Below are positions 1-39,435 of a DNA stretch of 39,435 bases, in pieces. Every line of letters starts with the position of its first letter. Position 1 is the first letter of the stretch. Below the pieces are notes generated by a model. It was given only the letters and a program-made list of their open reading frames with translations. It searched no databases and was not told where the DNA came from. The stretch is from Gemmatimonadota bacterium (GTDB lineage: Bacteria > Gemmatimonadota > Gemmatimonadetes > Gemmatimonadales > Gemmatimonadaceae), in assembly GCA_003223455.1 (NCBI GenBank), contig QHVE01000039.1, positions 1 through 39,435 on the forward strand. Direction: 5' to 3'. The position numbers and the translations under genes were made by a program.

Positions 1-540
1 GAGGCCGAAGTTCGCCGTGAGGCCGTCGTTGAAGCCGTACACGACGTTGCGCAGGAACCCGCCGGCGCCGGTGCGGTGCCAGGGCTCCCCGGTGCGACCG
101 GCGATGGCATTCAGAGTGGTGGCGTGCTCCGCCGACTCCCTGGCGAGCGTGAGCGCCTCGTCGCGGCCAGCGACGCCCGTGCGCGTCGTCCGATGCATGT
201 CGAGGTACGCCTTGACCTCACGTCCCTCCTCGGCGAGGAGCATGGGGAGCAAGAAGCCCGGGCCGAACCGTTTGCCGAGGAAGGCGAGCAGGCGCGTGCG
301 ACCGGTGGGTCGATGCGCACCGAGCCGGCGGCCGTGCTGCGCGAGCAGGTCCGCCCAGACCTCGACGTGACGGTCCTCGACTTCGGCGAGGCGCTGATAG
401 ATGTCGCGCTTGGTCGGGTCGGGCTCGGATTCGGCGAGGCGGCGGTAGAGGAATGCCGCGTCGGCCTCGTCCTGCCAATGGTGCGTGAACTCGTCGAGAT
501 CGGGGGTGGAGGCGATCTCGGCGCGCGTCGTGGTTGCCAT
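1..540 (-). CDS. VIT1/CCC1-family transporter with N-terminal ferritin-like domain (3' truncated)
   Basis: The reading frame starts at the ATG at 540 and stays open to the window edge, so 180 residues are visible and the C-terminus is missing. Residues about 10-145 look like a four-helix ferritin/rubrerythrin-like domain, with acidic and histidine residues spaced as iron ligands: E25, E55 with H58, E104/E105, and E135, E138, H139. From about residue 161 the sequence FLRNVVYGFNDGLTANFGL matches the start of the VIT1/CCC1 membrane domain, which in characterised relatives moves Fe2+ or Mn2+ out of the cytoplasm. Fusions of a ferritin-like module to a VIT1 domain are a known bacterial architecture; the soluble part is thought to capture iron and feed the channel. 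The gene is divergent from the PDZ gene across 111 bp. Family is confident; the transported metal is inferred. Confidence 0.88.
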   Translation of the reverse strand, partial: MATTTRAEIASTPDLDEFTHHWQDEADAAFLYRRLAESEPDPTKRDIYQRLAEVEDRHVEVWADLLAQHGRRLGAHRPTGRTRLLAFLGKRFGPGFLLPMLLAEEGREVKAYLDMHRTTRTGVAGRDEALTLARESAEHATTLNAIAGRTGEPWHRTGAGGFLRNVVYGFNDGLTANFGL

Positions 541-651
541 GCGAGAAATATGGCAGGTACGCGTGGTGGCGCGCGACGATCGGTGCCGGAAACCATTTCG
601 GGAGGCGCCCGTGTCAGAGGGGTGTACCGACTCAACCGTATCGAGGAACCC

Positions 652-1746
652 ATGAGACACACGCAACTGGTCGCGGCGGGTGCCGCGATGCTCGCGATGA
701 CGGCGCCGGCCGCCGCGCAGGATCGGCCTGCGCCCGCGCCGCGCGCCGAGATCGCGAGCCCGGAGGGGCGCACCTTCCTGCTCGACCGCGACGAGACCCC
801 GCGCGCGGCGCTCGGCGTCAACACCTCGTCGACGGGCACACGGCGCGACACGCTCGGCCTGCTCATCACGTCGATCGTGCGCGGCGGTCCCGCGGAGAAA
901 GCCGGTCTCGAAGAAGGGAACCGGATCGCAGCGATCAATGGCGTGAGTCTGCGCGCCAACGCGGTCGACATCGACGACTACGAGAGCGCGGGCACGCTCT
1001 CCCGCCGTCTGGTCCGCGAGCTGGAGAAAGTGAAGCCCGGCAACGAGGTCGAGCTGCGCGTGTATCGCGAAGGCCGCGCGGAGAACCTGCGCGTACGCAC
1101 GGTGAGCTCGGACTCCCTGTTCAAGCGCGCGAGCACCTTCCGGCGCGTGTCGCGCGAGGAGATGGACGACCGACCGGCGCTGGGCATCGGCCTGGGAAGC
1201 ACGGGCAGCCGGCGCGACACGCTTGGCGTGCTCGTGATGAGCGTGCAGGACTCCAGCCCGGCGGCGCGCGCGGGGCTGGAGGAGGGAAATCGCATCGCGG
1301 CGGTCAACGGCGTGAACCTGCGGGTTGCCCACGAGGACGCCGACGATCCGAGCCTGGGCCGCACGAAGGCGCAGCGGCTGATGCGCGAGGTGTCGCAGCT
1401 CAAGCCGGGTGACAACGTGACGTTGCGCCTCTACGCCAACGGGCAGTTCCGCGACGTGACGATGAAGGTCGCGCGCGCGGGCGACCTGCCACGCTCGCGC
1501 GGGATGACCTACTTCGGCGGACCGGACTTCCCGGTGATGCCCGCGATGCCAGCGATGCCGGCGATGCCTCCTGGTGCCCGCGGCGTCTTCCGCACGATGG
1601 AGAACTTCGGTCCCATCCGGTTCGAGCTGAGCCCCGGGATGGGCGAGAGCCTCGAGAGCATGCGAACGCAGCTCGACAAGCTCCGCCCGGAGCTCGAGCG
1701 GATTCGCACGAAGGCGCCGGTGTGGTTTGGGAGTTTGGTGGTGTAG
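652..1746 (+). CDS. Secreted double-PDZ-domain protein
   Basis: This 364-residue protein starts at ATG 652, preceded by a GAGGA ribosome-binding site. The reading frame is open further upstream, but only this start gives a signal peptide (residues 1-23, ending AAAQ). Two PDZ domains follow, at roughly residues 50-148 and 172-275. They are clear duplicates: each carries a RRDTLG strand, then a ligand-loop region and AGLEEGNRIAA(I/V)NGV. After the second PDZ comes a short MPAMPAMPAMPP repeat, then a helical tail (about 330-355). No protease triad is visible, so it resembles the substrate-binding half of HtrA-like proteins without the catalytic domain. It probably acts as a periplasmic or secreted scaffold. 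The stop codon is followed immediately by a long palindrome. Partner unknown. Confidence 0.85.
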   Translation: MRHTQLVAAGAAMLAMTAPAAAQDRPAPAPRAEIASPEGRTFLLDRDETPRAALGVNTSSTGTRRDTLGLLITSIVRGGPAEKAGLEEGNRIAAINGVSLRANAVDIDDYESAGTLSRRLVRELEKVKPGNEVELRVYREGRAENLRVRTVSSDSLFKRASTFRRVSREEMDDRPALGIGLGSTGSRRDTLGVLVMSVQDSSPAARAGLEEGNRIAAVNGVNLRVAHEDADDPSLGRTKAQRLMREVSQLKPGDNVTLRLYANGQFRDVTMKVARAGDLPRSRGMTYFGGPDFPVMPAMPAMPAMPPGARGVFRTMENFGPIRFELSPGMGESLESMRTQLDKLRPELERIRTKAPVWFGSLVV

Positions 1747-1798
1747 TGGTTTGTGGTTTGTGGTTTGTGGTTAACCACTAACCACAAACCACAAACCA
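1747..1798. repeat. Palindrome with heptamer-repeat arms; likely bidirectional terminator
   Basis: The element begins at the base after the PDZ gene's stop codon. The left side is three head-to-tail copies of the heptamer TGGTTTG followed by TGGTTA; the right side is the complementary series. Positions 1754-1773 and 1779-1798 form a perfect 20-bp stem with a 5-nt loop. It lies between two convergent genes (PDZ on +, M14 peptidase on -), which fits a shared terminator, but there is no clear U-tract on either strand. Confidence 0.8.
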
Positions 1799-1826
1799 GT
1801 CGCCACTCCCCACTCCCCCCACACTC

Positions 1827-4715
1827 TCAATTCGCCGCCCCCAGCACGAGCGCATTCAGCACCAGCTTGTCCAGCGAGCGCCACCAGCCGCGGAACATCG
1901 GCTCGTTCGTGAACAGCACCACGTGGCCGGCGCCCGTGGGCTCGTCGACAAGGAGCGCGGTGCCTCGGAGGAGGCGCTCGGTGTTGCCGGGCCACGTAAA
2001 TCCCGCGCGCACGAGAGTGCCGGTCGTCGGGAAGACGGCGACGTTCTCGCCCTCCTTCGACGGCCGCAGAAAGAGATTCCCCTCGACGAGCACGGTGAGT
2101 CGGCTCGCATCGTAGCCGGCGGTGAGCCAGTGGGTGCGGTCGAGCACGACGTCGGCGTGGATGCCGGGCACCGACTCGGGGGCGTCGGGGCTGGCCGACG
2201 TACTCTGATACGGGATCAGCTCCTGCGCGAGTCGGTCGCTCGTCGCGACGGGCGTGGCGGGTCGGTTGCGTGCGGGGGCCGGCGCAGGTGCGGGAGCGGG
2301 CGTGCTCGGTTTGGCGGGCGCAGGTTCCGCTCTCACGGAGCTCGACTCCGGCTCGATGGCAACGCGCCGCGCGCTTGTGAGCGCGACGCCGTCCTCGGCC
2401 GCCCACGCCGTGGCGGATCCCATCGTCACGAGCGTCCCGCCGCCGCGCACCCACGTCTTGAGTCGCTCGAGCGCGTCCCTCGACACGCGTGAGTAGCGAC
2501 CAGGTGGCAAGAGGATCGCCGTGAACCGCGAGAGATCGCGATCGAGCTCCTGCATGGCGATCGGGGTGAAGTGCACGCCGTAGCGGCGCTCGAGCGAGTA
2601 CCAGATGGCGCCGTACGCCGTCTGCGAAACGCCGTCGTCGGCGATGACGGCGATGTTCGGCGCGGGGATGGCGATGATGGATTCGGAGCCGATGCCGTAC
2701 TGCCCCGTGCCCGCCTGCGCGGTGTTCACCCCCGTCACCTCCACCGCGCTGGCGCGCGCGAGCGCGTCGAGGCGCGCGGCGAGTGTGGAGTCGTTGCGCG
2801 CCACGCGTACGACGTACGTGCCGCGCGGCCACTGACGTCCTCCAGCCTCGAGGGGCTGCGACGCCACGGCGACGCGGAAGCCCTCGGCCAGCAGATGATA
2901 CGCGAGCTCCGGTGCACCGCTGCGCTCGGGGCTGAACAGATACGCCGACGTCGCGCCGCGACCCGCGACGATGCCTCCACCGACGTCGACCGCGACGAGC
3001 TCACCGCCGATACGACGCGACTGCTGCTGTCCTTGCGGCAGCGCCGGCTCCTCGGCGGGTAGAGTGAGCAGATCGCCCCCCACCGCGCCCACGTCGTCCG
3101 TCCAGTACGCGTCGACGCCGAACGCGACGGGGAGCGACCAGGCGGTGATGTCGTAGAACTCGTACTCCTCACCTTCGGCGCGGCGGCCGCGTCGATTGTT
3201 GCGCTGGAACTTCGCGATCTGCGCCTGGGCGAACGCCGGGTCGAGCTCGTGCGTCGGCTCGAGGATCGCCTTGGCGACCTTGCCCTGTGGCTGGGCGAGA
3301 TCGACGAGGTACGCTCCCGCATCGAAGCGGTGCGTCGCGACGGCGTCGTCGGCGAACGCGTGCGCGCGCGACGAGAAGCCCACGCTCGCGCGTCGCACCT
3401 CGATGCCGGCGCGCAGCAGCGCGCTCACGAGCTCCGCGGCGCGGCCCGGATCGCGGGCCGGCGTGATGATCACGCGACGCATCGCTCCGGTCCGGCCGTC
3501 GGTGATCGCGCGCCGGCGAAAGGCAACGAAGTCGTGCACGCGCTCCGCGGCGTGCGACGAGGTCGCCTCGATCGTGGCGAGCGACGCGACGAAGTGCTTG
3601 GCGATGCCGTCGCGCAGGGAGAGCAGGGTGCCGTCGGGGCGGCGCCAGAGCACGCCGCGATGTCCGCCGCCGTCGGTCTCGAACGTCATGCCGATCGCGC
3701 CGTTGAGCGACGGCCACGTGTCGAAGTAGCCCGGGTAGTACAGGTCGTAGACGTCGCGCGAGAAGTACATCCAGCCGTAGTGGTCGAATGCCGCCGCGTT
3801 CGCGCGGCCGTACAGGTCGAGCCATTTGGCGGCGTCGCCGACGATGTTCGCGTTCACCGGGCGCGCGGCCGGCGGGAAGAAGTACGTCGCGACATGCCCG
3901 TGCAGATCGGCCGCGACCATCGGGTGCCACTTGAGCATCATTCGCATGATCCCCTGCACCTCGCGCTGCGTCGAGGCGATGAGATCGCGGTTCAGGTCGA
4001 AGCGGTAGTGGTTGAACCGACCGTAGACACTCCACGGTTCGTCGTGCTCCATGGCGCGCGGATCGGCGGCGCCCACGCTCACGGAGTTGTACCACACGGT
4101 GAATCGCTCGTGTCCGTCCGGGTTCGAGCTCGGATTGATGACGACGATCGTGTTGCGGAGCGCGGCGAGCGTCGCCGGCTCCTCGCTCGCGGCGAGCTGA
4201 TAGAGAAGCTGGATGCACGTCTCGAAGCCGGGCGACTCGTTGCCGTGCACCGAGCCGGAGATCCACACCACGGCCGGCACCCGCGCCGCGACCGCATCGA
4301 TGTCTGCGGGCGAGCCGGTGCGCGGATCGGCGATCCGGTCGAGGTCGCGTCGGATCGCGTCGAGCCGCGCGATGTTCTCCGGCGACGAGACGACGTACAG
4401 ACGCATCGGCCGTCGTTCGTACGTCGTCGTGAACTCCTCCACGTGCACGCGATCCTTCGCCGCGTCGGCGATCGCGAGCAGCGCGTGCTCCTGCGCGGCG
4501 TACTGGGTGTTCTGCTCGCCGACGGGATAGCCCAGCAGGGCCTCGGGCCTGGGCACGCCGGCCCGATAGGGGCCGTGATCGTAGAACGAGAAGCGCGCAT
4601 CGTCTCGCGCGACCGTCGTCGTCGCCTGCTGTGCGGAGAGCCCTCTCGCCGGCGTCAGTACGTACACGACACCAGCGACGGCGAGTGCGCACCACGGCAT
4701 CGCGGCGCGTGTCAT
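1827..4715 (-). CDS. Secreted M14-family zinc carboxypeptidase, long form
   Basis: This 962-residue protein has an N-terminal signal sequence (residues 1-29, ending GLSAQ). The M14 catalytic domain occupies about residues 40-400. The zinc motif HxxE is seen at H157/E160 (GSVHGNESPGFE), the third ligand is probably H272 (ADLHGH), and the likely catalytic glutamate is E346 (TFETDGG). A long C-terminal half follows, including an alanine/proline linker (PAPAPAPAPA type) and a region resembling glutamine-amidotransferase-like folds seen in related long M14 proteins. The start is ATG 4715, 8 bp after the GH3 stop, so the two are probably one transcript. The frame is open far upstream of 4715 inside the GH3 gene, but that part is antisense-like and lacks family similarity. 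Likely role: periplasmic or extracellular peptide hydrolysis. Substrate unknown. Confidence 0.9.
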   Translation of the reverse strand: MTRAAMPWCALAVAGVVYVLTPARGLSAQQATTTVARDDARFSFYDHGPYRAGVPRPEALLGYPVGEQNTQYAAQEHALLAIADAAKDRVHVEEFTTTYERRPMRLYVVSSPENIARLDAIRRDLDRIADPRTGSPADIDAVAARVPAVVWISGSVHGNESPGFETCIQLLYQLAASEEPATLAALRNTIVVINPSSNPDGHERFTVWYNSVSVGAADPRAMEHDEPWSVYGRFNHYRFDLNRDLIASTQREVQGIMRMMLKWHPMVAADLHGHVATYFFPPAARPVNANIVGDAAKWLDLYGRANAAAFDHYGWMYFSRDVYDLYYPGYFDTWPSLNGAIGMTFETDGGGHRGVLWRRPDGTLLSLRDGIAKHFVASLATIEATSSHAAERVHDFVAFRRRAITDGRTGAMRRVIITPARDPGRAAELVSALLRAGIEVRRASVGFSSRAHAFADDAVATHRFDAGAYLVDLAQPQGKVAKAILEPTHELDPAFAQAQIAKFQRNNRRGRRAEGEEYEFYDITAWSLPVAFGVDAYWTDDVGAVGGDLLTLPAEEPALPQGQQQSRRIGGELVAVDVGGGIVAGRGATSAYLFSPERSGAPELAYHLLAEGFRVAVASQPLEAGGRQWPRGTYVVRVARNDSTLAARLDALARASAVEVTGVNTAQAGTGQYGIGSESIIAIPAPNIAVIADDGVSQTAYGAIWYSLERRYGVHFTPIAMQELDRDLSRFTAILLPPGRYSRVSRDALERLKTWVRGGGTLVTMGSATAWAAEDGVALTSARRVAIEPESSSVRAEPAPAKPSTPAPAPAPAPARNRPATPVATSDRLAQELIPYQSTSASPDAPESVPGIHADVVLDRTHWLTAGYDASRLTVLVEGNLFLRPSKEGENVAVFPTTGTLVRAGFTWPGNTERLLRGTALLVDEPTGAGHVVLFTNEPMFRGWWRSLDKLVLNALVLGAAN

Positions 4716-4723
4716 GAGCTGTC

Positions 4724-7387
4724 TCAGCGCGACACCCCTCCACCCATGACCTGGATCGTGTGCTCGGCACGGATGTCGGCCGACGATGCGCCCACCTGCA
4801 GCTTCACCGGCGCCGTCTCGACGACCCAGCCATGCGTCTGCTCGTTCCAGTAGGCCAGCGACGACACGGGAATGGACAGGCGCACCGTGCGCGTTTCCCC
4901 GGGTGCGAGCGTCACGCGCCGGTAGCCGCGCAGCTCCTTGATCGCGCGAGGCACGTTCGACATGGGATACGAGACGTAGAGCTGCACGACCTCGTCGCCC
5001 GCGACCGCACCGCGGTTCGTGACGTCGACCGAGACGCCGATCGTCCCCGCCGCCGAAACTTGCTCGGCACTCGTACGCAGGTTCTTGTAGGCGAAGGTCG
5101 TGTAGCTCAGGCCGTAGCCGAACGGATAGAGCGGCGTGCCGGTGAAGTAACGATACGTCCGCCCCTTCATCGCGTAGTCCTCGAACGGCGGGAGGTCGCT
5201 CACACTCTTGTAGAAAGTGATCGGCAGCCGACCTGCGGGGTTGTAGTCGCCGAACAGCACGTCGGCGATCGCGCTGCCACCCGCCTGGCCGGGATACCAC
5301 GCCTCGACGATCGCGGGAACGTTCTGCTGCGCCCAATTCACCGCGAGCGCACTGCCGTTGAGCAGCACGAGCACGGTCGGCTTGCCGACGGCGACGACCT
5401 TCTCGAGCAACTGCTGCTGCGGCGCCGGCAGATCGATCGACGTGCGATCGCCGCCGCGGAAGCCGGGGATCTGCACGCGCATCTCCTCGCCCTCGAGGTT
5501 GGCCGTGAGGCCGAGGAAGAGCACGACCGCGTCGGCCTGCTGCGCAGCGGCGACGGCGGCCTCCTCGAGCGGACCGCTCGGCGGCGCCCACACGAGCTGC
5601 GTCTGCGCCTCGCCGTACGACTCCGCCGCCTCGAGACGCAGCCGGTACGCGTGGCCGCCCACGAGCTGCAAGGGGCGCGCTGGATCAGTCTGCGACAGTC
5701 GGGGATCGGGGAACTCGTCCTCGCGCTGCGGATAGACCGAGCGCGTGACGACGCTGTCGTCGAGGAAGAGCTGAACGCGCATCGTGCCGATGACGCCGAG
5801 CCGGTACGCGCCGGTCACCGGCGGCGTGAACGTGCCCGACCAGCGCACGGCGAAGTCGTTCGCGTTCATGTCGGGACGCGGGGCAGCCTCGGCCCAGTCG
5901 GCCTCGACGACCGTGTCCGTCGCCGAGAAGGCCGGCGTGCCCGACATCGCGCGGTTGGCGAAGTACTCCGCGCGGAGCCCGGGCTGTCCGTCCGGCGTGC
6001 GGAGCACGGTCGATGGCGCGGTGCTGAGCACCGGGAATCCCTCTGCGAGGTCCGATCCGAGTGCGTACAGCACGCGCGCGCCGTTCGACTTCAGCGCGTC
6101 GTTGATACCTCGCAACGGCGTGATCGGCTCCTTCGGGATGCCGTTGTAGTTGCCGAGCAGCATGCGCCACTGGTTCGCGTTCGGGCCGATGACGGCGATT
6201 GTGCGCAGGTCCTTGCGCAGCGGCAGCGTGTTGCGGTCGTTCTTCAGCAGCACGATCGATTCGCGCGCGACCTGTCGAGCGAGCGCGCGATGCGCCGGCT
6301 GATCGAGCACGGAGAAGGGGATCTGCGCCCAGCGCACGTGCTCGGGCGCGTCGAACATGCCGAGCTTCATGCGCGCGACGAACAGCCGGCGCACCGACGC
6401 ATCGATCTCGCGCTCGGTGATGAGTCCCTGCTTCACCGCGTCCACGAGCTTGGGGTAGACGCGCCCGAAGCAGTCGAGATCCGTCTCGTGCTTCACGCCG
6501 AGCGCGGCCGCTTCCGGGGCGGTGGGAACGACCTTGTGACCCTGGTACATGTCGTCGATCGCGCCGCAGTCGGAGACGACGTAGCCGGGAAACTTCCACT
6601 CGCGCTTGAGAATGCCCGAAAGGAGATCGCTGCCGCAGGCCGCCTCGTGGTCGATGCGGTTGTAGGCGCACATCAGCGAGTAGGGCTTCGCTTCCTTGAT
6701 CGCCGTCTCGAAGTGGGGCAGGTACGTCTCGCGCAGATCGCGCTCGCTGACCACGGCATCGAAGCTGTGGCGCTCCGGCTCCGGCCCGGAGTGGACGGCG
6801 AAGTGCTTCACCGTGGCGATGGTCTTGTAGTACTTCGGGTCGTCGCCCTGCAGGCCGCGGATGAACTGCACAGCGATGTGACCCGTGAGGAAGGGATCCT
6901 CGCCGTAGGTCTCCTGGCCGCGTCCCCAGCGCGGGTCGCGAAAGATGTTGATGTTCGGGGACCAGATCGTGAGTCCCTGGTAGCGCTGCCGCTGGTCGTG
7001 ACGCACGTACTCGTGGTGCTTGGCGCGCGCCTCGTCGGAGATGACGGTGGCCATGCGGAAGACGAGCGAGTCGTCCCACGTCGAGGCAAAGCCGATCGCC
7101 TGCGGGAACACGGTGGCGAGCCCGGAGCGCGCGACGCCATGCAGCGCCTCGTTCCACCAATTGTACGCGGGGACGCCGAGCCGCTCGATGGCGGGGGCGA
7201 CGTCCTTCATCTGATTCGCCTTCTCCTCGAGCGTCATGCGGCTCACGAGGTCGGCGGCGCGCGCCTCGAAGGAGAGCGACTCGTTCTGGTAGGCCGGGCT
7301 CTGCGCCGCAGCGGGCGCCACGACGAGGGCACAGAAGACGAGCGCCGCGAGGACGCGGCGCGAGTGAGGATCGAGCGGGTGATGCAC
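4724..7387 (-). CDS. Glycoside hydrolase family 3 enzyme with PA14 insertion (beta-glucosidase/beta-xylosidase type)
   Basis: An 887-residue secreted enzyme starting at a GTG (7385-7387) with GGAG upstream. Residues 1-29 form a signal peptide ending in AAAQ. The N-terminal GH3 barrel contains the KHFAVHSGPE motif (about 194-203) and the nucleophile motif VSDCGAIDD with D273 as the expected nucleophile. The second, alpha/beta GH3 domain is interrupted at about 445-605 by a PA14 domain (begins near LRAEYFANRAM), and a fibronectin-III-like domain closes the C-terminus. The active-site surroundings (ERHSFDAVVSERDLRETY, ETDLDCF) are those of the beta-xylosidase/beta-glucosidase branch. Probable role: removal of terminal sugars from plant-type oligosaccharides in the periplasm. 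It precedes the M14 peptidase by 8 bp. Exact sugar specificity cannot be read from sequence. Confidence 0.94.
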   Translation of the reverse strand: MHHPLDPHSRRVLAALVFCALVVAPAAAQSPAYQNESLSFEARAADLVSRMTLEEKANQMKDVAPAIERLGVPAYNWWNEALHGVARSGLATVFPQAIGFASTWDDSLVFRMATVISDEARAKHHEYVRHDQRQRYQGLTIWSPNINIFRDPRWGRGQETYGEDPFLTGHIAVQFIRGLQGDDPKYYKTIATVKHFAVHSGPEPERHSFDAVVSERDLRETYLPHFETAIKEAKPYSLMCAYNRIDHEAACGSDLLSGILKREWKFPGYVVSDCGAIDDMYQGHKVVPTAPEAAALGVKHETDLDCFGRVYPKLVDAVKQGLITEREIDASVRRLFVARMKLGMFDAPEHVRWAQIPFSVLDQPAHRALARQVARESIVLLKNDRNTLPLRKDLRTIAVIGPNANQWRMLLGNYNGIPKEPITPLRGINDALKSNGARVLYALGSDLAEGFPVLSTAPSTVLRTPDGQPGLRAEYFANRAMSGTPAFSATDTVVEADWAEAAPRPDMNANDFAVRWSGTFTPPVTGAYRLGVIGTMRVQLFLDDSVVTRSVYPQREDEFPDPRLSQTDPARPLQLVGGHAYRLRLEAAESYGEAQTQLVWAPPSGPLEEAAVAAAQQADAVVLFLGLTANLEGEEMRVQIPGFRGGDRTSIDLPAPQQQLLEKVVAVGKPTVLVLLNGSALAVNWAQQNVPAIVEAWYPGQAGGSAIADVLFGDYNPAGRLPITFYKSVSDLPPFEDYAMKGRTYRYFTGTPLYPFGYGLSYTTFAYKNLRTSAEQVSAAGTIGVSVDVTNRGAVAGDEVVQLYVSYPMSNVPRAIKELRGYRRVTLAPGETRTVRLSIPVSSLAYWNEQTHGWVVETAPVKLQVGASSADIRAEHTIQVMGGGVSR

Positions 7388-7389
7388 GG

Positions 7390-7405
7390 CTTGCTCCGCA
7401 GCAAG
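7390..7405 (-). promoter_or_regulatory. Small hairpin over the GH3 ribosome-binding site
   Basis: Just upstream of the GH3 GTG start, a 6-bp inverted repeat (CTTGCT/AGCAAG) with loop GCGG contains the GGAG Shine-Dalgarno bases. The stem could reduce initiation, but a stem this short can occur by chance. Confidence 0.25.
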
Positions 7406-7471
7406 GGGTGAGCGGGCGCTCGATCCCGAACCTAAGGGAGGGGTTGAAAGGCAGGAAGACGTGGTGCGTTG

Positions 7472-7648
7472 GTGTCTCAGTGAGTTAGTGAGCTAGTGAG
7501 TTGGTGGGTGAGCTAGTGAACTGAACGGCCCCGGCCACAACCGGCGTGGAAGCCCCGCTGAGGGATCTCTACGCTGGTTGTGATCAGGGCCGTTCACTCA
7601 CCAGTCAACCGACTAGCTCACCAACTCACCGACTCATCACCTCACCGC
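7472..7648. repeat. Nested-hairpin intergenic repeat element, copy 1
   Basis: The element fills the 264-bp gap between the gltD 3' end and the GH3 start. The outer arms are runs of short GTGAGTTG/GTGAGCTA-like units (7472-7522) with the complementary CTCACCAACT-like units at 7596-7648. The 73-nt core (7523-7595) starts with GAACGGCCC and ends with its complement GGGCCGTTC. Inside are a second paired segment (CACAACC / GGTTGTG) and a third around GGAAGCCC / GGGATCTC. A second copy with the same core lies at 36451-36648. On the - strand the element starts 4 nt after the gltD stop codon. No transposase is nearby. Confidence 0.82.
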
Positions 7649-9005
7649 CGTTCAGGCACTCGCCGCCGCGCTATGCCGCCGCGTCGACGCCGACTGGCGC
7701 AGATGCCGATCGATCGACGCCGCGGCGTCGCGTCCTTCGCGGATCGCCCACACGATGAGCGATGCGCCGCGCCGCATGTCGCCCGCGGCGAACACGCCGG
7801 GCACGTTCGTGCGGTAGTGCGCGTCGGTGGACACTGCGCCTCGTGGTCCGATCGTCACGCCGAGGTCTCCGAGCAGCCCTTCCTGCGGCACTCCGGTGAA
7901 GCCCATCGCGAGCAGCACGAGATCGACGTCGAGGGTGAACCCGCTGTCCGGCTGCTCGACGAACTTCGGGCCGTTCGGCCCCTGCTCGAGCTCCACGCGC
8001 ACGGCGTGCAGCCGCTGCACGCGGCCGTGCTCGCCGTCGAGCTTCGTCGTCGACACGCTCCAGTCGCGGTGGCCGCCCTCCTCATGCGCGTGACTGCTGC
8101 GCAGCTTCATCGGCCAGTGCGGCCACGGCGTGGACTCGGCGCGCTCCTTCGGAGGCTGTGGGAGGAGCTCGAACTGGAAGACCTCGACCGCGCCCTGGCG
8201 ATGGCAGGTGCCGACGCAGTCGGAGCCGGTGTCGCCGCCGCCGATCACGACGACGCGCTTCCCCTCGGCCCAGATCGCATGCTCGGCGGGGATCGTGTCG
8301 CCGGCGACGCGGCGGTTCTGCTGAGTGAGGTACTCCATGGCGAGGTGCACGCCACTGAGCTCGCGGCCGGCCACGCGCAGCTCGCGCGCGACCTGCGCGC
8401 CGCCGGCGAGGAGCACCGCGTCGAACTCGTCACGAAGCTGCTGCACGTGCAGGTCGCGTCCGACCTCGATCCCCGTCTCGAACACCACGCCCTCGGCCCG
8501 CATCTGATGCAGGCGCAGCTCGATCACCTCCTTCTCGAGCTTGAAGTCGGGGATGCCGTAGCGCAGCAGGCCGCCGATGCGGTCGTCCTTCTCGAACACG
8601 ACCACCGCGTGCCCCATGCGCCGGAGCTGCTGTGCGGCGGCGAGTCCCGCCGGTCCAGAGCCGACGACCGCGACGCGGAAGCCCGAGTCGGGAACGCCGG
8701 TGAGCGGCACGACCCAGCCTTCCTGGAACGACTTGTCGGCAATCGCCTGCTCGATGTTGCGGATGGCGACCGGCTGCTCGATCAGGCCGAGCACGCACGC
8801 CGACTCACAGGGCGCCGGGCAGAGTCGTCCGGTCAGCTCCGGGAAGTTGTTCGTCGCGTGCAGCGCGAGCGACGCATCGCGCCAGCGGCCCTCGCGGACG
8901 AGCGAGTTCCACTCGGGGATGACGTTCTGGACGGGACAGCCGGTGTCGCCCTGACAGAAGGGGACGCCGCAATCCATGCAGCGTGCCCCCTGCGTCCGGT
9001 AATGG

Positions 9006-13634
<4,629 letters not shown>

Positions 13635-13672
13635 GTCTCCGGCGCTCCCACGTGTGGGCGACCTACGAAGAA

Positions 13673-13701
13673 GCCCCTCCTAACCGCTGGTCAGGAGGGG
13701 C
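13673..13701 (-). terminator. Terminator-like hairpin in the gltB leader
   Basis: GCCCCTCCT and AGGAGGGGC (13693-13701 and 13673-13681, read on -) form a 9-bp stem that extends through a G-U pair and three more pairs to a 3-nt loop. It is fully paired only as - strand RNA, since the + strand copy has an A-C mismatch at that position. The bases TTCTTC follow. It sits 39 nt before the gltB start codon and downstream of the promoter at 13881-13909. Confidence 0.7.
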
Positions 13702-13736
13702 CGATGCACCATTCGGTACCCGCTTGCTCCTAACCC
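13689..13736 (-). promoter_or_regulatory. Candidate antiterminator pairing in the gltB leader
   Basis: On the - strand, GGTTAGGAG (13728-13736) can pair over 9 bp, including one G-U, with CTCCTGACC (13689-13697). CTCCTGACC is also the left arm of the terminator-like hairpin, so the two structures exclude each other. The same GGTTAGGAG string recurs as the right arm of the terminator. This is the layout of a transcription attenuator. The trigger is not visible: the leader did not match T-box or glutamine riboswitch signatures I know. Confidence 0.45.
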
Positions 13737-13822
13737 CTCGATCCCTCGCGCGAAATGGCGGCCTTGCGATTCGGCAAGGTCGTCGGGATGGCGGCGATAA
13801 TCGATACCAGGGAAGAGCGCAT
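13730..13822 (-). other. Possible 30-codon leader ORF upstream of gltB
   Basis: An ATG at 13822 opens 30 codons ending in TAG at 13730-13732. The stop falls inside the candidate antiterminator strand, as expected for a leader peptide in an attenuator. There is no convincing ribosome-binding site, and the peptide is not rich in Glu or Gln, so this is only a possibility. Confidence 0.2.
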
Positions 13823-13880
13823 CACTGTCGATTGGAGCGTCTCGGTCGAGCGTCTGGCTCGCACGGTTATAAGCTCTCTC

Positions 13881-13909
13881 AGAGTACGCCCGCCGGGGGC
13901 GCGTGTCAA
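13881..13909 (-). promoter_or_regulatory. Sigma-70-like promoter for gltBD
   Basis: On the - strand a consensus TTGACA (-35, 13904-13909) is followed after exactly 17 nt by TACTCT (-10, 13881-13886). The start point would be near 13874, giving a leader of about 240 nt before gltB. This is the best-matching promoter noticed in the window. Confidence 0.7.
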
Positions 13910-13981
13910 GGATTCTCGGGCTCGGTTCCAGCACGCCGTGCGCCCCGCGCGATGCGTGATGCGCAATTCGCGCCGTCCGAA

Positions 13982-14656
13982 TCAACCGAGGATGTCGATC
14001 TCGATTCCTGCTGAGCTGCCGCTCGCGCCATTCGAGCGCTCCACGAATCGCACCGCGAGATGGGTCAGGTCCGGCACGACGAGATCGGCCGGCTCGAGCT
14101 GGTCGGCCCGATGAGTGGTCGTCAGCGCGATGAGCCGCATGCCTGCCCCCCGTGCCGCCGCGGCGCCGATCGGCGCGTCTTCCACCACGATGCAATCGGC
14201 CGGTGCAACTCCCAAAGCCTGCGCTCCCTTGAGGTAGCAGTCAGGGTCGGGCTTGCCACGCTCGATCGACTCGGCCGTGATCATCACCCGCGGAATGGGA
14301 ATCCCGGCGGCGACGAGGCGCGCCGTCGCCACCTGGCGCAGCCCCGAAGTCACGATCGCCCACGCGTCGGCGGGCAACGCGCGCACGAGCCTGCCGGCGC
14401 CGGGAATCTCCTCGGTGTCGTCGTTGTCGGTGGCTTCGTCGGCGACGAGCATCGCCAGCTCCGCCTGCGCGTCGAGATCGGGACGGGCGGCCCGGATGGT
14501 CTCGATGGCTCGCCGGCCATGGACCTGGGGGAGCAGCGCCTCCGGATCGACGCCGACACGACGCGCCCAGGCGGTCCAGGCTCGGGTGACGCTACGGGTC
14601 GAATCGGCGAGGACGCCGTCCAGGTCGAACAGCAGGGCGGATGCGAGGAGGGGCAT
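13982..14656 (-). CDS. HAD-superfamily phosphatase (subfamily IA, sugar-phosphate phosphatase-like)
   Basis: A 224-residue cytosolic enzyme with all four HAD motifs: DLDGVL near residue 11 (nucleophile and acid aspartates), VTSG near 102, the lysine in RGKPDPD near 134, and VVEDAPIGAAAARGAGM near 156. The helical cap between motifs I and II (about 20-85) makes it subfamily IA. The closest recognisable style is the sugar-phosphate or glycerol-3-phosphate phosphatases (HxpA/YfbT type); the substrate cannot be fixed from sequence. The start ATG lies 9 bp after the stop of the receiver-domain gene, suggesting a two-gene unit. The gltB promoter begins about 70 bp after its stop. Confidence 0.88.
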   Translation of the reverse strand: MPLLASALLFDLDGVLADSTRSVTRAWTAWARRVGVDPEALLPQVHGRRAIETIRAARPDLDAQAELAMLVADEATDNDDTEEIPGAGRLVRALPADAWAIVTSGLRQVATARLVAAGIPIPRVMITAESIERGKPDPDCYLKGAQALGVAPADCIVVEDAPIGAAAARGAGMRLIALTTTHRADQLEPADLVVPDLTHLAVRFVERSNGASGSSAGIEIDILG

Positions 14657-14665
14657 CCGCGCAAT

Positions 14666-15061
14666 CTAGCGCCGGCCACCCCCACGACGGCGCCGACCAA
14701 GCAGCTCGCGAATCTTGTGGAGGTATTCCGCCCCCTTCAGCGGCTTCACGATCTGGTCGTCCGAGATCTCACCGAAATCGGCGGACGCTCGGGTCCTGCC
14801 GGCCCCGAGGACGATCAGGATCGGGATGTGGCGTGTGGCTTCGGCCGCCCGAAGCTCGGTCGCTGCGGCGACGACGTCGGCGTACCGGATGGACGCATCC
14901 AGGATGACGAGATCGGGGCGCTCGTTCCGTGCGATGCGGACACCTTCGTCGGTCGAGCTCGTGGTCAGGGTGTCGTACTGTTCCTCTTGCAGCAGAACGA
15001 GCTGCCAGACGAGGGAGGAGGGGGAACCGTCGATTAGAAGGACACGCGTGCGCAGGCTCAT
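14666..15061 (-). CDS. Stand-alone receiver-domain protein with degenerate acidic pocket
   Basis: A 131-residue single-domain protein with the CheY-like pattern: VLLIDGSPS at the N-terminus (D11), DLVILDAS with D55 as the presumed phospho-acceptor, and IVKPLKGAEY with K106. Two switch features depart from consensus: the second acidic residue beside D11 is G12, and the usual Thr/Ser after the fourth strand falls in VLGAG. Metal binding or phosphorylation may therefore be weak. No output domain is present; the C-terminus is a basic RRRRGGGRR tail that could bind nucleic acid or membranes. ATG 15061 was chosen because it gives the normal receiver start; the frame is open further upstream. The gene is followed closely by the HAD phosphatase. 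No histidine kinase is nearby. Confidence 0.75.
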   Translation of the reverse strand: MSLRTRVLLIDGSPSSLVWQLVLLQEEQYDTLTTSSTDEGVRIARNERPDLVILDASIRYADVVAAATELRAAEATRHIPILIVLGAGRTRASADFGEISDDQIVKPLKGAEYLHKIRELLGRRRRGGGRR

Positions 15062-15107
15062 GTGTGCGGAGCTTACCCGGCGTGCTCCGCATCGGACCAA
15101 TACTTCG

Positions 15108-15137
15108 TTGTCCTCGAACCCATGCTTCGAGTGATGG
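15108..15137 (-). terminator. Weak hairpin after the LysR fusion gene
   Basis: ACCCAT and ATGGGT, flanked by CGA/TCG with one bulged base, form a short stem in the 98-bp gap between the fusion gene and the receiver gene. There is no T-tract. It may be a weak terminator. Confidence 0.3.
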
Positions 15138-15159
15138 GTCGAGGCCGCCGACGGACGGA

Positions 15160-17061
15160 CTAGCCCGCCACGTCTCGCCCGATGGCGTGCAGCCGGTCCG
15201 CGATCTCCAGGATGAGTGAGCGCGACTCGTCTTCGCGCAGCACCAGATCGAGTCCCCACGGGATGGAGAGCCGATCGATCGGCACCGCTACAGTCTCGGG
15301 AGGCGGATCGTCGCGCTGCGACGCGAAGCCGACCGCCCACCCGTGCCCCCTCGCGACGAACTGCCAGATCGTGCGGAGACCCTCGTACGTGTCGTCCACG
15401 CGGGCGCGGAAGCCGAGTCGCTCGAACTGCCCGAACAGCATGTCGTAGAGCGCGGGCTGAAAGCTCCGATCCGGGAACAGGAACGGGACGTTTTCGAGCT
15501 CGTGGATCGACAGCGAGCGGCGCGTCGCGAACGGCGTCGTGCGTGCCACGAGCGCGCAGTCGATGGTATCGACCGCCAGACGCGATCGATCGATGCCGCG
15601 CTCCTCTTCGGTGCCCACCGGGACGGGATGGCAGATACCGACATCGATGCGTCCGACACGCAGCGCTTCGGGCTGCTCCGGGGAGGCGATCTCCTCGAGC
15701 ATGAGCTGGAGCTCGGGGGTCTCGACGGCGCAGGTGCGCAGCAGCGTCCCCACGATCCGCCGGGCCTGCGTGGTCGGTAGCGTGCCGATCACGCAGCGCG
15801 CGATCGCGCCGCGCCGCGCGCGCTGCACCTCACGCCCGAGGGTCTGCACTTCCTCGATGATGCGATGGGCGCTGCGAACGAACGAATCGCCAGCGGGGGT
15901 GACGGTCACCCCACGTGCCGCACGCTCGAGCAGAGGAACGGCCACGACACGCTCGAGGTCTGCTACCTGACGCGACAGCGCCGGCTGGGTGAGCCCGAGC
16001 TGCTCGGCGGCCCGACCGAAGCTTCCCGCGTCGACGACGGCGCAGAAGTACCGGAGGTGACGCAGCTCGATCACCGCGGAAGGCGCGACGGAGAGCGCCG
16101 GCGCGACCGACGATGCATTCGTCGGCGCGAGAGGCGGTGGCGGCTGGCGTCCGTGGCGAGCCGCCGCTTCCTCCCGCATGAGGGCGCGCATCACGTCCAT
16201 CACGTTCACCACGACGGGACGGCGCTCGTCGGCGCGTCGGATGATCGCATGAGGAAGGGGCACGCGGAAATCCGAGAGCGGCACGAGCTTGACGCCACGC
16301 GACACCAGCTGCGCACCGTCGCGGTGGAGCAGAGTCCAGCCCTGGCCCGCCTCGATCGCAGTGGAGACACTGAACACGTCGTCGTACTCGCGAATCGCCG
16401 CCGGCGTGAAGCGCTTCCGCGCGAACTCGGCGTACATCGCTCGCATGACGTCACCGGCGACGTCCGAGCGATATCCGATGAATGTCTCGTCGGCGAGATC
16501 CGCGAGTCGAAGCTCGGGACGCTGTGCGAGCGGATGCCGCTCGGAGATCACGACCGAGTCGAGAATGTCCTCGTCGATCGTCTCTGAGACGAGCGCCGGA
16601 TACTCGGCGGGCGCGGGAACACCGATACCGATGTCGGCATCGTGCTGGAGCAGGGCGTGCAGCTGCCGTTCGAGCGCTCCTTCCACGATCCCGAGCTCGA
16701 TGGCGGGATAGTGCGATCGTACGCGCTCGACGATGCGCCCGACCAGTCCCGAGCCGAGTGCGCGCACACCGGCGCAGACGACGCATCGACCGACGAGGCC
16801 GAGGCCCGCCCCTCTCGCCCGCTCGGCGGCGGTGTCTACGTCATGGAGGAGGTGTCGTGCGGCGACGGCCGTCGCCTCACCGGCCGGCCTCAGTCGAGTG
16901 CCCTTCGGCGTCCGCTCGAGGAGCTCCACGCCCAGCTCCTTCTCGAGGGCACGGACCTGTCGCGTGAGCGCGGGTTGCGCCACACCGAGCCGACGTGCGG
17001 CCGCGACGAACGTCGCCTCTTCGGCGACGGCGACGAAGTACCGCAGATGCCGCAGCTCCAC
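15160..17061 (-). CDS. Tandem fusion of two complete LysR-type transcriptional regulators
   Basis: One uninterrupted 633-residue frame holds two full LysR regulators. Module 1 (residues 1-296) begins ELRHLRYFVAVAEEATF and has the helix-turn-helix AARRLGVAQPALTRQVRALE, then a periplasmic-binding-protein-like effector domain. A proline/alanine/serine linker (about 297-329) follows. Module 2 (about 330-633) begins ELRHLRYFCAVVDAGSF with AAEQLGLTQPALSRQVADLE and its own effector domain. Ordinary family members are about 300 residues, so this is exactly double. The two copies are clearly diverged, so this is not a recent duplication or assembly echo. The start is a GTG, 12 bp after the lipoprotein gene. 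V330 is also encoded by GTG, so separate translation of module 2 is conceivable, but no ribosome-binding site precedes it. Target and inducer unknown. Confidence 0.92.
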   Translation of the reverse strand: MELRHLRYFVAVAEEATFVAAARRLGVAQPALTRQVRALEKELGVELLERTPKGTRLRPAGEATAVAARHLLHDVDTAAERARGAGLGLVGRCVVCAGVRALGSGLVGRIVERVRSHYPAIELGIVEGALERQLHALLQHDADIGIGVPAPAEYPALVSETIDEDILDSVVISERHPLAQRPELRLADLADETFIGYRSDVAGDVMRAMYAEFARKRFTPAAIREYDDVFSVSTAIEAGQGWTLLHRDGAQLVSRGVKLVPLSDFRVPLPHAIIRRADERRPVVVNVMDVMRALMREEAAARHGRQPPPPLAPTNASSVAPALSVAPSAVIELRHLRYFCAVVDAGSFGRAAEQLGLTQPALSRQVADLERVVAVPLLERAARGVTVTPAGDSFVRSAHRIIEEVQTLGREVQRARRGAIARCVIGTLPTTQARRIVGTLLRTCAVETPELQLMLEEIASPEQPEALRVGRIDVGICHPVPVGTEEERGIDRSRLAVDTIDCALVARTTPFATRRSLSIHELENVPFLFPDRSFQPALYDMLFGQFERLGFRARVDDTYEGLRTIWQFVARGHGWAVGFASQRDDPPPETVAVPIDRLSIPWGLDLVLREDESRSLILEIADRLHAIGRDVAG

Positions 17062-17073
17062 GGCGCGGCCGCG

Positions 17074-17631
17074 TCAGCGCCTCGGGATTCTCGCCTCGCT
17101 GAGCACGCGCCATCCTCCGCGCGCGCGTGCGATGCGGTACGCCCGCTCGAACGAGAGCAGCTCGGCGGGCGCCTTCGGCTCGTGCCGGTAGCGTGTGGCC
17201 GCGAGGTACACCTGCACCGAATCGGTGCCGCCGCCCAGCCCGAGGATCTCGGAAAAGCGGATGACGTAGCCCGGGAGCGCGGCCGGACAGAGCGGTACCG
17301 TGCGCGTGCTGTCGCGCGATGGCTGGCAAGTGCCGCGAACGATCCCCTCTTCTCGCATGCGCGCGATCAGTGCCGGCGCGACGGGATTGCCCCCCGCGGT
17401 CCCTTCGGTGCGCGGCAGATACACCGTGTCGAGCAGGAGCGAAAGCGAAGGATCGGGATTGAACGCGGCGTGCACGACGACGGCATTCACGGCGGCCTGC
17501 TGGCGCACGTCGAGCGGCGCGACCTTCAGTCCCGCACCGCGAAATGCGGGCGGCCCGGCGTCCGAGCCGTTGCACGCGAGCAGGGCCATGAGGGGAAGGA
17601 TTCGCCAGACCGACGAACGGCTGCTCCGCAT
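17074..17631 (-). CDS. Small lipoprotein of unknown function
   Basis: A 185-residue protein with a lipoprotein signal peptide: basic start, hydrophobic core and lipobox LLAC with the modified cysteine at C20. The mature part begins NGSDAGPP. It contains a region with two cysteines (GTCQPS and PLCPAAL, probably a disulphide) and ends in mixed strands with YRIARARGGWRVLSEARI, a pattern seen in domains that report or bind in the periplasm. I do not recognise the family. It starts 28 bp after kup and ends 12 bp before the LysR fusion, on the same strand, so the three may form one transcript. Likely anchored to the inner or outer membrane by lipid. Confidence 0.7.
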   Translation of the reverse strand: MRSSRSSVWRILPLMALLACNGSDAGPPAFRGAGLKVAPLDVRQQAAVNAVVVHAAFNPDPSLSLLLDTVYLPRTEGTAGGNPVAPALIARMREEGIVRGTCQPSRDSTRTVPLCPAALPGYVIRFSEILGLGGGTDSVQVYLAATRYRHEPKAPAELLSFERAYRIARARGGWRVLSEARIPRR

Positions 17632-17659
17632 GGCATGCGCTCCAGTTTCAGGTGCGCGC

Positions 17660-19588
17660 TCAGAATTCGATCTGAGCGCCCAGCTCGACGACGCGGTTCG
17701 GCGGGATCTGGAAGAACTCGGTGGCTGAGCGCGCGTTGCGCGACATGAGCGCGAACAGCTTCTTGCGCCACCGACGCATCTTCGCGTGTCCCGTCAGCAC
17801 CAGCCGCTCGCGGCCGAGATAGTACGACGTCTCCATCGGCGGGATGGGCACTCCCTGTGCCGCGGCGCGCGCGAGCAGCTCGGGAATGTTCGGCGTCTGC
17901 ATGAAGCCGAACGTCGCGACGACGCGGACGAAACCGTGTCCCAGCCGCTCCAGGGCGAGACCACGCTCCGGCGGCACCTCGGGGACGCCGCGCGTCGCCA
18001 CGCTGAGGATCACCACCGTCTCGTGCAGCACCTTGTTGTGCTTGAGGTGGTGGAGCAGGACGACGGGCACACCCTCGGCGCTCGACGACATGAACACCGC
18101 GGTGCCCTTCACGCGCACCGGCGGATTCCGCTCGAGACCCTTCAGAAAGAGGTCGAGCGGGAGCGCACCGGCCTCCTGGATGGCGCCGAGCTGGGTACGG
18201 CCGCGCTTCCAGGTGCTCATCAGCAGATAGATGCCGATGGCCAGCACGAGCGGCACCCAGCCACCGTGGCGGAGCTTCACGACGTTCGCGCTCAGAAACG
18301 AGAGGTCGATGAGCAGGAAGCCGCCGACCAGAGTACCCACCTGGAGCTTCGACCACCCCCACCGCGAGCGCGCGACGACGCCGAACAGCAGCGAGGTGAT
18401 CGACATCGCACCGGTGACGGCAATCCCGTATGCCGCGCTGAGCGCGCTCGAGCTCCGGAACGAGAGCACGAGCACCAGGCAGCCCACCATGAGCGCGTTG
18501 TTGATTTCGGGGATGTAGATCTGGCCTGCCTGCTTCTCGGACGTATGCACGATCTGCATGCGGGGCGAGTAGCCGAGCTGAATGCTCTGCTGCGTCAGCG
18601 AGTACGCTCCCGAGATCAGCGCCTGCGAGGCGACGATCGCCGCGGCGGTGGCGATGACGAGCAACGGCCACTGGAAGCCGGGCGGCGCCAGGAGGTAGAA
18701 CGGATTCTCCGCCGCGGCGTTGTCGCGCAGGACCAGCGCTCCCTGCCCGAAGTAGTTGAGCATCAGCATGGGAAGCGCCGCGGTGAACCAGGCGAGCCGA
18801 ATCGGCCGCTTGCCGAAGTGTCCCATGTCGGCGTAGAGCGCCTCGCAGCCCGTGATGCACAGCACGACCGCCCCAAGGGTGAGAAATCCCGCGAGGCCGT
18901 GGTGGCCGAAGAAGAGCAGCGCGTACACCGGATTGATCGCCAGCAGCACCGAAGGTGTCTGGGCGATGGAACGGAAGCCGAGCACGCCGATCGTCACGAA
19001 CCAGACGAGCATGATCGGGCCGAACGTCGCCCCGACCCGGGCCGTACCGAACCGCTGAATCATGAACAGCGCGAACAGGATCACCACAGTGATCGGCACG
19101 ACGAGATGAGCGAGCGCAGGACTGCCGATTTCCAGCCCCTCGACCGCACCGAGGACCGAGATGGCGGGGGTGATTATCCCCTCACCGCACAAGAGCGACG
19201 CACCGAACAGGCCGAGCGCGACGAGGGCGAGCCGCTTCCCGTGCTCGTCGGACCGGCGCTTCTGCTGGAGCAGCAGCGCGAGCAGTGAGAGGATCCCTCC
19301 TTCGCCGCGATTGTCCGCCCGCAGTACGAAGGCGATGTACTTCACGCTGACGACGAGGATCAGCGACCAGAGGATGAGCGAGAGCACGCCGACGACGTTG
19401 TCGTGCGTGGGCCTGATCCCGTACTCCGCCTTGAAACATTGGCGGAGGGCGTAGAGCGGGCTGGTCCCGATGTCGCCGTAGACGACGCCCAGCGCGGTCA
19501 GGGTGAGCAGGGTGAGGCGGCGCCCCGTCGCCGGGGGGTGCTGCGCCTCGAAGTCCAGCTCTGTCGAAGTGAGCGAGTGGGCCGACAT
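17660..19588 (-). CDS. kup: Kup-family low-affinity potassium transporter
   Basis: A 642-residue integral membrane protein. The first transmembrane helix contains the signature VVYGDIGTSPLYALRQCF (near residue 36), followed by ADNRGEGGILSLLALLL and about twelve membrane segments up to about residue 440; the remaining third is the cytoplasmic C-terminal domain. Kup proteins import K+ with protons. The start chosen is ATG 19588 (MSAHSLTSTEL), which gives the normal family length; an in-frame start at 19660 would place the upstream terminator hairpin inside the gene. It heads an apparent operon with a lipoprotein and the LysR fusion gene. No riboswitch was recognised in the roughly 100-bp leader. 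Confidence 0.93.
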   Translation of the reverse strand: MSAHSLTSTELDFEAQHPPATGRRLTLLTLTALGVVYGDIGTSPLYALRQCFKAEYGIRPTHDNVVGVLSLILWSLILVVSVKYIAFVLRADNRGEGGILSLLALLLQQKRRSDEHGKRLALVALGLFGASLLCGEGIITPAISVLGAVEGLEIGSPALAHLVVPITVVILFALFMIQRFGTARVGATFGPIMLVWFVTIGVLGFRSIAQTPSVLLAINPVYALLFFGHHGLAGFLTLGAVVLCITGCEALYADMGHFGKRPIRLAWFTAALPMLMLNYFGQGALVLRDNAAAENPFYLLAPPGFQWPLLVIATAAAIVASQALISGAYSLTQQSIQLGYSPRMQIVHTSEKQAGQIYIPEINNALMVGCLVLVLSFRSSSALSAAYGIAVTGAMSITSLLFGVVARSRWGWSKLQVGTLVGGFLLIDLSFLSANVVKLRHGGWVPLVLAIGIYLLMSTWKRGRTQLGAIQEAGALPLDLFLKGLERNPPVRVKGTAVFMSSSAEGVPVVLLHHLKHNKVLHETVVILSVATRGVPEVPPERGLALERLGHGFVRVVATFGFMQTPNIPELLARAAAQGVPIPPMETSYYLGRERLVLTGHAKMRRWRKKLFALMSRNARSATEFFQIPPNRVVELGAQIEF

Positions 19589-19606
19589 GCACGCGGTGAA
19601 CGAACG

Positions 19607-19640
19607 GAAGGGCCGAGGGAGCGATCTCCCCCGGCCCTTC
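19607..19640 (-). terminator. Rho-independent-type terminator after the PadR gene
   Basis: Two 15-nt arms (19607-19621 and 19626-19640) pair around a 4-nt loop. The single A-C mismatch seen on the + strand becomes a U-G pair on the - strand, so the hairpin is complete only in - strand RNA. It lies between the PadR-type gene and kup. The downstream tract is only moderately T-rich (CGTTCGTT). Confidence 0.7.
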
Positions 19641-19688
19641 TCAAAGGTACGTCGCGGCACGCGTTACTGCATCAGCCGCCGCGCCCGC

Positions 19689-20291
19689 TCAGCGGGGAAG
19701 CCCCTCGATCTCCTTCGCGGCTCGCTCGAGGATCTCGACGACCTTCTTGAGCAACTCGGGATCGTGCACGGCCCCGGTCGCCCGGCCGTACGTGGCGCGG
19801 CCGACGTTGCGGAAGGCGGCGTGCACCTCGGTCATCGGCTCGTCCAGGAAGTGTCCGACCAGTTTGCCGATGCGGTCGAAGATCGTGTCGACCGTCGCCT
19901 GGTTCTCGGCGAGGTGAGCTCGGCCGGCGTCGGTGATCTCGTAGACCTTCTTCCCCCCGTCGCCGGGAACGATGCGGGTGTAGCCGAGGTCCTCGAGCAG
20001 CTGCAGGGTGGGGTACACGGCACCGGGGCTCGGCGCGTAGGCGCCGCCGAACTTCTCCTCGAGCGCCTTGATGATCTCGTAGCCGTGGCGGGGCTTCTCT
20101 TCGAGGAGACGAAGGACGACGTAGCGCAAGTCGCCCTGCTCGAACATCCGTCCGCCGCGCCAGCGCCCGCGCGGGCGTCCCTCGGCGCCGAAGAAGCCAC
20201 TCATGAAGCTGGCATCCCACCCCCATTTACCGCGTGCGCCGGGGGGCACGTGGTCGAAGAAGGGCTTTTCGAAGCAGTAGTAACCGAACAT
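19689..20291 (-). CDS. PadR-family transcriptional regulator
   Basis: A 200-residue protein. Residues 1-48 are a glycine- and arginine-rich N-terminal extension (FGYYCFEKPFF, then GRPRGRWRGGR). The PadR winged-helix domain spans about 49-130: LRYVVLRLLEEKPRHGYEIIKALEE, then APSPGAVYPTLQLLEDLGY and the beta-wing DGGKKVYEITDAGRAHL. The C-terminus is helical and presumably mediates dimerisation. The start is ATG 20291 with a strong GGAGGT 5 nt upstream, which supports the long form over the internal M49. It is divergent from the csbD-like gene; GATATATC sites between them are the probable operator, so autoregulation is likely. PadR members usually repress and respond to small hydrophobic or phenolic ligands; the ligand here is unknown. 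Confidence 0.9.
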   Translation of the reverse strand: MFGYYCFEKPFFDHVPPGARGKWGWDASFMSGFFGAEGRPRGRWRGGRMFEQGDLRYVVLRLLEEKPRHGYEIIKALEEKFGGAYAPSPGAVYPTLQLLEDLGYTRIVPGDGGKKVYEITDAGRAHLAENQATVDTIFDRIGKLVGHFLDEPMTEVHAAFRNVGRATYGRATGAVHDPELLKKVVEILERAAKEIEGLPR

Positions 20292-20317
20292 GGAGCACCT
20301 CCGCTGCCGCGCAGCGA

Positions 20318-20364
20318 GATATATCGTTGGCGAGAAGATATATCTTGCGTTCTATCTTTGGCAA
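20318..20364. promoter_or_regulatory. Two-site GATATATC operator overlapping divergent promoters
   Basis: GATATATC occurs at 20318-20325 and 20337-20344, 19 bp centre to centre (about two helical turns); the second is embedded in the longer palindrome AAGATATATCTT. On the - strand TTGCCA (20359-20364) and TATATC (20337-20342) are 16 nt apart and would drive the PadR-type gene. On the + strand TTGGCG (20327-20332) and TTCTAT (20350-20355) are 17 nt apart and would drive the csbD-like gene. A bound dimer would cover both promoters. Confidence 0.6.
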
Positions 20365-20441
20365 GTGACGGGACCCGGCACATCGATTGCTTTTCCAATG
20401 GCCTCCAGCACGACCTTCCACCTCAACGAGGATTTGCAATC

Positions 20442-20642
20442 ATGGCAGACGATCTCGGCACGGATGGGCTCGAGAACCAGGCCAAGGGTGCGGCGAAGGA
20501 AGTCGGCGGGAAGGTCCGCAATGCTGCCGGCGGCCTGACCGGCGACACCAGCGAGCAACTCAAGGGCAAGGCTCGCGAGATGGAAGGCAAGGCGCAGCGG
20601 AAGATCGGCCAGGCCGAGGAAGACGCCGACCGCGACCTCTGA
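20442..20642 (+). CDS. CsbD-like small stress protein
   Basis: A 66-residue highly charged protein (ADDLGTDGLENQAKGAAKE...) with the CsbD-family repeats NQAKGAAKEVGGKVRNA and QLKGKAREMEGKAQRKIGQAEED. It has no signal peptide or membrane segment. CsbD-like proteins are general-stress proteins induced by sigma-B or RpoS-type regulation in other bacteria; the biochemical role is unknown. The start is ATG 20442 with GAGGA about 10 nt upstream. The gene is divergent from the PadR-type regulator and ends just before a strong terminator, so it is a single-gene transcript. The shared operator region suggests the regulator may control it. Confidence 0.88.
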   Translation: MADDLGTDGLENQAKGAAKEVGGKVRNAAGGLTGDTSEQLKGKAREMEGKAQRKIGQAEEDADRDL

Positions 20643-20665
20643 CCCTTCTGACAACTGATCTCGAG

Positions 20666-20694
20666 GGGGCGGGCACCGTGACGGTGCCCGCCCC
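20666..20694 (+). terminator. Terminator of the csbD-like gene
   Basis: A perfect 13-bp GC-rich stem (GGGGCGGGCACCG and its complement) with a 3-nt loop lies 23 bp after the stop and is followed by TTCATCGTT. Confidence 0.82.
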
Positions 20695-20858
20695 TTCATC
20701 GTTCCGTCACGTGCCGCTCAGCGATCCCTCATGCGCCGTTCAGCGGAAGCTCACGCCGAGCTGTGCGAGTTCTAATCGTCGCATCACGAGGGCCTAAGAG
20801 TTGGGCGGTATCCTCACCCGTGCAGTCGTCGCCAACGACCACTCACGGAGAGGAGACC

Positions 20859-21563
20859 ATGCTCAACGTCCTGCTGGAGTCGAAAGCTGCGCGCGCGAAG
20901 CCGATGGGCGGCACGCTCGCGAGCGTGCTGGTGCACGGCGCGCTGATCGTCGGCGCGATCGTGCTCACGAGGGGCGTAACGGCCGCGCGTCCGGTGCCGG
21001 ATCGCCCGCAAGAGACCGCGACGGTGTTCAGGGTCGATCAACCCCCACCGCCCCCGATCGAGCCGGCAAGTCCGCGCACGGAAACCCCGACGATCGCTCC
21101 GGCGAGACGCCTGCCCACGATCGATCACGTCCCGGACGCGTTGCCGCCGATCGACGTCGAGCTGAACGTGCCCGTCGCGACCGACGACGAGATCGCCCGA
21201 GGCCCGATCGCGCCTTCGAACCCGTCCGTCGGCTCGTCGGGCGTGGGCCACGCGTCCGAGGGCGTGCTCGAGTCGCGCTACGTCGACCGCTCGCCGCGTA
21301 TCGTCGGCAGGCCGATCCAGCCCGACTTTCCGACGTCACTGCGCGAGCGCGGCGTGAACGGCAGCGTGTCCGTGCAGTTCGTCGTCGACACGCTCGGCCG
21401 CGCCGAGATGGGGAGCTTCCGCGTCGTCGAGGCGAGCGACCCGCTGTTCGCGCAGTCCGTGCGTGCCGTGTTGGGACGCTACCACTTCTCGCCCGGCGAG
21501 GTCGGTGGCCAGAAGGTGCGCACGCTGGTGCAGCTGCCGTTCGACTTCACCCTCGTGCGGTGA
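20859..21563 (+). CDS. TonB-family energy-transducing protein
   Basis: A 234-residue protein with the TonB plan: a short cytoplasmic start, one membrane helix at about 17-38 (LASVLVHGALIVGAIVLT), a proline-rich periplasmic stretch (DQPPPPPIEPASP), a flexible middle, and a C-terminal TonB domain at about 150-232 (YVDRSPRIVGRPIQPDFP ... GVNGSVSVQFVVDTLGRAE ... YHFSPGEVGGQKVRTLVQLP). It would transmit proton-motive energy to outer-membrane receptors or related proteins. ATG 20859 was chosen because GAGAGGAGACC precedes it; the frame is open 96 nt further upstream without a better site. No ExbB/ExbD genes are in the window. It converges with the MacB-type permease gene, with only 15 bp between stops. 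Confidence 0.87.
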   Translation: MLNVLLESKAARAKPMGGTLASVLVHGALIVGAIVLTRGVTAARPVPDRPQETATVFRVDQPPPPPIEPASPRTETPTIAPARRLPTIDHVPDALPPIDVELNVPVATDDEIARGPIAPSNPSVGSSGVGHASEGVLESRYVDRSPRIVGRPIQPDFPTSLRERGVNGSVSVQFVVDTLGRAEMGSFRVVEASDPLFAQSVRAVLGRYHFSPGEVGGQKVRTLVQLPFDFTLVR

Positions 21564-21578
21564 GAGCCCCGACCGCCG

Positions 21579-22796
21579 CTACTCGTACCTCAACGCCACG
21601 ATCGGATCCAGGCCTGCCGCGCGTCGGGCGGGCCAGACGCCGAACACCACACCGACGACGGCGGAGAACACGAATGCCGCCGCGATCGCGCTCGGCGAGA
21701 TGATCGTGTTCCACTGGAAGAACGTGCTCATCGCGGTTGCACCTCCACTGCCGACCAGCGCGCCGATGAGGCCACCCAGCAGGCAGAGCACCACGGCCTC
21801 GATGAGGAACTGGAGCAGGATGTTCGCCTTCGTGGCGCCGAGTGCCTTGCGGATGCCGATCTCGCGCGTGCGCTCGGTGACGGAGACGAGCATGATGTTC
21901 ATGATCCCGATCCCGCCGACGAGCAGCGAGACCGCCGCGATGCCGCTCAGCAGGTACGTGAACACTTGCGTCGTCTCGCCGAGCGTGTTGAGGAAGTCGG
22001 CCTGGCTGCGGATCATGAAGTCGTCCGGCCGGCCCTGCACGAGACGATGCTCGCGGCGCAGCACGCGCTGCACATCGGCCATGGCATCGGGGATCTTCTC
22101 CTCGGACTGCGCGAGCACGCTGATCGAGCGCAGCCGGTCGCTGCCGAACAGGCGGAAGCGGCCGGTCGTGATCGGCACGAGCACCTGGTCGTCCGGGTTG
22201 CCGAACGGCGTCGACTGACCCTTCGACTTGAGGACGCCGATCACGGTGAACTGGATGCCACGGATGCGAACCGGCTCGCCGACGATCGCGTCCGGCGAGT
22301 TGATGCCAAGCGTCTCGAGCACCGTCGGACCGAGCACGGCGACGCGCTGGCGGCCCTCGTCCTCCGCGCGCGAGAACATGCGGCCGGCCTGCAGCTCGTA
22401 CTTCCGCACCTCGAGGTAGTTCGACGTCGTGCCGACGACCGACGTGTTGGTGTTCTGGTTGAGGTACTGGACCTGAAGCCGCGACGTCATCTCGGGCTGC
22501 ACGGCCGAGAGGTTGGTCGCGCGGTCCTCGAGCGCCGCCGCGTCGTCCATCGTCAGCTTCATCGACTGGTCGAAGCTGACGCCCATGCCGCGCTGCTGGC
22601 CGGGCATGACGGTGAGCAGCGTCGTGCCGAGAGAGCTGATGCGGTCCTTCACGGCGCTCTGGGCGCCCGTGCCGAGCGCCACGACGGCGATCACGGCGGC
22701 GACGCCGATCACGATGCCGAGCATCGTGAGCAGGGACCGGAGCTTGTTGGCCCGCAGCGCGCCGAGCGCCACGCGGATGATCTCACCGATGAGCAT
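21579..22796 (-). CDS. MacB-type ABC transporter permease
   Basis: A 405-residue inner-membrane protein with the MacB/FtsX-like layout: first helix near residue 20-42 (LLTMLGIVIGVAAVIAVVA), a large periplasmic domain (about 45-275), then three helices in the C-terminal FtsX domain, including AAVSLLVGGIGIMNIMLVSVTER and the coupling motif REIGIRKALGATKANIL. Unlike E. coli MacB it has no ATPase domain. It is the last gene of an operon after the adaptor (27 bp gap), with a GGGAGA ribosome-binding site. With the adaptor and TolC-like protein it would form a tripartite exporter or mechanotransmission complex. No ATPase gene is linked in this window. Confidence 0.93.
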   Translation of the reverse strand: MLIGEIIRVALGALRANKLRSLLTMLGIVIGVAAVIAVVALGTGAQSAVKDRISSLGTTLLTVMPGQQRGMGVSFDQSMKLTMDDAAALEDRATNLSAVQPEMTSRLQVQYLNQNTNTSVVGTTSNYLEVRKYELQAGRMFSRAEDEGRQRVAVLGPTVLETLGINSPDAIVGEPVRIRGIQFTVIGVLKSKGQSTPFGNPDDQVLVPITTGRFRLFGSDRLRSISVLAQSEEKIPDAMADVQRVLRREHRLVQGRPDDFMIRSQADFLNTLGETTQVFTYLLSGIAAVSLLVGGIGIMNIMLVSVTERTREIGIRKALGATKANILLQFLIEAVVLCLLGGLIGALVGSGGATAMSTFFQWNTIISPSAIAAAFVFSAVVGVVFGVWPARRAAGLDPIVALRYE

Positions 22797-22823
22797 GGAA
22801 GTCTCCCGTTGGATCGCGACTCG

Positions 22824-24710
22824 TCATCCCGGCCCGCGTCCGCCGCCACCGCCACCAGCGCCACCACCGCCACCACCGCCACCACCGGCCGCACCACCTC
22901 CGCCGGCCGCACCACCACCGCCGGCGCGACCGCCCGCGCCGCCGCCCGCGCCACCACCAGCGGGCTGCTGGTTCATTCCCGGAACGCCCGTCTGCTGCCG
23001 GATGCGATCCTGGTTCTGCTGGCGCTGGGCCTGGAGCGCCGCGGCTGCGAGCATGGCGACCTGTTCGCCCTCGGTCACACCGCTCACCACCTCGGTGTAG
23101 TCGAAGTTGCTGGCGCCGAGCATGACCAGCCGCGGCTCGAACGTCTCACCCTTCTTCACGAACACGAGTCCCGGACGGCGCCGCGCACCGCGACCCTGTC
23201 CGCCACCCTGGAACCCGGCGCCCGCGAAGCCGCCGCGACCGCCCGTCTGTGCACCGGCACCTGCACCTGCACCGGCGCCCGCACCTGCACCTGCACCCGC
23301 ACCCGCACCCCGCTGCTGGCCGGATTGTGGAGCGCCGTTCGCCGCAGCGCCTCCGGCCGGCGCGCCGGCGCCGCCCTGGAACGCGCGACGGCGGCACGCC
23401 GCCGCGACGCGTGCGTCCACGCCCACCGCGGCATAGATCGCCTGGGTCTGCGTGCGCATCGCCTCACGGTCGATCTCGCCGCTCATCATCTGCTGCCGAA
23501 GCGCGTCGAGCTTCGCGGCCTCGGCCGGCTTCTTCGCCAGCGCCGCCGTCACGGTGGCGCACTGCGCGTCCGTCACGTCGGGCAGCTGGAGCCCCTGGCC
23601 GCCCCCCTGCGCGCCCTGCTGCTGGGCGAGCGCGACGTCGCCGCGCGACGTCTGCGTCAGGCCGCCCGCCGGAGTGTCGGCCCCCTGACGCGCGCCGCCG
23701 CGACCACCGCCCAGGGCCGCCATCTGCGTCGCGACGGCCGTGCGCACGGAGTCGGCATCGAGCCCGAGCATCGGCGCGGTGGCCGCGGCCTCGCGCGGGT
23801 TGCGGACCGCGTCGTTCGGCACCGCGAGCACGTTCGTGCGCTTGTCGACGAGCACGCTGGTCTCGCCGTTCATCCCCGGCTTGAGCAGCCCCTCGAGATT
23901 CTGGAGGGTGACCAGCACGGGGAACATCGTGACGTTCTGCTGCACGACCGCCTGCGGCTCGATCTTCTCGACCGTGCCGGTGAACCGGCGGTCGGGGTAC
24001 GCGTCGACGATGACGGTCGCCGACTGGCCGGGCTGCACCTGGCCGATGTCCGTCTCGTTGAACAGGGCGCGAATGCGCACCGACCCCAGATCGGCCATCT
24101 TGAGCAGCGTCGTTCCGCCGCCGAACGCCCCGGTGGCCGACGTGATGACCGTGCCGAGCGAGACCGTCTTCTCGATGATCGTGCCGGCGACGGGAGCGCG
24201 GACCGTGGCGTCTTCGAGCCGCTGCTTGTTGATGTCGAGCGACGTGCGCGCCGCGACGAGCGCCGACTGCGCGTTGGCATAGTCGAGCTGTGCCGTCTCG
24301 TGCTCGGCCGCCGTGATGATGCGGCCCTTGAACAGCTCGTCGGCGCGGCGCTTCGCCGCGGTGGCGACCTCGAGCCGCGAGCGGGCTGCGGCGAGCGCGG
24401 CGGCCTGCTGGTCGTACTGGTTCTGCACGTCGCGCGTCTCGATCTGCACGAGCAGATCGCCCGGCTTCACGAGTGTGCCGGTCTCGACGGGCATCTTCAC
24501 GATCTGCCCCGATGCCTTGGACTTCACCTCCACGACGTTGATCGGCTCGACGACGCCGGTCGCGGAGGCGTCGATCACGATGTCGCGGCGCTGGACGGCC
24601 TGCGTCGAGACCGAAATGGCCTTGTCGTTCTTGCCGCCGCAAGCGGCGACGACGAGGAGAACCGCGAGAGTGGAAACCTTGCGCACGGGGAGCGGATGAG
24701 AGGAGGTCAC
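22824..24710 (-). CDS. MacA/HlyD-like periplasmic adaptor lipoprotein with low-complexity insert and Gly-rich tail
   Basis: A 628-residue protein starting at a GTG that overlaps the TolC-like stop (GTGA), so translation is coupled; a GGGAGC site precedes it. The signal peptide ends in a lipobox (VVAACGG). Residues about 40-310 are a normal adaptor: biotinyl-lipoyl halves (ASGQIVKMPVETGTLVKPGD; VRAPVAGTIIEKTVSLGT), a helical hairpin (about 95-170) and a beta-barrel domain. From about 325 to 520 there is a large insert rich in Gly, Ala and Gln, with a (GA)n run coded by tandem hexamers near 23250-23310. A membrane-proximal segment resumes at LVFVKKGETFEPRLVMLGAS. The end is a roughly 55-residue almost pure Gly/Ala tail. 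Typical MacA is about 370-400 residues. Confidence 0.9.
   Translation of the reverse strand: MTSSHPLPVRKVSTLAVLLVVAACGGKNDKAISVSTQAVQRRDIVIDASATGVVEPINVVEVKSKASGQIVKMPVETGTLVKPGDLLVQIETRDVQNQYDQQAAALAAARSRLEVATAAKRRADELFKGRIITAAEHETAQLDYANAQSALVAARTSLDINKQRLEDATVRAPVAGTIIEKTVSLGTVITSATGAFGGGTTLLKMADLGSVRIRALFNETDIGQVQPGQSATVIVDAYPDRRFTGTVEKIEPQAVVQQNVTMFPVLVTLQNLEGLLKPGMNGETSVLVDKRTNVLAVPNDAVRNPREAAATAPMLGLDADSVRTAVATQMAALGGGRGGARQGADTPAGGLTQTSRGDVALAQQQGAQGGGQGLQLPDVTDAQCATVTAALAKKPAEAAKLDALRQQMMSGEIDREAMRTQTQAIYAAVGVDARVAAACRRRAFQGGAGAPAGGAAANGAPQSGQQRGAGAGAGAGAGAGAGAGAGAQTGGRGGFAGAGFQGGGQGRGARRRPGLVFVKKGETFEPRLVMLGASNFDYTEVVSGVTEGEQVAMLAAAALQAQRQQNQDRIRQQTGVPGMNQQPAGGGAGGGAGGRAGGGGAAGGGGAAGGGGGGGGGAGGGGGGRGPG
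22829..22972. repeat. Low-complexity GCC/ACC tract coding the Gly-rich adaptor tail
   Basis: A run of CCACCGCCACCA-like triplets on the + strand encodes the Gly/Ala-rich C-terminus of the adaptor. It is purely coding microsatellite-like sequence and a likely length-variable site. Confidence 0.7.
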
Positions 24711-26038
24711 TGGAGCTCCCGGCCGACGAGCGACTCGAGCTGCGCGCGGGCGACACGGAAGTCCTGACGTGCTTGGATGAGAGCCAACCGTGCCGCATCG
24801 AGCGTGCTCTGGGAGCTGAGGACGTCGAGCAGCGTTGACGCGCCAAGGGTGTAACGCTGCCGCTGCACGCGGAGGTCCTCCACCGCGGCGGTCACGGAGA
24901 CCTGCTGCAGCGCGATCCGCTGCTGCGCGGTGCGAAGCGCGGCGAGCTGCTGGACGAACGTCTGCTCCGCGCCGAGCCTGGCGTCGCGCACGGTCGCGTC
25001 GGCGATCTCGGCCTGGACGCGGGCCTTGTTGAGCGCGTCCTCACGTTGATAGTTGTTGAAGATCGGGTACGCGAGGCGAACGCTGACGTTGTTCGTGTAT
25101 GCCAGCGACTGGCCCCCGATGCCGTAGTACTTGTCGAAGCCGTTCCCCGACCGCTGGAAGGTGAGGTCGATCGTCGGCAGGTACGGCGTCCTCGCGGTGC
25201 GGAGCGCGGCGCGTGCCGACTCCCGCTGCGCTTCCGACTGCTCCACGATCGGGCCTTTGTCGAGCATACCGGAGAGCGCCGCGCTGTCGATCGGCGTGAG
25301 CGCGAGGTCGAGCGTGTCCGAGGGCTGCGCCGTCACGGGCGTCGACGAGCCGACGAGCCGTGTGAGCGCGGCGCTGGCGACCCGCAGGTTGTTGCGCGCC
25401 GTGATCAGCGCGAGCTGCGCGTTGCCGACGGCGACGAGGGAACGAAGCGAGTCGGACAGCGTGGCGACCCCCGCGCGCGTGCGGGCGATCGACGCCTTCA
25501 TCTGCTCCTCCGCCTGCTCGAGCTGCGCACGGGCCGCCGCCTCCGACTCGCGCGCGGCGAGGATGCTGTAGTACTGCGTCTTCACCTGCAGCGCGATGTT
25601 GAACTGCTGGCTCACCTCGTTCGCCGAGGTCGCGCCGACGTCGTACTTCGTGCGCCGGATCTCAGCGAGCCGACGACCGCCGTCGAACAGGTTGAGCGTC
25701 GATGCGAAACCGGTGCTGTAGCTCCACGGCTGCGGTGCGAGGTACGGCACGAGCCGGCCCTGGTTGTCGAATCGATCGCCGGACTGGTTGACCTGCCCCA
25801 TCGTGAAGTTGAGGCTCGGGAACAGTGCGGCCCGTGCGGCGCGCACACTCGATTCCGCGTTGCGCACCTGCCCGCGTGCCTGGATGGCGGCGAGACCGTT
25901 CTGTTGGGCGAGCGTCACGGCCTCGCGCAGAGGGATGGCGCGCGCCGCGAGCGTGTCGACGGCCTGGGCGCGCAGGAGGGCGGGAGCGAGAAGGAGCGCG
26001 AGCGCGCTCCTGGAAAGCATGGTGGGGGTGGGCATCAT
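24707..26038 (-). CDS. TolC-family outer-membrane efflux protein
   Basis: A 443-residue protein with a signal peptide (cleavage after about residue 25, ALLRAQA) and two outer-membrane-efflux repeats. The first carries LREAVTLAQQNGLAAIQA and later ARAALFPSLNFTMGQ; the second has ARTPYLPTIDLTFQRSG and ends with DFRVARAQLESLVGREL. Long alternating helices around residues 150-230 and 340-430 match the TolC tunnel. The start is ATG 26038 (followed by a second ATG), 3 bp after the upstream stop with AGGA adjacent; the second ATG would have better spacing. It sits between the Spy-like and adaptor genes, so it is probably the dedicated outer-membrane channel of this export system. Confidence 0.92.
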   Translation of the reverse strand: MMPTPTMLSRSALALLLAPALLRAQAVDTLAARAIPLREAVTLAQQNGLAAIQARGQVRNAESSVRAARAALFPSLNFTMGQVNQSGDRFDNQGRLVPYLAPQPWSYSTGFASTLNLFDGGRRLAEIRRTKYDVGATSANEVSQQFNIALQVKTQYYSILAARESEAAARAQLEQAEEQMKASIARTRAGVATLSDSLRSLVAVGNAQLALITARNNLRVASAALTRLVGSSTPVTAQPSDTLDLALTPIDSAALSGMLDKGPIVEQSEAQRESARAALRTARTPYLPTIDLTFQRSGNGFDKYYGIGGQSLAYTNNVSVRLAYPIFNNYQREDALNKARVQAEIADATVRDARLGAEQTFVQQLAALRTAQQRIALQQVSVTAAVEDLRVQRQRYTLGASTLLDVLSSQSTLDAARLALIQARQDFRVARAQLESLVGRELQ

Positions 26039-26041
26039 GTC

Positions 26042-26425
26042 CTACTTACCGCAGGGTGGCTTCTGGCGTTTGCGTTCGGCGGCGTGACGGGCCTGGTCGT
26101 CCTTCCGTCGCGCCTCCAGGCGAGCGTGCTGTTCGGGAGTGAGCAGGGGATCCATCTGCACACGAGAGGCGGCCTTGATGGAGTCGAGCGCGGGCTGGAT
26201 GCCCTTCACGACGCTGTCCATGCGGCAGTTCCGGTCGTCGAGCAGCGAATCCAGAACGGGACGCTGCTGCGTCGTGATGCCGATGTCCTCGTAAAACTGC
26301 GCGCGGCGCTGTGCCGGCGTGAGGTCCTCCTGCCGGAAGACGCGATCGGCCGAGAAGCCGAGGACGCCGCCGACGAGCAGGGCGCCGAGGAGGAAGGCGA
26401 GAGCCTGTTGCTTGGGACGCTCCAT
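26042..26425 (-). CDS. Spy/CpxP-like periplasmic protein (membrane-anchored)
   Basis: A 127-residue protein with an N-terminal hydrophobic helix (about 8-24, ALAFLLGALLVGGVLGF) acting as signal or anchor. The rest is all-helical and charged with two LTxxQ-type motifs: DLTPAQRRAQFYEDIG and PLLTPEQHARLEARRKDD. That spacing is typical of the Spy/CpxP/heavy-metal-sensor group, which bind misfolded proteins or metals and feed back on envelope-stress regulators. Two cysteines (DRNCRMD and the terminal PPCGK) are unusual and could form a disulphide or bind metal. ATG 26425 lies 8 bp after the preceding stop. Placed between the sigma/anti-sigma pair and the exporter, it may be the stress sensor of the operon. 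Family assignment is by pattern only. Confidence 0.68.
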   Translation of the reverse strand: MERPKQQALAFLLGALLVGGVLGFSADRVFRQEDLTPAQRRAQFYEDIGITTQQRPVLDSLLDDRNCRMDSVVKGIQPALDSIKAASRVQMDPLLTPEQHARLEARRKDDQARHAAERKRQKPPCGK

Positions 26426-26433
26426 GGGCGGTC

Positions 26434-26754
26434 TCAGTGCGACAGCATGTAATCGAGCGTGGCGTCGCCATCGGCGACGGACGAGGCTCGCGCCGCCGTG
26501 GTGACGGAGGGCGGACCGGCGGAGATGACCGCCGCGCCGGCGACGAGGACGAGGATCACGGCGGCGGCGAGCGCCGGACGGGCCATCTCCACGAGCGCCG
26601 ACCACCACCGCTCGACGTGCGCGCCGCGGGCGACGTGGGCGAGTATGCGCGCTTCGAGCGCGGACCAGTACCCAGGATCGCTCGGCGCAGTGTAGTGCTT
26701 GCGCAGCGCATCGGAGAGCTCGGAATCGCTCGGCGTCCAACGATGATCGGTCAT
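26434..26754 (-). CDS. Small single-pass membrane protein, putative anti-sigma factor
   Basis: A 106-residue protein whose start overlaps the ECF sigma stop (ATGA). The N-terminal cytoplasmic part (1-55) has SDALRKHYTAPSDPGYWSALEARILAHV, a helical segment resembling sigma-binding regions of small anti-sigma factors. One membrane helix follows (about 60-80, PALAAAVILVLVAGAAVIS), then a short periplasmic tail (SVADGDATLDYMLSH). The zinc motif HxxxCxxC common in ZAS anti-sigma factors is absent. The role is inferred mainly from the coupled position directly after the sigma gene and from the topology. Confidence 0.68.
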   Translation of the reverse strand: MTDHRWTPSDSELSDALRKHYTAPSDPGYWSALEARILAHVARGAHVERWWSALVEMARPALAAAVILVLVAGAAVISAGPPSVTTAARASSVADGDATLDYMLSH

Positions 26755-27338
26755 GGCGTACTCCTGATGATCTGCAGAAGCCGGCGGAGGGTGGCGCGGG
26801 CGTGATGAAGATCGGAACGAGCGGTGCCTTCGGGAATCCCGAGCGTTCGCCCGATCTCCCCGTGGGTGAAGCCTTCCACGTCGTGCAGGACGATCACGGC
26901 GCGCTGCCGGTCAGTGAGATGCCGGAGCGCTTCCGTGAGCCGCTCACGCAGCTCGCCCGACTCCGCCGGATCGCGAAACGGGATCGCGATGTTGTCCGGC
27001 AGCTCGTCGGCATCTCGGACCTTCCGCCGGCGCACCAGATCGAGCGCGGCATTCGCCATGATCCGGTACAGCCACGCCCCGAATGGCTGGTCGGGGCGAA
27101 ACCGGTCGAGCGCGCGGTGCGCGTGAAGGAATCCTTCCTGCACCGCGTCCTCTGCGTCCTCGTGCGACAGCACGATCGCGCGAACGACACTATAGGCCCG
27201 GCGCTGGTGCAGCCGGACGAGCGCGGAAAACGCCTCATCCGACCCGTGCTGCGCCGCGATGACGATCGCACGCTCCGTCGGCGCCCCGTCAATCGGTGCG
27301 CGCATTGACGGCGTTTCTGGCGTCGTAGTTGCGAGCAT
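26751..27338 (-). CDS. ECF-subfamily RNA polymerase sigma factor
   Basis: A 195-residue sigma factor. Region 2 (about 35-105) includes AFSALVRLHQRRAYSVVRAI, the -10-binding helix DAEDAVQEGFLHAHRALDRF and FGAWLYRIMANAALDLVRRRK. Region 4 (about 130-190) has LTEALRHLTDRQRAVIVLHDVEGFTHGEIGRTLGIPEGTARSDLHHAR. The linker lacks region 3, as in all ECF sigmas. It is followed with a 4-nt overlap by the putative anti-sigma factor, then by Spy-like, TolC, adaptor and permease genes, so it probably drives an envelope-stress efflux regulon including its own operon. A start at the internal M12 is possible. No clear ECF-type promoter was identified in the 58 bp before it. Confidence 0.93.
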   Translation of the reverse strand: MLATTTPETPSMRAPIDGAPTERAIVIAAQHGSDEAFSALVRLHQRRAYSVVRAIVLSHEDAEDAVQEGFLHAHRALDRFRPDQPFGAWLYRIMANAALDLVRRRKVRDADELPDNIAIPFRDPAESGELRERLTEALRHLTDRQRAVIVLHDVEGFTHGEIGRTLGIPEGTARSDLHHARATLRRLLQIIRSTP

Positions 27339-27396
27339 GGCAATGGCTGAGTGACGTCATTGCTTCTACGGGGGGCGGGAGCAGACTGTTGACCGT

Positions 27397-27990
27397 TCAA
27401 CCGGTGGCTGAGGCTCCGGCGAGCCCCAGGGTATCGGCGCAGCCGCGCATCGCGCCGATGACGAAATCGATGTGCTCGTCCAGGTCGACTCCGAGGTCGG
27501 CCGCGCCGGCGATAACCTCGTCGCGATTCACGCCGCGCGCGAACGCCTTGTCCTTCATCTTCTTGCGCACGGACCGCGCGTCGACCTCGTGCACACTCCG
27601 CGACGGGCGCACGAGCGCCGTGGCCGTGACCAGCCCGGTCAACTCGTCCACCGCGTACAGCGTCTTGGCCAGTCGCGTGACACGCGGGACGCCGGTGTAG
27701 TTCCCGTGTCCGAGGATGGCCTCGAGGATGTCGTCCGGCCAACCGCGCGCGCGGAGGATTCGCACCCCCTCGGCCGGATGCTCCTCGGTGGGCGAGTGCG
27801 CCGCGTTCGGAAAGCGCTCGTAGTCGAAGTCGTGCACGAGTCCCGTCAGCCCCCAGCGCTCGGGGTCCTCCCCGAACCGGAGGGCGTACGCGCGCATCGC
27901 CGCCTCGACGGACAGCATGTGCTTCCGCAGCGAATCACTGGCAGTGTACTCGTGGACGAGCGCGAGCGTTTCCTCTCGGGACGGGAGCAT
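27397..27990 (-). CDS. HD-domain phosphohydrolase
   Basis: A 197-residue cytosolic protein of the HDIG/HD type. Metal-binding residues visible are H24 (LRKHMLSVE), H53-D54 (LVHDFDYERFP), later histidines in AHSPTEEHPAEG and LGHGNY, and an aspartate in YAVDELTGLV. This compact form resembles stand-alone HD hydrolases annotated as HDIG proteins, which act on nucleotides or phosphorylated metabolites; the substrate cannot be named. The start ATG 27990 is divergent from the AAA pseudogene. It ends 58 bp before the ECF sigma gene on the same strand and may be read into it. Confidence 0.85.
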   Translation of the reverse strand: MLPSREETLALVHEYTASDSLRKHMLSVEAAMRAYALRFGEDPERWGLTGLVHDFDYERFPNAAHSPTEEHPAEGVRILRARGWPDDILEAILGHGNYTGVPRVTRLAKTLYAVDELTGLVTATALVRPSRSVHEVDARSVRKKMKDKAFARGVNRDEVIAGAADLGVDLDEHIDFVIGAMRGCADTLGLAGASATG

Positions 27991-28059
27991 CGGGCAGTCG
28001 CGGCTGAAGGGGCTCGCCGGTGGATTGCGGCGAGCGAGGACGGATGGGCAGGATTACAC

Positions 28060-28892
28060 GTGCCCAAGCGATCCGCGTCACTTGAGAATACCCGTTCCGG
28101 GGGCGGGCCGCTTGGTCGGGGCCCCTTCCTGCGCGCCGTCCGGCGCCGCCCCGGTGGCGACGAGACGAGGTTCCCGTTCAGCGTTCCGGCCATCCGCACT
28201 CTGAAGACGCTGGAGCTCCCGTGCCCCGTCACGTTCTTCGTCGGGGAGAACGGATCGGGAAAATCGACTGTGCTGGAGGCGATCGCCGCGGCGGCGCGGC
28301 TGCCCACCGTCGGCAGCGACGACGTCCAGGCCGACGGCACCCTGGCCGCCCAGCGGCAGCTCGCCGATACCCTGGAACTCGTCTGGTCCCGACGCACGAA
28401 GCGTGGATTCTTCCTCCGCGCGGAGGACTTCTTCGGCTTCACCAAGCGGCTGGCCGTGACGCGGACCGAGCTGCTCGCCAGGATCGCCGAGATCGAGGTG
28501 GAGTACGCCGATCGGTCGGCTTACGCGAAAGGGCTGGCCGCCGGGCCGGCCCGGGCGTCGCTCGGTGCACTGGAGGCGAGGTATGGCGTGGACCTCGACG
28601 CCAACTCGCATGGGCAGAGCTCTACCTGCTCGACGAGCCCGAGGCTCCGCTGAGTCCCCAGAGCCAGCTCGGACTGCTGGCGATGATCGCCGACATGGTG
28701 GCGGAGGACGCGCAATTCGTCATCGCGACGCACTCGCCGATCCTGCTGGCCTACCCGGGCGCGCGGATCGTCTCGTTCGACGAGCTACCGGTGAGGGTCG
28801 TCGAGTATTCCGAGCTCGAGGGGGTGAGGCTGGTGAGGGAGTTTCTGGCGGCGCCGGAGAGGTACCTGCACCGGATTCTAGGCAAAGACTGA
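28060..28892 (+). pseudogene. Broken AAA-type ATPase (COG3910-like), internal deletion and frameshift
   Basis: Frame 1 (GTG at 28060 or later) encodes the N-terminal half of a small SMC-like/ABC-like ATPase: [12 protein letters not shown], then Walker [11 protein letters not shown] (near 28240-28270), [13 protein letters not shown] and the pseudo-signature LDANSHGQ, and ends at a stop near 28651. A different frame resumes at about 28617 with Walker [17 protein letters not shown], the H-loop [14 protein letters not shown] and a normal C-terminus ending at 28892. In intact relatives roughly 14-16 residues (a SFLxLFxxRF-type segment) lie between the signature and Walker B; they are missing here, and the join is out of frame. 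A single base-call error cannot explain this, so it looks like a true deletion. The exact start is uncertain. Confidence 0.82.
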
Positions 28893-29087
28893 GGCACGGC
28901 TGTACCTGGTACGGAGTACCACAGACGTACCTGGATCCGCGCGAGCGAACCCACGAATGCTCTGCTGAACGCTCTATCTGGACGCTGTGATCACGGCGCT
29001 TCGAGTAGAGGGCTCCCCGCGCATTCGTGGGGCCGGTCTGCCAGTCCCGGTACTGCGGCCGTACTCAGTACAAAGTACGGCAGTGCC
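28893..29087. repeat. About 195-bp inverted-repeat element with GTAC-rich arms
   Basis: The element starts at the base after the pseudogene stop. Its two arms of about 67 bp (28893-28960 and 29021-29087) are imperfect inverted copies. The outer ends are GGCAC/GTGCC, the middle carries GTAC...GTAC...AGTAC on both sides, and the inner ends are a perfect 11-bp pair (CCCACGAATGC, 28950-28960; its complement, 29021-29031). Smaller hairpins nest inside each arm (TGGTAC-gga-GTACCA on the left; CCGTACT/AGTACGG on the right). The 60-bp centre has no ORF. MITE-like, but no target duplication was identified. Confidence 0.7.
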
Positions 29088-29108
29088 GTCACCGACTGAG
29101 TCCGACGC

Positions 29109-29267
29109 TTACTTTGTCGCCTCCGCCCCCGCCTTCTCCCCATGCTCCCCGGCGTACTTCGCGTTGGTCATGCGGACGATGCTGAACAGGAGGACGAACA
29201 GCACGATCGCGCCGAGGATCAGGCCGCTGAAGCCGGCCGACTTGTCACCGGGTTGGGGGGCGCTCAT
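29109..29267 (-). CDS. 52-residue single-pass membrane protein
   Basis: A short gene whose ATG (29265-29267) overlaps the cyclophilin stop (ATGA), indicating coupled translation. The protein reads [15 protein letters not shown], then one membrane helix (about 16-31, [16 protein letters not shown]), then a basic/acidic tail ending [11 protein letters not shown] do not recognise a family. The tail has the KYAGEH..KAGAEA style of small helical membrane proteins. Its conserved-looking coupling to a peptidyl-prolyl isomerase suggests it is real despite its size. Confidence 0.72.
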
Positions 29268-29722
29268 GCGACGCGCACCTTCGTCATGACGTCGTTCTTC
29301 TTGAGTTGCTTCATGACATCGAGCCCGTCGGTGATCTTGCCGAACACGGTGTGAACTCCGTTGAGGTGTTTGGTGTTCTGTTCCGAGAGCACCATGAAGA
29401 ACTGGCTTCCCCCGGTGTCCTTGCCGGCGTGAGCCATCGATAGTGCACCAACGTCGTGCTTGCGCGGGTTGCCCGCAGTCTCACACTTGATCTTGTAGCC
29501 GGGACCACCAGATCCGATGCGCGGGTCGCCCTCGGGGAGATCGCGCGAATACGGGTCGCCGCCCTGGACTACGAAGTCGGGGATGACACGGTGGAACTTC
29601 ACCCCGTCATAGAATCCGGCGTTGGCCAGCTTCTCGAAGTTCTCGACGGTCTTCGGCGCATCCTTCTCGTAGAGCTCCGCGGTGATGGTGCCGCGGTTGG
29701 TGTCGAACGTGGCTGTCTTCAA
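29264..29722 (-). CDS. Cyclophilin-type peptidyl-prolyl cis-trans isomerase
   Basis: A 152-residue cytosolic cyclophilin that catalyses proline isomerisation during protein folding. Key residues are visible: R45 in [17 protein letters not shown]53, the SQFFMVL segment (about 106-112) and [12 protein letters not shown] (126-137). The position of the cyclosporin-contact tryptophan is a histidine ([11 protein letters not shown]), as in many bacterial members. The start is probably the TTG at 29722, because GGAGA lies 6 nt upstream and it yields the family-typical [12 protein letters not shown] opening; a GTG 15 nt further upstream is the alternative. No signal peptide. It is followed with overlap by a small membrane protein. 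Confidence 0.93.
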
Positions 29723-29884
29723 CGGACGTCTCCACACGAGTGAGACGCCAAAGATAGTTGTTCCCCGGTGTAGCGTGCCACCGGCTCACGCGGGTCCTGA
29801 ACTCAGCGGGCGATTCCGGGCGCGCGATGATGGCGTGCGCGGTTCGTACGTGCGCCGTTCGCCCTCGTGCCGTATCGTCACCCG

Positions 29885-32404
29885 ATGCCACGAAGGCTGA
29901 TGCGACTCGTCACGCGCTCCGTCGCCCTGCTCGCGCTCCTCGCCTGCGGCGGCGACGCGTCGCCGCCGCAGCCACTCGAGCCGACGGGCCCGGTTGTGAC
30001 GACCATCGTCGTGACGGCCCCGGCGGGTCCGCTGCTCGTGGGTGCGACGCTCGCGCTCACGGCGGAGGTGCGCGATCAGGCAGGAGTCGTGATGGCAGGG
30101 AAAACACCGACCTGGTCGTCGGGGAACGACGCCATCGCCACCGTGTCGAACGCGGGGGTGGTCGCTGCGCAGGGACCCGGCACGACGTCGATCAGTGCCA
30201 CGGTCGATGGCAAGACGGGGACGGCCACCCTCACGGTGACGCAGCAGCCGGTGTTCGCCGTGGCGATCACGGCGCTCGCGGCGCCCGTCGTCGCGGGAGA
30301 TACGACGCCCCTCGTCGTCGTGTTGAGCGACCGGAATGGAAATGCGATCAGTGGGCGCCGGATCACCTGGAGCTCGTCGGCGCCACTGGTGGCCACCGTG
30401 GACGGCGCCGGGCGACTCGTTGCGTCGAGCCCGGGCGCGACGACGGTCACGGCGCTGAGTGAAGGAGTCTCCGGGACACTCGCCGTCACGGTGACGCCGC
30501 CGGCTGGATCGGTCGCGCCGACGATCACGTCGATCAGTCCAGCCACGCTGGCGCCCGGCACGACGGCGACGGTGGCCGGCACGGGATTCCTCGGTGTAGC
30601 GAACACCGCGGTCACCGTGGCCGGTGTGCCCGCCGCCGTGCTCCGCACGACGCCGACCGAGATCACGATCGCCGTGCCCTCGTCTGGCCTTCCCTGTCAG
30701 AGCACCCAGCCGATGCCGATCACCGTGGCGACGCTGGGGGGCGCGACGACGGCCAGCCAGCCGCTCACGGTGGCGCGCCGGCGCACGATGGCGGTGGGGG
30801 AGAGCTTCATCGTCGGCGCGTCGGGCGACATCGCCTGCAACGAGCTCCTCGACAACGGGAGCTATCTGGTGAGCGTGTTCAACGGCGGCACCGCAGCATC
30901 GAGCACGGCGCGATTCGAGCTGCGCGGGAGCGCCGGGGGACCGCTGGCGTCACGGCTGCCGGCGGGTGGCGGCATGACGATCGACGCGGCGCCGGCCCGC
31001 CAACTCGCGCCCAGCGCAGCAACGGTGGTCGAGCAGCAGCACCTCGATCATCTCGAGGCCGACCTGGCGATCCTGCGCCGGTTGGGTGCGCCGAAGCGCC
31101 GAGCGCGCGCGCCCTCCTACTCTCGCGCTGGGACGACGTCGGTGCCGCTCGCCATCGGCGCCACGACGCAGCTCAAGTTCCATTTCAACTCGTGCAGTGC
31201 GGCCGGAGTCACGCCGGTCACGGCACGCGTCGTCTTCTTCGGCAATCACTCCATCGTGCTGGAGGACGTCGCGAGCCCGCTCGCCGGCAAGGTCGACGCC
31301 GACCTCATCGCGATGGGGGAGCAGTTCGAGGCGATCTCGTACCCGCTTCTGCTCAACTTCGGCGACCCCCTGGCGCAAGATATAAAGACAGACGCGAACG
31401 AGCGCATCCTGATGCTGTTCACTCCACAGGTGAACTCGGTCGGCAGCAATCTGCTCGGCTTCATCTCGGTCTGCGATTTCTATCCCGCGTATCAGGACCC
31501 GGCCGTCGCGGGAAGCAATCAGGCGGAGATCTTCTACGCGCGAACACCTTCCGACACGTCGTCGGAATCGACGTTGCTGAGCGGGCGGTCGCAGTGGCGG
31601 CGGGAGATGCCGGCGACGATGATCCACGAAGCGAAGCATATCGCGTCGTACGCCGAGCGACTGTCGCGCGCCGCGACACAGTTCGAGCAGGTGTGGCTCG
31701 AGGAAGCGACCGCGCAGCTGGCCAGCGAGATGTTCGGCCGCGCCATCCACGGCAACCGGTGGCGCGGCGACGCGACGTATCGCGAGTCCGTGTACTGCGA
31801 GTCACGTCCGACCACGGCGGGATGCGCCGACGGCGTGATCGCGATGACGAACCACTTCGGCTTCCTCGCGAACTACCTGCAGAACTTCGAGGCGAAGTCG
31901 ATCCTGAGCGGTTCCGACGACATCGACATCTACGGGAGCGCGTGGCTGTTCACGCGCTGGCTGGTGGACACGTACGGCGGCGGCGACGAGGGCGCATTCC
32001 TGCGCTGGCTGGTGCAGACCAACACGCTCTCGGGTACGGCGAACATCGAAGCCGTGTCGGGCCGTCCGTTCCCGCTGCTCCTCGCCGAGTTCACGCTGAT
32101 GCTCGCGGCGGACAACCTGCCAAACGTTCAGGGACCGTTCGTGGAGCCGAGCTGGAACCTCCCCGACGTCTTCGCGGGCTACGTGGAGCTCGTCTCGCGT
32201 CCCCCGGCGCCGCTGGCGATGCGCCAGAGTGCGGGAGGCGCGTTCTCGGTGTCCGGGCGGAACGTGAAGGGGGGCGGGGCCGTGCTGCTGAAGATCCGGC
32301 CGATGGCGGCGGGGGGGACCCAGCTGATCGAGCTCAAGTCGACGCCAACCGCGCCGCTCCCGTCGACGTCTCAGGTGGGGCTGGGGGTGGTGAGGGTGGA
32401 GTAG
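29885..32404 (+). CDS. Lipoprotein with Ig-like (BIG2) and IPT domains and M30-like zinc metallopeptidase domain
   Basis: An 839-residue secreted lipoprotein. The signal peptide ends with lipobox LLAC. Two BIG2-type domains follow (about 35-120 and 121-210, each with WSS(G/S)...A(T)V...G.(L)VA motifs), then an IPT/TIG domain (about 215-300, PTITSISPATLAPGTTATVAGTGF). The C-terminal half contains a metallopeptidase-like region: HEAKH at H581/E582/H585 within MIHEAKHIASY, and WLEEATAQ at about 604-611 supplying a downstream glutamate. This matches the M30/hyicolysin-like arrangement HExxH...E. Stretches CNELLDNGSYLVSVFN and VVFFGNHSIVLEDVAS fit related secreted proteases. ATG 29885 was chosen; a GTG at 29867 is possible. 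Probably surface-exposed proteolysis; substrate unknown. Confidence 0.83.
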   Translation: MPRRLMRLVTRSVALLALLACGGDASPPQPLEPTGPVVTTIVVTAPAGPLLVGATLALTAEVRDQAGVVMAGKTPTWSSGNDAIATVSNAGVVAAQGPGTTSISATVDGKTGTATLTVTQQPVFAVAITALAAPVVAGDTTPLVVVLSDRNGNAISGRRITWSSSAPLVATVDGAGRLVASSPGATTVTALSEGVSGTLAVTVTPPAGSVAPTITSISPATLAPGTTATVAGTGFLGVANTAVTVAGVPAAVLRTTPTEITIAVPSSGLPCQSTQPMPITVATLGGATTASQPLTVARRRTMAVGESFIVGASGDIACNELLDNGSYLVSVFNGGTAASSTARFELRGSAGGPLASRLPAGGGMTIDAAPARQLAPSAATVVEQQHLDHLEADLAILRRLGAPKRRARAPSYSRAGTTSVPLAIGATTQLKFHFNSCSAAGVTPVTARVVFFGNHSIVLEDVASPLAGKVDADLIAMGEQFEAISYPLLLNFGDPLAQDIKTDANERILMLFTPQVNSVGSNLLGFISVCDFYPAYQDPAVAGSNQAEIFYARTPSDTSSESTLLSGRSQWRREMPATMIHEAKHIASYAERLSRAATQFEQVWLEEATAQLASEMFGRAIHGNRWRGDATYRESVYCESRPTTAGCADGVIAMTNHFGFLANYLQNFEAKSILSGSDDIDIYGSAWLFTRWLVDTYGGGDEGAFLRWLVQTNTLSGTANIEAVSGRPFPLLLAEFTLMLAADNLPNVQGPFVEPSWNLPDVFAGYVELVSRPPAPLAMRQSAGGAFSVSGRNVKGGGAVLLKIRPMAAGGTQLIELKSTPTAPLPSTSQVGLGVVRVE

Positions 32405-32474
32405 GGTGGGTGTGCGGGTCCGTGGGTGCGTGGGTCCGAGACACCCGATGCGCGGCGCGCGAGGCTCGAGCGCG

Positions 32475-32507
32475 AGTACGCGGGGATAGCTGGCCGTACC
32501 GCGTACT
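32475..32507. terminator. Palindrome between the M30-like and nth genes
   Basis: A perfect 9-bp inverted repeat (AGTACGCGG at 32475-32483, complement at 32499-32507) with a 15-nt loop lies in the 135-bp gap between convergent genes. The first part of the gap (32405-32445) is a GTGGGTGCGTGGGTCCG-like tandem run starting right after the stop codon. Possible shared terminator. Confidence 0.45.
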
Positions 32508-32539
32508 GCTGGGAATCCGAGACTACTGGCGCGACTTAC

Positions 32540-33322
32540 TCACTCGCGACGAGCCGGACGTCCCGACGTCTGGACCTCCGCACTCGGGCACACGTCCGCC
32601 AGCAGGCACTCGCCGCAGCGCGGCTTCTTCGCGTCGCACACCTGACGCCCGTGCTCGATGAGCAGGTGCGACAGCATGGTCCACCGCTCCTGCGGAAACA
32701 GTGGCAGGAGTGCGCGCTCGATCTTCACGGCATCCGTTCCGCTCGTGAGCGCGAGGCGGTTGCTGAGGCGCGTCACGTGAGTGTCGACGACGATGCCGTC
32801 GTTGCGTCCGAAGGCGTTGCCGAGGATGACGTTGGCGGTCTTGCGGCCGACGCCCGGGAGGACGACGAGCGAGGCCATGTCGGCCGGCACCTCGCCGTCG
32901 TGGTGCTCGACGACCGCCTGAGCCATGCCGATCAGGCTCTTCGCCTTGTTGCGAAAGAAGCCGGTGCTCTTGATCAGCGCTTCCACGTCCTCCTGCCGCG
33001 CCGCGGCGAGCGAGCGCGCATCGGGATAGCGCGCGAACAGCGCAGGCGTGACCATGTTCACGCGCTTGTCCGTGCATTGCGCGCTCAGAATCGTCGCGCA
33101 CAGCAGCTGATATGCGTTGGTGAAGTCGAGCGCACAGTGTGCGTCGGGATAGCGCGCGAGCAGTCGTTCGAGCAGCAGCGCCGCATGCGCGCGCAGCGCA
33201 GGGCCGCGCGGGCGCGGGCGCTTCGACCGCGCGGGACGCTTCGCCACCGAGGTGCTCTTCGCCGCCCCGGCGCCCTTGCCCGGCTTCGCGTCCCGCTTCG
33301 CTCTCCCCTTCGCAGCCATCAT
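32540..33322 (-). CDS. nth: Endonuclease III (DNA glycosylase/AP lyase)
   Basis: A 260-residue base-excision-repair enzyme that removes oxidised pyrimidines and nicks the abasic site. The helix-hairpin-helix LPGVGRKTANVIL carries the catalytic lysine K161, and the catalytic aspartate is D180 in VVDTHV. The 4Fe-4S cluster is complete, with C229-x6-C236-x2-C239-x5-C245. The first 43 residues are an extra Lys/Arg/Ala-rich tail not found in E. coli Nth (211 residues), probably disordered and DNA-binding. The start ATG 33322 has GGGGAG 5 nt upstream and overlaps the PolX stop (ATGA), so the two repair genes are translationally coupled. Confidence 0.96.
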   Translation of the reverse strand: MMAAKGRAKRDAKPGKGAGAAKSTSVAKRPARSKRPRPRGPALRAHAALLLERLLARYPDAHCALDFTNAYQLLCATILSAQCTDKRVNMVTPALFARYPDARSLAAARQEDVEALIKSTGFFRNKAKSLIGMAQAVVEHHDGEVPADMASLVVLPGVGRKTANVILGNAFGRNDGIVVDTHVTRLSNRLALTSGTDAVKIERALLPLFPQERWTMLSHLLIEHGRQVCDAKKPRCGECLLADVCPSAEVQTSGRPARRE

Positions 33323-35058
33323 CGCGCTCCCCGCGCACGGCGCACGCGCGCGAAGGCGAGCACGTCGTCCGCCGAACGCGTGTGCAGGACGTCGCGCGCG
33401 GCGAGTCCGCGCTTGCGCGCGATGCCGACTCCGGTCGTCATGTGATCCAGTCCTCGTGGTGAGTGCGCGTCGGGTCCGATCTCGATCGGAACGCCGAGTG
33501 CGCGGGCCCGCGGGATGTGTCGCCAGTCGAGATCGAGGCGGTGCGGGTCGGCGTTGAGCTCCACCGCCGCGCCCACCGCCGCCGCCTTCTCCAGCACGGC
33601 GTCGATGTCGATCGCGTACGGCGCGCGCGACAGCAGCAGCCGCCCGGTGGGATGGCCGAGGATCGTCAGGTGCGGATCGTCGAGCGCGCGCAGCACGCGC
33701 GCCGTCATGGTCGCGCGATCCATCGTGAAGCGCGAGTGCACCGACGCGACGACGTAGTCGAAGCGATCGAGCAGGTCGTCGCCGTAGTCGAGCGAGCCGT
33801 CGGCGAGGATGTCGGCCTCGACGCCCTTCAGCACGCGCACATCGGATCGCGACGCGTTGATCGCGTCGATCTCGTCGTGCTGCGCCAGCACGCGCTCGCG
33901 CGACAGGCCGCTCGCATAGAACGCCGCCTGCGAGTGGTCGGTGATCCCGATGTAGCTCCAGCCCCGCTCGCGCGCCGCATCGGCCATCTGCGCGATCGTC
34001 GCCTTCCCATCGGACCACGTCGAATGGCAGTGGAGCACGCCGCGGATGTCGGTCGGCTCGACCAGCGTCGGCAGACGTCCCGCCGCCGCGGCCTCGATCT
34101 CGCCCTGCCCCTCGCGCAGCTCGGGGGGCACGAAGGCGAGACCGGCATGCTCGTACAGCGTTCGCTCGTCGGCGATCGGCACGACGGCGTGTCGTTCGTC
34201 GATGAGGCGGTCGCCCTCGAGTGCGAATCCGCGTTCGGCGAGACGCGCGCCGACGGCGTCGAGATGATCGGACGATCCGGTCGCGCGCCAGAGCGCGATC
34301 GCGAAGTCGTCGCGTGCGACGCAGTGAACGTCGATGCAGGTCCCGTCGACGTAGGTGATCGCGCGCGACCCCGCTCCGGTCGTGCGCGCCGAGCGCACGC
34401 CGGGCGCATTGGCAAACGAGGCCGCCACCGAGTCTGGCGAGCGGCTGCACGCGGCGACGACGTCGACGTCGCCCACCGTCTCACGCCGGCGCCGGATCGA
34501 GCCGGCCACCTCGGCCGCGACCACGTCGGGATGGGCACGCACCATCGCCACCACTCGTGCGCCCTCCGCGGCGCCCTGTGGATAGAGCCGCTGCGTTCCC
34601 GCGGCGCGCAGCAGCCCGATCCCCTTGAGCAGCTTCTCCGCCGTCTTCGGCCCGTAGCGCGGCAGCTTCGCGACTCGGCCGTCGCGCGCCGCCTGCTCGA
34701 GCGACTCGATGGAATCGATGCCCAGCGCCTCGTGCAGCTTGTGGATCTTGGCGGTGCCGAGGCCGGGCACGCGAAGCAGCTCGAGCAGACCGGGCGGCGT
34801 CGTCGCGCGGAGCTGCTCGAGGTAGGAGGATTCACCCGACTCGATCAAATCGCGCACGACGGAGAGCGTGGCGGGGCCGAGGCCGCGCGTTCTGGCGAGC
34901 TCGCCGCTGCGGTACATCGGCGCGAGGTCGTCCGTGTCGATGGCGAGCAGCGCCGTCGCGGCCTGCTCGTACGCGCGCGACTTGAAGCTGCTCTCGCCGC
35001 GCAGCTCGAGGTGCGCCGCGATCTGCCCGAGGACGTGCGCGGCAGTGCGGGGATCCAT
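33319..35058 (-). CDS. polX: Family X DNA polymerase with PHP nuclease domain
   Basis: A 579-residue protein of normal bacterial PolX length. The N-terminal 8-kDa-like domain with two helix-hairpin-helix motifs (RGLGPATLSVV about 58-68; VPGLGTAKIHKLHEAL about 97-112) is followed by the polymerase palm. The palm has the signature GSIRRRRETVGDVD (186-199) with D197 and D199, and a third aspartate in TCIDVHCV. The C-terminal PHP domain (about 340-570) carries the metal motifs LHCHSTWSDG, GITDHS, KGVEAD, ASVHSRF, LGHPTGR and IGPDAHSPRGL, which give 3'-5' exonuclease and AP-repair activities in studied PolX. ATG 35058 gives the family start (DPRTAAHVLGQIAAHLEL). It overlaps nth, consistent with a base-excision-repair unit. 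Confidence 0.95.
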   Translation of the reverse strand: MDPRTAAHVLGQIAAHLELRGESSFKSRAYEQAATALLAIDTDDLAPMYRSGELARTRGLGPATLSVVRDLIESGESSYLEQLRATTPPGLLELLRVPGLGTAKIHKLHEALGIDSIESLEQAARDGRVAKLPRYGPKTAEKLLKGIGLLRAAGTQRLYPQGAAEGARVVAMVRAHPDVVAAEVAGSIRRRRETVGDVDVVAACSRSPDSVAASFANAPGVRSARTTGAGSRAITYVDGTCIDVHCVARDDFAIALWRATGSSDHLDAVGARLAERGFALEGDRLIDERHAVVPIADERTLYEHAGLAFVPPELREGQGEIEAAAAGRLPTLVEPTDIRGVLHCHSTWSDGKATIAQMADAARERGWSYIGITDHSQAAFYASGLSRERVLAQHDEIDAINASRSDVRVLKGVEADILADGSLDYGDDLLDRFDYVVASVHSRFTMDRATMTARVLRALDDPHLTILGHPTGRLLLSRAPYAIDIDAVLEKAAAVGAAVELNADPHRLDLDWRHIPRARALGVPIEIGPDAHSPRGLDHMTTGVGIARKRGLAARDVLHTRSADDVLAFARVRRARGAR

Positions 35059-35090
35059 GCCGAAAGATCGGTCCGGTCCCCGCGCCGGCG

Positions 35091-35540
35091 CTATCCCTCG
35101 ATGCCGGCGAAGACCTTGAGCTTCTCGACGATCTCGTGCAGCTGGCGCTCGGTGAGCTCGATCTCGGAGGCGGCGCCGTCGGAGTCGAGCAGGCCGGCGC
35201 GCATCGAGATCGCGACCTGGTTGAGGTAGCGGATCTTCTCCAGGATGTCCTCGGTGGCCTTGCGCAGCCCACTGAAGCGGCGCTTCTCGGCGAGCGCCCG
35301 CCGGTAGCGCAGCATCAGCTCCTGCGGCGTGAGCCGGCGTGCGAGCGTGAGCGCCTCGTCGCGCGTGCGGCCGGAGAGCGAGCCGCGATCGGGGACCCCG
35401 TTGTCGTCCCACGCCTCGTCGGCGAACCAGAGATGTCCGACGTACTCAATCCCGTCGAACGAGATGCGACAGGTCACGTTGAAGCGACGGCCGTCGTACT
35501 CGAGGGTGGCGATGTGAGGTTGAACGCTGTCGTCGCGCAC
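35091..35540 (-). CDS. Conserved-looking protein of unknown function upstream of polX
   Basis: A 149-residue cytosolic protein starting at a GTG (35538-35540), 5 bp after the hydrolase stop, so co-transcription with it and with polX (32 bp downstream) is likely. The N-terminal third is beta-rich (HIATLEYDGRRFNVTCRISFDGIEYVGHLWFADE), and the rest is helical with many charged residues (ARRLTPQELMLRYRRALAEKRRF; LTERQLHEIVEKLKVF). I do not recognise the family and see no catalytic motif, signal peptide or membrane helix. The coding frame is well supported by codon composition and lack of competing frames. Confidence 0.75.
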   Translation of the reverse strand: MRDDSVQPHIATLEYDGRRFNVTCRISFDGIEYVGHLWFADEAWDDNGVPDRGSLSGRTRDEALTLARRLTPQELMLRYRRALAEKRRFSGLRKATEDILEKIRYLNQVAISMRAGLLDSDGAASEIELTERQLHEIVEKLKVFAGIEG

Positions 35541-35545
35541 TGGCG

Positions 35546-36445
35546 TCAGGTTGCCGCGGAGTGGAGTGGTCCGGTGTCGCGCAGGAACGCGTGCAGCAGG
35601 GAGAAGAGCTGCGCCGGCTGTTCGACGTACGGGACGTGCCCGCTGTCCTCAATGACGACGCATGTCGTACCGAGGGCACGTGCCGCCTCCTCGGACGACG
35701 AGAGCGGGATCGGATCCTGGCGGCCGTGCACCACTAGTGTCGGCACGTGCACCGACGCGAGTGAGTCGCGCAGGTCATATTCGCCGAGCGACTGCCAGAC
35801 GGACTGCTGGACGCGGCCGGTGACGCGGAACGGCGTCAGGTCGCGTGCCCGTCTCGGGTCGGCGAAGTAGCCGGCGACGCTGATCTCGAACGCGCGCTGC
35901 CGGTACGCCTCGGCGTCGCGCTCGCGGAGACCGGACGCCTGCAGCTCGTCCCGGAGCGCGGCGACCTCCGGAGCCGCCTGCCGCCAGGCGAGCGCCTGCT
36001 CGAAGGCCAGCCGTGCCGGCCGTGTGATCGGCGCCGGATCGATCAGTGCCAGCCGCGCCGGTGGTGGCTGCACCCCGCCAGCCGCCGCCTCGACGGCGTA
36101 GAGCATCGCGAGCAACCCGCCCCACGAGTAGCCGACGATCGTCAGCGGCGCGACGCGCAGCTCGGCGGCGACGCGCGCGACGTCCTCGACCTGGTCGCGC
36201 CAGCCGATGACGGCGCGGTCGTCGTCGTAGCGCGAGCGGCCGCCGCCGCGCTGGTCGTAGGTGACGAGCCGATGCTCGTCGGCGAGCGCGAGCATCTGCG
36301 GCAGGAGATAATCGTGGCTCGCGGCCGGCCCACCGTGCAACAGCAGGATCGGCGGCGCATCGGGGTCGCCGTACTCGACCCAGTAGAGCGGCACGGGCGT
36401 GCTGGTGGTGAAGCCCTGGGCGCGTGGAGGGGGAATGGCAGGCAT
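35546..36445 (-). CDS. Alpha/beta hydrolase, proline-iminopeptidase-like (S33)
   Basis: A 299-residue alpha/beta-fold hydrolase. Visible elements are the oxyanion strand LLLHGGPAASHDYLLPQ (about 35-50), the YDQRGGGRS motif (63-71) typical of proline iminopeptidases, the nucleophile elbow GYSWGG with S107, the acid D244 in HGRQDP, and the base H270 in DSGHVPYVEQP. The cap region (about 130-220) is helical. No signal peptide, so probably cytosolic; peptide or ester substrate unknown. ATG 36445 was chosen; upstream in-frame sequence is the palindromic repeat copy 2 and is not coding. It leads the group hydrolase, unknown protein, polX and nth. Confidence 0.88.
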   Translation of the reverse strand: MPAIPPPRAQGFTTSTPVPLYWVEYGDPDAPPILLLHGGPAASHDYLLPQMLALADEHRLVTYDQRGGGRSRYDDDRAVIGWRDQVEDVARVAAELRVAPLTIVGYSWGGLLAMLYAVEAAAGGVQPPPARLALIDPAPITRPARLAFEQALAWRQAAPEVAALRDELQASGLRERDAEAYRQRAFEISVAGYFADPRRARDLTPFRVTGRVQQSVWQSLGEYDLRDSLASVHVPTLVVHGRQDPIPLSSSEEAARALGTTCVVIEDSGHVPYVEQPAQLFSLLHAFLRDTGPLHSAAT

Positions 36446-36450
36446 GTGAC

Positions 36451-36648
36451 GAGTGAGTTGGTGAGTTGGATAGTTAGTGAGTGAGTCGGTGAACCAGTGA
36501 ACGGAACGGCCCTGGCGACAACCGGCATGGAAGCCCCACTGAAGGGTCTCCACGCTGGTTCGTGGCCAGGGCCGTTCGACTCACCAATCAACCGACCAGC
36601 TCACCAACCAGCCAGCTAACCAACTCACCGGCTCACGTCGACTCACCC
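36451..36648. repeat. Nested-hairpin intergenic repeat element, copy 2
   Basis: The element fills the gap between the DUF5916 stop codon and the hydrolase start. Left arms of GTGAGTTG-type units (36451-36503) and right arms of CTCACCAAC-type units (36578-36648) flank a 74-nt core (36504-36577). The core's outer 13 bp are perfectly paired (GAACGGCCCTGGC and its complement), with the same inner elements as copy 1 (ACAACC, GGAAGCCCC, CTGGTT). On the - strand it starts within about 3 nt after the upstream gene's stop codon. Confidence 0.82.
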
Positions 36649-36650
36649 GA

Positions 36651-39410
36651 TCATCGTCCGAGCCAATAATTCACCTTCACCAAGAAGATGTTATCCGGGT
36701 GCGTCGTGAACAGCGCGGTGCGGTCGCGCGCGAAGTCGAGGGTGCCCGTATACGAGAGCTGGTCGCTGCGCGACTGCGTCCAGACGAGATACAGCGTCGA
36801 GCCCGGACGGTACTCCCAGCGATAGACGACGTTGCCGAGGAGCGAGCGCGTGTCGAAGCTTGGGTTGTCGAAGGTGAACGGCTTGGCGGGGCCGCTCGCG
36901 TCCGGATCGACGGTGTAGCCCGTGACCAGACCATCCGCGCCGGTCGTCGGCGTGATCGTGCCGCGATCGCGGCCGTAGACGCTCTTGCCCAGCTGACGCG
37001 GCGCGTCGAACTCCTTGAAGTCCGAGTACGCCCCCGATGCGATGAAGGGCTGCAGATACATCTCCAGCGTCGAGTTCGCCGTGAACGTCACGGCGACCCG
37101 CGTGTCCATCGACAGCGTCTTCTGCACGAGCGACGAGAAGACGTAGCGGTTCCCGGCAAACGCGGTGGCCGTTGGATCTTCCACGCTGGTGACGTACTGC
37201 TGAAGGCTGCGCGTGAGGTTGTACGACGGTCCGAAGGTGAGCTGCACGCTCGACGCGGGCTTCCAGCGAAGCGAGGTGTTGATCGCCGACTGGAAGCCGC
37301 CTTCGGAGTTGCGCTGGAATCGCGGATTGACGTTGAACACGACGCGGCGTCGGGAGTCGGTGCTGACGTTGGCGGAGATCAGATCGCCGCCCGGATTCAC
37401 GCCGACGGGGCCGCCGCGCAGCAAGCGATCGTCGTAGGCCTGGAGATTGTGCAGTCCCCAGAGGTTCCAGCGCCAGAACTGCGGCGTCTGGCTCTGCAGA
37501 TAGACGTGCACGTCGCGGTTGGTGAGATCCCCGTCGAAGTTCTGTGACTGCTGCGCGCCGATGATGAAGGCTGCGTCGCGATACCAGTGTGTCGGTTTCG
37601 TCCAGCCGTACGCGAGGTTGCCGATGAACTGCGCGTAGTCGGCGCGCGACAGGAAGCTGATGTCGTTCACCTCGAAGCCGGGGCTGCGCACGTTCGCCTG
37701 TGCCTCCCAGTTGAACGAACCGCCGTCCTTCGCCATGCGAATGTAGGTCGCCAGACCGCGCAGATTCGTCGCGCCGGGGCGGTACGACGAATTGAACAAT
37801 CCGCTGCGGAACCATCCTTCGTCGCCGACGGCGCGGTCGGGCCGCTGGAAGTACCGCGCGCTCGACCGCTGCACGCGCTCGATCGCCGCCGAGTCGCCGG
37901 AGACGTTCGACAGCATCGCCGACGCCAGGAGCTGATAGTTCTTCTTGTCCCACGTCAGCACGAGATCGCCGCCGAACGACTCCGCGTGCGACGTCAGCCG
38001 GTCCCGCAGGGCGCTGTCGCCGAGCCGTCGTACCACCGACGTGCCGATACCGCCGATCACGAGATTGCCGTCGCGGTAGTCCTTGGTCGCGCGGCCGACG
38101 AAGTAGTTGCTGAGCGGCTCCACCTCCTGCTTCAGCCGCGTGCCGTCGTCCTCGATCACGCTGGCCACCTCCCGCCGCGTCAGGGCGTTCAGCAGACCGA
38201 CGGTGATGCCCTTGCCCGTGCGCCCGGTGATCTTCGCCGCGCCGAGGATGGTGGAGTTCTCGGGAACGTCGGCGTACTGACCGGCATCGTAGGCGAGGCC
38301 GGCGCCCTGTGGCGCGCGTCCGATGCGGCGCGAGTAGAACGACTCGATCGAGCTGAAGTTGCTGCAGAAGTAGCAGCTCGCGTTGCCGAAGTTGAAGATC
38401 CCCGAGCCTGCGACGAAGAAGGGCCGCTTCTCCTCGAAGAAGGTCTCGAACGCGCTGAGGTTCACCGTCGCCGGATCCACCTCGACCTGGCCGAAGTCGG
38501 GGTTGATCGTGGCGTCGAGGGTGAGGTTCGACGTCAGCAGCGCCTTCACGTCGCCGCCGAAGCGCATGTCCTGCCGGCTGCCGTCGTTGAACGGATCGTT
38601 CGGCGCATCGGGACGGATGTGGCGCGAGCGCGTGACGGCGTACGGCAGCAGCTCGAGGTGCTTGGGGACGCTCCCGATCCGGATCCCCTCGAGGTGCCCG
38701 AACCGCGACGGCCCGCCAACTTCGGTCTTCCTCCAGTGCGACCACTGCGTGTACTCGTGCGAGCGCTGCATGTAGCGCCGCACCTGCAGCCCCCAGGTCT
38801 GCACCTCCTGCCGCGAGAAGCGAAGCTGCGAGTACGGGATGCGAAGCTCAGCCGTCCAGCCGAGCGAGTCGATCTTCGTACCCGCCTCCCAGATCGGGTC
38901 CCACGACCCGTCGGGAGACGAGGTGCCGACGCTGAGGGCGTCGGTCTTCACCCCGGACGGATTGATGTCGAAGAAGGCGCGACCGAGATGGTCGTGGTAC
39001 GCGTCGATCACGATCTCGAAGTAGTCGGACTCCATCTCGCCGTCGCGACGCACGAGCCGCGTGACGATGTCCTTCGGTCCGTTCTTCTCGAACATCCGCG
39101 CGCCGACGTACAGCGCTTCGTTGTCGTAGAGGAATCGGACCTCGGTGCGCTGCGTCCCCGGCTTGCCCTCCTCCGGATCGACCTGGGTGAACTGGGTGAT
39201 CGGTGTCGCCTTCGACCAACCCTCCTCGTCCAGCCGCCCGTCGATCGTGACGTTACCGACCTTCTCGACGGCGACGGCCGTGGGGACCGGCACGGCGTGC
39301 GTCGACCTCACTCCGGTGACCTCCACTCGCTGGGCCGCAGCGGAAAGGGTGAGTGCCGCGGAGAGCAACAGGGGGACGGAATGGCGGACCGTGCGGATGA
39401 AGCGTGGCAA
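36651..39410 (-). CDS. DUF5916-type outer-membrane protein with CBM9-like N-terminal domain
   Basis: At least 919 residues. A signal peptide (HSVPLLLSAALTLSAAAQ) is followed by a carbohydrate-binding family 9-like domain (about 45-240: VTIDGRLDEEGWSKATPITQF, LYVGARMF, GWTAELRIPYSQLRF). Then comes the DUF5916 barrel-like region with its hallmark NPDFGQVEVDPATVNLSAFETFFEEKRPFF (about 310-340) and SRRIGR. The C-terminus is made of alternating strands ending in VNYWLGR, as expected for an outer-membrane barrel. A cysteine pair (SCYFCSNF) lies in the hallmark region. The first start codon in the window is a TTG at 39410, but the frame stays open to the window edge, so the real start may lie outside. 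Function of the family is not established; binding or uptake of glycans or peptides is possible. Confidence 0.88.
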   Translation of the reverse strand: MPRFIRTVRHSVPLLLSAALTLSAAAQRVEVTGVRSTHAVPVPTAVAVEKVGNVTIDGRLDEEGWSKATPITQFTQVDPEEGKPGTQRTEVRFLYDNEALYVGARMFEKNGPKDIVTRLVRRDGEMESDYFEIVIDAYHDHLGRAFFDINPSGVKTDALSVGTSSPDGSWDPIWEAGTKIDSLGWTAELRIPYSQLRFSRQEVQTWGLQVRRYMQRSHEYTQWSHWRKTEVGGPSRFGHLEGIRIGSVPKHLELLPYAVTRSRHIRPDAPNDPFNDGSRQDMRFGGDVKALLTSNLTLDATINPDFGQVEVDPATVNLSAFETFFEEKRPFFVAGSGIFNFGNASCYFCSNFSSIESFYSRRIGRAPQGAGLAYDAGQYADVPENSTILGAAKITGRTGKGITVGLLNALTRREVASVIEDDGTRLKQEVEPLSNYFVGRATKDYRDGNLVIGGIGTSVVRRLGDSALRDRLTSHAESFGGDLVLTWDKKNYQLLASAMLSNVSGDSAAIERVQRSSARYFQRPDRAVGDEGWFRSGLFNSSYRPGATNLRGLATYIRMAKDGGSFNWEAQANVRSPGFEVNDISFLSRADYAQFIGNLAYGWTKPTHWYRDAAFIIGAQQSQNFDGDLTNRDVHVYLQSQTPQFWRWNLWGLHNLQAYDDRLLRGGPVGVNPGGDLISANVSTDSRRRVVFNVNPRFQRNSEGGFQSAINTSLRWKPASSVQLTFGPSYNLTRSLQQYVTSVEDPTATAFAGNRYVFSSLVQKTLSMDTRVAVTFTANSTLEMYLQPFIASGAYSDFKEFDAPRQLGKSVYGRDRGTITPTTGADGLVTGYTVDPDASGPAKPFTFDNPSFDTRSLLGNVVYRWEYRPGSTLYLVWTQSRSDQLSYTGTLDFARDRTALFTTHPDNIFLVKVNYWLGR

Positions 39411-39435
39411 GAGAGCGGCTGCGGAGGGAGGGTGG

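Follow-up and report, generated by a model that had tools for sequence, protein, structure and literature searches.

A dispersed palindrome family at gene 3' ends in a Gemmatimonadaceae genome, a candidate bidirectional mRNA 3'-end module

REP elements favour convergent and unidirectional intergenic spacers and can supply stop codons to the genes they adjoin (PMC3733652). Larger palindromes include YPAL, for which the model is 168 nt long and 101 sequences are recorded in Y. pestis (PMC2267715), and the RU elements, described as MITE-like and 127 and 168 bp in length (PMC2759123). In Neisseria and Pasteurellaceae, inverted pairs of short uptake-signal words serve as hairpins at gene 3' ends (PMC1852404). 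The element described here has points in common with each. REP, BIME and REPIN sequences are, like it, many-copy palindromes at convergent or unidirectional gene ends whose own ends often provide the stop codon, but REPs are 20–40 bp long and carry a GTAG or CGTC tag, with a RAYT for the GTAG type, whereas the element is about 176 bp long, ends in GGTGAG and has no associated RAYT. YPAL and ERIC (RU) sequences are likewise dispersed intergenic palindromes, of about 130–170 bp, present in tens of copies and with a single hairpin possible; they belong to another phylum, and tandem 8-bp arms do not figure in the descriptions consulted. Unlike uptake-signal terminators, the element has words that stand in tandem arrays, show no enrichment in coding DNA and are replaced between sister species. 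The short tandemly repeated repetitive (STRR) heptamers of cyanobacteria are similar in that words of about 7 nt are repeated in tandem between genes; to our knowledge, no report has them forming inverted arms on either side of a hairpin that directly adjoins a stop codon. The features tested place the element outside the REP family, and by analogy it may work like the 3'-end palindromes of the REP, BIME and YPAL type.

The window analysed is a 39,435-nucleotide stretch of contig QHVE01000039.1 from a Gemmatimonadota bacterium, in which the initial annotation had noticed a hairpin of several tiers at 7472–7648, between gltD and a GH3 gene. The hairpin proved to be real, with outer, middle and inner stems nested between arms of degenerate repeats and a fold z-score of about -11, but its boundaries did not hold and the unit runs from 7463 to 7646 (Table 1). 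In the core, the outer stem GAACGGCCC...GGGCCGTTC (strands at 7523–7531 and 7587–7595) encloses a middle stem, ACAACC/GGTTGT (7537–7542 and 7576–7581), and an inner stem of the form CCC-loop-GGG. Direct repeats in the arms of this copy are spaced 8, 8, 8, 12 and 8 nt apart, and its 50-nt arms are 76% complementary. Copy 1 folds as one hairpin on either strand, at -110.3 kcal/mol (+) and -111.6 kcal/mol (-), with z-scores of -11.0 (+) and -11.2 (-) and no equally stable sequence among 200 shuffles; for copy 2 the z-score was -11.4 over the span 36453–36636. The octamer pair, with up to 3 mismatches, occurred 11 times in the window against 0.19 expected. Seven window genes were checked against Pfam, and no Rfam match in the window exceeded the gathering score.

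Table 1. Positions of the element copies, a related hairpin and the adjoining genes in the window
Feature	Position	Strand	Details
Element copy 1	7463..7646	+	184 bp in a family of about 176 bp; A arm left, B arm right
Arm A of copy 1	7463..7522	+	Degenerate 8-bp repeats GTGAGTTA GTGAGCTA GTGAGTTG ... GTGAAC
Core hairpin of copy 1	7523..7595	+	Class I, forward relative to arms
Arm B of copy 1	7596..7646	-	Inverted 8-bp repeats with near-invariant inner word CACCARTCAACCGAC
Element copy 2	36453..36629	+	Core 36504–36577, class I forward
Related but different armed hairpin	1744..1807	+	(TGTGGTT)n heptamers and inverted arm
gltD-like glutamate synthase small subunit	7652..9058	-	Stop 5 nt from element copy 1
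GH3 glycosidase	4724..7387	-	Start 75 nt beyond the other end of copy 1
DUF5916/CBM9 protein gene	36651..39326	-	Stop 21 nt from element copy 2
Alpha/beta hydrolase gene	35546..36394	-	Start 58 nt beyond element copy 2

The second copy that had been reported 29 kb away was found at 36453–36629, but two is far short of the full number. In the genome from which the window comes (G000, a 4.96-Mb draft in 127 contigs), blastn returned 77 matches, which fell to about 40 places after both strands of the near-palindrome were merged. With a profile (R1) made from 38 of the copies, the count was 40 places scoring at least 78 bits and one scoring 40 bits, besides four partial matches, which puts the family in this genome at about 41 copies or more. 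The aligned copies are 167–184 bp long (mostly 174–179), nearly all with the constant ends GGTGAG...CTCACC, and carry terminal inverted repeats, GGTGAGTTGG...CCAACTCACC. Unrelated loci hold copies that are up to 97% identical, so the spread is recent. Among 60 genomes, its own included, the whole element is present only in G000 and absent from the 59 relatives; in the congener G007, the R1 profile found no copy and matches were restricted to the arms. In a search of 395 genomes of the phylum that tolerated one mismatch, the octamer pair GGTGAGTTGGTGAGTTGG was counted 102 times in G000 and 91 times in G007, and no other genome had more than two occurrences; octamer arrays are confined to those two genomes.

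Some loci of G000 carry the arms in other company. Element-like arms surround an unrelated core at L045:2993–3171, arms resembling those of the element flank a diverged core at about position 2000 of L130, and element-like arms stand without any core at about 2000–2052 of L123. A viral or plasmid origin was rejected: the arm word and the octamer pair were absent from the IMG/VR contigs, and no plasmid match was found. A scan of contigs with the B-arm word gave four single matches in unrelated phyla, which is roughly the chance level for 19 bases.

Gene boundaries were called in the draft G000 assembly with a codon-usage caller written for this analysis. The element lies a median of 3 nt from the gene 3' end and 38 nt from the 5' end (p 1e-6). 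The 37 classified copies occupy 18 convergent, 17 tandem and 2 divergent spacers; the background, sampled from the copy-bearing contigs with element spacers excluded, comprised 53 convergent, 239 tandem and 48 divergent spacers (n=340), which makes the convergent class strongly over-represented (18/37 versus 53/340, Fisher p 1e-5). The outermost GTGA of the element provides the TGA that ends the gene at 17 of the 54 gene ends it adjoins; the next TGA in the array is not used as the stop at any of the 54. Copies in tandem spacers turn the B end toward the upstream gene in 13 of 16 cases (p 0.02). Outside the element, convergent loci keep a median of 2.5 nt of other spacer, compared with 31 nt where a convergent spacer is ordinary (p 0.002), so the element either lands in spacers that are already very short or takes the place of the entire spacer. 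Several of the translated neighbours resembled, by eye, ordinary housekeeping proteins, and the C terminus of the gltD-like product in the window resembles that of G007. Two copies, L043 and L041, were found between divergently called genes, one of them 3 nt before the called start codon; these either break the 3'-end rule or reflect errors in the gene calls.

A terminator or 3'-end RNA had been among the roles first suggested for the hairpin, and the position of this multi-copy structured element at gene 3' ends fits that reading. A GC-rich hairpin just 3' of the stop codon is a feature of intrinsic terminators that the element shares. No U-tract follows the hairpin, however, and a terminator scan gave no hit in 7000–8200; lacking this tract, the window element does not demonstrate classical intrinsic (Rho-independent) termination.

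From two copies, the arms had appeared to vary around a conserved core, and the core had been taken as the selected part. The larger sample reversed this picture. Over 38 copies the arms had mean identities of 0.815 and 0.860, above the 0.765 and 0.703 of the core halves, and hardly any variation was seen in CTCACCAATCAACCGAC, the inner word of the B arm. The cores sort into three classes. The class I core sits in both orientations between the arms (14 forward, 10 reversed), as does, judged by eye, the inner part of class II, and the nine class III copies have lost the partner strand of the outer stem, GGGCCGTTC. Arm and core divergence were uncorrelated (Mantel r 0.03–0.05), partly because core classes exist and the class I core occurs both ways round, whereas the two core halves diverge together (Mantel r 0.46). 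There was no co-evolution of the arms within a copy, with a pairing of 25.3 for arms of the same copy versus 25.1 between copies. RNAalifold over all 38 copies was uninformative because cores of opposite orientation were mixed. Once 21 class I cores had been put in the same orientation, pairing held in 92% of pair cells, but not a single compensatory (double) change appeared; selection on pairing is thus not demonstrated, and recent spread is enough to explain the pairing of the core. Measured against the refuting outcomes named in the initial annotation, a lack of further copies and of conserved pairing, the result is mixed: copies are numerous and most pair cells pair, but compensatory changes are absent.

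Orthologous gene ends in nine congeners were located with a joined query of C-terminal pieces, and the spacers were then read. The spacer between gcvP and gcvH holds the element in G000, a separate armed hairpin in G007, inverted (GTGAACC)n arrays in G008 and G003, (GTGAGTCG)/(CAGT)n in G001, a short GTAGGAC array in G004 and no array in G009. At the SOD gene, a terminator-like hairpin is flanked by GGAAGACA arms in G005 and by ACGGTTC arms in G008. The words differ by congener: GTGAGTTG and GCGGGGAT in G007, GTGAACC in G008 and G003, GTCGGTCA in G001, GTAGGACG in G004, GGAAGACA in G005 and CGAGTAA in G002. In G007, GTGAGTTG arrays stand immediately 3' of stop codons and are followed by hairpins of the form AACGGCCTCGGGA..TCCCGAGGCCGTT. 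The window itself contains a heptamer case, between convergent genes, in which the array begins at the TAG stop (1744–1746) and the hairpin has a z-score of -7.8.

A strict tandem-array scan recovered few arrays in G000 because the arms are degenerate, and it was replaced by tests of autocorrelation and end pairing. Summed over sampled spacers from the ten genomes of the genus, pairing of the outermost 32 nt exceeded the 99th shuffle percentile in 18 of 69 convergent spacers, compared with 5 of 322 for the tandem class and 4 of 180 for the divergent class; G000 and G007 together contributed 13 of the 18, and other species contributed one to a few each. G000, G007 and G001 showed a raised period 8 in their convergent spacers but not in their divergent ones; the relative G030 did not show it. 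Hairpins of the form GAACGGCCC-N-GGGCCGTTC, with varied interiors, were present in 12 of 31 genomes (own included), compared with one genome for the reversed control pattern, and 12 of 16 such hairpins had a gene 3' end within 180 nt. These hairpin counts support the view that the outer stem GAACGGCCC/GGGCCGTTC represents a class of 3'-end hairpin found elsewhere in the family.

Other arrays were seen along the way. In one convergent spacer (L195), an array of the octamer GTGACTCA fills the spacer and touches both stop codons. A third type of arm, with GTACC-rich words, occurs in convergent spacers of G000 and G007 (L189:16664, L230:7453 and L231:2956). In a tandem spacer of G002 (L277), GGATTAG heptamers reminiscent of telomeric words lie 3' of the gene.

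On balance, we lean towards the view that the element is a bidirectional mRNA 3'-end or terminator module, belonging to a species-private family of dispersed palindromes that spreads without a RAYT. Copying would have placed the unit of about 176 bp alongside the stop codons of genes already there. Once transcribed, it would form one very long and very stable hairpin at the mRNA 3' end and, reading the same from both sides, a single copy could serve two convergent genes. It might stop transcription in both directions and block both 3' exonucleases and antisense read-through, with the octamer arms lengthening the stem and supplying TGA stop codons. The whole unit would have spread within the genome without target duplication; later shuffling of arms and cores and flipping of the core would probably reflect recombination or hairpin-mediated exchange between the inverted arms. 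Several observations count against a 3'-end module, namely the missing U-tract, the zero compensatory changes, the lost partner strand of class III, the 2 of 37 copies in divergent spacers and the fact that arms of the same copy pair no better than arms of different copies.

A selfish miniature transposon resembling MITEs or REPINs and mobilised in trans by a transposase encoded elsewhere, whose placement at stop codons would reflect target choice or purifying selection rather than function, is possible but in our estimate rather unlikely. The element is a discrete unit of constant length with constant inverted ends, its inner B-arm word is as invariant as would be expected of a recognition site, and its near-identical copies at unrelated loci point to recent spread. 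Against this, there was no target-site duplication, the flanking match averaging 1.97 nt compared with 2.14 nt for swapped flanks, though such a duplication is absent in some transposon families. Among the loci read, no full-length relative was found with a gene inside it, and the only Y1/RAYT-type gene of G000 is flanked by other repeats. The very short residual spacer at convergent loci is also harder to obtain by random insertion. In the sample of array loci read, no autonomous partner with the same ends was seen.

The arms could instead have arisen in place: slippage would expand a 7–9-nt word containing or abutting the stop codon, and template switching on the hairpin would carry it into the opposite arm, with no need for a mobile element. 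Simple arrays of different words that start from the stop codon in several congeners, the heptamer case at 1744 in the window and the enrichment of period 8 in convergent but not divergent spacers of G000 and G007 all speak for such a process. It leaves unexplained why some 41 closely similar units of 176 bp, alike in their asymmetric arms and their core, stand at unlinked loci, and we consider it improbable as an account of the element.

Mobilisation of a REP element by a RAYT, which the initial annotation had raised, is disfavoured and appears very improbable. A search for such genes did find Y1/RAYT-type transposases, one in G000 (L050:1335–2370, C32) and two in G007 (L292 and L293), but all three are bordered by GGGGTCAGA-type repeats unrelated to the element and not by its arms. 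These are the only Y1 genes among ten genomes of the genus and they coincide with the two genomes that share GTGAGTTG arrays, which would favour a link, as would the preference of REPs for convergent and unidirectional gene ends, where the GTAG end often gives a TAG stop (PMC3733652). However, five of the eight congeners without a Y1 gene show at least one armed 3'-end hairpin, albeit in a small sample, and no GTAG or CGTC tag was present at the ends of the aligned copies. Least credible of all, and rejected, is a DNA-uptake-signal-like word whose inverted pairs double as terminators: short inverted words do form gene-end hairpins in Neisseria and Pasteurellaceae, but uptake signals generally occur 1,000 times or more per genome (PMC1852404), and GTGAGTTG was at expectation in coding DNA (4 seen, 4.0 expected) and strongly enriched in spacers (42 seen, 1.3 expected).

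More tentatively, the element may be one species' version of a genus-wide 3'-end system in which position and architecture are kept and the word is replaced wholesale. Convergent spacers would then have been rewritten again and again as words or whole units were copied in trans to stop codons, perhaps with the help of a dedicated enzyme. What is kept might be, with the same reserve, an array of a G-rich 7–9-nt word flush with the stop codon, then a hairpin, then an inverted C-rich array. The most interesting point to us is that sister species appear, in modest samples, to use different words at the same stop codons.

Dispersed gene-end palindromes are already known, and a REP-type transposase does not account for this one; what is unusual is that sister species keep the placement and layout of these hairpins and build them from different words. 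If this is true, the genus would offer a natural series for asking how such elements spread, why they stop exactly at stop codons and whether transcription in a GC-rich phylum, one for which we know of little transcript mapping, can end at a very long hairpin that has no U-tract.
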